From Bryobacteraceae bacterium (GTDB lineage Bacteria > Acidobacteriota > Terriglobia > Bryobacterales > Bryobacteraceae), in the NCBI GenBank assembly GCA_025980665.1, contig JAICXC010000033.1:1-44638 (forward strand): a DNA stretch of 44,638 nt, in the 5' to 3' direction. The position numbers were made by a program, and so were the translations under genes. Below the pieces are notes generated by a model that saw only the letters and a program-made list of their open reading frames with translations, did no database searches and was not told the origin of the DNA. This document shows positions 1 to 44,638 of the stretch, in pieces (position 1 is the stretch's first letter; each line of letters starts with the position of its first letter).

Positions 1-1554
1 ATGATCGAGCCGATTTTCGGGGGCAAGAGCGCCATCGAAGTAATGGCCGTGCTGCTCGATTCAAAAGACCGGAAGGGTCTCGATTTGGTCAAGAACTTCT
101 GGGCGGCGACATGGCCGGCCGCGACCAAGGAGAATACTTGGCGCAAGACGCTGAACGATGGCGTGATCGCTGGGACACAGGTGGCCGAGGTGAAAGTGTC
201 CGTCGACAGCAAGAGAATTCAAGCTGCGCCTGCGCCTGCTGCCAGTGGAATCGAAGTCGGCTTCGTCCCCAGTGCTACGACTTGGGATGGACGCTTCGCC
301 AACAATGCGTGGATGCAGGAAGCGCCGGATCCCATCACCAAGCTGGTTTGGACCAATGTCGCGTTGATCAGTCCGGCGATGGGGCGAGAAAAGGGTTGGA
401 AAGACGGCGACATGGTCGCCCTCACGCGCGGCAACATGAAGCTCGAAGCCGCGGTCATGGTCCAGCCGGGTCATGCCGATAACGCGGTCACCATCGCGCT
501 CGGTTATGGCCGGCCGCGCGCCGGCAGCGTGGGAACAAATGTCGGTTACAACGCCGGTCTGATCCGGACGTCGGATAGCTTCTGGTTCGGCCAGGGGTTC
601 GCCATCGCAGCCACGGGCGCAAAGGAGATCCTGGCGAGTACCCAGGAGCACGGCTCCATGGAAGAGCCTCAAATGGTCGCGAGCATCAAGCCGCGTTATC
701 GCCCTCTGGTCCGCGAAACGACCATCGAGGAATACAAGAAGAATCCCAAAGCGATCGAGGAGCAGAGCGAGGTTCCCGAGCTCGACTCCGTGTATCCGCA
801 GCTCAAATGGGAAGGACTCCAATGGGGCATGGCGATCGATCTGGGCGCCTGCACCGGCTGTAACGCCTGTGTGGTCGCTTGCCAGGCGGAGAACAACGTT
901 CCTTCGGTGGGCAAGGATCAAGTGCTCCGCGGCCGTGAAATGCACTGGATCCGGATGGATCGTTACTACGTCGGAAGTGTGGACGATCCGCGCGCAGTGG
1001 AGCAGCCGATTCCCTGCATGCAGTGCGAAAACGCGCCCTGCGAAAATGTCTGCCCGGTACAAGCCACCACCCACAGCCCGGAAGGTTTAAATGACATGGC
1101 GTACAACCGCTGCGTCGGCACGCGGTACTGCTCCAACAACTGTCCGTACAAGGTTCGCCATTTCAACTTCCTCGACTGGCACAAGAATTTCCTGGAGCGC
1201 CGGCGGATCGAGCCGGAGCTGATGCAGATGGTTTACAACCCGGACGTCACGGTCCGGATGCGCGGAATTATGGAAAAGTGCACCTATTGCGTGCAGCGGA
1301 TCCAGGAAGCCCGCATCGCGACCAAAACGGACAACCGGCGCGAGTTCACGGGCGAAGGGGTAGTGACGGCCTGCCAGCAGACCTGCCCGGCCGATGCCAT
1401 TTCGTTCGGAAACATCAATGATCCGAATAGCAAGGTCGCCAAATTGAAGAAGCAGGAACGCAATTACGCCATGCTGGCGGAACTGGATGTGCGTCCGCGC
1501 ACGACGTACCTGGGGCGGTTGCGCAATCCTAACCCGGAGCTGGAAGCATCATGA
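1..1554 (+). CDS. actB: ACIII iron-sulfur/molybdopterin-fold subunit ActB, C-terminal part (5' end outside window)
   Basis: Electron-transfer subunit of alternative complex III, the quinol:cytochrome c/oxidase oxidoreductase on the periplasmic side of the membrane. The 517 visible residues hold the end of the molybdopterin-oxidoreductase-like domain (to about residue 215) and then the ferredoxin-like part. Cysteines fall at 284/287/290/294, 339/342/347/351, 371/377/381 and 427/430/458/462. That is fifteen, which fits the three [4Fe-4S] plus one [3Fe-4S] clusters known for ActB. The family is about 1000 residues long, so the ATG at base 1 is almost certainly internal and the gene starts upstream of the window. 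actC follows after 40 bases. The family call is strong; the start is not in view. Confidence 0.93.
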   Translation: MIEPIFGGKSAIEVMAVLLDSKDRKGLDLVKNFWAATWPAATKENTWRKTLNDGVIAGTQVAEVKVSVDSKRIQAAPAPAASGIEVGFVPSATTWDGRFANNAWMQEAPDPITKLVWTNVALISPAMGREKGWKDGDMVALTRGNMKLEAAVMVQPGHADNAVTIALGYGRPRAGSVGTNVGYNAGLIRTSDSFWFGQGFAIAATGAKEILASTQEHGSMEEPQMVASIKPRYRPLVRETTIEEYKKNPKAIEEQSEVPELDSVYPQLKWEGLQWGMAIDLGACTGCNACVVACQAENNVPSVGKDQVLRGREMHWIRMDRYYVGSVDDPRAVEQPIPCMQCENAPCENVCPVQATTHSPEGLNDMAYNRCVGTRYCSNNCPYKVRHFNFLDWHKNFLERRRIEPELMQMVYNPDVTVRMRGIMEKCTYCVQRIQEARIATKTDNRREFTGEGVVTACQQTCPADAISFGNINDPNSKVAKLKKQERNYAMLAELDVRPRTTYLGRLRNPNPELEAS

Positions 1555-1594
1555 TGACCTGTGCCCTTTTCCCGATGCCACTTAGGAGAACTGC

Positions 1595-3019
1595 ATGAGC
1601 GCAGTGGTCGAACAAGATCCGCAGTTAATGGTGGTGAACCCGCCGCTAGTCCAGGGTTCCAGGGATCTCCATGATCTCACCGACCAGATCAGTTCCGTCA
1701 TCGAGGCCAAGGTCTACGAGACGCCGCTCAAGTACTGGATCACGCTGGCATGCACCGGATCGATCGTGCTTCTGCTCGGCGCGATGCTCACGTACCTGGT
1801 GAACACCGGCATCGGCGTATGGGGAAATAACAAGCCGATCGGCTGGGCGTGGGATATCACGAACTTTGTGTTCTGGATCGGTATCGGCCACGCCGGCACG
1901 CTGATTTCGGCGATTCTGTTCCTGTTCCGGCAGAAGTGGCGTACTTCGATCAACCGTTCCGCCGAAGCCATGACGCTATTCGCCGTGATGTGCGCGGGCA
2001 TCTTCCCGCTGTTCCACACCGGCCGCCCCTGGCGCGCGTTTTACTGGCTATTTCCGATCCCCAACACGGACCTGAACATTTGGCAGAACTTCCGCAGCCC
2101 GCTGATCTGGGACGTGTTCGCGGTATCGACGTATTTCACCGTGTCGCTGTTGTTCTGGTTTACAGGACTGGTTCCGGATCTGGCCACGCTGCGCGACCGC
2201 GCCACCAGCAAGGTCCGCCAGGTAGTCTTCGGGATTCTGAGCCTGGGATGGCGCGGATCCGCCCGGCACTGGCGGCATTATGAGCAGGCATATTTGATTC
2301 TGGCGGGTATCTCGACGCCCCTGGTACTCTCCGTACACTCGGTGGTTAGTTTCGACTTTGCGACGTCGGTTATTCCAGGCTGGCACACCACGATCTTCCC
2401 GCCCTATTTCGTCGCCGGCGCGATCTTCTCCGGTTTCGCGTGCGTGATGACGCTGCTGCTGATCGCGCGCTGGTTGCTCAATCTGCAGAATCTGATCACC
2501 ATCAAGCACCTGGATAACATGAACAAGATCATCCTGGTGACCGGTTCGGTGGTGGGCTACGCTTACTGCACCGAGTTCTTCATCGCCTGGTACAGCGGCG
2601 ACATTTACGAGCGCTTCACCTTCCTGAATCGCGCCTTCGGACCCTACTGGTGGGCAGCCTGGTCGATGTACACCTGCAACGTCTTCATTCCGCAGTTGTA
2701 TTGGTTCCGGAAGATGCGGACCAACCTGTGGGTGATGTTCATCATCAGCATCACCACCAACATCGGCATGTGGTTCGAGCGCTTTGTGATTATCGCCACC
2801 AGCCTGACGCGCGACTTTCTGCCTAGCTCGTGGGGTTACTACAGTCCGACCTGGGTGGACATCTGCACGTTCATCGGCACCATCGGTTTGTTCCTGACGC
2901 TGTTCCTGCTATTCGCACGCTTCCTGCCGATGATTGCGATGTCCGAAGTGAAGGGCGTGGCATCCATCGAAAAACATTCATTTGCCGGACAGGTAGAAGG
3001 GAGTCCTTCACACAGATGA
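1595..3019 (+). CDS. actC: ACIII membrane subunit ActC (NrfD/PsrC family)
   Basis: Integral membrane quinol-binding subunit of alternative complex III, 474 residues with about ten hydrophobic helices, the first near residues 50-70. The N-terminal segment carries the family pattern ending in [11 protein letters not shown], and the protein has the conserved polar stretch [18 protein letters not shown] near residues 137-154. The start ATG follows an AGGAG-like ribosome site (cttaggagaactgc). The stop overlaps the actD start in an ATGA, so the two are probably translationally coupled. Its place between actB and actD is the canonical ACIII order. Confidence 0.95.
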
Positions 3020-3609
3020 GCCAGACTTCTGATCCCGCCATCCTCATCGCCCAGATCAAGGACAAGTTAGGCATTGGCGACGACAAAGTTTACGCCGTCA
3101 TGGGCGAGTTCTCCGAACCGGAGGACCTGGTCGAAGCCGGACGCCGCATTCGCGAGATGGGCTACACCAAGATTGACGCCATGACGCCTTTCCCGGTCCA
3201 CGGCATTGACGAGGCCATCGGAATTCCTTACTCGAAAATCGGTTGGATTGTGATTTGCGGCGCACTCGCCGGCATCACAACCGCGCAGGTTCTGATTTAC
3301 TACGTCGGAGCCATCGATTATCCCCTGATCATCGGCGGCAAGCCGCTGTTCGACTTCACTTACTCGATCCCGCCGACCTTCGAGCTGGCGGTTCTGTTTT
3401 CAGCGATTACTACTTTCATGTGCACTTGGGCATTGAGCGGTTTGCCCCGCCTGTACCATCCTTCTATGAACTACCGTAGCGCGCACCGCGCCTCGGATGA
3501 CCGGTTCCTGCTGGTGGTAGAGGCGGACGATCCGAAGTTCGATGCGCAGAAAACCGCGCAGGATATGCGCAGCGTGGGCGCTAATGACGTGGAGGTGGTG
3601 GAAGGATGA
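3016..3609 (+). CDS. actD: ACIII membrane subunit ActD (DUF3341)
   Basis: Small membrane subunit of alternative complex III, 197 residues. The soluble N-terminal domain contains a [17 protein letters not shown] segment and the [13 protein letters not shown] motif typical of DUF3341. Two transmembrane helices follow near residues 75-97 and 124-142, then a short C-terminal soluble domain. An in-frame start 186 bases upstream exists, but it would overlap actC heavily. The ATG at 3016 overlaps the actC stop (ATGA) and gives a family-like N-terminus, so it is preferred. The stop overlaps the actE start in the same way. Confidence 0.93.
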
Positions 3610-4226
3610 TCATCAAGCATCACACGTTGATCGCCATCGCTGCAATGCTTGCTCTGGCGGGTTGTTCCGGTATCCAGCGCGATCCCCCGCTCCAGGTGTG
3701 GCCCGACATGAAGTTCCAGAAGAAGTTCAAGCCACAGCGCTCGACGGACTTGTTTTCGGACACCCGCGAGAGCCGCCGTCCGCCAGAAGGCGCCGTTGCC
3801 CGCGGCCACATGAACGAGGACAATCCGTTCAACACCGGCATGGATGGCAAGTTGTATGTCGGCAAGAGCCCGGTGAAAGTGACCGAGGCCGTGCTGACCG
3901 AAGGCCACTGGCGCTTCAATACCTACTGTTCGCCGTGCCACGACGAAACCGGTCTGGGGAAAGGCATGGTGCCCAAGCGCTGGCCGGCCTGGCAGCCCCA
4001 GAACCTGATGGAAGATCGCATCGTTGAAATGGCCGACGGCGATATCTTCAACGTGATTACTTACGGACGGCGAACGATGCCGCCCTATGGCTACCAGAAT
4101 CATCCGGAAGACCGCTGGGCCATCATCGCTTATCTGCGTGTGCTGCAACGCGCCGCCCACGGCACCATCAACGACGTACCGGCGGAGCTGCAATCGAGCG
4201 TTCAGTATAAGGGATCGAATCAATGA
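3606..4226 (+). CDS. actE: ACIII monohaem cytochrome c lipoprotein ActE
   Basis: Cytochrome c subunit of alternative complex III, 206 residues. It begins with a lipoprotein signal peptide: hydrophobic core, then the lipobox LAGC with Cys20 as the likely lipidated residue, so it should be membrane-anchored in the periplasm. One haem-binding CSPCH motif lies at 108-112, and Met158 in RRTMPPYGYQ is the likely distal ligand. The ATG overlaps the actD stop and its own stop overlaps the actF ATG, which places it firmly within one translationally coupled operon. Confidence 0.94.
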   Translation: MIIKHHTLIAIAAMLALAGCSGIQRDPPLQVWPDMKFQKKFKPQRSTDLFSDTRESRRPPEGAVARGHMNEDNPFNTGMDGKLYVGKSPVKVTEAVLTEGHWRFNTYCSPCHDETGLGKGMVPKRWPAWQPQNLMEDRIVEMADGDIFNVITYGRRTMPPYGYQNHPEDRWAIIAYLRVLQRAAHGTINDVPAELQSSVQYKGSNQ

Positions 4227-5455
4227 GTAATTCATCTCACGGGCCAAACCACGGGTTGCACCACGGGGCTGCCGAATCCGCCAGCTACCAACTGGAATAT
4301 GCCCGTTGGTCGAAGGGCCGCAACGCGCTGATGCTGGCCGCCTTGATCTCTATCGTGGCGTGCATCGCCGGCTATATCCAGGATCCCGACCGTTTCTTCC
4401 GCTCCTATCTGGTGGCGTTCTGCTATACCTCCGCCATCGGCTTGGCTGCTTTCTTTTTCGTGATGGTGCAGTTCCTGAGCGGCTCAGCCTGGAGCGTCAC
4501 CATGCGCCGCTTCATGGAAAACATCATGATCACGCTGCCGGTGGGAGCCCTGCTGTTCGTTCCGCTGGCGTTCGGACTTAATCACATATATCCGTGGACC
4601 AATCCGGTAATCGCCAAGGCCACCGAAGAGCTTCGCGCCAAGTCGGATTATCTGACGAATCACTTTTTCATCCTTCGAACTTACGGGTATTTCCTGCTGT
4701 TGTCGATCTGGATTTTTGCGATTTACCGGCAGTCGATCAAGGCGGATACCAATCGTTCCATCTGGCAGATGCGGATCGCATCCCGCTGGAGCGCACCAGG
4801 ATTGTTACTGGTGGTAGTGGTGGGTACACTGGCTGCCTACGACTGGCTCATGACCGTCGAGCCCAGTTGGTATTCGACGATTTTCGGGCTGTACTACCTG
4901 GCGGACGGGACCGTGGCGTTCTTCGCTCTCCTGATTCTGATCTGCCTGGCGTTCCGCCAGGCCGGCGTTCTGCAAAAGCAGATTAACATCGAGCACTACC
5001 ACGATCTCGGCAAGTGGTTGTTCGCGATGACGTGCTTTTACACCTACATGGCTTTCTCGCAGTACCTGCTGATCTGGTACGCCAACATTCCCGACGAAAC
5101 CCAATTCTTCCGGCATCGCATGCCGGGTACATGGCTATATATCAGCCTCTCACTTCCATTCCTCCGGTTCTTCATTCCGTTTTTTATCCTGATCAGCCGC
5201 CCGGCCAAACGTAACCTGAAAATCCTGGGCGTGATGGCGGCGTATAGCTTGGTAGTCGTCTATCTGGATCTCTATTGGGTGGTTATGCCGGTGTTCTATC
5301 CTAACGGTCCGCAGATTCACTGGTTGGATTTCGCCACTCTCGGCGTAACAGTTAGCGTCACGGGTTTGGTCTTCTGGAGCCGCTTCCGGCGGCACGCGAT
5401 GGTCCCGGCCGGCGACTTGCGGCTAGAACAAAGTCTGCACTTTGAGAATGCATAA
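4223..5455 (+). CDS. actF: ACIII membrane subunit ActF (second quinone-binding-type subunit)
   Basis: Polytopic membrane subunit of alternative complex III, 410 residues with about ten predicted helices. It is structurally related to ActC but distant in sequence. A histidine-rich cytoplasmic start (HGPNHGLHHG) precedes the first helix at about residues 35-55. The segment AYDWLMTVEPSWYSTIFGLY near the middle is typical of this subunit. It overlaps actE by four bases and is followed after three bases by the small membrane protein gene. Confidence 0.93.
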   Translation: MSNSSHGPNHGLHHGAAESASYQLEYARWSKGRNALMLAALISIVACIAGYIQDPDRFFRSYLVAFCYTSAIGLAAFFFVMVQFLSGSAWSVTMRRFMENIMITLPVGALLFVPLAFGLNHIYPWTNPVIAKATEELRAKSDYLTNHFFILRTYGYFLLLSIWIFAIYRQSIKADTNRSIWQMRIASRWSAPGLLLVVVVGTLAAYDWLMTVEPSWYSTIFGLYYLADGTVAFFALLILICLAFRQAGVLQKQINIEHYHDLGKWLFAMTCFYTYMAFSQYLLIWYANIPDETQFFRHRMPGTWLYISLSLPFLRFFIPFFILISRPAKRNLKILGVMAAYSLVVVYLDLYWVVMPVFYPNGPQIHWLDFATLGVTVSVTGLVFWSRFRRHAMVPAGDLRLEQSLHFENA

Positions 5456-5458
5456 GTC

Positions 5459-5941
5459 ATGACTACGAAATACGATCAAGAAGTCACCCATCACGATCCC
5501 AAGGAAGGGTTCGACCATAGCGAGCCGGCAGCGCGCAAAATCACGCTGTTCGTGATCGTCAGCGTGATCACGCTGGTGGTGACCATCCTGGCTCTGCAGG
5601 CCTACTTCGAGAAGATTTGGAACGAGGCAGTTTACGAGAAGGTACTTTCGGTTCCCGGCGAAGAAGTCGGCGATCTGCGCAGTGTGTCGAACTGGCGCCT
5701 GAATCATTACGAATACGCCGATCCCTCGAAGACCCGGGTGCGGATTCCGTATGAGCGCGCCAAGGAATTGTTCCTGGCTGATGAGGCTGCGGGGAAGACA
5801 TTCTATCCAGCTAAGCCCACCGAACCAAAACCGGAAGAGCCGGCTACCCCCGCTGCCGCGCCTGGTGCCCCGGCTGCCGCGGCTGGTGCCCCGGCTGGCA
5901 CTCCGCCTGGTGCTGAAGTTAAGCAGGAGAATAAGAAATAG
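5459..5941 (+). CDS. small single-span membrane protein of the ACIII-cox cluster, function unknown
   Basis: Encodes 160 residues. A polar histidine-containing N-terminus (to about residue 25) is followed by one transmembrane helix (about 28-48), a conserved-looking segment containing EEVGDLRS and YADPSKTRVRIPYERA, and an Ala/Pro/Gly-rich tail from about residue 120. The tail includes a 15-base direct repeat at 5862-5876 and 5883-5897. The gene lies 3 bases after actF and abuts the Sco gene, so it is expressed with the respiratory genes. It may be an accessory subunit or assembly factor of ACIII or the oxidase; no known family is firmly recognised. Confidence 0.8.
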   Translation: MTTKYDQEVTHHDPKEGFDHSEPAARKITLFVIVSVITLVVTILALQAYFEKIWNEAVYEKVLSVPGEEVGDLRSVSNWRLNHYEYADPSKTRVRIPYERAKELFLADEAAGKTFYPAKPTEPKPEEPATPAAAPGAPAAAAGAPAGTPPGAEVKQENKK

Positions 5942-6796
5942 ATGAGAGCAGTTCGCACATTCGCGATTCCGGCGGCGCTGTTGGCTCTGGGCTCGACGTG
6001 TGCCTTCGCGCAGTATAAGCCCCGTCCGGAGACGGAAATTTCCGCAGCCGATGCCGCAAATCGATTGCCGGCCCAACTCGTAGGTGTCGGAATCGAAGAA
6101 CACTTGGGCCGTACCATCGACCTGGATTTGACGTTTAACGACGAAAACGGCAAGGTCGTCAAACTGCGCGATTTCTTCAATAAGGGCCGTCCCGTGCTCC
6201 TGGACCTGGTCTATTTCAATTGCCCCCAATTGTGCACTTTGATCCTCAATAGGCAAGTCGAGATCATGCGCCAGATGCCGCAGACGCCGGGCAAGGAATA
6301 CGAGATTCTTAGTATCAGCATCGACCCGCGCGAGACTGCGGAAATCGCCAGCCAGAAAAAAGCTTCGTATCTGGCGAGCTATGGTAAACCGGCCCCCGGC
6401 TGGCACTTTCTCACCGACCGCGATGATAACGCCAAGCGGTTGGCGGAACTGATCGGCTACCACTATCGCTGGGACCCGCGCATTCAGCAATACGCGCATC
6501 TGGCCGGGATCATGATCCTGACGCCGGAAGGCAAGATGGCGCGGTATCTGTACGGTATCAACTACCGGGCGCTCGACCTGCGCTTCGGACTGGCCGAGGC
6601 GGCTGAAAATCGGAGCACGTCGACCATCGACAAGGTTCTGCTGTTCTGCTATCACTACGATCCCGTGGAGAACAAGTACGTGCTCTTCGCCAATAACTTC
6701 ATGAAGGCCGGCGGAGCGCTAACCGTCCTGATTCTGGGCTGGTTTCTGTTTCGGATGTTCCGCGCGGAGCACCGCCGCAAGGAGCATTTTGCATGA
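5942..6796 (+). CDS. Sco1/SenC-type copper chaperone
   Basis: Thioredoxin-fold protein that delivers copper to, or reduces, the CuA centre of cytochrome c oxidase on the periplasmic side. It has 284 residues: a signal peptide (about 1-23, ending AFAQ), the copper-binding CPQLC (Cys94 and Cys98) and the third ligand His186 in YAHLAG. A transmembrane helix near residues 255-272 (LTVLILGWFLFRMF) anchors the C-terminus. The C-terminal anchor is less usual than an N-terminal one but is known in bacterial Sco proteins. It sits directly before coxB, whose CuA site is the expected client. Confidence 0.92.
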   Translation: MRAVRTFAIPAALLALGSTCAFAQYKPRPETEISAADAANRLPAQLVGVGIEEHLGRTIDLDLTFNDENGKVVKLRDFFNKGRPVLLDLVYFNCPQLCTLILNRQVEIMRQMPQTPGKEYEILSISIDPRETAEIASQKKASYLASYGKPAPGWHFLTDRDDNAKRLAELIGYHYRWDPRIQQYAHLAGIMILTPEGKMARYLYGINYRALDLRFGLAEAAENRSTSTIDKVLLFCYHYDPVENKYVLFANNFMKAGGALTVLILGWFLFRMFRAEHRRKEHFA

Positions 6797-6848
6797 CGAT
6801 CAGTCGCATGAAAGCATGGAGCGAAGATTCGAGGAAGGGAAGTAATTA

Positions 6849-7811
6849 ATGGACTGGCTGCGCGCATGGATGATGCCCCCGCAGGGCTCGGAATTCGCCA
6901 AAGAGATCGACTTTGTCTACATGGCGTTGTTCTGGATGAGCGTCCTCCTATTCCTGATGATCGCGATCCCCTCCGTGTATTTCGCGTGGCGCTATCGCTA
7001 TAAGCCTGGGCGCGTGACGCCGCATCAGACTCACAACACGACGCTTGAGGTCATCTGGACGGTGGGACCGCTGCTACTATGTGTCGGGATCTTTTTCTGG
7101 GGTTTGAATGGCTGGATGAAGTATTCAGTGGCTCCCGGCGAATCCATGGAAATTTCGGTTACCGCCAAACAGTGGTTGTGGCAGTTCGAATATCCGGATG
7201 GCTCGCGCACCATCAACGATATTCATGTTCCTGTGAATAAGCCGGTGAAGTTCACCATGACCAGCGAAGACGTACTGCACGATTTCTATGTTCCCGACAT
7301 GCGCGTGAAGCACGACATCATTCCAGGCCGCTATACCCAAATCTGGTTCACTCCCACCGTGCTCGGACCGCACAATTTCACCTGCGCCGAGTATTGCGGG
7401 AAAGACCACTCCGGCATGAAGGGAAATCTGACGGTCGATAACGACGCCGACTTCGCCAAGTGGATGGAAACCGGCGGCACTGAGTGGGAGGATTATTTCA
7501 ACGGGAAGGATCCCAAGAAGACGCCGGCCGATTGGGGCAAGATCACCTATGAGCGCGTAGGCTGCAATTCATGCCACACGACGGATGGGACTAAGAGCAA
7601 GGGCCCGAGCTGGAAAGGCGTCTATGGCTCGATGGTGCAGTTAAATAATGGCACCTCGGTCCTGGCGGATGAGGCTTATATCCGGGAATCGATGATGCAA
7701 CCGCAGGCTAAGGTTGTAAAGGGATTCGACCCGATCATGCCCACATTTCAGGGTTTGTTGAAACCGAATCAGGCCAATGGATTGGTCGCGTACATCGAAT
7801 CGCTGAAGTAG
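6849..7811 (+). CDS. coxB: cytochrome c oxidase subunit II fused to cytochrome c (caa3 type)
   Basis: Electron-entry subunit of the terminal oxidase, 320 residues. Two N-terminal transmembrane helices (about 23-47 and 67-88) precede a cupredoxin domain with the complete CuA ligand set: His144, Cys179, Glu181, Cys183, His187 and Met190. A C-terminal cytochrome c domain follows, with the haem motif CNSCH at 239-243 and Met297 as likely axial ligand. The covalent cytochrome defines the caa3 subtype. The ATG follows a gaggaagggaagtaatta stretch that contains the ribosome site. It lies 52 bases after the Sco gene and 21 before coxA. Confidence 0.96.
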   Translation: MDWLRAWMMPPQGSEFAKEIDFVYMALFWMSVLLFLMIAIPSVYFAWRYRYKPGRVTPHQTHNTTLEVIWTVGPLLLCVGIFFWGLNGWMKYSVAPGESMEISVTAKQWLWQFEYPDGSRTINDIHVPVNKPVKFTMTSEDVLHDFYVPDMRVKHDIIPGRYTQIWFTPTVLGPHNFTCAEYCGKDHSGMKGNLTVDNDADFAKWMETGGTEWEDYFNGKDPKKTPADWGKITYERVGCNSCHTTDGTKSKGPSWKGVYGSMVQLNNGTSVLADEAYIRESMMQPQAKVVKGFDPIMPTFQGLLKPNQANGLVAYIESLK

Positions 7812-7832
7812 GAGAATGAGGTAAAGGCAATT

Positions 7833-9482
7833 ATGGAACGGGCAGTCACAAGCGGCGCGCGAATCGGGGATCGTCCGCGCCCCAAAAAAAATTACCTGAA
7901 TGAGACCAGGGGTTTCAAGAGCTGGGCGCTGACGGTCGACCACAAGCGCATCGGGATCATGTACCTGGTTGGTACGCTGTGCGCGTTCCTCCTGGGCGGG
8001 ATTTTTGCGCTCCTGGTGCGGCTGACTTTGCTGACCCCCGCACACAAGATTTTCGGCTTGCAGGTCACTGCGGAGACGTATAACCGCTTCTTTACTTTGC
8101 ACGGCGCGGTCATGGTGTTTCTGTTCATCATCCCCTCTATCCCCGGCTCGCTTACCAACTTCGTGCTTCCCCTGATGCTGGGCGCCAAGGACGTAGCATT
8201 TCCCCGGCTGAACCTGGCCAGCTTCTATCTTTGGATCGTAGGCGCGGTCATGGCCGTTTCCTCGATGATCATCGGCGCCGTCGATACCGGTTGGACCTTC
8301 TACACGCCCTATAGCACCACCACTTCCGGCACCGTCACACTCATGACTGCCGCGGTTTTCGTCCTGGGATTCTCCTCGATTTTCACGGGACTCAACTTCA
8401 TCGCCACAGTCCATAAGCTACGCGCACCGGGGATGGGGTGGTTCGATATGCCGCTGTTTGTGTGGGGCATGTATTCCACCGCCCTCATCCAGGTTTTGGC
8501 GACGCCGGTACTCGGGATCACGCTGGTTCTCCTAATGCTCGAACGCGTCTTTCAGATCGGCATTTTCGATTCGCGAATCGGCGGCGATCCTGTGCTGTTC
8601 CAGCACTTTTTCTGGTTCTACTCGCATCCGGCGGTGTACATCATGATTCTGCCCGGCATGGCGATCATCAGTGAACTGATCCCGACGTTTTCGCGCAAGA
8701 CCATCTTTGGCTATCGGGCCATCGCCTATGCCAGCGTTTCACTGGCCTTAGTGAGCTTCATCGTCTGGGGCCACCACATGTTCGTCGCGGGCCAGTCCCA
8801 GCTGGCCACCGTAGTCTTCTCAGCGCTGACCTTCTTGGTGGCGATCCCCTCTGGCGTCAAGGTGTTTAACTGGCTCTGCACCATGTACCAGGGGAACATC
8901 AGCCTGGAAACGCCTATGCTTTACGCCATTTCCTTCCTGATGCTGTTCGCCATTGGTGGCTTGACCGGCATCTTCCTCGGGACTCTTTCGACGGATGTTC
9001 ACCTGACCGACACCTACTTTGTGGTGGCACACTTCCACTACGTAATGATGGGATCCACGGTGACCGCATTCATCGGCGGCCTCTACTATTGGTGGCCTAA
9101 GATGACCGGACGGATGTATTCGGAGAAATGGGGTCAGGTGAGCGCGGTGATCTGGTTCATCGGCTTCAATGCGACCTTCCTGCCGCAGTTCATCCTGGGC
9201 AGCCGGGGCATGCCACGCCGCTATTACAATTATCTCGATCAGTTCCAGCCGCTGCACGTCTTTTCGACGGTGGGGTCCTGGATCATCGGGCTTAGCCTGT
9301 TCATGTCCGCGGCTGTACTGCTCGCGTCGCTGCGCAAGCCGGCGGATGCGCCCGACAACCCCTGGGGCGGGACAACACTGGAGTGGCAGACTTCCTCGCC
9401 CCCCATTACTCACAATTTCGAAGATCAGCCGGTGCTCGAGAATGAGCCGTACGATTACCGGCCTAAGGCGGTGACGCACTAG
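7833..9482 (+). CDS. coxA: cytochrome c oxidase subunit I, A2 type
   Basis: Catalytic haem-copper subunit, 549 residues with about twelve helices. Haem a ligands are His90 and His402, the haem a3 ligand is His400 (HFH), and CuB ligands are His265, His314 and His315. Tyr269 in YSHPAVY forms the usual His-Tyr crosslink. The YSHP version of this motif, in place of GHPE, marks the A2 subfamily found in caa3 oxidases such as those of Thermus and Rhodothermus. The stop abuts the coxC ATG with no spacing. Confidence 0.97.
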
Positions 9483-10205
9483 ATGAGTACCACCCTACCC
9501 GACATTCACTCGCACGGCGGACACGATGAGCATGGTGAGCACAACCCTTACCATCAGCATCATTTCGCCACAATGGAGCAGCAGTTCGATACCAGCAAAC
9601 TGGGTATGTGGCTGTTCCTGGTTACGGAAATCCTGCTATTTGGTGGCCTGTTCGTAGGCTTCGGCCTCATGCAACATCGCTATCCGCAGCAATTTATTGA
9701 AGCCCATGAGCACCTGAAGCAGGACATATTCGGAAGGCCGTTTCCGCTCTACGGAACCATTAACACTCTCGTGCTGCTGATTTCCAGTTGGACCATGGTC
9801 ATGGGCGTCAACGCGGCCCAAACGGACCAGAAGAAGAAAACGGTTCGATACCTGGTCCTGACTATTCTGCTGGCCTGCGTCTTCTTGGGCATCAAATACG
9901 TTGAGTACTCGCACAAGTTTCACGATGGTTTATTGCCCGGAATCTTCTACGCGCATCAATCTGAGGATCTGATCAAGGGCACGCATGGCTACGCGACGTT
10001 CTTTGCGTTCTACTTCATGATGACCGGGCTGCACGGAATCCACGTGCTGGTGGGGATCGGATTGCTGAGCTGGCTGGTGATGCGCGCCCGGCGCGGCGAT
10101 TTCAGTAGCGCCTATTACACACCTGTCGACCTGGTGGGCTTGTACTGGCACATCGTTGACATGATATGGATTTATCTGTTCCCGCTGTACTATTTGATCT
10201 CATGA
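9483..10205 (+). CDS. coxC: cytochrome c oxidase subunit III
   Basis: Non-catalytic oxidase membrane subunit, 240 residues. A histidine-rich cytoplasmic N-terminus (HSHGGHDEHGEHNPYHQHH) is followed by about five helices. Family features are the first helix LGMWLFLVTEILLFGGLF, a central IKYVEYSHKF segment, and GLHGIHVLVG followed by YWHIVDMIWIYLFPLYYL at the C-terminus. Its stop overlaps the coxD start by four bases. The N-terminal histidines could bind metal, but this is only a guess from composition. Confidence 0.95.
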   Translation: MSTTLPDIHSHGGHDEHGEHNPYHQHHFATMEQQFDTSKLGMWLFLVTEILLFGGLFVGFGLMQHRYPQQFIEAHEHLKQDIFGRPFPLYGTINTLVLLISSWTMVMGVNAAQTDQKKKTVRYLVLTILLACVFLGIKYVEYSHKFHDGLLPGIFYAHQSEDLIKGTHGYATFFAFYFMMTGLHGIHVLVGIGLLSWLVMRARRGDFSSAYYTPVDLVGLYWHIVDMIWIYLFPLYYLIS

Positions 10206-10636
10206 GCACTGAAACACATACCCACGTCCAGGGAGCCAAGCACCACGGCGGTCCTCTGATTTACACCGCGAACCTGTTCGCACTGATGTTCCTGACGGTG
10301 GTCACGGTGGCCGCCGCATCCTTCAACTTTGGCTCCGCAAACGTCGTAATTGCCTTGGCGATTGCCAGCGTGAAAGCCATCCTGGTGGGACTGTTTTTCA
10401 TGCACCTGCTGTGGGATAAGCCGGTGAATGCGATCATCCTTATCGCGGGGTTTCTGTTTCTGGGAATCTTCTTGATGTTCGACTTTCTGGATGTCACGTC
10501 GCGCAATAACTATCTGCCGCGCAACATGCCGAACATGGAGAACGCCACGCCCGCTCCAGACAGCATGAACCCGCTGAAGACGCCCGCGCCGAGGCCTCTC
10601 GATCCCGCTCCGGCCAAGGCTGAAGAACACAAATAG
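10202..10636 (+). CDS. coxD: cytochrome c oxidase subunit IV (small membrane subunit)
   Basis: Small oxidase subunit of 144 residues. It has three hydrophobic helices (about 20-38, 44-67 and 73-97) with the family segment SVKAILVGLFFMHLLWDK, and a Pro/Ala-rich C-terminal tail. An in-frame ATG 36 bases upstream exists inside coxC, but the ATG at 10202 overlaps the coxC stop (ATGA) and gives the expected histidine-containing start MSTETHTHVQ. It is the last gene of the respiratory operon. A repeat with inverted arms follows and may end the transcript. Confidence 0.92.
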   Translation: MSTETHTHVQGAKHHGGPLIYTANLFALMFLTVVTVAAASFNFGSANVVIALAIASVKAILVGLFFMHLLWDKPVNAIILIAGFLFLGIFLMFDFLDVTSRNNYLPRNMPNMENATPAPDSMNPLKTPAPRPLDPAPAKAEEHK

Positions 10637-10656
10637 GACAGGTAATCTTGTTGTCT

Positions 10657-10705
10657 GTCGTCTTATTTATTGACAGGAGACCCGCTTGCGGGTAAACAAG
10701 ACGAC
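10657..10705. repeat. interspersed palindromic repeat, copy A (overlaps hisC 3' end)
   Basis: Perfect 8-base arms gtcgtctt (10657-10664) and aagacgac (10698-10705) enclose a core beginning ttgacagg at 10670, with a small inner hairpin cccg-cttg-cggg. The core matches copy B at 32546 at 29 of 32 positions from ttgacagg to aaacaaga. A degenerate reverse half (taggacagg ... atcttgtt) lies just upstream at about 10634-10652. It sits between convergent coxD and hisC, where a bidirectional terminator would be expected. It encodes the last residues of HisC. Confidence 0.7.
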
Positions 10706-11787
10706 TGGTCTGCCGCTCGCAGCGCATCGAACAGGAGATCGAGATCCTGGTCGGTGCCGGTTGAAATCCGCACGCATTGCGGCAAGCCCCACGACTCCAT
10801 CGGACGAATAATCACGCCCCGGCGCACTAACTGATCGACCAGTGTGGCGGCTGCGTCTAGGGATTCGAGCGGCACCAGCACGAAGTTCGCCTCCGACGGC
10901 ACCATCTGCAGCCCCAGTTCGCCCAGCGTATGCGTCAGCCGCCGCATGCTGTGCGCGTTCAGTTCCAGCGACCGGTGCAGCCACTCCTTGTCATCCAATG
11001 CGGCGATCGCCCCGGCCTGCGCAGGCGTGCTCGGCTCGAAGGGCAGCTTCACCTTGAGTAGCTCGGCTATCAGGCCTTCATGTGCGAAACCGTAGCCGAT
11101 GCGGAGCCCCGCCAGTCCGTAGACTTTCGAGAACGTCCGCAGCGTGATGACGTTGTCATAGCGGTAGTGCATCGAATCGGGATAGCGCGGATTGTCGCGC
11201 GCATATTCGAAGTAGGCTTCGTCCAGAATGATCAGAACCCGCTCCGGCACATGGCGATAGAAGTCCTCGAACTCCTGGCGCGTGAAGATGGTCCCGGTGG
11301 GATTGTTGGGATTGGCCAGATAAACGATCTTGGTGTTCTCGGTGATGGATGCCGCCAGCTTCTTCAGGTCGTAATGCCAGTTGTTGTACGGGACCGTCCG
11401 GTAAGCCACGCCGCGCGAGTGTGCCAGTACTTGGAATCCTCCGAAGGCCGACTCGGTAGTGAGGATCTCGTCCTGATCGCCCAGGAAAGTTCTAATAATG
11501 TCGGACACGATGCTATCCGAGCCGCTTCCGGCGATGACGTTCCCGACCTTGGTGCCGTATTCCTCCGCCAGCTTCTCGCGCAGATCGAGACCGCTATTGG
11601 GGTAGTGGTGCAGATCGCTTAAGTGCGCGCGAATCGCTTCCAGAGCCAGGGGCGACGGCCCCAGTGGATTTTCGTTCGAGGCGAGCCCAGCCACGCGTTT
11701 CAGGCCATACGTGCGCGCAACCTCGGCGGCATTCCGCCCCGGCTTGTAGGACTTCAACGCGGCGATGTAGGGAGGAACAAGTGCCAT
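10663..11787 (-). CDS. hisC: histidinol-phosphate aminotransferase
   Basis: PLP-dependent aminotransferase of fold type I acting late in histidine biosynthesis (imidazole-acetol phosphate to histidinol phosphate, with glutamate). It has 374 residues. Recognisable parts are the N-terminal ASNENPLGPSP, the LANPNNPTGT segment, DEAYFEY, and the PLP lysine Lys221 in TFSKVYGLAGLRIGYG. The last dozen or so residues (from about SSCLPASG) are encoded by the interspersed repeat and look like a late extension past the normal C-terminus. No other his gene is near. The start is only 27 bases from the divergent yceH start. Confidence 0.92.
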   Translation of the reverse strand: MALVPPYIAALKSYKPGRNAAEVARTYGLKRVAGLASNENPLGPSPLALEAIRAHLSDLHHYPNSGLDLREKLAEEYGTKVGNVIAGSGSDSIVSDIIRTFLGDQDEILTTESAFGGFQVLAHSRGVAYRTVPYNNWHYDLKKLAASITENTKIVYLANPNNPTGTIFTRQEFEDFYRHVPERVLIILDEAYFEYARDNPRYPDSMHYRYDNVITLRTFSKVYGLAGLRIGYGFAHEGLIAELLKVKLPFEPSTPAQAGAIAALDDKEWLHRSLELNAHSMRRLTHTLGELGLQMVPSEANFVLVPLESLDAAATLVDQLVRRGVIIRPMESWGLPQCVRISTGTDQDLDLLFDALRAADQSSCLPASGSPVNK

Positions 11788-11814
11788 CTAGTTTCAATAT
11801 AGCGCCCACCCAGC

Positions 11815-12447
11815 ATGGAGCTGCGCGATCATAGCAAAGTGGAACCTCTGCACCCCATCGAAGTGCGTGTGCTCGGGGCGTTGCTCGAAAAGGACCTGAC
11901 GACGCCCGAATATTACCCTCTCACGCTCAACGCGCTCCAAAACGCCTGCAACCAGAAATCCAACCGCGATCCGGTCGTTAACTACGATGAAACGACGGTG
12001 GCACAGGGTCTGGAACTGCTGCGCCAAAAACAGCTCGTGATGAAGGTGAGCGGCGCGGGTCATCGCGTCGAAAAGTACGCGCATCGTTTGGGTGAATCTC
12101 TGAATCTGGGCCGCCGGGAGCTGGCGCTCTTAGCCGTGCTCATGCTGCGAGGACCGCAGACCGTGGGCGAGCTGCGCGGCCGTACGGAGCGCATGCATCC
12201 CTTCGCCGACATGGAAGAGGTCGAGCATCTTCTTAAATCGCTTTCAGAGCACGAGCCGGATCCCTTAGTCGCGCCCGCAACGCGTGGACGTTGGCGGCAT
12301 CTCTGGAGCAGCGTGGAGGCCGAGCCTGAAGACGAGGTGGAATCTGGCGCTCCGCGTCTCACTCTCGAAGGACGCGTCTCAGCCCTCGAGCACGAAATCG
12401 ACGAGCTCAAGCGCCAGTTAGAGAGTTTCCGCCGGCAATTTGAGTAA
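11815..12447 (+). CDS. yceH: YceH/DUF480 (UPF0502) family protein
   Basis: Conserved protein of 210 residues built of two winged-helix-like repeats; its function is not established. Family signatures are RVLGALLEKDLTTPEYYPLTLNAL near the N-terminus, NQKSNRDPV, and LAVLMLRGPQTVGELRGRTERM in the second half. The C-terminus ends in a heptad-patterned helix (VSALEHEIDELKRQLESFRRQ), probably a short coiled coil for self-association. It is 11 bases upstream of the deoxyhypusine-synthase-like gene and probably co-transcribed with it. Confidence 0.9.
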   Translation: MELRDHSKVEPLHPIEVRVLGALLEKDLTTPEYYPLTLNALQNACNQKSNRDPVVNYDETTVAQGLELLRQKQLVMKVSGAGHRVEKYAHRLGESLNLGRRELALLAVLMLRGPQTVGELRGRTERMHPFADMEEVEHLLKSLSEHEPDPLVAPATRGRWRHLWSSVEAEPEDEVESGAPRLTLEGRVSALEHEIDELKRQLESFRRQFE

Positions 12448-12458
12448 GATCAAAATAC

Positions 12459-13688
12459 ATGCATGATCGCCCCCAGGTCCGCGTACGCCGCGTTGACGAA
12501 GTGGAAACGTTGGATGAATTGTTCACCCATTGCTTCCCCGCGTTCGGGGGAGCATTCCTCCGCCGTATCTATACGATTCTCGATCGCGCCATCGGAACCG
12601 GTTGCCCGCTCACGCTCGCCGTTTCCGGTCCGGTGACGGTCAGCGGCCAGCATCAGGCATGGCTGATCCCTCTGCTTGATGCAGGCTGGATCGCGTATCT
12701 CTCGACCACTGACGCAGCCTGCTACCACGACGGCCATCGCAGCCTGGACGCGCATCGAGACCCCGTGTTCGAGGTTCCTATTTGGGGCGACGACGGCGCG
12801 CTTCGTGACGAGCACACCATTCGCGTCACCGACATGGCGTTCAGCGAGGACGTACTGCTGGATCAGGACAAATTCCTTTCCGCGGTTCTGCTGCGCCCTG
12901 AATTCCAGCGCCGCATGACCGGCACCGAGCTACGCTACCGCTTGGGGGCCTTCTACGCCGAGCAGGAACGGCTGAATCGCGTCCCCGCAGGCCTGCTCGC
13001 CACTTGCCATCACCTGGCGATACCGATTTTCGTGGGCGCCGCCGCCGACGGCAGTATTTTTCTAAACTCGATGAAGCTCTGGGCCATGAGCCAGGCCGGC
13101 ATGGTCGATCCCTACAAGTTCGAGCTGGATCTGCATGCCGAGGTCTACGAGGCCTGTGCGTATCATCGCTGGGGGCTGTTCGATAATCCGCCCAAGGCGT
13201 TGGCGACTCTCATTCTAGGTGGCGGCGTGCCCAAGAACTACAATTTGCAGCCGGAGCCCGCCCTGGGGCAGGTGCTCGGCCTGCCGAACGTCCGGGGCTA
13301 CAACTTTGACGTCCAGATCGTCACGGCCCCGGTCACCGATGGATCGCTTTCGTCTTGTCCTCCGGCGGAGGCGGTTACCTGGGGCAAGGTCGATAAGGAC
13401 ACCTATCAGAGCGGCACCGAAAGCATGCAGGCCGATTATTCGACGGTGATGCCCTTCCTGGTCAAGGCGCTGCTCGACAATCGCCGCCGTTACGAAAAAC
13501 TGGCTGCCGAGCTGGGCGAAGAAGAGCTTTTCCGGCAGGAGCCGAAGGCTCGGGGCTATCTTCGGCCGCGCCAAGGCTACCGCTTGTTTGAGAAGCGGGT
13601 CGAACTGGTCCGGCGGCTGACTGAAGACGTGAAAACCAACCGTGAATGGCTGCTCCAGTCGCTGGAATACGCCCTGGCGCGTTCCTAG
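12459..13688 (+). CDS. deoxyhypusine synthase-like NAD-dependent aminobutyl transferase
   Basis: Has 409 residues and the Rossmann-like fold of the deoxyhypusine synthase family. The catalytic lysine is retained as Lys310 in EAVTWGK, together with the nearby glutamate Glu304. The GGGVPK motif (254-259) is present but is followed by Asn260 where the eukaryotic enzyme has a histidine. Bacteria lack eIF5A, so the substrate cannot be the classical one. Known bacterial relatives make homospermidine or related (guanidino)polyamines by transferring the aminobutyl group to a small amine. The precise product here cannot be told from sequence. The start ATG gives a compact N-terminus; no strong ribosome site is seen. 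Confidence 0.85.
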   Translation: MHDRPQVRVRRVDEVETLDELFTHCFPAFGGAFLRRIYTILDRAIGTGCPLTLAVSGPVTVSGQHQAWLIPLLDAGWIAYLSTTDAACYHDGHRSLDAHRDPVFEVPIWGDDGALRDEHTIRVTDMAFSEDVLLDQDKFLSAVLLRPEFQRRMTGTELRYRLGAFYAEQERLNRVPAGLLATCHHLAIPIFVGAAADGSIFLNSMKLWAMSQAGMVDPYKFELDLHAEVYEACAYHRWGLFDNPPKALATLILGGGVPKNYNLQPEPALGQVLGLPNVRGYNFDVQIVTAPVTDGSLSSCPPAEAVTWGKVDKDTYQSGTESMQADYSTVMPFLVKALLDNRRRYEKLAAELGEEELFRQEPKARGYLRPRQGYRLFEKRVELVRRLTEDVKTNREWLLQSLEYALARS

Positions 13689-13691
13689 ACG

Positions 13692-13985
13692 CTAAAAAGC
13701 CGCCATAATCAGTGCGGCAAGGTTCCACGCCACGATCACGGCAAATAGGATATTGATCCGGGCCAGCAGTTTTCCCCGTCCCAGCCGCCAGCAATAGATT
13801 CCTAGCCCCGCCGCGACCAGCTTTACCGCCAACAGACCATTCAGGGGATTGGTGGTCGCGTGCATCATCAAGCGCACCAAGGGGTTACCTTCCCGCACAC
13901 CGTGCAGCATGAATGCCAGCGTCGTAAGTAGATCCAGAATCTGGAGATACGTGTACTGAAGCAGGAGCTGATTCACCGATACCAT
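13692..13985 (-). CDS. small DUF5658-like membrane protein
   Basis: Encodes 97 residues with three hydrophobic stretches (about 12-28, 48-68 and 78-95). The pattern LQILDLLTTLAFMLHGVREGNPL near the N-terminus resembles the DUF5658 family (a D-x-x-T-T helix followed by an E-x-NP loop). A longer in-frame version reaching 14225 would overlap the divergent gene and adds a non-membrane leader, so the ATG at 13985 is preferred. Its 3' end converges on the deoxyhypusine-synthase-like gene with three bases between. Function unknown. Confidence 0.75.
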   Translation of the reverse strand: MVSVNQLLLQYTYLQILDLLTTLAFMLHGVREGNPLVRLMMHATTNPLNGLLAVKLVAAGLGIYCWRLGRGKLLARINILFAVIVAWNLAALIMAAF

Positions 13986-14015
13986 CCTAGTTAGGTCCCA
14001 AATCGACCCTAGGAT
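13984..14015. promoter_or_regulatory. inverted repeat in the divergent intergenic region
   Basis: Arms atcctag (13984-13990) and ctaggat (14009-14015) form a perfect 7-base inverted repeat with an 18-base spacer, touching the start codon of the DUF5658-like gene. The sequence cctag recurs nearby. It could be an operator or an RNA hairpin in the leader of the minus-strand gene. The rest of the spacer to 14117 shows no clear promoter boxes. Confidence 0.3.
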
Positions 14016-14117
14016 AAACCACCTAGCTTCCAAATGGAATCTACCAATGGCTAGTAATGCCCACCCAAAACCTCGAATAGTACCGGAACCCTCGTTGGAT
14101 GTAACGGTTAGAGCCAA

Positions 14118-15017
14118 ATGCGCCGATCTATCCTCGTGCCTGACTCCTATCTTGGGGTGCGTTTGGACATCCTCCGGCGCTCTCAAAATCCCGATGGCGG
14201 CTGGAGCTATTACACCGGCAAACAATCATGGCTGGAGCCCACCTTCTACGGAGCCCTGGTACTTCATGGCGATCCGGCGGCCGATCGGGCATGGTCCCTG
14301 ATTAAATCGTGGCAGCAAGCGGACGGAAGCTGGCCTCCTACTGCCGGCGCGGCCATTTCCGGTTGGGGCACGGCGCTCTGCCTGACCCTGGCACACATCC
14401 GCGGCGAAATCGACGGGACCTTTCTGAAAGGCCTCGCTTACCTCCTGAAGACCGCGGGAACGGAATCGGAAATCTGGCGGCGAGCGTTGGCGAAATTCGG
14501 CTTGGTAGACCCCGGCCGCAACCTCAAGCTCAAAGGCTGGCCCTGGAAGCAAGGCACGTCCTCCTGGGTGGAACCAACGGCGCACACGCTGATCGCTTTG
14601 AAGAAGGCATACACGCTTCTACCTGCCCCCGAATTGACCGAGCGCATTCATTCCGGTCAAGCTCTGCTGCTTGACGTCCGCTGTAAGGACGGAGGTTGGA
14701 ATTACGGTAGCGCGTGGACTCTAGGCGAGGACCAACGTTCGTATCCGGAAACTACGGCGCTCGCATTGCTGGGCCTGCAAGGGCGTCCGGAAGCGGCGAG
14801 TTCGCTGGATATGGCCAGGCACTGGCTGCAAGAGACGTCGTCCTCGCTGGCGCGCGCCTGGATCACTATCGCGCTGCGGCTGCATGGCATCGCGGTTCCA
14901 AATACAAACAGCCCCTTGAAGGGATCTGGATCACCGGATCTGATGGTGGTCGCGCTCGAAGCGTTGGGCGCGCCGGACGGGAATTACCGCTTGCTCAAGA
15001 CGGAGGCAGCAGGATGA
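14118..15017 (+). CDS. QW-repeat (prenyltransferase/squalene cyclase-like) alpha-barrel protein
   Basis: A 299-residue protein with several QW-type motifs: QNPDGGWSYYTG near the N-terminus, QADGSWPP around residue 70, and CKDGGWNYG near residue 190. These are typical of the alpha/alpha barrels of squalene-hopene cyclases and prenyltransferases. It is less than half the length of a squalene-hopene cyclase, and no DxDD catalytic motif is seen, so a classical cyclase activity is unlikely. There is no signal peptide. Its stop overlaps the ATG of the DUF362 gene, so the two are probably made together. The start is tentative because its ribosome site is weak. Confidence 0.75.
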   Translation: MRRSILVPDSYLGVRLDILRRSQNPDGGWSYYTGKQSWLEPTFYGALVLHGDPAADRAWSLIKSWQQADGSWPPTAGAAISGWGTALCLTLAHIRGEIDGTFLKGLAYLLKTAGTESEIWRRALAKFGLVDPGRNLKLKGWPWKQGTSSWVEPTAHTLIALKKAYTLLPAPELTERIHSGQALLLDVRCKDGGWNYGSAWTLGEDQRSYPETTALALLGLQGRPEAASSLDMARHWLQETSSSLARAWITIALRLHGIAVPNTNSPLKGSGSPDLMVVALEALGAPDGNYRLLKTEAAG

Positions 15018-15982
15018 AAATTAGCAGGCGCGATTTCATTCCCCTGGCGGGCGCGGGGTTGATGGCTGGTTATGCGGGCTGGCAGGGCCTGCGCTCACGC
15101 CGCAACGCGCCCCTAGGTCCCTCGCCCGTAGCGGTGATCAAAGCGACGTCCTATTCCGAGGATCTGGCGCAGCGTATTCTCAGGGGTGTGCGCGAATGCG
15201 GGCTGGACGTTCGCGGTCTAAACGTTCTGCTGAAGCCAAATCTGGTGGAGTTCGATCCGAACACTTCCGTCAACACGGATGTTTCGGTGGTCGCGGCAGC
15301 TTATGAAGTTTTCAAATCGCTGGGCGCAGCCGAGGTTCTGATAGGCGAAGGCCCCGGGCATCGACGCGATACCTATTCGCTGGTGGAGATGGCGCGCTAC
15401 CGGGAAATTTCGAAGTTCGACGACCTGTTCGTGGATCTGAACCGGGACGACGTGACCGCGGTGGAAAAATTCGCGGATCGCGCCGAAATGTATTTCCCCA
15501 ACACTGCTCTGCGCGCCGATCTGGTGGTTTCGCTCGCCAAGATGAAAACGCATCATTGGGCAGGAGCGACGCTCTCCATGAAGAATTTCTTCGGCGTGGT
15601 TCCGGGATCGGTTTATGGCTGGCCCAAGAACGAGCTGCACCATATCGGAATTCCCGAATCGATCGTCGAACTGAATCGCATTTTTCGCCGCAGCTTCGGG
15701 ATTGTCGACGGCATCGTGGGAATGGAAGGCAACGGCCCGATTCAGGGCACTCCCAAGCCGGCGGGCGTCCTGGTGATGGGGAGCGATCTGCCGGCCGTGG
15801 ACGCAACCTGCTGCCGCATCATGGGCATCGATCCGGCCAAGATCGAATACCTTCGCATGGCGTCCGATGGTAGTCTAGGCAACGTCGAAGAATCCCGTAT
15901 CGAGCAGCGCGGCGAGAAGATCAACGAAGTCCGGACGAATTTCGCGCTGATCGACTCTTTCCGCGGCCTGCGCCTGACGTAA
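15014..15982 (+). CDS. TAT-exported DUF362 protein
   Basis: A 322-residue protein. It begins with a twin-arginine signal (SRRDFIPLAGAGLMAGYAG, Arg5-Arg6) and carries a DUF362 domain from about residue 40. Typical stretches are LLKPNLVEFDP, GEGPGHRR, VSLAKMKTHHWAGATLSMKNFFG and DGIVGMEGNGPIQGTP. The TAT signal implies folding in the cytoplasm, often with a cofactor, before export. No ferredoxin-type CxxCxxC cluster is present. The ATG at 15014 overlaps the preceding stop; a longer in-frame version from 14714 would run through the previous gene and lose the signal peptide. Confidence 0.88.
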   Translation: MKISRRDFIPLAGAGLMAGYAGWQGLRSRRNAPLGPSPVAVIKATSYSEDLAQRILRGVRECGLDVRGLNVLLKPNLVEFDPNTSVNTDVSVVAAAYEVFKSLGAAEVLIGEGPGHRRDTYSLVEMARYREISKFDDLFVDLNRDDVTAVEKFADRAEMYFPNTALRADLVVSLAKMKTHHWAGATLSMKNFFGVVPGSVYGWPKNELHHIGIPESIVELNRIFRRSFGIVDGIVGMEGNGPIQGTPKPAGVLVMGSDLPAVDATCCRIMGIDPAKIEYLRMASDGSLGNVEESRIEQRGEKINEVRTNFALIDSFRGLRLT

Positions 15983-15994
15983 TCGAGAACCTCC

Positions 15995-18157
15995 ATGGCT
16001 GTCCGGACGCTACTGGCTGCCCTCTGTTTCGCCCTGCCGATCGCGGCCCAAGCGCCGCAAGCGCAGAAGGCCACGCAAGCACAAAAGGAATGGTTCCTTG
16101 CAGCCGGCGCGATGGTTGCCCAAATCGATGGCGACCGGCTGGATCTTCTCGGTGGAGTCGAGAACATCGCGGATGTCGCGGCGGCTCGACGCCAGACGCT
16201 GCTGGAAGTGTGGGAAATCAGGTCGCGCCAGGATCTTATCGAAGAGATTCAGAAGCTGCTTCAAGACGATCGCGATCCGGCCAGGATCGGATGGAATTAT
16301 CCACGCGCGATCAACCTGGCGCGCTTTGGCTATGCGGCCGGGTACCTTGAGGAGGACGAAGCCTGGGCTTTCATCGTACCCGCGGCAGGGCGTCTTCAGA
16401 AGACCTTCTCATCCTGGCAGCAAGTCGGGCAGATTTACTTGCAAGCGCGCGCTGGTTGGTACTCGCGAATGATTGGCGATCGCCGGCAGGCCGAGTGGGC
16501 GTATCGCGAGCTTGTAAGCGATCACAACAGTCCGTGGAGAAAGTATCCGTGGAATCTTGATCTGGGTAACGGCTATCATGCGCCGCCCAGTATCGACAAG
16601 ACCGGCTGGCTGGAGCTGGCGGCGCATCCGGAGGGGCTGATGTGCGTGCGCATCACCGTTCCCGAGCACCAGGACAAAGTCCAGTATGAAAATGCGATCG
16701 AAACCGCCGTCGGATGCCGTCCGCGCATCACCGGACAACGCCAGATTGGACCCGATTGGATTCTCGACACCGAGTGCTTTCGGGACGGAATGCTTCACGG
16801 CGCCCAGATCTCGGTGCAATTCCATCCGGAAGCGATCGCGGAACAGCTCCGTCGCGATGGTGTCACGCAGTTGATTACGTTTTTCGAGCACCAACCGCAC
16901 GGTTCAGCCACGGAGCTTCTGCCGGTTGTGACCGACAATTGGTTTCAGAATGGCTGGCAATGGTACCTCGACATGAGGCCACTGCGGCGGCCATACCCTG
17001 ATACGACGCTCACGTACGGCGTACCGCCGGCCCGTGTGCGGCTGTTCCTGATCGGTGCAGCCCTGCTGGTGGCCGTTAGCATGGCCGGGGCTTTTGCGGC
17101 GCGCGGAAGACCCTGGTGGACGTCGCGATTCCCGTTGTTCTTTTGGGGCTGCTGGCTGGTCCTTTCGGTGAGCTACTACGGGCTCGCCATCGTGGGGTTC
17201 TGGTCGGGAGCGGAAGGTCTCGGCGCGGACGTTCGGGGGCTGGTTTGGTACGGCACGCTTGCGCTCCTGCTGCGCTGGGGAACCGAGATCGTGATCGCTT
17301 CCTCGGCGTGGCGTGCCATCGTCCCAAACATGCCATTGAGCCGGATCCTGTCCATGTCGTTTTCCCGAGTCATGGCGGAAGTTCCCATCGCAACGGTGAT
17401 GGTACTGCTGTGCGATCCCCAGAGGCCGCTCAATCTTGCGACCGTGATTGCGCTCCTCGGAGTCGGCGCCGCGATCGCCCTCACCGCCTGGCACTTTCGC
17501 ATGCGTGCAGAAGGAATCCGCGGCGGTTTGACCAAAGAAGGGGAACTGCACGAAGCGATTGGGGCGATGGCCACGCGCATGGGGGTGCCGCTGCGGCGGC
17601 TCTATATTCTGCCGGAAGACATCTCGCCCCGGCTTGGCCCCAAGGCTGGTGGATACGGCGATCTGCTGATTCCGGAACGGCTGGTCCGATCGGCGTACCG
17701 GCGTGAAATCGATGGCATTGTCGGATTCGAACTGATGCTGATCAAAACCAAGTACCTGAACTCTTTCTGGGCGGGACTCCTGCCCGTAGTGGTGATTCTG
17801 GTCTGGCGCGTCTACAACGCTCAGAATGCACCCTCAGCGGGCATATCGCTGGCGGTGCAGGCGGGCATGTGTTTCTCTGCATTTGCGACCTTTGGACAGA
17901 CTATGCGAGGGGTTCAGACCCGCGCGCAGGCTGCCTTTAAGGTATCCGGTGGCGACGCGGAAGGCTGGATCGCGGGATTAGCGCGCCTCGCCCGGCTTTC
18001 GGGAACGGAAGTGAATCCGGAACTGGCGGAAAAAGTTGCGCGGCAGTGCAATGTGGACTTCGAACGTTTGCCGGACCTTATGGAAGAGGGCTTCCCGGAG
18101 ACGGGCCATTATCCGGTTCCGTCGTACGATCGCAGCAAGCTGGTTTCGGTATCCTGA
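15995..18157 (+). CDS. DUF1266 protein with membrane helices and a degenerate M48-like peptidase domain
   Basis: Encodes 720 residues. A signal peptide (about 1-19) is followed by a region matching DUF1266: IGWNYPRAINLARFGYAAGY and the DEAWAFIVPAAGRLQ segment at about 100-150. A predicted extracytoplasmic region comes next, then several transmembrane helices (about 350-510). The C-terminal third, from about residue 515, has the layout of M48/HtpX peptidases: a helix, a LYILPED strand, a LLIPERLV segment and REIDGIVGFELMLIKTKY. There the zinc-binding HExxH is replaced by F578-E-L-M-L582. The domain therefore looks inactive. It lies 12 bases after the DUF362 gene and 9 bases before tpiA. Confidence 0.75.
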   Translation: MAVRTLLAALCFALPIAAQAPQAQKATQAQKEWFLAAGAMVAQIDGDRLDLLGGVENIADVAAARRQTLLEVWEIRSRQDLIEEIQKLLQDDRDPARIGWNYPRAINLARFGYAAGYLEEDEAWAFIVPAAGRLQKTFSSWQQVGQIYLQARAGWYSRMIGDRRQAEWAYRELVSDHNSPWRKYPWNLDLGNGYHAPPSIDKTGWLELAAHPEGLMCVRITVPEHQDKVQYENAIETAVGCRPRITGQRQIGPDWILDTECFRDGMLHGAQISVQFHPEAIAEQLRRDGVTQLITFFEHQPHGSATELLPVVTDNWFQNGWQWYLDMRPLRRPYPDTTLTYGVPPARVRLFLIGAALLVAVSMAGAFAARGRPWWTSRFPLFFWGCWLVLSVSYYGLAIVGFWSGAEGLGADVRGLVWYGTLALLLRWGTEIVIASSAWRAIVPNMPLSRILSMSFSRVMAEVPIATVMVLLCDPQRPLNLATVIALLGVGAAIALTAWHFRMRAEGIRGGLTKEGELHEAIGAMATRMGVPLRRLYILPEDISPRLGPKAGGYGDLLIPERLVRSAYRREIDGIVGFELMLIKTKYLNSFWAGLLPVVVILVWRVYNAQNAPSAGISLAVQAGMCFSAFATFGQTMRGVQTRAQAAFKVSGGDAEGWIAGLARLARLSGTEVNPELAEKVARQCNVDFERLPDLMEEGFPETGHYPVPSYDRSKLVSVS

Positions 18158-18166
18158 AAGTTCCCC

Positions 18167-18916
18167 ATGCGTCGTCCCGTCATCGCCGGTAATTGGAAGA
18201 TGTACAAAAATCCGGGTGAGGCGGCCGGTTTTCTGCACGACCTGGCTACTCTGGTCACTGAATCGACCCACGCCGAAATCGTAGTTTGTCCTCCCTTCAT
18301 CGATGTGCCCGCCGCAGTGGATGCGGCGCGCGATAGCAATATCGAAATCGGCGCGCAGGATCTCTTCTGGCTCAAAGAAGGCGCCTATACTGGTGAGGTT
18401 TCCGCGCCTATGCTGGTCGCGGCCGGATGCCGCTGGGTGATTGTGGGCCACAGTGAGCGTCGCCATTATTTCGGGGAAACCGACGAGTCGGTTTTCAAGA
18501 AGGCCGCGGCCGCGCTGGAAGCCGGGTTGACTCCCATCGTCTGCGTCGGCGAGCGGCTGGAAGAGCGGGAGGCGGGGCTGACCGAGAACGTTCTGGCGAC
18601 GCAGTGCGCCGGCGGAATTTGTGGCCTAACTCCTGAGCAGTTCGCGCGCGTGGTCATCGCCTATGAACCGGTATGGGCCATAGGCACTGGCCGCACGGCG
18701 ACTCCCGAGATGGCGGGACAAGCTCATCACTTTCTACGGGAGCAAATCCGCAGCCGCTTCGGCAATGAGCACGCAGACGCTTGCCGTATCCTCTACGGCG
18801 GGAGCGTGAAACCCGACAACGTCAAAAGCTTGATGGCGCAGCCGGACTTAGACGGCGCTCTGGTGGGTGGCGCGAGCCTGGATCCGGCATCCTTCGCGGC
18901 GATCGTTAACTTTTAA
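18167..18916 (+). CDS. tpiA: triosephosphate isomerase
   Basis: Glycolytic and gluconeogenic enzyme that interconverts glyceraldehyde 3-phosphate and dihydroxyacetone phosphate. At 249 residues it has normal length for the TIM-barrel family. Catalytic residues are present: Lys11 (GNWKMYK), His95 (VGHSERR) and Glu167 (AYEPVWAIGTG), with the phosphate-binding YGGSVKPDN and GALVGGASL near the C-terminus. The gene is separated from the other glycolytic genes with which it is often grouped. A terminator-like hairpin follows the stop. Confidence 0.97.
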   Translation: MRRPVIAGNWKMYKNPGEAAGFLHDLATLVTESTHAEIVVCPPFIDVPAAVDAARDSNIEIGAQDLFWLKEGAYTGEVSAPMLVAAGCRWVIVGHSERRHYFGETDESVFKKAAAALEAGLTPIVCVGERLEEREAGLTENVLATQCAGGICGLTPEQFARVVIAYEPVWAIGTGRTATPEMAGQAHHFLREQIRSRFGNEHADACRILYGGSVKPDNVKSLMAQPDLDGALVGGASLDPASFAAIVNF

Positions 18917-18948
18917 TCGCGCCAAAACCGGAGCGCGGCGCGATCTTT
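18916..18948 (+). terminator. terminator-like hairpin after tpiA
   Basis: Perfect 8-base arms atcgcgcc (18916-18923) and ggcgcgat (18937-18944) follow the tpiA stop at once, with a 13-base loop and only a short ctttg tract after the stem. The weak T-run makes it a poor intrinsic terminator by E. coli standards. The convergent gene on the other strand ends at 19012. Confidence 0.4.
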
Positions 18949-19011
18949 GCGTGGGGCGGATCAGCGTGCGCGCCGCACCCTTTAAGCTTCGGACTGCACA
19001 TCCCGGACCAA

Positions 19012-19614
19012 CTATTTCGCGTCCAGGGGCAGATCGAAATAGAAATATTCCTTGCCGGTGGCTGCGTTGCTGAGGCCGTTTAGGTACAGCAACGATCCTG
19101 GCTGATGCTCCGCCTCGAAGTAGAAAAACCCGTACGCCCTTTCGCCGTTCGGAATCAGCTTGACGGAAAGCGCACGATTCGTGATCTCAGGCGTATTCAG
19201 CGGTCCCTTTTTGTGGGAGCGCGGCAGAGGAATCGGTAGCGAGGTCGCGGGACCGATGTGAGGCGGCTTCTTGACGCCCTGGTAGTAAATCAAATCGTCC
19301 GGCGGATATGCATCCAGGTGGTGATTCTCGGGATCGACGAACTGAACCTTCATGTTCAGCCGCAGGGCGGTGCCGGACCCGTTTTCAATGATCACAAGAA
19401 CGGGCAGGATGCCATGCTCATATGGGTTCACCTTCCCGAAAGCCGACTTGGCCTGCTCTTCGGTGACGTACGGAACGGCCGCGATGGTGATACCTTCCTG
19501 AGTCTGGTGGCCGGCATACGACGAAGCCGGTCCCGGTGCGAAGCGGCCTTTGTCCTTGTCCACCGCCAGCACCGCCGGTATACTCAAAAGAACGATTAAC
19601 GCGACTCGTTTCAT
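19012..19614 (-). CDS. exported hypothetical protein
   Basis: A 200-residue protein with a clear signal peptide (MKRVALIVLLSIPAVLA, cleavage near residue 17) and a mostly beta-strand mature part. Recognisable stretches are GITIAAVPYVTEEQAKSAFGK, PVLVIIENGSG and a YFEAEHQPG segment near the end. No catalytic motif or known family is recognised. Its first 65 bases overlap the annotated 5' end of the divergent WaaA-LpxK gene. The signal peptide argues that this start is right and that the other gene may begin later. Confidence 0.7.
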   Translation of the reverse strand: MKRVALIVLLSIPAVLAVDKDKGRFAPGPASSYAGHQTQEGITIAAVPYVTEEQAKSAFGKVNPYEHGILPVLVIIENGSGTALRLNMKVQFVDPENHHLDAYPPDDLIYYQGVKKPPHIGPATSLPIPLPRSHKKGPLNTPEITNRALSVKLIPNGERAYGFFYFEAEHQPGSLLYLNGLSNAATGKEYFYFDLPLDAK

Positions 19615-21865
19615 CTATTTCCTCTACCAGGTTCTCCAGATCGCCCTCAGCCCGGCGCTGATCCTGTATCTACTTTATCGAGGTTTGCGCGACCCGAGGT
19701 ATTTGACAGGAATGGATGAACGGTTCGGGTTCCTGCCCCCGTCCTTTAAGCCGACGGGTCCGGGCTCCATCTGGTTTCACGCCGTTTCCGTGGGCGAAGT
19801 GCTCTCGGCTGTCGAATTGATCCGGCGCGTGCGAAGTACCCAGCCGCGTGCCGAGATATTCGTTTCGGTAAGCACCCTGGCCGGGCGCGAGGTCGCCGAC
19901 CGGCGCTTAACAGATCTGGCAAATGGGGTCTTCTACGCTCCGCTGGACTATCGGTCTGTAATTCGACGTGTTTTGAGGCGGATTCGCCCGGCCGTGGTGG
20001 TCGTACTTGAGACCGAGATCTGGCCGAATCTCTATCGCGAATCGAAACGCGCAGGATCGGGCTTATTGGTGGTCAACGGCCGGATTTCCGATCGTGCGTT
20101 GCCGCGTTACCGGCAGTGGCGTCGATTTTTCAAGCACGTTCTTCGGTGGCCGGATGCGATTCTGGTCCAGAGCCAGCAAGATCGCGAACGATATGTAATG
20201 GCGGGCGCTCCGAAGGATCGTGTCCGCGTGGCCGGAAATCTGAAGTACGATTTCACGCCTCCGGATACCGCAGTAAATGCCGCCGAGCTAGGCGGCGACC
20301 CCATATGGATCGCAGCCAGCACCACAGGGCCGGTGGAAGCCGGTGATCCCGACGAAGATGACGTCGTGATCGAGGTATTTCAGCGGATCAGCGTGCGTTA
20401 CCCGCGGTTGTTGCTGGTGCTCGCACCGCGCAGGCCGGAGCGATTTCCTGTGGTTGCGGAGAAGCTGTCTCAGGCGGGCGTTTCTTACGTTATCCGCTCG
20501 AAATCCGGGTTTTCTTGTGTGCCGCCGGCTGTGTTGCTGCTGGATTCCATCGGCGAACTCGCGGGCCTGTTTGAGCGCGCCACAGTAGTGTTCATGGGCG
20601 GGACCTTGCCGCATCGCGGTGGGCACAACATCCTGGAACCGGCCTATTTCGGCAAGCCTGTGATTGTGGGGCCGCACATGGAAAACTTCGCTGAAGTTAT
20701 GGAGGAGTTCTCGGCGGCGGATGCAGTGGTCGGGATCGGTGGCCCTAATGCGCTCACGGACGCGGTGGAAGCGTTACTCGAAAATCCCACACGCGCCGCC
20801 GACATCGGTGCGCGGGCACGGACGCTCGCAATGGCGAAACGTGGAACAGCGGACGCAATCGTAAAACAGATCCTGGTGGCCGCTGATGAGGCGGTGCCCG
20901 ATCCGCCTCACACCCTCGAGGCGCGAATCACACGCGGGCCGCTGGTCGCGATCTGGAAGGCGGGGCATGCCGCGAACATTGCACGGGCACATTCCAAGAA
21001 ACTCGATACTCCAGTTATCAGCATCGGCGCGCTCACGATGGGTGGGGCGGGGAAGTCGCCGTTGGTTGCGCACCTGGCGCAGAAACTGGCGGAAATGGGC
21101 CGGAACCCGGCCATCCTAACTCGGGGATACGGGCGTAAGTCGCGCCTGGACGTGATCGTGCCACGGGGCGGCAATGCGGGGATTGAACAAACTGGGGATG
21201 AGGCGCAAACGTACATCCGGCAAGCCGCTGCGCATGTGGGGATTGGCTCGGATCGCTACCAATTGGGTTGCAAAATGCAACGCGAACTGAATCCGGACAT
21301 CTTCCTGCTAGACGACGGCTTTCAGCACTTTCGATTGCAACGGGATCGGAATGTCGTATTGATTGATGCGCTGGATCCGCTGGGCGGCGGAGTTTTCCCC
21401 CTCGGCCGGCTGCGTGAGCCATTCACAGCGCTGGCCCGAGCGACGGCGGTAGTCATCATGCGGGCCGAGGGTCGCCACATGGGTATTGAAAATCTCATCC
21501 GGCGCTACAATTCGCGCGCGCCGATTTTTCGGGCGCGGGTTCTTCCTCAGGGCGATCTGCCGACCGGCCCTGTCGCAGCCTTTTGCGGACTTGGTCAGCC
21601 GCGGACTTTCTGGCGCACGCTTGAAGCGCTTGGTATCAAGGCCGCGCCGCGCTTGGTATTTCCCGATCACCACCGCTACACCGCGGGCGATTTGGCAGAA
21701 ATCCATCGTCAGGCCGCCGACGCGGGGGCGCAAGCGCTTGTGACTACCGAAAAAGATATGATGAATCTTCCTTCAGGAATCGTTCTGCCCCTAGAAATAT
21801 ACTGTTTGCGCATCGGGATCGAGATCGAGAATGAAGCCGAATTGCTGCGGCACCTCCTTTCATAA
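19550..21865 (+). CDS. waaA-lpxK: bifunctional Kdo transferase (WaaA) - lipid A 4'-kinase (LpxK) fusion
   Basis: One open frame of 771 residues. The first part (to about 445) is the Kdo transferase that adds Kdo to the lipid A precursor: an N-terminal membrane anchor (about 21-45), the catalytic glutamate in HAVSVGE (Glu83), LETEIWPN, and GGHNILEPAYFGKPVIVGPH. The second part (about 450-771) is tetraacyldisaccharide 4'-kinase: Walker A GGAGKSP (498-504), TRGYGRKSR, LLDDGFQHFRLQRD, and the late PDHHRYT and LVTTEKDMMNL segments. The two steps are adjacent in Kdo2-lipid A synthesis. No stop or frameshift divides them. The start is uncertain because the only upstream ATG overlaps a divergent gene. 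nadD follows with a 1-base overlap. Confidence 0.88.
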   Translation: MSLSTASTAGILKRTINATRFIYFLYQVLQIALSPALILYLLYRGLRDPRYLTGMDERFGFLPPSFKPTGPGSIWFHAVSVGEVLSAVELIRRVRSTQPRAEIFVSVSTLAGREVADRRLTDLANGVFYAPLDYRSVIRRVLRRIRPAVVVVLETEIWPNLYRESKRAGSGLLVVNGRISDRALPRYRQWRRFFKHVLRWPDAILVQSQQDRERYVMAGAPKDRVRVAGNLKYDFTPPDTAVNAAELGGDPIWIAASTTGPVEAGDPDEDDVVIEVFQRISVRYPRLLLVLAPRRPERFPVVAEKLSQAGVSYVIRSKSGFSCVPPAVLLLDSIGELAGLFERATVVFMGGTLPHRGGHNILEPAYFGKPVIVGPHMENFAEVMEEFSAADAVVGIGGPNALTDAVEALLENPTRAADIGARARTLAMAKRGTADAIVKQILVAADEAVPDPPHTLEARITRGPLVAIWKAGHAANIARAHSKKLDTPVISIGALTMGGAGKSPLVAHLAQKLAEMGRNPAILTRGYGRKSRLDVIVPRGGNAGIEQTGDEAQTYIRQAAAHVGIGSDRYQLGCKMQRELNPDIFLLDDGFQHFRLQRDRNVVLIDALDPLGGGVFPLGRLREPFTALARATAVVIMRAEGRHMGIENLIRRYNSRAPIFRARVLPQGDLPTGPVAAFCGLGQPRTFWRTLEALGIKAAPRLVFPDHHRYTAGDLAEIHRQAADAGAQALVTTEKDMMNLPSGIVLPLEIYCLRIGIEIENEAELLRHLLS

Positions 21866-22419
21866 TGAGACGAGCCATTTTCGGCGGGACCTTCGATCCT
21901 ATCCACCGGGCCCACCTTGTCGTCGCTCGCGAAGCCGCGGATGCGTTCTCGCTCGATCAGGTACTGTTCATTCCCGCGGCCAATCCGCCCCATAAAGACG
22001 CCTGCACCCCCTACGAAGATCGCTACAAAATGGTCGAGCTGGCCTGCAAGGAAGATCCGCGCTTCTCACCGTCGCGTCTGGAACAAGACGCTCGCAAGAG
22101 TTATTCGATTTACACCATTGAGTTAGTGAAATCGATGGGAGGCGAAGTGTTTTTCGTGATCGGAGCCGACGCCTTCGCCGAAATCCAGACCTGGTTTCGC
22201 TGGCAAGACGTCATACGAGAAGTGGAGTTCATTGTAGTTACTCGGCCGGGGCACCAGTACTTGAGCCCGCCGGGCGCGCGCGTTCACCGGCTGGATACTA
22301 TCGCGCTACCGGTGTCGTCGTCGGAGATACGTGCGGCCTTGGCCCGCGGAGAAACACCGGCGGAATTGCCGAAGGCCGTTGCTGAATACATTCGGACGAG
22401 CGGATTATATGCGCGTTAG
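21865..22419 (+). CDS. nadD: nicotinate-nucleotide adenylyltransferase
   Basis: Transfers AMP to nicotinate mononucleotide to form deamido-NAD in NAD synthesis. The 184 residues show the nucleotidyltransferase motif GGTFDPIHRAHL, then PAANPPHK, FVIGADAF and the C-terminal SSSEIRAAL (the ISSTxxR equivalent). The start overlaps the stop of the fusion gene (taatg). Its 3' end overlaps the convergent polyprenyl synthase stop by four bases, which is unusually tight for convergent genes and leaves no room for a terminator. Confidence 0.94.
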   Translation: MRRAIFGGTFDPIHRAHLVVAREAADAFSLDQVLFIPAANPPHKDACTPYEDRYKMVELACKEDPRFSPSRLEQDARKSYSIYTIELVKSMGGEVFFVIGADAFAEIQTWFRWQDVIREVEFIVVTRPGHQYLSPPGARVHRLDTIALPVSSSEIRAALARGETPAELPKAVAEYIRTSGLYAR

Positions 22420-23429
22420 TGATCGCGGTCGGTGACCAGGTCGGTGACTGCCGTGAGCGCCTTCTGGTATGGCGATTCCGGGAATCCGGCGATGATCTCG
22501 CGGGCTTTACGCGTGAAGCTAAGGGCCCGTTCCTGCGCGCGCTCGATCGAGCCATGGCGATTGAGGATGTGCAGAATCTTGGCGCACGGCACCTGGTCAT
22601 AGTTGCCGTCGGAGAGCACGGTTTCGACCAGCTTGCGTTCTTCGGGCTCGGCCGTTTCCAGGGCGTAAATCAGAGGGAGCGTGACCTTGCCTTCGCGCAG
22701 GTCGTTGCCGACCGGCTTGCCCAGGATCTTCTCGCGCGACGTGAAATCGAGGATGTCGTCTACCAGTTGAAATGCGATTCCGAGGTTCCAGGCGTATTCG
22801 CCCAGGCGGTTCTCCATCTCTTCCCCGGCGTTTGCACACACAGCGCCCAGGCGCGCGCAGGCCGAGAATAAGCTCGCAGTCTTGCGGTCGATCAGCTCCA
22901 TGTAGTCGGCTTCGGTGACGCCGATTTTGCCGATGCGCTCGAGCTGAAGCAGCTCGCCTTCCACCATCATCTGGGTGAGCGTGATCAGTACGTCGAGAAT
23001 CGCGAAATTGCGCTCGCGCAGGGCCACGTGAAACGCCTGCATGTATAGCCAGTCGCCGGCAAGAACCGACGTGTGGTTGCCCCAAACCACATTGATGGAA
23101 GGTCGGCCCCGGCGGGTCTTGGCCATGTCAATGACGTCGTCGTGCACCAGCGTTGCCGTGTGAATCATCTCCATCACGGCCGCGATCCGGGTGAGTCCCG
23201 GGCTGGCAGGTCCGGGCGCCGGGGCGCATAATTTCCCGCATAGCAAAACCAGGATGGGACGCAGGCGCTTCCCACCGCCCGATTGCAGGTACTGGCCGAT
23301 TGAGGTGAGTGCTTCCACCGATGCGATAGACTCGAGACCGATCTCGCGATCCACCTGGTCCAGGTCCTTGCGAACCAGGTCGAAAATCTCAATGGCGGTG
23401 AGGGTTTGGCCAAGCTTGCCGAATGCCAT
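22416..23429 (-). CDS. trans-polyprenyl diphosphate synthase
   Basis: Condenses isopentenyl diphosphate units onto an allylic primer. It has 337 residues. The two aspartate-rich motifs are DDVID (about 97-101) and DDILD (about 224-228), the latter followed by GKPVGNDLREGKVTLPLI. Only small residues (HTATLVH) precede the first motif, as in long-chain synthases, so it probably makes the quinone side chain; this is inference. A TTG start 21 bases upstream is possible, but the ATG gives a more usual N-terminus (MAFGKLGQTL). Confidence 0.9.
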   Translation of the reverse strand: MAFGKLGQTLTAIEIFDLVRKDLDQVDREIGLESIASVEALTSIGQYLQSGGGKRLRPILVLLCGKLCAPAPGPASPGLTRIAAVMEMIHTATLVHDDVIDMAKTRRGRPSINVVWGNHTSVLAGDWLYMQAFHVALRERNFAILDVLITLTQMMVEGELLQLERIGKIGVTEADYMELIDRKTASLFSACARLGAVCANAGEEMENRLGEYAWNLGIAFQLVDDILDFTSREKILGKPVGNDLREGKVTLPLIYALETAEPEERKLVETVLSDGNYDQVPCAKILHILNRHGSIERAQERALSFTRKAREIIAGFPESPYQKALTAVTDLVTDRDH

Positions 23430-23510
23430 AGGGATGTTTGAGTGTAGCAAAGCAGGCAGTTCTGCGACACGTCCTGTTAACCAGTCTCTAGTGGTAAACT
23501 ACCTTCGAGT

Positions 23511-23547
23511 GTCTTTGCCTGGGCGTCCACCGCAATCTGACAAAGAC
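23511..23547 (+). promoter_or_regulatory. leader hairpin upstream of the RRM gene
   Basis: A perfect 7-base inverted repeat, gtctttg (23511-23517) and caaagac (23541-23547), with a 23-base loop lies about 30 bases upstream of the RRM start. A good Shine-Dalgarno aaggag at 23562-23567 follows. The stem could be a leader structure controlling translation, as in cold-shock and autoregulated RNA-binding protein genes. No partner pairing with the ribosome site is evident. Confidence 0.35.
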
Positions 23548-23578
23548 CGTTTGAATCGCTAAAGGAGCGTAATCCAAG

Positions 23579-23947
23579 ATGAACATCTTTGTCGGAAATC
23601 TCAGTTTCCAGACGACCCAGGACGAGCTGAACGCCGCATTTGCACAATACGGGAATGTGGAACGCGTGAACATCGTGACCGACCGTGACACAGGGCAGCC
23701 TCGGGGGTTTGCGTTTGTCGAAATGCCCGACCAGCACGAGGCGGAAACAGCGATTCAGCAGCTTAATGGCGCCGAGATGAACGGCCGTGCGCTTAACGTC
23801 AACGAAGCGCGGCCCAAGCCGGCGGGCGGAGGATTTGGCGGCGGTGGCGGGCGGGGGGGTCCTCGGGGTGGTGGTTTTGGCGGCGGTGGTGGCCGTGGCG
23901 GAAACCGCGGTGGGGGCGGCGGCGGTGGCGGGCGGGGGCGCTACTAA
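23579..23947 (+). CDS. RRM RNA-binding protein with Gly/Arg-rich tail
   Basis: Encodes 122 residues: one RNA recognition motif (1-80) with RNP2 IFVGNL near the N-terminus and RNP1 RGFAFVEM at about residues 41-48, followed by a Gly/Arg-rich tail (from about 83) made of GGGFGGGGGRGG-type blocks. This is the layout of the cold-induced Rbp proteins of cyanobacteria and other bacteria, which bind RNA and may act as chaperones. It has its own leader and a strong ribosome site (aaggag) 11 bases before the ATG, and is flanked by minus-strand genes, so it is probably a single-gene unit. Confidence 0.92.
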   Translation: MNIFVGNLSFQTTQDELNAAFAQYGNVERVNIVTDRDTGQPRGFAFVEMPDQHEAETAIQQLNGAEMNGRALNVNEARPKPAGGGFGGGGGRGGPRGGGFGGGGGRGGNRGGGGGGGGRGRY

Positions 23948-23953
23948 GCCTTA

Positions 23954-24727
23954 TCACAAGATCTTACTAAGCCTCAGAAAGTTTTCAGAGGTAATTCGCG
24001 CGATCTCTTCCGGTGCGACGCCGCGAAGTTCAGCTAGTTTGCGGGCGGTTTGCGCTATGAAGGCAGGCTCATTGCGCTTACCGCGATGCGGAACCGGCGC
24101 CAGGTACGGGGCGTCGGTCTCGATTAGAATCCGGTCTACGGGCGCAGTGCGCGCGGCTTCCTGAACGTCGAGAGTTTTGGGAAATGTCAAGATCCCACCG
24201 AAGCTCAGGTGGAATCCAAGATCGAGGCACAGCGCAGCCTGATCGGGACCGCCCGAAAAACAGTGCATGATGCCGCCTAAACCGTAGGGTCTCCAGTACA
24301 CCTCGAGCAGGGCAATGGTGTCTTCCCAAGCCTCGCGAGTGTGAATCACAATAGGCTTGTGAGCCTCGCCTGCAATCAGCATCTGCTTCAGAAATACGTC
24401 GCGCTGGATCTCGCGCGGCGAATGGTCATAGTGATAATCGAGGCCGATCTCGCCCAGCGCAATCACCTTGGGGTGCTTGAGTAGCTCTCGTAACTCCCGG
24501 AACGTTTCTCGAGTCGCCTTGGACGCATCGTGCGGATGGACACCGACGGTGGCGTAGATCGATTCGTGCTTATCGGCCAAGCGGATGCCGGCTTCGAGGT
24601 CAGGTGGACCTTCGCCCGTGCCGATGACGACCATTCGCTCGACTCCGGCGGCCAGGGCGCGGTCGATAACGGCCTCGCGGTCGGGGTCGAACTGCGGGTT
24701 GTCGAGATGGCAGTGGGAATCGATCAC
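23954..24727 (-). CDS. tatD: TatD family metal-dependent hydrolase/DNase
   Basis: A TIM-barrel metallohydrolase of 257 residues. Metal ligands are visible: IDSHCHLD at the N-terminus, GEIGLDYHYD, VIHTRE, MHCFSGG and IETDAPYLAP. The family has 3'-5' DNase activity, with some members acting in D-aminoacyl-tRNA or quality-control roles. A TTG start 21 bases upstream is possible. The GTG at 24727 gives the canonical start and has a GAGG ribosome site (gcgaggatttaat). It is the last gene of the minus-strand run, 51 bases after metG, its frequent neighbour in bacteria. Confidence 0.92.
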   Translation of the reverse strand: MIDSHCHLDNPQFDPDREAVIDRALAAGVERMVVIGTGEGPPDLEAGIRLADKHESIYATVGVHPHDASKATRETFRELRELLKHPKVIALGEIGLDYHYDHSPREIQRDVFLKQMLIAGEAHKPIVIHTREAWEDTIALLEVYWRPYGLGGIMHCFSGGPDQAALCLDLGFHLSFGGILTFPKTLDVQEAARTAPVDRILIETDAPYLAPVPHRGKRNEPAFIAQTARKLAELRGVAPEEIARITSENFLRLSKIL

Positions 24728-24778
24728 ATTAAATCCTCGCACGCACAACGGAGCCTGCGGCCCTGTGCGAGCGTAAGG

Positions 24779-26707
24779 TCACTTCAGGCGAGCACCTATG
24801 GGGACGTCCTCCAGGAAGCTGGCGAGCACGGGGTTGCCGCCTTCGAGCGAGGCTGCCACAATCATGCCTTGCGATTCCAGGCCGCGTAACTTACGGGGGG
24901 CCAAATTGGCGACGATCACAACCTTACGTCCTACTAGAGATTCTGGCTTGTAAGCCAATGCAATTCCAGCCACAATCGAGCGCGGCTGAGGCTCGCCGAT
25001 ATCCACCTGGAGGTGCAGCAATTTGTCCGCGCCCTTGACGGCATTGGCGGATTTCACTTCTCCGACGCGGAGGTCGACTTTTACGAAGTCATCAATGCTG
25101 ATGTGTGAACTGCCGTCGGCGGCAACCGAAGCCGACGGGGCCGGTTTTACGCCCATGAGGGTCTGTTGTCGAACCAGTTCGGCGGCTTCGCCTTCCTTCA
25201 TCTTCTCGATCATAGTTTTCACATCAGCTCTTGGAAATACACCACTTGCTGGTTCGATCTCCTGCCCAGACGCGAGCTTGCCCCAGTCCAAATCCGCCGT
25301 ACGAATCGCGTCCAAAGGCGTCCGGAATCCGATCTGTTCCCAGATTTTGGCCGCTGATTCCGGGATCACTGGGAAGACCAGGGCTGTGACGATCCGCAGC
25401 GCCTCGGCGGCGGTGTATAGGGTGTCAGCTAGTTTAGTCGTATCGCCGGATTTGGCCAGGTTCCAGGGAGCCCGTTCGACGATAAATTTGTCGACGGCGC
25501 TGATGAGGCTCCAGATGGTTTCGAGGGCTTTTGAAAAGTTCAGCCACTCGAAGGAATCGAGCGCGCTGTCGACGGCGATCCTCGCGGTTTGTGCGATGGC
25601 CGGGTCGCCTGGACCGTTCGGAATCTGGCCGTTGCAATTCTGATGGATCAGCGCCAGCGTGCGGGTAGCAAGGTTGCCCAAGCCGTTGGCGAGATCGGAA
25701 TTGTAGCGCTGGACCAGCGCGTCATAGCTGAAATTTCCGTCCTGGCCGAAGACCACTTCGCGCAGCAGGTAATAACGAAGAGCGTCGGCGCCAAGGGCCT
25801 CTTTGATGGGCGTCGCGCGGACCATGTTGCCCTTGGACTTGCTCATCTTGTCGTTCTCGAAGAGCAGCCAGCCGTGGGCGAAAAGTTTCTTGGGCAGGGG
25901 CAGATCGGCCGCCCACAAGAAAGCAGGCCAGTAAACGGCGTGGAAGCGCAGGATCTCCTTGCCGATCAGGTGGAGGTCGGCCGGCCAGAGACCTTCGCCG
26001 TCGACAGCGGACATGTAGGTGGAAAGCGCGTCGAACCAGACGTAGAAAACGTGGGGGGCTTCGTTCGCGACGGGGATGCCCCACTTGATCGTGGTCCGGC
26101 TGATGGAGACGTCCTTGAGACCCTGCTTTACGAAAGCAATCACTTCGTTGCGGCGCGACTCCGGCCGGATGAAGTCGGGATTGTCTTCGTAGAACTTGAG
26201 AAGCCGGTCCTGGAACGCCGAAAGCTTGAAGTAGAAATTCTCCTCCGTGACGGTTTCGGTGGGGCGTCCGCAATCCGGGCACGGATCGCCGGGTTTCGCT
26301 TCATTGACGTACAACTCGTCGAAAACGCAATACTGGCCAGTGTAACTGCCCTTGTAAACATAGCCGCTTTTGACGCAGCGATCGAACAGGTCTTGGACCA
26401 CCTTGGCGTGCTTGGGATCGGTGGTGCGCTGGAAACGATCGATCTGCAGGTCGAGCGCCTTCCACTGCTGGCGGAATTCATTCGAGATAAGATCGGTGAA
26501 CTTCTGCGGCGACTTATTGGCGGCGGCTGCGGCGCGCTCGATCTTCTGTCCATGCTCATCAGTGCCGGTGGCCAGGATCACCGGCTCGAAGCCTTGCATA
26601 CGCTTCAGACGCTTGATCGCATCGGCGGCGATGGTGGTGTAGGTATGGCCGATGTGCGGAGCGGCGTTGACGTAGTAGATGGGCGTGGTGAGGTAGTATT
26701 TGCTCAT
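24779..26707 (-). CDS. metG: methionyl-tRNA synthetase with C-terminal tRNA-binding domain
   Basis: Charges tRNA-Met. It has 642 residues. The class I motifs are HIGH (18-21) and KMSKS (287-291). The zinc-knuckle region contains a single CPDC plus an upstream cysteine (YCVFDE). The last 105 residues or so form an EMAP/Trbp111-like OB-fold tRNA-binding domain (FVKVDLRVGEV ... GLESQGMIVAA) that mediates dimerisation and tRNA binding. A longer in-frame version exists, but the ATG at 26707 overlaps the larC stop and begins MSKYYLTTPIYY, as in the family. Confidence 0.96.
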   Translation of the reverse strand: MSKYYLTTPIYYVNAAPHIGHTYTTIAADAIKRLKRMQGFEPVILATGTDEHGQKIERAAAAANKSPQKFTDLISNEFRQQWKALDLQIDRFQRTTDPKHAKVVQDLFDRCVKSGYVYKGSYTGQYCVFDELYVNEAKPGDPCPDCGRPTETVTEENFYFKLSAFQDRLLKFYEDNPDFIRPESRRNEVIAFVKQGLKDVSISRTTIKWGIPVANEAPHVFYVWFDALSTYMSAVDGEGLWPADLHLIGKEILRFHAVYWPAFLWAADLPLPKKLFAHGWLLFENDKMSKSKGNMVRATPIKEALGADALRYYLLREVVFGQDGNFSYDALVQRYNSDLANGLGNLATRTLALIHQNCNGQIPNGPGDPAIAQTARIAVDSALDSFEWLNFSKALETIWSLISAVDKFIVERAPWNLAKSGDTTKLADTLYTAAEALRIVTALVFPVIPESAAKIWEQIGFRTPLDAIRTADLDWGKLASGQEIEPASGVFPRADVKTMIEKMKEGEAAELVRQQTLMGVKPAPSASVAADGSSHISIDDFVKVDLRVGEVKSANAVKGADKLLHLQVDIGEPQPRSIVAGIALAYKPESLVGRKVVIVANLAPRKLRGLESQGMIVAASLEGGNPVLASFLEDVPIGARLK

Positions 26708-27861
26708 TTGTTCCTGAGATACGCTTCTTGCGCGGCGGCGAGCACGCGCGGCAGCGGTGTGCCTGTGCGCTGGGCAATGGCTTTGCAATCGTCGAACTCG
26801 GGCGCGAATGCGCCCTGCGCGGAAACCTTGCCGTGGATAGTCCCGTAAGGTGTTTCGACTTCGATCATGCGCCGGTGCTCCACGCGGCGTTCGGCGGCAT
26901 GGATGCGCAGGCCTAGCGTGGAGGTTTCGGCGAAGATAATCTGGGCCAGGCGCTCCTGATCTTCGGGCTTGGCGATTACGCGGAGCAGCGAACCCGGCCG
27001 GTTCTTCTTCATCTGCAGAGGTGAGAGCGCGGCGTCGAGCGCTCCGGCATCCATAAGCTTTTCGAGTGCATAGCCGAGGACCTGGGGGCTGGAATCATCA
27101 ATATTGGCTTCGATGACGCTGACGAGCGTCGCTTCCGGCACATCTGTGCGCTCGCCGAGCAAGACGCGAAGAACGTTAGCGTGCTGCTTGAAATCGCGAT
27201 CACCTGCGCCGTGGCCGATGGAGGAGATCCGCATGGCGGGCAGCGGTCCGAAGCTGGAAGCGAGGGTGACCGCGAGTGCGGCGCCGGTGGGCGTGGTCAG
27301 TTCGACTTCGGGTCCACGCGAGTAGATTGGCTTTCCTGCGAGCAGGGCGGCGGTGGCGGGCGCAGGCACAGGGAGGAGGCCATGCTCGGTTTGCACAGTG
27401 CCGCTGCCGACGTTGATCGCGGAGGCGTGGACTTCGGAAACGTCCAGGAGATCGAGAGCCACGCAGGCTCCGACGATATCGGCGATGGAATCGACTGCGC
27501 CGACTTCGTGGAAGTGAACTTTTTCAATCGGCACACCGTGGACGCCGGCTTCGGCCTCGCCTAGCCTCAGGAAGACAGCCGAAGCCGCTGCCTGAGCACG
27601 TGGCGTGAGAGGAGCGCGGCCAATCATATCGAGGATGTGCGAAAGATGGCGGTGCTTGGCGGGTTCCTCACCCACATGGACGCGGAATTTCGACGCTGTG
27701 ACACCTCCGCGGATGGTTTTCTCGACCTCGAACCACGCACCGGTCTCCAAACTATGCAAGGCGGCGAGGAGCGCATCGGACGGGGCCCCGGCGTCGAGCA
27801 GGGCGCCGACGGTCATGTCGCCGCTAATCCCGGAGAAGGCGTCAAGGTAGCAAATTTTCAT
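26704..27861 (-). CDS. larC: nickel-pincer cofactor biosynthesis protein LarC
   Basis: CTP-dependent nickel insertase that completes the pincer cofactor of lactate racemase and related enzymes. At 385 residues it is full length (larC1 and larC2 in one frame, with no frameshift as in Lactobacillus). Recognisable parts are the N-terminal YLDAFSGISGDM, HRHLSHI, HFHEVGAVDSIADIVG, TTPTGAAL and EANIDDSSPQ. No larA, larB or larE is seen in the window, so its client enzyme must be encoded elsewhere. The stop overlaps the metG start and the sirtuin gene ends 11 bases upstream. Confidence 0.92.
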   Translation of the reverse strand: MKICYLDAFSGISGDMTVGALLDAGAPSDALLAALHSLETGAWFEVEKTIRGGVTASKFRVHVGEEPAKHRHLSHILDMIGRAPLTPRAQAAASAVFLRLGEAEAGVHGVPIEKVHFHEVGAVDSIADIVGACVALDLLDVSEVHASAINVGSGTVQTEHGLLPVPAPATAALLAGKPIYSRGPEVELTTPTGAALAVTLASSFGPLPAMRISSIGHGAGDRDFKQHANVLRVLLGERTDVPEATLVSVIEANIDDSSPQVLGYALEKLMDAGALDAALSPLQMKKNRPGSLLRVIAKPEDQERLAQIIFAETSTLGLRIHAAERRVEHRRMIEVETPYGTIHGKVSAQGAFAPEFDDCKAIAQRTGTPLPRVLAAAQEAYLRNK

Positions 27862-27872
27862 TTCGTTAATTC

Positions 27873-28592
27873 TTAGGAGACGAGCAGAGGCAAAGCCTGG
27901 GCTGCAGGAGCCCGCCAGGAGAAATCGACCATCCCCGAAACGGGCGTCTCCGCCGGATTCACTTCTACTACTTTAGCGCCCGAAGCCTTCGCGAGATGCA
28001 CGAGTCCCGCCGCCGGGTAGACCAGCGCCGAAGTTCCGACCACCAGAAACACATCGGCTGCAGAGGCGGCCTGCTCAGATTGTGACCAGATTTCGGGCGG
28101 AAGACGCTCGCCGAACCAAACGACGCCCGGGCGTTCGATACCGCCGCAGAAGCAGTGCGGCGGGAGATCGGGAAACGAAGGACGAGCGTCATGTCGCTCT
28201 TTGCCGCAGAGAGTGCACCGCAAAGTCCAGATATCACCGTGGACTTTCAGCAGGTGAGTGGCGCCGGCGCGATCGTGGAGCCCGTCCACGTTTTGCGTGA
28301 TGAGGGTGAAGTTGGCTGTACGTTTTTCGAGATCGGCTAGGGCGTGGTGACCGCGGTTGGGTTCTGCTTTCGCAATCAGACTGCGACGCCAGTCGTACCA
28401 CTCCCAGACAAGCTTGGGATCGCGGGCGAAGGCCTGCGGTGTGGCTAAATCTTCGGCTCGGAAGTTCTTCCAGAGTCCACCAGCATCGCGGAAGGTCGGG
28501 ATGCCGCTTTCAGCGGAGATGCCGGCGCCAGTGAGCACGGCGATGGATTGGGCTGTTTTGACCCAGCCCCGCACGCGCTCTGCGGCGGTCAC
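27873..28592 (-). CDS. cobB: Sir2-family NAD-dependent protein deacylase (class III, SIRT5/CobB-like)
   Basis: Removes acyl groups from lysines using NAD. The 239 residues contain the Rossmann motif [27 protein letters not shown], catalytic His118 and zinc cysteines 126/129/147/149. Tyr66 and Arg69 (WYDWRR) form the YxxR pair that recognises succinyl- and malonyl-lysine in SIRT5 and CobB, so desuccinylase or demalonylase activity is likely. It starts with GTG overlapping the purE stop (GTGA). The neighbourhood of central metabolic genes (icd, purE) suits a metabolic role. Confidence 0.93.
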
Positions 28593-29059
28593 AATGTTTC
28601 GGCGAGAACCTTTTTGCTTTGCTCTTCGCGGAAAGCGCGGAGCTTGTCGCGGAGTGCGGCATCATTCGTCGCTAGAATCGCCACGGCTAGCAGTGCCGCG
28701 TTAGTAGCGCCGGGCTTGCCGATGGCGAGGGTGCCTACGGGGATTCCGCCAGGCATTTGGACCGTCGAGAGCAACGAATCCATGCCTTTGAGCGACGCGC
28801 TTTCCATGGGGACGCCGAGGACTGGGAGTATCGTATGGGCGGCGGCGACACCGGCCAAGTGTGCAGCTCCTCCGGCTGCGGCGATGACGACTTTTACGCC
28901 GCGGTTTTCAGCTCCGGATATAAACTCGGCGGTGGCGTGAGGGGTGCGATGAGCGGAAAGCACTCGCTTTTCGTGCGGGACGCCGAACTGAGTCAGCGTT
29001 TCGCAGCAGTGCTTCATGACGTCCCAATCGGACTTGCTACCCATTATTACGGCAATCAT
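28589..29059 (-). CDS. purE: N5-carboxyaminoimidazole ribonucleotide mutase
   Basis: Class I PurE of purine biosynthesis, 156 residues. It shows [10 protein letters not shown], the active-site SAHRTPHA and the [16 protein letters not shown] segment. Length and motifs fit PurE and not LarB, a relative that might be expected near larC. No purK is visible beside it. It starts 10 bases after the icd stop and overlaps the sirtuin start by four bases. Confidence 0.94.
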
Positions 29060-29069
29060 TGCGAGTCTC

Positions 29070-30506
29070 CTATTGACCTTGGGCCAGCGTGAACCCGGCC
29101 TTCCCGTCGTAGTTGCGCAGGCTATTGGTCATTCCGATGGGGAGACCGAGTCCGACCACGCGATCGAGCAAAGAAACGATCTGCTTAGGCGTAACGGCGC
29201 TGCCTAGGAAGCGACAGCGGAAATCGTCGGTGCACAAAGTCTCGGGTGAGCCCTCGGGCCAGACCTTGACGCCGCGGTTGGCCATCATTTCGAGGGTGAG
29301 TCCGTCGCCGGATGCTTTGCCGATCACGGCGGCCAAGCTGTTGGGTTCGCGCGAGGGCCATTCGACGTAGACGTCGACGCCGACCAACTCCGTTTTGGGG
29401 GCGGGCTTGGGCTCCGGCAGCTTGATAGGTGGACGAGGGGTGCTGGAGTATTCGGCGGCTTTGATGGTTTGCGGCTTCTGACCAAGGCGCGCGATCACTG
29501 CCTGTGCGAATTCCTTGGTGCCGACTTTCTGTTTGCTGAGACCTTCCTGGAAGATATCGTAGGTGTGGACGCCGTCCTCCAAAGTGCGGAGCCAGGCGTT
29601 GTGAATGCGTTCACCGACGTCGGGCTGGCCGATGTGGACCAGCATCAGCAAAGCGCCGTGCAGCAGACCGGAAGGATTCGCGAGGTTCTGTCCAGCGCGG
29701 CGTGGGGCTGAGCCGTGGATGGCCTCGAACATGGCGGCATGTGCGCCGATGTTGGACGATCCGGCCAGTCCAACGGAGCCCGCGATCTGCGCGGCCACGT
29801 CGGAAAGCACGTCCCCATAGAGATTCGGCATGACGATAACGTCGAAGGCCTCGGGCGTGTCGGCCAGTTTGGCGGCGCCGATATCGACGATCCAATGTTC
29901 TTTTTCGAGGCTGGGATATTCGGCGGAGATTTCGTCGTAGATCTTGTGGAAGCTGCCATCGGTCATCTTCAGGATGTTGTCCTTGGTGAAGCAGGTGACC
30001 TTTTTGCGCTTGTACTGCATAGCGTACTCGAAGGCGTAACGGACGATTTTCTCGCTGCCGGGGCGGGAGATGACCTTAAGAGCGATGATTTCGTCGGGTG
30101 TGGCCTGGTATTCGATGCCGGCGTAGAGATCCTCTTCGTTTTCGCGGACGATGACTACATCCATGCCGGGATGCTTGGTGCGTACGAATGGGTGGTACGA
30201 AACGCAAGGCCGGATGTTGGCGTAAAGTCCGAGCATCTTGCGTGTAGTGACGTTGAGGCTCTTGTAGCCGCCGCCTTGGGGCGTGGTGATGGGAGCTTTA
30301 AGGAATACCTTGGTGCGGCGGAGCGAATCCCAGGAACTGGGCGCGATGCCGGAGGTGTTGCCGGTGAGGTAAACCTTTTCGCCGACTTCTATGGTGTCTA
30401 TTTCAAGTGCTGCGCCAGCCTCCTTGAGGATGTGCAACGTGGCGGCCATGATTTCGGGGCCGATGCCGTCACCGTGGGCAACAGTGATAGGAACTGGAGT
30501 GGGCAT
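29070..30506 (-). CDS. icd: isocitrate dehydrogenase, Thermus/Rickettsia type with C-terminal extension
   Basis: Oxidatively decarboxylates isocitrate to 2-oxoglutarate in the TCA cycle. It has 478 residues. The substrate-binding [18 protein letters not shown], the metal-binding [10 protein letters not shown] and the cofactor loop [17 protein letters not shown] are present. Basic residues in the cofactor loop (RR where NAD enzymes have Asp-Ile) suggest NADP use. After about residue 330 a Pro/Lys-rich linker leads to an extra domain of about 110 residues, as in the Thermus thermophilus enzyme. It is the first gene of the six-gene minus-strand run; its promoter should lie in 30507-30588, where no clear boxes are seen. 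Confidence 0.94.
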
Positions 30507-30588
30507 GTCTTAAAGGTGAATTTATACGATAGCAGACCAGGTATCGGCGGCGACAGTTTCTGCCGAATGTGGCCGATAAAGAGCCTAT

Positions 30589-31356
30589 ATGGCTTCGCCA
30601 ATTCTGAAGGTCAGCGTAAAGGTATCAGGGGCAGTGTTATTGGACGGTGAACCGTTTTCGCTGGAAGGGCTGGGGGCGAAACTGGAGAGCCTGAAGGCGG
30701 ATCGCCCGGTGGTCTGGTACTACCGCGAGGCAGCCGAGGGAGAACCGCCCGCGGAGGCTATGCAGGTGATGAAACTCATCGTCGACAAGCAGCTCCCGAT
30801 CAGTTTGTCCAGCAAGGCAGATTTCTCAGATTACGTGGATCGAAAGGGCGTGTCGCACCCGCGCTTTACGACCTGGGACGGAGTGGTCGCGAAGGTCCGG
30901 GAAATGACGGCGGGAGGCAGGTATGTCGGCATCATCCGTCCGGACCGTTCGTATTTGCTGATTGCGCCACCATCCAAAGATTCGATGCCGGCGAACATGG
31001 TCGATATGATGGCGAAGCTGGTTCCTCCACAGCCGAGGCGTTCGATTAGTGCGATCGCAGACACGTATTTTTCCTGGAGAGTAGGTGGTGCCGTGCCGAC
31101 GCTGGCGGAAACGGCGCAAGCGATCCCGTTCTTCGGAATGTTGCTGGGACTGGCGTGCATCGGCCACTCGGTGTGCGTGTTTACGGGAACTGATGACTCC
31201 ATGGCTGCTGGTTGCAGAGGGACCGACTTGCTGATCGTGGATGACGCTCAGTTGCCGGCGCTTTCGGCGGATTGGATGAAAGTGGCAGCCCCGGTAATGC
31301 GCAACGCGAACATCGTGGCTCACGAGCGGGCATCGTTCAAATTGAAAGCAATTTGA
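30589..31356 (+). CDS. uncharacterised protein with ExbD/TolR-like N-terminal domain
   Basis: A 255-residue protein without signal peptide or evident membrane helix. The first 75 residues (VKVSGAVLLDGEPFSLEGLG ... VVWYYREAAEGEPP ... MKLIVDKQLPISLSSK) resemble the periplasmic domain of ExbD/TolR without its transmembrane anchor. The rest is unassigned. It contains a GTDLLIVDDAQLPALSADW stretch near the end. It is divergent from icd (82-base gap) and 16 bases upstream of the sugar dehydrogenase homologue. Function unknown. Confidence 0.7.
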   Translation: MASPILKVSVKVSGAVLLDGEPFSLEGLGAKLESLKADRPVVWYYREAAEGEPPAEAMQVMKLIVDKQLPISLSSKADFSDYVDRKGVSHPRFTTWDGVVAKVREMTAGGRYVGIIRPDRSYLLIAPPSKDSMPANMVDMMAKLVPPQPRRSISAIADTYFSWRVGGAVPTLAETAQAIPFFGMLLGLACIGHSVCVFTGTDDSMAAGCRGTDLLIVDDAQLPALSADWMKVAAPVMRNANIVAHERASFKLKAI

Positions 31357-31372
31357 GATAGACTCGGGGGCT

Positions 31373-32545
31373 ATGCGGACCCCTTGTTTCCCGATTGTTC
31401 TGATTCTTGCGGCGGTCGCGTGGGCGCAGCCACAGACCTATCCTCTCGGCGCGGGGCCGTGGAATTACACGACCTACGAGAAGAACACGAAGATTCGCGT
31501 GTCGGTAGTGACCAAGGGGTTGTCTCATCCGTGGAGTCTGGCTTTCCTTCCGAATGGAGACGTGCTGATTACGGAACGTCCAGGGCGGCTCAGGCTTTTG
31601 CATAACGGCGTGCTGGAGCCGGAACCGATTGCGGGGATTTCTGGACTGTCAATCGATCAGCTGTTCGATGTCGCGCTGCATCCGGAGTTCGCGAAGAACG
31701 GGTTCGTGTATCTGACCTACATCAAGAAGGGCAAGGCTCCCGACGGCAAAAACGGCTATTGGGCGACCACAGCGCTGGCGAGAGGGAAATTTGATGGCAA
31801 GGCGCTTACGGGCGTCCAGGACGTCTTCGTGGCGGATGCGTGGCAGCCGCTCAATGGCGGCGATGGATCGCGCGTGGTGTTTGGGCCGGATGGCAAGATG
31901 TATTTCAGTTCGTCGCACCGCAGGAATCCGGATGCACCGCAGGATCTGAGCTCGGATGTCGGCAAGATTTTGCGCCTGAATGACGACGGCACGATTCCCA
32001 AGGACAATCCGTTCGTGGGGAAGACCGGCGCGAAACCGGAGATTTATTCCTTAGGGCATCGGACGGTGCTGGGGCTGACGTTCAAGCCGGGGACCAATGA
32101 ATTGTGGGAGACGGAGAACGGTCCGCAGGGCGGCGACGAAGTGAACGTCATCAAGGCGGGCAAGAATTACGGATGGCCTCTGGTGACCTACGGCCGGGAC
32201 TACGACGGCAAGCGCTTGCCGGGTCCTTCACGGGACGGGTTTGAGCCGCCGGAGCTTTTCTGGGTACCGTCGGTGACTGCTTCGGGGATTTTATTCTACA
32301 GCGGCGATAAGATCCCGGCGTGGAAAGGGAATCTGTTCCTCGGATCGATGACGGTGGGGAGGCTTCCGGGGACGGGGAATCTGCAGAGGATCGTGTTCAA
32401 TGTGAACGGCGAGCAGCGGCGGGAATCGCTGCTGACTGATCTTCACCAGCGCATCCGGGATGTGCGGCAGGGGCCCGATGGGCTGCTGTATTTGCTCACG
32501 GATGAGAACGATGGCGCACTCCTCAAGATCGAGCCAGTTCAGTAA
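31373..32545 (+). CDS. exported soluble aldose/sorbosone dehydrogenase-like beta-propeller protein, PQQ site altered
   Basis: A 390-residue protein with a signal peptide (about 1-18) and the six-bladed propeller of the soluble PQQ glucose/aldose sugar dehydrogenases. Family stretches are HPWSLAFLPNGDVLITERPGR, DVALHPEF, ETENGPQGGDEVNVI and GKNYGWPLVTYG. Several residues that hold PQQ or act in catalysis are changed: the expected GQxG glutamine is Ile94, the catalytic histidine before GR is Gly163, and GHRNPQG reads GHRTVLG (Thr231, Leu233). It may not use PQQ in the usual way. The interspersed repeat follows its stop directly. Confidence 0.85.
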   Translation: MRTPCFPIVLILAAVAWAQPQTYPLGAGPWNYTTYEKNTKIRVSVVTKGLSHPWSLAFLPNGDVLITERPGRLRLLHNGVLEPEPIAGISGLSIDQLFDVALHPEFAKNGFVYLTYIKKGKAPDGKNGYWATTALARGKFDGKALTGVQDVFVADAWQPLNGGDGSRVVFGPDGKMYFSSSHRRNPDAPQDLSSDVGKILRLNDDGTIPKDNPFVGKTGAKPEIYSLGHRTVLGLTFKPGTNELWETENGPQGGDEVNVIKAGKNYGWPLVTYGRDYDGKRLPGPSRDGFEPPELFWVPSVTASGILFYSGDKIPAWKGNLFLGSMTVGRLPGTGNLQRIVFNVNGEQRRESLLTDLHQRIRDVRQGPDGLLYLLTDENDGALLKIEPVQ

Positions 32546-32590
32546 TTGACAGGCGACCCGCTTACGGGCAAACAAGATCGCCTGTCCTAC
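32546..32590. repeat. interspersed palindromic repeat, copy B
   Basis: Perfect 9-base arms gacaggcga (32548-32556) and tcgcctgtc (32578-32586) enclose an inner hairpin cccg-ctta-cggg. The core matches copy A (10670) at 29 of 32 positions. It begins one base after the stop of the sugar dehydrogenase gene, so it can act as its terminator, and it marks the border to the phage-like module. Confidence 0.7.
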
Positions 32591-32634
32591 TTTCAAACAA
32601 AATACAAGGTGTTTCGAAAGCGCGACTTAGCGCA

Positions 32635-32886
32635 GTGCAGCATGGGTGCGCCCGAAGTGTGGGGATAGACTTCGGTCGTGAGCAAACTGAGCGAAAGCAA
32701 AAAAAAAAGACTCAGGCCGCAGTAGTAACGAAGCTGCTAAAGAACGTGGAGAAAAAGTTGGGGGGCGAGGACGTAAAGGCGACCTTGGGGGATTACATCC
32801 GGCTGGTGCAGCTCCAGCAGGAACTGGAAGACGAAGAGCCGCGGGACATAACGGTGACTTGGGTGGAACCGAAATCAGAGGCATAG
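32635..32886 (+). CDS. small protein upstream of the terminase (possible small terminase/packaging protein), start uncertain
   Basis: The likely core is AAVVTKLLKNVEKKLGG followed by DVKATLGDYIRLVQLQQELE and a DITVTWVEP ending, about 60 residues of mostly helical sequence. The ATG at 32635 gives 83 residues with an unusual basic, cysteine-containing leader. Alternatively a GTG at 32678 (VSKLSESKKK) in another frame joins the core through a run of ten A (32699-32708), which needs a -1 slip. Its position just before the large terminase suggests a packaging role, but no DNA-binding motif is evident. Confidence 0.6.
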   Translation: MQHGCARSVGIDFGREQTERKQKKKTQAAVVTKLLKNVEKKLGGEDVKATLGDYIRLVQLQQELEDEEPRDITVTWVEPKSEA

Positions 32887-34130
32887 AGTATCACCCTCTG
32901 CCGTCGCAGAAGAGGTTCCACGAATCGGGGGCGAGGTTCAAGGGATTTTCGGGGCCAATCGGATCTGGCAAGAGCCAAGCGCTGTGCCAGGAAGCGATCA
33001 AGCTGAGTTACTTGAATCCTGGGCGGACGGGATTGATCGGCGCTCCGACTTATCCGATGTTGCGGGATGCGACGGTGGCGGCGCTGTTGGAATTGCTGGT
33101 GAAGAATGGGATTCCGCACGAGGTGAATCGTGCGGAGAATTTTCTGGTGATGAAGGAGACGAGATCGAAGATCTTGTTTCGGGCGGTGGAGGAATTCGAG
33201 CGGTTGCGCGGGAGCAACCTGGCGTGGTTCGGACTGGACGAGCTGACGTACACGTCAGAAGAAGCCTGGCTGCGGCTGGAAGGGCGGTTGAGGGATCCAA
33301 AGGCAGCCAGGCTGTGCGGATTCGCGATGTGGACGCCGAAGGGATACGACTGGGTCTACGAGCGGTTCGTGGCAGAGCGGGTCGAGGGTTACGAAGTGGT
33401 GACGGCGCAGGCGTTTGAGAATCGGCATCTGCTGGATCGGGTGCCGGATTACTATGAGCGGCTCAAGAGCAGCTACGACACGCGGTTTTATCAACAGGAA
33501 GTGCTGGGCGAGTATTTGCATCTGCATACGGGCAGGGTGTACTACGCGTTCGAGCGGGCGAAGAATGTCGCCGAGATGAAAGTAGATCGGCAGCGGGCGC
33601 TGCTGTGGGCGCTGGATTTTAACGTGGATCCGATGTGCTCGGTGGTGGCGCAGGTGGCAGGCGATGGGGTGGTAGTGCTGGACGAGATCGTACTGAGCCG
33701 GTCGACGACGCAGCAGGCGTGCGAGGAATTTCAGAATCGTTTTCCGGAACATGGCGCGGGGTTGAAAGTTTACGCAGACGCGTCGGGGGCGCACATGCAG
33801 ACGACGGGCACATCGGATCTAGCGGTGCTGAAGAAGTTCTTTCGAAGCGGCGAGTACGGGGCGGTCGAGTTTAAAGTGCCGAGATCGAATCCAGCGGTGC
33901 GGGATCGGGTGATGGTTGTCAATGTCGCATTCCAGGGGATGAAGATCGATGCGCGCTGCAAAGAGTTGATCAAGGATCTGGAGCAGGTCGCTTACAAAGA
34001 GAACACTCAGGTGATCGACAAGGACAGGGATCCGCGCCGGACGCATTTATCGGATGCGCTGGGTTATTTGGTGTGGCAGGAGCTGCGGGTGGGGGAAAAG
34101 GTTGGAGAGCGAGGAACGAGGCTGATCTGA
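32859..34130 (+). CDS. phage terminase large subunit
   Basis: The DNA-packaging motor, 423 residues. The ATPase part has a Walker A GPIGSGKS (32-39) and a Walker B WFGLDELTYT (Asp127, Glu128). The RNase H-like nuclease has acidic residues Asp253 (LDFNVDP), Asp307 (YADAS) and Asp399 (HLSDALGY). The start is TTG at 32859, which overlaps the small gene by 28 bases; no ATG or GTG is available upstream of the ATPase in this frame, so the exact start is uncertain. The stop overlaps the portal start (tgatg). Confidence 0.93.
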   Translation: MGGTEIRGIEYHPLPSQKRFHESGARFKGFSGPIGSGKSQALCQEAIKLSYLNPGRTGLIGAPTYPMLRDATVAALLELLVKNGIPHEVNRAENFLVMKETRSKILFRAVEEFERLRGSNLAWFGLDELTYTSEEAWLRLEGRLRDPKAARLCGFAMWTPKGYDWVYERFVAERVEGYEVVTAQAFENRHLLDRVPDYYERLKSSYDTRFYQQEVLGEYLHLHTGRVYYAFERAKNVAEMKVDRQRALLWALDFNVDPMCSVVAQVAGDGVVVLDEIVLSRSTTQQACEEFQNRFPEHGAGLKVYADASGAHMQTTGTSDLAVLKKFFRSGEYGAVEFKVPRSNPAVRDRVMVVNVAFQGMKIDARCKELIKDLEQVAYKENTQVIDKDRDPRRTHLSDALGYLVWQELRVGEKVGERGTRLI

Positions 34131-35485
34131 TGGCGTTTGACATTGATCAAGAGCATCCGGAGTACGTGGTGAAGAAGGCCGCGTGGCGCAGATATCGCGA
34201 TTTGTACGCGGGCGGGGAACAGTTCCGGGTGAACGCAGCGGAGTATCTAATTCCCCGGCAGAGGGAGCCCGGCGAGGTATACGCGGAGCGGCTGTGCAGG
34301 ATCTTCTACGAGAACTACGTGGGATCGATCGTCGACTGGTACGCGGCTACGTTGTTCCGGCGGGAACCGGCGATCACGTTCGAAGGCAACGATGACGCCT
34401 CCAGGACTTTCTTCAGCGCGATGGTTGAGGACTGCGACCGGAGAGACACGTTGCTGGCGGACTTCTTCCGGCGGCAGTTCACGGAGAGCCTGGTGACGGG
34501 GACGAGCTATGTCCTGGTGGATTTTCCGCGAGCGAAGACGCGGCCGGGGACGCGTGGGGAAGAAGACGCAAGCGGGGCGTCACGGGCGTATCTGGTGGAA
34601 TATGGCGCGGACGACGTCATCAACTGGAGCTTAGACGATTACGGGAACTTCGAGTGGGTGGTGATCCGTACTAAGCAGATCAAGAAGGATCGGGTGGAGG
34701 ATCCGGAGTGGCGGACGGAGACCAAGTGGTCGTACTACGACAAGCGGACTTATCGAATTTATGGTGAAGACGGAGTCATCGACCAGGGAAACCACGCGCT
34801 GGCGAAGCTCGGGCAGACGCCGCTATTTGCGCTGCGGATTCCCGAAGGGCTGTGGATGCTCAACCGGGCGGGTTCGCTACAACTGGAGCACTTCAATAAA
34901 TCGAACGCACTGAGCTGGGCGCTGACGATGGGGCTTTTCGCGATGCCCGTGGTGTATTCGGATCGTGAGTGGAGCCAGATGGTGGGAGAGAGCTATTACA
35001 TCCAGCTGGGTCCGCAGGACAGGTTCGGCTGGACGGAGCCGGAAGGAAAGGTTTACCAGATCGCCGCGGACAACCTGGTGCGGCTGCGGGAAGAGATTTA
35101 CAGGGTGTGCTATCTCAGCCAGGCCGGGGTAGAGGAGAGCGGCTCGGCGCACAGCCAGAGCGCGCTCAGCAAGCAGATGGATTTCTCCATTACGCAGGAG
35201 GTACTGCGCGGATACGGGGACGCAATTAAGGAGCAGATCCGGCGGGTGCTGCGGGCGACGGCGGCGGCTCGCGAAGACGGGCTGGAGGTGAGCGTCACAG
35301 GCATGGACGAGTTTGATATCGCGGACTTCGGGACGGAGCTGGAAGACGCCAAGCGGCTACTGACGCTGGGCGTCGCGTCGCCGACGCTAACCAAAGAAGT
35401 CTTCAAGAAGCTGGCGCTGAAGTATTTGTGTGATTCGCGGCAGGACGTGAAGGACAGGATCGCGGAAGAGATCGAAAGGCTTTGA
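34130..35485 (+). CDS. phage portal protein
   Basis: Forms the ring at the capsid vertex through which DNA enters. It has 451 residues. The long helical N-terminal part includes RDLYAGGEQFRVNAAEYLIPR and an FYENYVGSIVDWYAATLF segment; the central QLEHFNKSNALSW and C-terminal SGSAHSQSALSKQMDF stretches are common in portals of siphophage type. The ATG at 34130 overlaps the terminase stop and is preferred to an in-frame start 57 bases upstream. A poly-A-rich gap of 36 bases follows. Confidence 0.88.
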   Translation: MAFDIDQEHPEYVVKKAAWRRYRDLYAGGEQFRVNAAEYLIPRQREPGEVYAERLCRIFYENYVGSIVDWYAATLFRREPAITFEGNDDASRTFFSAMVEDCDRRDTLLADFFRRQFTESLVTGTSYVLVDFPRAKTRPGTRGEEDASGASRAYLVEYGADDVINWSLDDYGNFEWVVIRTKQIKKDRVEDPEWRTETKWSYYDKRTYRIYGEDGVIDQGNHALAKLGQTPLFALRIPEGLWMLNRAGSLQLEHFNKSNALSWALTMGLFAMPVVYSDREWSQMVGESYYIQLGPQDRFGWTEPEGKVYQIAADNLVRLREEIYRVCYLSQAGVEESGSAHSQSALSKQMDFSITQEVLRGYGDAIKEQIRRVLRATAAAREDGLEVSVTGMDEFDIADFGTELEDAKRLLTLGVASPTLTKEVFKKLALKYLCDSRQDVKDRIAEEIERL

Positions 35486-35521
35486 AAAAAGGATCTTCGA
35501 AAAAAAGCGGGGGGCTTAAGT

Positions 35522-35941
35522 ATGGCTGAGGAGATGGATATTCGGGCGGTGCTGGACGAGCTGGCCGAAGAGCGCCGGCGGAGGGAAGGGTTGGAGAAGC
35601 GGGTGGAGGAAGCGGAACGGGGATCAGCGATTCGGGCGGAGTTGCAAAAACTGGGTGTGGCGAAGCTGGAGCTGGCATACAAGGCAGTGAAGGATGAAAT
35701 TCCGCATGAAGCCGGAGAGATGAAAGCATTCCTTGAGAAATTCGTGGGGGAGAATCCGGAGCTGCTACCGGCTAGGTTAGCTGGAGGGTCGGGAGCGACC
35801 GGCGGGACGCGCGGGGGGAGCGGTGCGGGGGCGGTGGCGGTGGACATCGACAAAATCCGGCCGGGGATGAGCGTCGAGGAGATGGACAGGGCAAGGCAGG
35901 AGATCGCGCGGGTAGCGTCGCAAACGCTACGCGGGTTCTAA
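35522..35941 (+). CDS. putative capsid scaffolding protein
   Basis: A 139-residue, highly charged, helical protein. Residues 1-65 (VLDELAEERRRREGLEKRVEEAE...) are a coiled coil, a Gly-rich linker lies at about 88-104, and a short helix (EEMDRARQEIARVASQTLRGF) closes the protein. This composition, and the position between portal and major capsid genes, is typical of scaffolding proteins whose C-terminal helix binds the coat. No protease domain is present in it or beside it. Confidence 0.7.
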   Translation: MAEEMDIRAVLDELAEERRRREGLEKRVEEAERGSAIRAELQKLGVAKLELAYKAVKDEIPHEAGEMKAFLEKFVGENPELLPARLAGGSGATGGTRGGSGAGAVAVDIDKIRPGMSVEEMDRARQEIARVASQTLRGF

Positions 35942-35957
35942 AAAGCAGGAGTCAGAA

Positions 35958-35969
35958 GAGGAGGAATTA
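35958..35969 (+). promoter_or_regulatory. strong ribosome binding site of the major capsid gene
   Basis: The sequence gaggaggaatta directly precedes the capsid ATG; GGAGG at 35960-35964 is among the best Shine-Dalgarno matches in the window. This fits the high expression needed for the capsid protein. Confidence 0.7.
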
Positions 35970-36881
35970 ATGGGTGCAATTACATCGAGTAATGTAGCGA
36001 ACGCGATTGTGAAGCTGGTGGCAGCGGATGCGCTACCCGCGCTGATGGGGAACCTTGTCATGGGCAACCTGGTCAATCGCGATTATGAGCCGGCGCTGGC
36101 GCAAGCGGGGGACACGATCAACGTGCCGATTCCGCCGGCGATGACGGCGCACAACCTAACGGAGGGCAGTACGGTATTGACCCAAAATCCGAGCCTGGAC
36201 AATGCGCAGATCGTGCTGAACACGCATGCAGAGTCAACCTTCCTGATTCCGGACGTAACCAAGATTCTGGCGGTCCCGGATCTGCTGAAGCTGTACATGC
36301 AACCCGCAGTGGTTGCGCTGGCGGAGAAGATCGAGTCGGACCTTCTGAGTTTGTACGGATCCTTGACCGCGAACACGGCCGTGGGGACCGGGGGGACGGC
36401 GATCACGGAGGCCGTAGTGGACTCGGCCGAGACAGCGCTGTTTGCGGCCAAGGTTCCGCCGAACGTCGCGAAGTTTCTGGTGGTGGATCCGGCGACGTAT
36501 TCGACGCTGCGGCAGATTCCCCGGTTCAGCGAATTCAACTCGGCAGGTGAAGCAGGCTTGCGGGCGTTAGTGGATGGGGCAGTAGGAAAGATGAAGGACT
36601 TTTACATCTTTCGCTCGCAGTTCGTGAATAAGACGGGAACGAGCCCGGTGACCACCCACAACGTGGCGTTCGCGCGGGACGCGATGGGTCTGGTAGTGCG
36701 CCGGCTCCCGAGACCGTTGCCGGGTACGGGGGCGATCGCGGAGTACGCCGAACTGGGCAGCTTCGGGATGCGGGTGACGATGAGTTACCAGCCAAACACG
36801 CTGGCGCAGCAGTTCACGGTAGACGTACTTTACGGAACAGGCGTGCTGAGAAACAGCTTCGGGGTGCAGGTGAATAGCTAG
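35970..36881 (+). CDS. phage major capsid protein (P22 coat/HK97-fold type)
   Basis: A 303-residue coat protein. The N-terminal AIVKLVAADALPALMGNLVMGNLVNRDYE and the GDTINVPIPPAM segment match capsid proteins of the P22 coat-like group, and the C-terminal YAELGSFGMRVTMSYQ is a typical end-of-fold stretch. There is no N-terminal pro-domain, consistent with the absence of a prohead protease and with a separate scaffold gene upstream. It is followed by a strong hairpin. Confidence 0.9.
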   Translation: MGAITSSNVANAIVKLVAADALPALMGNLVMGNLVNRDYEPALAQAGDTINVPIPPAMTAHNLTEGSTVLTQNPSLDNAQIVLNTHAESTFLIPDVTKILAVPDLLKLYMQPAVVALAEKIESDLLSLYGSLTANTAVGTGGTAITEAVVDSAETALFAAKVPPNVAKFLVVDPATYSTLRQIPRFSEFNSAGEAGLRALVDGAVGKMKDFYIFRSQFVNKTGTSPVTTHNVAFARDAMGLVVRRLPRPLPGTGAIAEYAELGSFGMRVTMSYQPNTLAQQFTVDVLYGTGVLRNSFGVQVNS

Positions 36882-36887
36882 GGAACG

Positions 36888-36906
36888 GGCCGGCCTGGAG
36901 CCGGCC
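36888..36906 (+). terminator. hairpin after the major capsid gene
   Basis: Perfect 7-base GC-only stem ggccggc (36888-36894) and gccggcc (36900-36906) with a 5-base loop ctgga, 6 bases past the capsid stop. There is no T-run, so it may act as a partial terminator or a 3' mRNA stabiliser that keeps the capsid message more abundant than the downstream genes. Confidence 0.5.
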
Positions 36907-36926
36907 TCACCTGCTGAAAGCGACCT

Positions 36927-37184
36927 ATGGATTTGCTCGCATATTACGAAAAGATTCGCAAGATCGAGGCTGTAATCGATGCCGTGTTCACGGTGGTGAC
37001 CAGCCGCGCAACGCCGGATGGAGGCCGGGCCGGGGTGAAAACAGAACTACCACGAGCGGTAGCGGCGCGCTTAATCGCCGACGGGAAGGCAGACCTGGCG
37101 AATCCGGAGGAGGCGGCGCAATTCCGGGCCGAAGCGGAGGCGAGATGGAAAGAGGCGCAATTCCATGTTGCTGACCGACGGTAG
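36927..37184 (+). CDS. small head-tail connection protein, hypothetical
   Basis: An 85-residue protein, mostly helical (LLAYYEKIRKIEAVIDA...), with an ARLIADGKADLANPEEAAQFRA segment. Its place directly after the capsid gene is where head-completion or adaptor proteins are encoded in siphophages, but no family is recognised. It overlaps the next gene by 20 bases. Confidence 0.65.
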   Translation: MDLLAYYEKIRKIEAVIDAVFTVVTSRATPDGGRAGVKTELPRAVAARLIADGKADLANPEEAAQFRAEAEARWKEAQFHVADRR

Positions 37185-37959
37185 TCCGAATAACGACGAA
37201 AACTTGCGCGTGTATGAATCGGCGATTCTTGGGCTGGCGAACTTGGAGTCGATTGACCTGGGAGTGAAGCTGGACCTGGCGACCGAGGAAATCACGGAGG
37301 ACATCCTCGACTTTCTCCTGGATCACGCCGGCACGAACTTGCAAGTATTTTCGCGACTCCAGGCCGGGACTCCCGCGGCCCAGCGCCGGAAGACCGGCGT
37401 ATCGGATGTGGTGGTCACGCGGCAGCTGAAGCGCTGGCATGCGGTACACACGCTGGAAATCGTGTACCGGGATGCGTTCAACAATCAACTGAACGACCGG
37501 TATCAGCCAAAGTTTCTGGAGTACCGGCAGCTGGCGCGGAACGCGCGGGAACACACATTTCATTTCGGTGTGGGGCTGGCGCTGATTCCGATTCCGCAGG
37601 CGCAAACTCCGGTGTTCAGTGCCGTGGCCGGTCTGATCCCCGAGACTACGTACTATGCGCGGGCGTCGTGGGTTGTGGCGTCCGGTCAGGAGGGGGAGCC
37701 CAGCGAAATGACGGCTTATGGTGCGCCGGCAGGCGGCCTTCCGGTTGTTCAGATGGTGAATCCTCCGACTGTCGCGACGGGGTTCAACGTCTATCTTGGG
37801 CTGACTCCGGATGCGCTGGCATTGCAAAATTCAATGCCGATTCCGGTGGGGCAGAGTTTCACGCTACCGGAGAGCGGGCTGACGGCGGGCGCAGCACCGG
37901 GCAACGGGCAATCCCCTGACATCTATATCAGTGGCGGCTGGATGCTGCGGCGAGGTTGA
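37165..37959 (+). CDS. phage structural protein with C-terminal FN3-like domain
   Basis: A 264-residue protein. The N-terminal half is an unassigned alpha/beta region with LKRWHAVHTLEIVYRDAFNNQLNDRY. From about residue 150 it changes to beta-strand sequence that resembles a fibronectin type III-like domain (YYARASWVVASGQEGEPSE and GFNVYLGLTPD). It lies between capsid and tail-completion genes, so it is probably a head-tail connector or a decoration protein. Exact role unknown. Confidence 0.65.
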   Translation: MLLTDGSPNNDENLRVYESAILGLANLESIDLGVKLDLATEEITEDILDFLLDHAGTNLQVFSRLQAGTPAAQRRKTGVSDVVVTRQLKRWHAVHTLEIVYRDAFNNQLNDRYQPKFLEYRQLARNAREHTFHFGVGLALIPIPQAQTPVFSAVAGLIPETTYYARASWVVASGQEGEPSEMTAYGAPAGGLPVVQMVNPPTVATGFNVYLGLTPDALALQNSMPIPVGQSFTLPESGLTAGAAPGNGQSPDIYISGGWMLRRG

Positions 37960-37963
37960 AGCG

Positions 37964-38461
37964 ATGGCCAAGACAGGAAGCGTCGCGACGCGCAAGATGG
38001 TGGAGTTTCTGAGGGCGCCAGATACGGGACTCAGTCCGGCGGTAGCGGGGATCGCACTAGAGACCGCGGTGGAGCTGGCTCCCATCCCGCCGGCCCACGT
38101 GGTGAACCAGAACGTTTCTTTCGAGCTGAGTGAGCGAGCGCAGGTGGTGAAATATCCGGCGGTCTATGTGTACACGGACCGCGTTCGGAATTTGCTTACG
38201 GAGAAGTTCCGAACTTTTTCGGGGAAGGTACGGACGGTCGCGGAGGTGCGGGTTTCGCAGGATCGGATTGAAGGCGTGGAGGAGCGACTACGGCTGTATG
38301 TGGAAGCAGTTACTCAGGTACTGGATGCGAATCGGGGGAGCTGGGGAGAAGGTGCATTTTTCACCGGGGGATATGACGTGAGTATCGATCCGGTGCGGCA
38401 TGGCGGGAAGAACTTCCTGCAAATCGCGAAGGTGGAATTTGAGGTTGACGTGTCACTATGA
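37964..38461 (+). CDS. putative tail terminator/completion protein
   Basis: A 165-residue protein with no recognised family. It contains VKYPAVYVYTDRVRNLLTEKFRTFSGKVR and a central RLRLYVEAVTQVLDANRGSWG stretch, and a C-terminal KVEFEVDVSL strand. Size and position just before the tail tube gene fit tail terminator proteins. The ATG at 37964, 4 bases after the previous stop, is preferred to a longer in-frame start. The stop overlaps the tail tube start (ATGA). Confidence 0.65.
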   Translation: MAKTGSVATRKMVEFLRAPDTGLSPAVAGIALETAVELAPIPPAHVVNQNVSFELSERAQVVKYPAVYVYTDRVRNLLTEKFRTFSGKVRTVAEVRVSQDRIEGVEERLRLYVEAVTQVLDANRGSWGEGAFFTGGYDVSIDPVRHGGKNFLQIAKVEFEVDVSL

Positions 38462-39630
38462 GCTGCTACATATCGTCGAATAACAACCGGGTGTTCGTGG
38501 CGCTAGAGACGGATTACGGTCAGGCCGCAGGGATCACGGGCGCGAATCGGATTCCGCTGGTGAAGCTTACCGCGCGCCAGCTTTCCGAACAGACGGGGCG
38601 CCGGGATAAGACTGGCAGCCGCACGTTTGCCGGGCTACCGAACCGAATTCGGAGGCGTACAAGCTTCCAGTTGAATACGTTCATGACGGAATGGACGGAT
38701 CAGACATTGCTGCCTACTCATGGGCCGCTGTTCCAGGCGACGATGGGCGCCTCGCCGGTTATTTTCGCCGGTGGAGCCGTGGCGGCGGTCACCGGGCAGA
38801 CGCAGATCCAATTCGCCGCGGCGCACGGGCTGACGCCGGGTCAGGCAATCACATCCAGCGGCGAGATACGGTTCGTGACAGCAATACAGGACACGACGAC
38901 AGTGTTCATCAACGCGGCGTTCACTGCGGATCCGGTGGCAGGATCGACTATCGGGGCGACGGCGACATTCCGACTGGCCACCGACTTGGGGAGCACGACG
39001 ATCTACGACTACTGGGATCCGAGCACGGTGGTGCAGCGGATCCTGAACGGTGCGGCCATGGACGGGATGAAAGTCACGGTGAACGGAGACTTTCATGAGT
39101 TCGAGTTCTCGGGACCCTCGCAGGACCTATTGGACAGCGCAAGTTTCGTGAGCGGGGAGGCCGGATTGGTGAGTTATCCAGCGGAACCGTCTTCGGCAGA
39201 CTTCGACTATACGATTGTGCCGGGGCACCTGGGACAAGTGTGGATGGGTGCGCCCGAAAGCCAGTTTTTCACGCTGACGGCGGCACAACTGACGATGACG
39301 AACGGCATCGCGCAGAGGCTGCAGGAGTTCGGAAGCGATTTTGCGAGGTGCATCACGGCGGGTGAACGAACCGTGCGATTGAATTTCAAGATCTTCGAGC
39401 ACGACGACGCGCAGACGAAGGGTTTGTATCAGGCGGCTCGGCAGAGGTCGCCAATCGGGGTGATGTTGCAGTTGGGAGAGCAGCCAGGGCAACTGTTCGG
39501 GGCGTATATGCCGGCGATGGTTCCGGAAGTGCCGGAGTTCGACGACGGGGAGACACGGCTCCAGTGGGCGTTTCAAAACGATAGGGCACAGGGGACAGTG
39601 GATGACGAGTTGTATATCGCTTTCGGGTAG
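38458..39630 (+). CDS. phage tail tube (major tail) protein with inserted domain
   Basis: A 390-residue beta-rich protein in the major tail protein slot. The N-terminal part (RVFVALETDYGQAAG ... RRTSFQLNTFMTEW) and C-terminal part (ITAGERTVRLNFKIFEHDD ... FDDGETRLQWAFQNDRAQG) look like tube-forming strands. Between them, at about residues 100-170, lies a Gly/Ala/Thr-rich stretch (AVTGQTQIQFAAAHGLTPGQ...) that resembles a small immunoglobulin-like insertion. The end overlaps the chaperone gene by 29 bases. Confidence 0.75.
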   Translation: MSCYISSNNNRVFVALETDYGQAAGITGANRIPLVKLTARQLSEQTGRRDKTGSRTFAGLPNRIRRRTSFQLNTFMTEWTDQTLLPTHGPLFQATMGASPVIFAGGAVAAVTGQTQIQFAAAHGLTPGQAITSSGEIRFVTAIQDTTTVFINAAFTADPVAGSTIGATATFRLATDLGSTTIYDYWDPSTVVQRILNGAAMDGMKVTVNGDFHEFEFSGPSQDLLDSASFVSGEAGLVSYPAEPSSADFDYTIVPGHLGQVWMGAPESQFFTLTAAQLTMTNGIAQRLQEFGSDFARCITAGERTVRLNFKIFEHDDAQTKGLYQAARQRSPIGVMLQLGEQPGQLFGAYMPAMVPEVPEFDDGETRLQWAFQNDRAQGTVDDELYIAFG

Positions 39631-39997
39631 TGCGGCGCATGAAAGCTCGGCGTGGTTCGACGCGGAGACTTATCCAGGTGTACGGTTCCGAGTGGCACGG
39701 ATTTCCGTGGCGAGGAGAATCGAGCTGGCGCGAAAGATCCGGGAGATCGGCCGGAAGGTCGAGTTTCTGGAAGCTGGGAAGGATCCGCGAGAGAAGCTCG
39801 AGGCGGCGGTGCTGACGGCGGAGATCGACCGCGTGTATCTCGAGTGGGGCTTGGAAGAGATCCAGGCGCTGACCATTGACGGAGACGCGGCGACGCCGGC
39901 TGCGCTGATCGAGAAGGGTCCACTTGATCTGGCTAAGGAGATGCTGGGCCGTATCAAGCGCGAGTGCGGACTAAGCGAAGAGCAACGAAAAAACTGA
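39602..39997 (+). CDS. tail assembly chaperone (G-like, zero-frame product)
   Basis: A 131-residue, mostly helical protein (ARKIREIGRKVEFLEAG ... LDLAKEMLGRIKRECG) between the tail tube and tape-measure-slot genes, the conserved place of the lambda G/T chaperone pair. Its last codons are CGA AAA AAC TGA, so the slippery heptamer A AAA AAC sits exactly at the stop. A -1 slip would yield a 237-residue fusion with the following frame. No sequence family is claimed; the call rests on position, size, helical character and the slip site. Confidence 0.8.
   Translation: MTSCISLSGSAAHESSAWFDAETYPGVRFRVARISVARRIELARKIREIGRKVEFLEAGKDPREKLEAAVLTAEIDRVYLEWGLEEIQALTIDGDAATPAALIEKGPLDLAKEMLGRIKRECGLSEEQRKN
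39988..39994 (+). other. -1 ribosomal frameshift site (A AAA AAC)
   Basis: The heptamer aaaaaac is in the correct zero frame (A AAA AAC) and is followed at once by TGA (39995-39997). Tandem tRNAs on AAA AAC can re-pair one base back on AAA AAA and continue in the -1 frame with CTG ATC GTC. X XXY YYZ sites of this kind drive G/GT frameshifting in tailed phages. A downstream stimulatory structure was not confidently identified. Confidence 0.75.
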
Positions 39998-40314
39998 TCG
40001 TCGCATTTCATTTCCTGCGCGGTGACGGGTGCCGATGGGAGTGCGACGCGTGCCGGAAGCAGGGTTTGGAAGCGCGGAGACGGTGCGGGTTTCTGCCGGA
40101 GGAACGGCGGGGCGCGAGGCGAATCGTGTGGGCTCGGGGGACGGCATCGACAGAGGAATGTCCCAAATCGCTTATGACCGCGGAGAGTATTGAACTGCTG
40201 GAGAGATTCTTCGCGGCGCGCACGTGGGGATGGAGGGATCCGACGGCGCGTGAGGCGGATGCATTCCTGGCACTGGAACAAGAACTGCGGGCGGAGGGAC
40301 TGAATGGCAAGTGA
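39994..40314 (+). CDS. tail assembly chaperone -1 frame extension (T part of a GT-like fusion)
   Basis: The -1 frame continues from the slip site for 106 residues (LIVAFHFLRGDGCRWECDACRKQG ...) to a stop at 40314. Its own ATG at 39964 would give a short overlapping ORF with no ribosome site, so synthesis by frameshifting is more likely. The part contains two close cysteine pairs (CRWECDAC, then RRCGF) and an ESIELLERFFAARTWGWRDPT helix. The end overlaps the next gene by 11 bases. Confidence 0.7.
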   Translation: MIVAFHFLRGDGCRWECDACRKQGLEARRRCGFLPEERRGARRIVWARGTASTEECPKSLMTAESIELLERFFAARTWGWRDPTAREADAFLALEQELRAEGLNGK

Positions 40315-40900
40315 TCCGGGAACCGTGGGCGATGTGTTGGCAGGAGCGACGGTGGCGAACACTTCGGGTGGCGGGAGTCTGAGTGACGAGATCGCGAAGC
40401 TGGCAGAGCAGCTGCAGCAGTTGCAGACGGCGAGTCAGGCGGCCACAGAATCGATTCAGGCGAGTTCGCGGACTACGGCCAGTGCAGGTTCGCCGGGTAG
40501 CTCTTCGCCGGCTCCATCGATAGGAAATACGCTGTTGGATATTTTCGGAGCGGGACTGGGGCTGAGCCCGCTTATCTCGGGGATCGCGAGCCCGTTCTCG
40601 GGAAGCGGAGAAAGCGCCGCGCCGGCTCCATTGACGAAGTTCGTTATGCCTCCATCGCTACACATCGACGGAGGAGTGGGTGAGACGGGAGGGCCGGCGT
40701 TCGCAGTGGGCAATCCGCAGGGCGGAATTCCGAGGGCTACCTCCAGTGGAGGGCAGAATGTTGCACCGGCGCAGATCACGGTGCAGGTTCAGGCGATGGA
40801 TAGCCAGTCATTCCTGGACCATAGCGCAGACATAGCAATGGCTGTCCGACAGGCGATGCTCGAGTCGGACGTGCTTAACGACGTGGTTCGGGAGGTGTAG
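40304..40900 (+). CDS. short tape-measure-slot protein
   Basis: A 198-residue protein in the tape measure position. It has an N-terminal heptad helix (LSDEIAKLAEQLQQLQTASQ), a Ser/Gly/Pro-rich middle with a hydrophobic segment (NTLLDIFGAGLGLSPLISGIA), and a C-terminal SFLDHSADIAMAVRQAMLESDVLNDVV resembling the ends of tape measure and related tail proteins. Tape measure proteins normally exceed 500 residues. This one is either a minimal version for a very short tail, a shortened remnant, or a different tail protein. Confidence 0.65.
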   Translation: MASDPGTVGDVLAGATVANTSGGGSLSDEIAKLAEQLQQLQTASQAATESIQASSRTTASAGSPGSSSPAPSIGNTLLDIFGAGLGLSPLISGIASPFSGSGESAAPAPLTKFVMPPSLHIDGGVGETGGPAFAVGNPQGGIPRATSSGGQNVAPAQITVQVQAMDSQSFLDHSADIAMAVRQAMLESDVLNDVVREV

Positions 40901-41257
40901 GTGGCGAATTTTCCAGCGCTGAAGACCGGAGTAGTTGCGCAATATCCATCGGATCGAACAAGACGATTTTCGACGCAGGTATTCCGATTCCTGGATGGGG
41001 GCGAGCAGAGATTTGCAGGATTCGGCGCGCCGCTGAAACGGTGGCTGATCCGGCTGGAGCTGTTGGATGAGACAGAACTGGGGAGCATCGAGGACTTTTT
41101 TGTGGAACAGGGCGGGCGCGCGGGGACATTTACGTTTACAGATCCGTGGGACGGAACGGTCCATGCGAACTGTAGTTTCGAAAGCGACACCATGACGGCG
41201 GACTATCGCGGGCGAGGCGACGGCGCGGCTTCGGTGATCGTAAAGGAAAACCACTGA
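40901..41257 (+). CDS. DUF2460-like minor tail protein
   Basis: A 118-residue protein with the DUF2460 layout: FPALKTGVVAQYPSDRTRRFSTQV at the start, a KRWLIRLELLDETELGSIEDFF helix and a GGRAGTFTFTDPWDG turn. In gene transfer agents and related phages this family is a distal tail component. The GTG start abuts the previous stop, with ggagg just upstream inside the preceding gene. The next gene begins with a paralogous domain. Confidence 0.8.
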   Translation: MANFPALKTGVVAQYPSDRTRRFSTQVFRFLDGGEQRFAGFGAPLKRWLIRLELLDETELGSIEDFFVEQGGRAGTFTFTDPWDGTVHANCSFESDTMTADYRGRGDGAASVIVKENH

Positions 41258-41258
41258 G

Positions 41259-42047
41259 ATGCTGGTCTTTCCACAATTGGCCACGGGAGCATCGGCGCTG
41301 TATCCGGTTACACGCCGGAACTTGACGCGCACTGTAGTGAACGCGCTGGCCGACGGAAGTACGGTGGTCGTCGGCGATCCGGATGCGGGGATGCGGGCAT
41401 GGGAGCTTCGGGCGTCCGGTCTAACCCTGGTCGAATGGACGGCGATCGACACTCTGTTCCAGAGTGCGTCGGGGCGATTCGGTGCGTTCACGTTTCTGGA
41501 TCCTTTCGGCAACCTGCTGCTTCGCAGCGAAGAATTCGGCGATCCGGTATGGGACAACAGTCCGCTGATTCAGTTGACGCCGGGAATTGGTGATCCGTTG
41601 GGTACGATGCAGGCGACGCAGGTTGTCAACGCGGGATCGGCGGCAGGCGTGGTTGCGCAGACGCTGGCGGTCCCTGGGAATCTCCGGTACACGCTGAGCG
41701 TGTGGGCGAAGACGACGGGCGTATCGAACGTAACTCTATCCGCTACCACGACTGGCGGAAGCGCGACGCGAATTATCGCGCTGACGAGCGAGTGGAGCCG
41801 GGTTTTCCTCAACGTCGAACTGGGATTAAACACGGAAAGCGTGGTGTTCGGTGTGGTCCTAAATGTGGGTGCCATCGTGGACTTGTTTGGGATGCAAGCC
41901 GAGGCGCAACCTGGCGCATCGGATTACAAGAAAACCGGCGGGAGCGGGGGGCTGTATGCGCAAGCTCGGTTTGCGGAAGATGAATTGACGGTGACGGCCA
42001 AGGGCACGGACGTGTTCGATGCGGTGATCAAGATTGTAGCGAGCTGA
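41259..42047 (+). CDS. DUF2460-like tail protein with inserted beta-sandwich (carbohydrate-binding-like) domain
   Basis: A 262-residue protein. Residues 1-88 (FPQLATGASALYPVTRRNLTRTVV ... RAWELRASGLTLVEWTAIDTLF ... GRFGAFTFLDPFGNL) parallel the preceding 118-residue protein. After this, at about 89-230, comes a beta-rich region (LLRSEEFGDPVWDNS ... YTLSVWAKTTG ... VDLFGMQAE) that resembles the carbohydrate-binding-like domains common in phage tail proteins. The C-terminus (ELTVTAKGTDVFDAVIKIV) probably resumes the DUF2460-like part. It may bind the host surface. Confidence 0.75.
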   Translation: MLVFPQLATGASALYPVTRRNLTRTVVNALADGSTVVVGDPDAGMRAWELRASGLTLVEWTAIDTLFQSASGRFGAFTFLDPFGNLLLRSEEFGDPVWDNSPLIQLTPGIGDPLGTMQATQVVNAGSAAGVVAQTLAVPGNLRYTLSVWAKTTGVSNVTLSATTTGGSATRIIALTSEWSRVFLNVELGLNTESVVFGVVLNVGAIVDLFGMQAEAQPGASDYKKTGGSGGLYAQARFAEDELTVTAKGTDVFDAVIKIVAS

Positions 42048-42055
42048 AACTTAAC

Positions 42056-44638
42056 ATGCCGACCATAGACGATCTAAAAGAGGAGCAGGCACCACCGACC
42101 CCGCTGTTTTTGTTCGAGTGTACTCTGCGGGATGGCTCAATAGAGCGGTGGGGAACGCACGCGGTAACGTTCAATGGAAACAGTTATGCCGCGCGCCTGC
42201 TGAAGCACAATCTTTTCGAGCTGGCCGCTGCTCCAGAAGATACCAAGATCAGTGTGACGCTGGCGAACGCGGACTCGCATTTTTCGGAGATCGAGCGGGA
42301 GATCGGATTTCGCGGAGCGCAAGTCGCGGTCCGATTTCTGTTTTACGACTTGATTGCTCAGGTGGCAGCGTCGGAAGCGCGGACGGTGTTTCGGGGAATT
42401 GCGAACACCGCGGAAGAAACCACGGAAGCGGCACTGCGCGTCAGCTTCACGAACAGACTGAATCTGCAACGAATCGTGCTTCCGGAAGTGCGGATCCAGC
42501 GGCGCTGCCCGTGGGTATTTCCGACCTCTTCGGATCAACGGCTGGAAGCATTAGACGGGGGAGCGAAGGGAAAATATTCGGCGCTGTATCGCTGCGGATA
42601 CTCGCCCGGCCAGACCGGCGGTGTGGGAATGCTGGAAAGTGGACAACCATTCACAGCCTGCGACTACACGCGGACGGCTTGCACGGCGCGAGGAATGTTC
42701 GACATCGGACGATTCGGCGGGTTGGAGTTCGTGCCGGCGCAGATTGAGGTACGGAGCTTTGGACAATCGAGCTCGCATCTCTCTCCGATCATCGCGAGCG
42801 AGGCGCGGTACAACGACTTCGTGCCGCTGGTATTCGGGACGGCGTGGTATCAGCCGCCAGTAGTGTTCGCCAGGAACGACGGTAACCTGACGCACCTAGA
42901 AGTGCTGCTGGGAATGGGGGAGATCGCTGAGATTCTGAAGGTGGTCGTCAACGACGTAGAAGTTCCCGAAGGCGTCGGCGGCGTGTACATGACCGGGACG
43001 GGGTGGTACAACCTGATCGCGAGCGGCGCGCGGTCAGGTTCATTCAATCCGGATTTTCCGGGCGGCGATCCGTACGGCAGTATGGCGATGGTCAGCGTGG
43101 TGGTGCCGAACCAGATCAGCACCGGACAGTCGTTGCCGAGAGTGCAGGTGCTGCTCGCAGGACTTAAACTGGAGCGGTTCGACGAGTCCGGTGCATCCCT
43201 GGGCGAGGCATTTACCAATAATCCCGCTTGGGTTTTACTGGACGTGCTACGCCGGAGCGGGTGGCTCACGTCGGATGTCGATCTGCCGAGTTTCGCGACG
43301 ACGGCCGCGTATTGCGAGGAAGCGATCGAGACCACCGACCTGTACGGCAATGCGGTCCTAGTGCCGCGCTTCGAGTGCAACCTGGTGGTGAATCGCCGGT
43401 GGAGCGCCGCAGAAGTGGCACGGGGCATCCGGAACGGATCGTCGCTGCTGCTGACGTATGGAAGCGGAGGGCTGCTGACGCTGCGCGTCGAAAATACGAT
43501 GGCGCTACAGCAGCCCGCGAAGCCGGATGGAAGCAACAGCACTGAGGTGTTGAACGGCGGCTGGCCGGCGTACGAGTTCAGCGATGGATCGGCGGCTTTC
43601 TCTGGTATTTTACGCAAATCAAGCGGCGAACCAGCTATCCGGTTGTATGCGGCCGGCGGAGCTGACACGCCAAATCGTCTGACGGTGGAATTTCAAGACG
43701 AGTTCAACGAATATCAGCAAGATAGTTTGTCGCTGGTGGACGTGGACGACGCGCTTGTGACGCAACGGGAAGTCACCGCTACGTTTCCGGGCCTAGGGTT
43801 GCCGAACTTCGACCAGGCGACGCGGATGCTGGATTTGCAATTGGCGAAGTCGACGGTGGGGAGCACGCTGGTCGAGTTCGCGACTACCGTGCGCGGTGCA
43901 GGGCTGGCTCCTGGAGATCTGATCACGGTTACGTATCTCAAGGAAGGATTAGAAAGACAGCCGTTCCGTATCCTTCGCCTGGCTCCGGGAGTGAACTATC
44001 AGACTGTACTGATCACGGCGCAATGGCACGACGACGCTTGGTACACGTCGGGTGGAGCAACTGCGGCAGGAGGCCGCAGAACGGGTGGTGGAGAAACCCT
44101 GCTGCCACGTCCTCTGGTGGGAAGCGTACTGGATGGGAACGGAATCGAACAGTTCGGCATTGCGGAGACCGTAATTCCGCTTTCGGACGGCGGATTCCAG
44201 GTGAAGCTGAGCGCGGCGTTTACAGCGCCTAGCACGCCGTCGCCGTCGCTGTCGAACATTCCACTCGTGAGCCTGAACCCGACTATGGACGCCACAGGCG
44301 GAACGCTCGCCGGTGGACAGACGCTGTACTATGCCATAAGCGCGACGGATTCGAGTGGCGCTGAAAGCGGATTATCGTTCGCGGTGCGGGCAAAGATTCC
44401 CACGGGAACGAACACGAATGCGGTGAACCTCACCGGGCTGAGTTTTTCCCCGGGCAACACCGCGACATTTTCGGTTTACCGAGGATCGAACCCGATTGAG
44501 CTGCTGCGGATCGCACATGGACACACGGTGGCGAGTTCGTTCGTCGATGCGGGAGCTAGCGCGGAGCTGGTAGGGCCGCCGGATAGCAACTACAATCACG
44601 CGAACTTCTACTGGAGACTGGAATTACAGCCCGAAGTA
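42056..44638 (+). CDS. tail hub/tip protein with four-cysteine cluster and FN3-like C-terminus (3' end outside window)
   Basis: An open frame of 861 codons from the ATG at 42056 runs to the window end with no stop. Residues 1-230 resemble distal tail-tip proteins of the gpL/DUF2163 kind (LFLFECTLRDGSIERWGTHAVTFNG ... RTVFRGIANTAEETTEAALRVSF), with Cys151, Cys180, Cys202 and Cys209 placed to hold a [4Fe-4S] cluster. The middle part resembles baseplate hub proteins (GDLITVTYLKEGLERQPFRILRLAPG). From about residue 740 an FN3-like domain (TLYYAISATDSSGAESGLS) begins. The protein thus seems to join tip and hub functions. Confidence 0.82.
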   Translation, partial: MPTIDDLKEEQAPPTPLFLFECTLRDGSIERWGTHAVTFNGNSYAARLLKHNLFELAAAPEDTKISVTLANADSHFSEIEREIGFRGAQVAVRFLFYDLIAQVAASEARTVFRGIANTAEETTEAALRVSFTNRLNLQRIVLPEVRIQRRCPWVFPTSSDQRLEALDGGAKGKYSALYRCGYSPGQTGGVGMLESGQPFTACDYTRTACTARGMFDIGRFGGLEFVPAQIEVRSFGQSSSHLSPIIASEARYNDFVPLVFGTAWYQPPVVFARNDGNLTHLEVLLGMGEIAEILKVVVNDVEVPEGVGGVYMTGTGWYNLIASGARSGSFNPDFPGGDPYGSMAMVSVVVPNQISTGQSLPRVQVLLAGLKLERFDESGASLGEAFTNNPAWVLLDVLRRSGWLTSDVDLPSFATTAAYCEEAIETTDLYGNAVLVPRFECNLVVNRRWSAAEVARGIRNGSSLLLTYGSGGLLTLRVENTMALQQPAKPDGSNSTEVLNGGWPAYEFSDGSAAFSGILRKSSGEPAIRLYAAGGADTPNRLTVEFQDEFNEYQQDSLSLVDVDDALVTQREVTATFPGLGLPNFDQATRMLDLQLAKSTVGSTLVEFATTVRGAGLAPGDLITVTYLKEGLERQPFRILRLAPGVNYQTVLITAQWHDDAWYTSGGATAAGGRRTGGGETLLPRPLVGSVLDGNGIEQFGIAETVIPLSDGGFQVKLSAAFTAPSTPSPSLSNIPLVSLNPTMDATGGTLAGGQTLYYAISATDSSGAESGLSFAVRAKIPTGTNTNAVNLTGLSFSPGNTATFSVYRGSNPIELLRIAHGHTVASSFVDAGASAELVGPPDSNYNHANFYWRLELQPEV

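Follow-up and report, generated by a model that had tools for sequence, protein, structure and literature searches.

In the 44,638-nucleotide stretch of bacterial DNA analyzed here (hereafter the window), a small ORF lies between a tail tube-like gene and a very short tape measure-like gene, in a cassette of phage-like genes. Do all ribosomes that read this ORF stop at its end, or do some of them slip back by one base and carry on into the open −1 frame, as in lambda gpG/gpGT and the other frameshifted tail assembly chaperones, for which the G/GT mechanism is treated in the relevant part of the review PMC5009743? Our comparative analysis points to a programmed −1 ribosomal frameshift that would make a lambda-type G/GT tail assembly chaperone pair, a reading to which we assign a probability of roughly 0.93. 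It builds on what was observed: the signals in the sequence, the way these are conserved and covary, the selection that acts on the −1 frame, and where the gene lies.

Reading frames at the slip site

The relevant features of the window, all on the forward strand, are listed below.

32859 to 44638, + strand: phage-derived cassette with TerL, portal, scaffold slot, P22-like coat, connector slots, tail tube, G/T, TMP, DUF2460, tail protein and hub, the last cut by the window end
38458 to 39630, + strand: tail tube-like gene, upstream, matching phrog_290 (minor tail protein) at E 9e-7
39602 to 39997, + strand: G ORF, 131 codons from the ATG at 39602, its start overlapping the tail tube gene and its 3′ end at the slip site
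39988 to 39994, + strand: slippery heptamer A_AAA_AAC
39995 to 39997, + strand: zero-frame stop TGA adjoining the heptamer
39994 to 40314, + strand: T, the −1 frame extension, 106 codons with four conserved Cys
40000 to 40047, + strand: hairpin, placed as a stimulator, in which 40000-40004 pairs with 40043-40047 and 40006-40010 with 40036-40040, after a 5-nt spacer from the heptamer
40304 to 40900, + strand: very short tape measure-like gene, downstream, 198 aa, with a weak C-terminal match to TMP phrog_3779 (E 0.003)

The G ORF ends with CGA at 39986, AAA at 39989, AAC at 39992 and TGA at 39995. In the −1 frame, CTG at 39994 opens a run of 106 sense codons closed by TGA at 40312-40314, and the end of this T frame overlaps the ATG of the next ORF (40304) by 11 nt. 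The predicted length of a GT fusion is 237 aa, with RKN-LIVAF across its junction. A first-pass annotation, made from the letters of this DNA, had described a 131-codon ORF ending CGA AAA AAC TGA, an in-phase canonical A AAA AAC heptamer and a −1 frame that stays open for 106 codons into the next gene, and all three descriptions were confirmed at the coordinates listed above. The same annotation had placed the ORF between a tail tube gene and a tape measure slot, in agreement with the phrog_290 match upstream, the weak TMP match downstream and the collinearity of all 86 loci that contain 12 or more of the 15 genes. By itself, the 7-mer is no rarity in the window, where it is seen twice against 3.6 expected occurrences; a lone sequence therefore proves little, and the case rests on comparison.

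Conservation of the junction across relatives

A scan of viral contigs with the extension returned 393 relatives, of which 80 were kept, and a scan with ORF1, using search peptides that lie off the junction, returned 21 loci. Among 77 distinct junctions, mostly from viral contigs, 76 carry AAAAAAC immediately ahead of the stop, and in the remaining one (L085) it lies one codon earlier, in a sample that is partly biased since one search peptide of the extension scan spans the junction. We therefore built a junction-blind profile from the T-domain alignment minus its first nine residues and ran it on whole genomes. This profile matches 163 of the 200 genomes of the window's own family, in 67 of 76 genera, and the match is single in all but three of the 163; the match in G512 is marginal (E 9.6e-4). 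Within the window's own genus, T is matched in eight of 12 genomes, one of them marginally (E 9.6e-4), and four are without a match. A sample of 396 genomes from the phylum, three of them belonging to the family, yielded four matches: the window genome, one congener and two marginal cases at E about 1e-3. The 66 named records with T comprise 35 Bryobacteraceae or Bryobacterales, six Solibacteraceae or Ca. Sulfopaludibacter and 25 with broader names, which are only Acidobacteria, Acidobacteriia, Terriglobia or, once, Acidimicrobiia; the surveyed family is presumably Bryobacteraceae. Weak matches from the phylum outside the family were also noted at L005, L006, L210 and L211.

Junctions were read in 117 of the 163 matched genomes (116 and the window), representing 60 genera and made up of the 30 loci with the highest scores, the genomes of greatest completeness, the matches with the lowest scores and others spread between these; five of the other 46 were read separately. 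The heptamer is AAAAAAC in 115 of the 117, AAAAAAT in one (G464) and absent in its canonical form only from G412, a MAG with 7% contamination, counts that share ancestry and are not independent events. At the slip site, Lys is encoded by AAA in 116 of 116 genomes, whereas elsewhere in ORF1 it is AAA 88 times and AAG 271 times (88/359, 25%). Eight of twelve further stretches that were fetched hold T, five from the family and three from other families, and the heptamer is found in all eight (five AAAAAAC, three AAAAAAT). Alignment of homologues from other Acidobacteria had been proposed as a check on the first annotation, and its outcome is favorable: over 60 genera, with one exception in 117 genomes, the heptamer stays in phase, the −1 frame stays open and the gene stays in its place, as they also do in three other families.

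The zero-frame stop comes 0 codons after the heptamer in 99 of 116 genomes, one codon after it in 16 and 45 codons after it in one, and is TGA in 62, TAA in 31 and TAG in 23. PMC10885494 gives mean heptamer-to-stop distances of 26 nt for a phage training set and 36 nt for the Xu phages, in contrast with the stop that usually touches the heptamer here. The touching stop had been singled out as notable at first pass. It is indeed common, but not essential, since the three loci of other families have their zero-frame stop 22, 39 and 65 codons past the heptamer.

Coding potential of the T frame

Relatives with an in-frame, stop-free G match (110 of 116) have a T frame of 103-130 codons before the first stop, with a median of 111. 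Over the T stretch of these 110, the zero frame contains a mean of 4.1 stops, the touching one included, and the third frame contains at least one stop in 89. We estimated omega for all pairs by NG86 at estimated dS 0.1-1.5, with medians of 0.46 (G) and 0.48 (T) and maxima of 1.33 and 1.17, respectively, values that we judged saturated and replaced by 13 chosen genome pairs. Among these 13, one of which (G507/G473) is itself saturated at a dS of about 2, omega ranges from 0.09 to 0.41 for T in all 13 and from 0.00 to 0.23 for G in 12, the remaining pair (G396/G471) having 1.06. Judged by these ratios, the T frame is under purifying selection.

These data bear on two other accounts of the locus. 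Phage genes in bacterial chromosomes often decay, and the window is one MAG contig, as would suit a decaying prophage in which a frameshift mutation has split one gene. Such a mutation would have to explain why one and the same split recurs at this heptamer across 60 genera, in 116 of 117 genomes, why purifying selection acts on T in all 13 pairs and on G in 12 of them, and why the cassette is collinear in 86 of 86 loci; we consider prophage decay refuted by this conservation and leave it the smallest probability of any account weighed here.

T could also be a gene in its own right, with translation re-initiated at a separate start and no frameshift involved. The window offers such a start in the T-frame GTG at 39964, 31 nt before the zero-frame stop, which would open a 116-codon ORF; this GTG, however, falls within conserved zero-frame Glu-Cys codons. 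In 42 of 116 genomes, the T frame offers no ATG, GTG or TTG from its previous stop up to the Cys domain (in 92 of 116 it offers no ATG), and independent initiation is therefore unlikely as a general route to T. The previous T-frame stop lies at most 30 nt upstream of the heptamer in 28 of 116, and an own start would leave the conservation of the heptamer, and of the hairpin described below, unexplained. We thus regard a separately initiated T as very improbable compared with a frameshift-made extension of G.

A covarying hairpin downstream of the heptamer

The last base of the third T codon (GTC in the window) is C in 115 of 116 genomes, though the codon encodes V, L, I, A or T, and this invariance pointed to base pairing. 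Given no structure, RNAalifold recovered two 5-bp helices from 107 ungapped sequences, nine of the 116 having been left out of the alignment for a different loop length. The outer pair, formed by the first base of the third T codon and the last base of the codon that follows the first Cys, is G-C in 64 of 116 genomes, C-G in 16, A-U in eight, G-U in six and unpaired in 22.

Counted over 11 pairs, the weak outermost 21-70 pair included, 93.1% of hairpin cells are paired, compared with 88.9% in shuffled data and 37-52% when the structure is slid, and the covariation score is 0.211 versus 0.144 in shuffled data. None of 500 shuffles reached either of these observed values, and two of the five whole-structure measures were matched by shuffles (double-change pairs by 147 of 500 and further pair types by 75 of 500). 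Parsimony on a tree of three cassette proteins placed 7, 4 and 2 double changes at three pairs and none at two others, and 0-3 at seven control pairs. The 21-70 pair shows nine double changes with 36 breaks, and is missing from 53 of 105 distinct sequences. The two arms of the hairpin double as codons for conserved amino acids, and this accounts for part of their conservation. Taken alone, the sequence of the window in this region folds no better than shuffles (z −0.26); its best structure has the outer helix and an inner helix one base off the consensus register. Across the aligned genomes, the hairpin covaries and sits at a stimulatory spacing of 5 nt, and we propose that it may act as a stimulator.

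Slippage of RNA polymerase on the A run, in place of ribosomal slippage, would be another way to change frame: the run counts six A, and G532 has 10 consecutive A. Polymerase slippage usually requires longer runs, though, and the run is about six in most of the loci shown. Moreover, the seventh base is C or T in 116 canonical heptamers, and a slipping polymerase would not need a covarying hairpin at ribosomal spacing. We find this account no more credible than re-initiation and retain ribosomal −1 slippage as the probable cause of the frame change.

We also looked for a Shine-Dalgarno-like stimulator upstream. Such a sequence occurs within the 20 nt before the heptamer in 54 of 116 genomes, against 9-66 of 116 in 13 control windows further up, and this candidate is not supported.

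The G and T proteins

It had been remarked at first pass that no sequence similarity to lambda G/GT is obvious, and in fact neither half of the pair is named by any sequence family. The G protein of the window has no Pfam or PHROG family match, and seven of 67 G relatives weakly match the unnamed phrog_7433 (best E 0.047). An AlphaFold2 model of G (mean pLDDT 85.6), compared by Foldseek to a viral structure library, has as its best match an uncharacterised Caudovirales protein (E 4e-9, 34% identity). Several of the weaker viral matches are named tail assembly or tape-measure chaperone (probability up to 0.99, E 0.01 or worse), others include a baseplate hub assembly protein and a transglycosylase, and the PDB fold search gave nothing convincing for G. 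Mainly helical, the modelled G is likened to lambda-type chaperones through these weak fold matches; its fold appears to resemble that of tail assembly chaperones weakly, and this only weakly suggests homology to known chaperones.

The AlphaFold2 model of T (mean pLDDT 90.1) has no convincing fold relative in the viral structure library, and T has no sequence match in the PDB. Pfam and PHROG gave no match for the T of the window and only scattered chance-level matches among 67 relatives. In isolated phages, no relatives of G were found, and T gave two chance-like matches only (E 0.2 and 0.5). Four Cys, spaced C-x2-C-x10-C-x24-C in the window, are invariant in 42 and in 67 aligned relatives, and these cysteines make T a putative zinc-binding-like domain. 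Four invariant Cys in a domain with no convincing Pfam or PHROG match bear out the earlier impression that the Cys-rich start of the extension is atypical of known T domains.

Proposed mechanism and comparison with lambda

According to the mechanism that we favor, most ribosomes would read AAA AAC and terminate at the adjoining stop, producing G of 131 aa. A minority would be held up by the hairpin 5 nt past the heptamer, and perhaps also by slow termination at the adjacent stop, would slip back one base on A_AAA_AAC and would continue into T, producing the 237-aa GT. On the lambda model, G would serve as a coat for the short tape measure protein, and the T domain with its four cysteines would bring in tail tube subunits. 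Slippage itself, how often it happens, what the hairpin does and which partners the two products bind are inferred.

Like lambda G/GT, the locus has its gene between tail tube and tape measure, a small ORF with a −1 extension and a slip site near the end of G. Unlike lambda G/GT, it has no convincing Pfam or PHROG match, its T carries four conserved Cys, a covarying bipartite hairpin follows the slip site, and the setting is a mostly single-copy, family-wide chromosomal cassette. The first-pass suggestion that position, size ratio and slip site fit the lambda system has gained support from the conservation of the junction, the covarying hairpin and the weak fold matches of G, and the locus would be a further lambda-type G/GT pair, in a setting that is unusual for one.

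Recoding sites can normally be followed only through fast-changing phages. Here, slip site, phase and hairpin can be traced across 60 genera within a single bacterial family and set against a host tree, which makes constraints on a natural −1 frameshift signal testable: why AAAAAAG does not stand in for AAAAAAC or AAAAAAT, why heptamer and stop are so often in contact, and how the hairpin co-evolves with the protein that it encodes.

Inheritance of the cassette

The cassette spans about 13.5 kb from terminase to hub, with a coat matching Pfam P22_CoatProtein and a hub matching Phage-tail_3. Over 115 loci, the median length of its TMP slot is 208 codons; two of the values, 4 and 33, are small and unexplained. 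If each TMP residue accounts for about 1.5 Å of tail, the tail would measure roughly 30 nm. In 11 other genomes, the cassette has the same order, a G+C content within 0.05 of that of its flanks and a hub of about 1300 aa. Seven of 10 flank proteins from four of these genomes belong to bacterial families and three are without a match, and no phage family is represented among them. To judge from sequence comparison, the cassette is mostly single copy, phage-derived and kept in most genomes of one Acidobacteriota family (163/200).

We compared the cassette to rpoB, searching 30 genomes and using 26 (three were dropped for a short rpoB and G424 for a missing cassette gene). Eleven of 23 splits agree, versus 0.2 with shuffled labels, and there are seven strongly supported conflicts. 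In Mantel tests against rpoB, r is 0.48-0.59 for portal, coat, tail tube, hub and T (p 0.001) and 0.34 for DUF2460 (p 0.004); TerL is weak (r 0.26, p 0.013, rho 0.08), and G is not significant in the 26 genomes (p 0.18). The upstream neighbour is common to 20 of 62 same-genus pairs and to 49 of 2423 other pairs. A class sample has the coat protein in 50 of 250 genomes, 46 of them from the family, three from other families (73-75% identity) and one distant (24%); the cassette is present in the three other families. Extra coat copies occur in G493, G435 and G426. Taken together, cassette inheritance reads as mostly vertical, with losses and some movement.

Relation to gene transfer agents and proviruses

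That a signal for the chaperone ratio is conserved argues that these bacteria still build tails. The cassette would on this view be a strong candidate for a gene transfer agent, carried by bacteria that are abundant in soil. RcGTA has DUF2460 and Phage-tail_3 genes, as does the cassette. The two are also alike in having a complete head-tail cluster (here about 13.5 kb), present mostly in one copy, flanked by host genes of similar G+C and, as it appears for the cassette, inherited mostly vertically. This likeness is one of gene content and genomic setting, and the cassette differs in that its coat matches P22_CoatProtein and its host belongs to the Acidobacteriota. RcGTA tail chaperones 1 and 2 are g10 and g10.5 in the account of PMC11409702, whereas the chaperone here appears to be frameshifted.

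Gene transfer agents are defined in the corresponding section of PMC9662315 by caudoviricete-derived proteins that form particles, by full endogenization and by mostly vertical inheritance that co-diversifies with the host; they package mostly random host DNA, cannot package their whole locus and deliver DNA to other cells. Caudoviricete-derived proteins are recognized here by the protein similarity of TerL, portal, P22-like coat, weak TMP, DUF2460 and Phage-tail_3, and full endogenization by the flank families and the G+C match (10 flank proteins of four genomes; 11 genomes). As far as sequences can tell, the genomic features of this definition (PMC9662315) are present wholly or in part. Hence our tentative proposal, to which we give slightly less than even odds: the operon may encode a working gene transfer agent of Bryobacteraceae, or else some other head-tail particle that has been exapted. 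As a gene transfer agent it would represent a lineage of the phylum Acidobacteriota, apart from the clades described so far, and its short tail would be built with a frameshift-made chaperone bearing a new zinc-binding-like T domain preserved by host selection.

A search by title, with subscription literature mostly outside its scope, found no publication on a gene transfer agent in this host group, and none is described in the sections covered of PMC5900883, PMC12142844 and PMC11924767. According to the relevant section of PMC12142844, becoming a gene transfer agent is among the fates possible for a cryptic phage. Bryobacterales-specific proviruses, group (i), are newly reported in PMC11924767; these elements are described as proviruses, and the sections of PMC11924767 covered make no mention of gene transfer, tape measure or domestication. 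One scan for relatives did not return the named UViGs of PMC11924767. The cassette and group (i), as the latter is presented in those sections of PMC11924767, share the host order, an assignment to Caudoviricetes and a gene order common to many genomes, and the two are possibly the same element.

Distribution of the cassette and related coat loci

Taken as a whole, the cassette at 32859-44638 of the window looks like a gene-transfer-agent-like Bryobacteraceae locus, family-wide and mostly single-copy, rather than an ordinary prophage. Outside the family it is sporadic, at L423 (G599), L422 (G593) and L421 (G744), where the P22-like coat protein retains 73-75% identity, which suggests either infrequent horizontal transfer or a more ancient origin. 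Additional coat-protein copies, 58-77% identical to that of the window, are found at L426, L427 (G493), L428 (G435) and L429 (G426), possibly belonging to related prophages carried alongside the main cassette. The T gene was not found in the stretch of about 7 kb examined for each of these four copies, within which the tail tube of L426 and L429 lies so late that T could fall past the end.

Last base of the slip heptamer

Across the 116 family genomes with a canonical heptamer and the eight further T-bearing loci, its last base is always C or T; G does not occur there, although AAAAAAG slips more readily in E. coli than any other form. The sole locus lacking a canonical heptamer is L195 (G412), in which GAGAGAAAC precedes TGA; because G412 is a metagenome-assembled genome with 7% contamination, the heptamer may either have truly been lost here or have been misassembled.

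Genes flanking the cassette

Candidate genes at the two ends of the cassette are the following.

32635-32886, small ORF 5′ of TerL in the window, matches in 38 of 117 loci
L212/L213 (G458), post-hub protein, 900-990 aa
L218/L219 (G403), post-hub protein, 900-990 aa
L222/L223 (G436), post-hub protein, 900-990 aa
L227/L228 (G557), post-hub protein, 900-990 aa

The upstream ORF is a possible small terminase slot. The four post-hub proteins begin immediately 3′ of the hub, the Phage-tail_3 protein closing the cassette, and may be encoded by a tail fibre or receptor-binding gene. Each has relatives in four other compared genomes, as does a 1010-aa ORF located farther downstream of the hub, on the minus strand, in G492.
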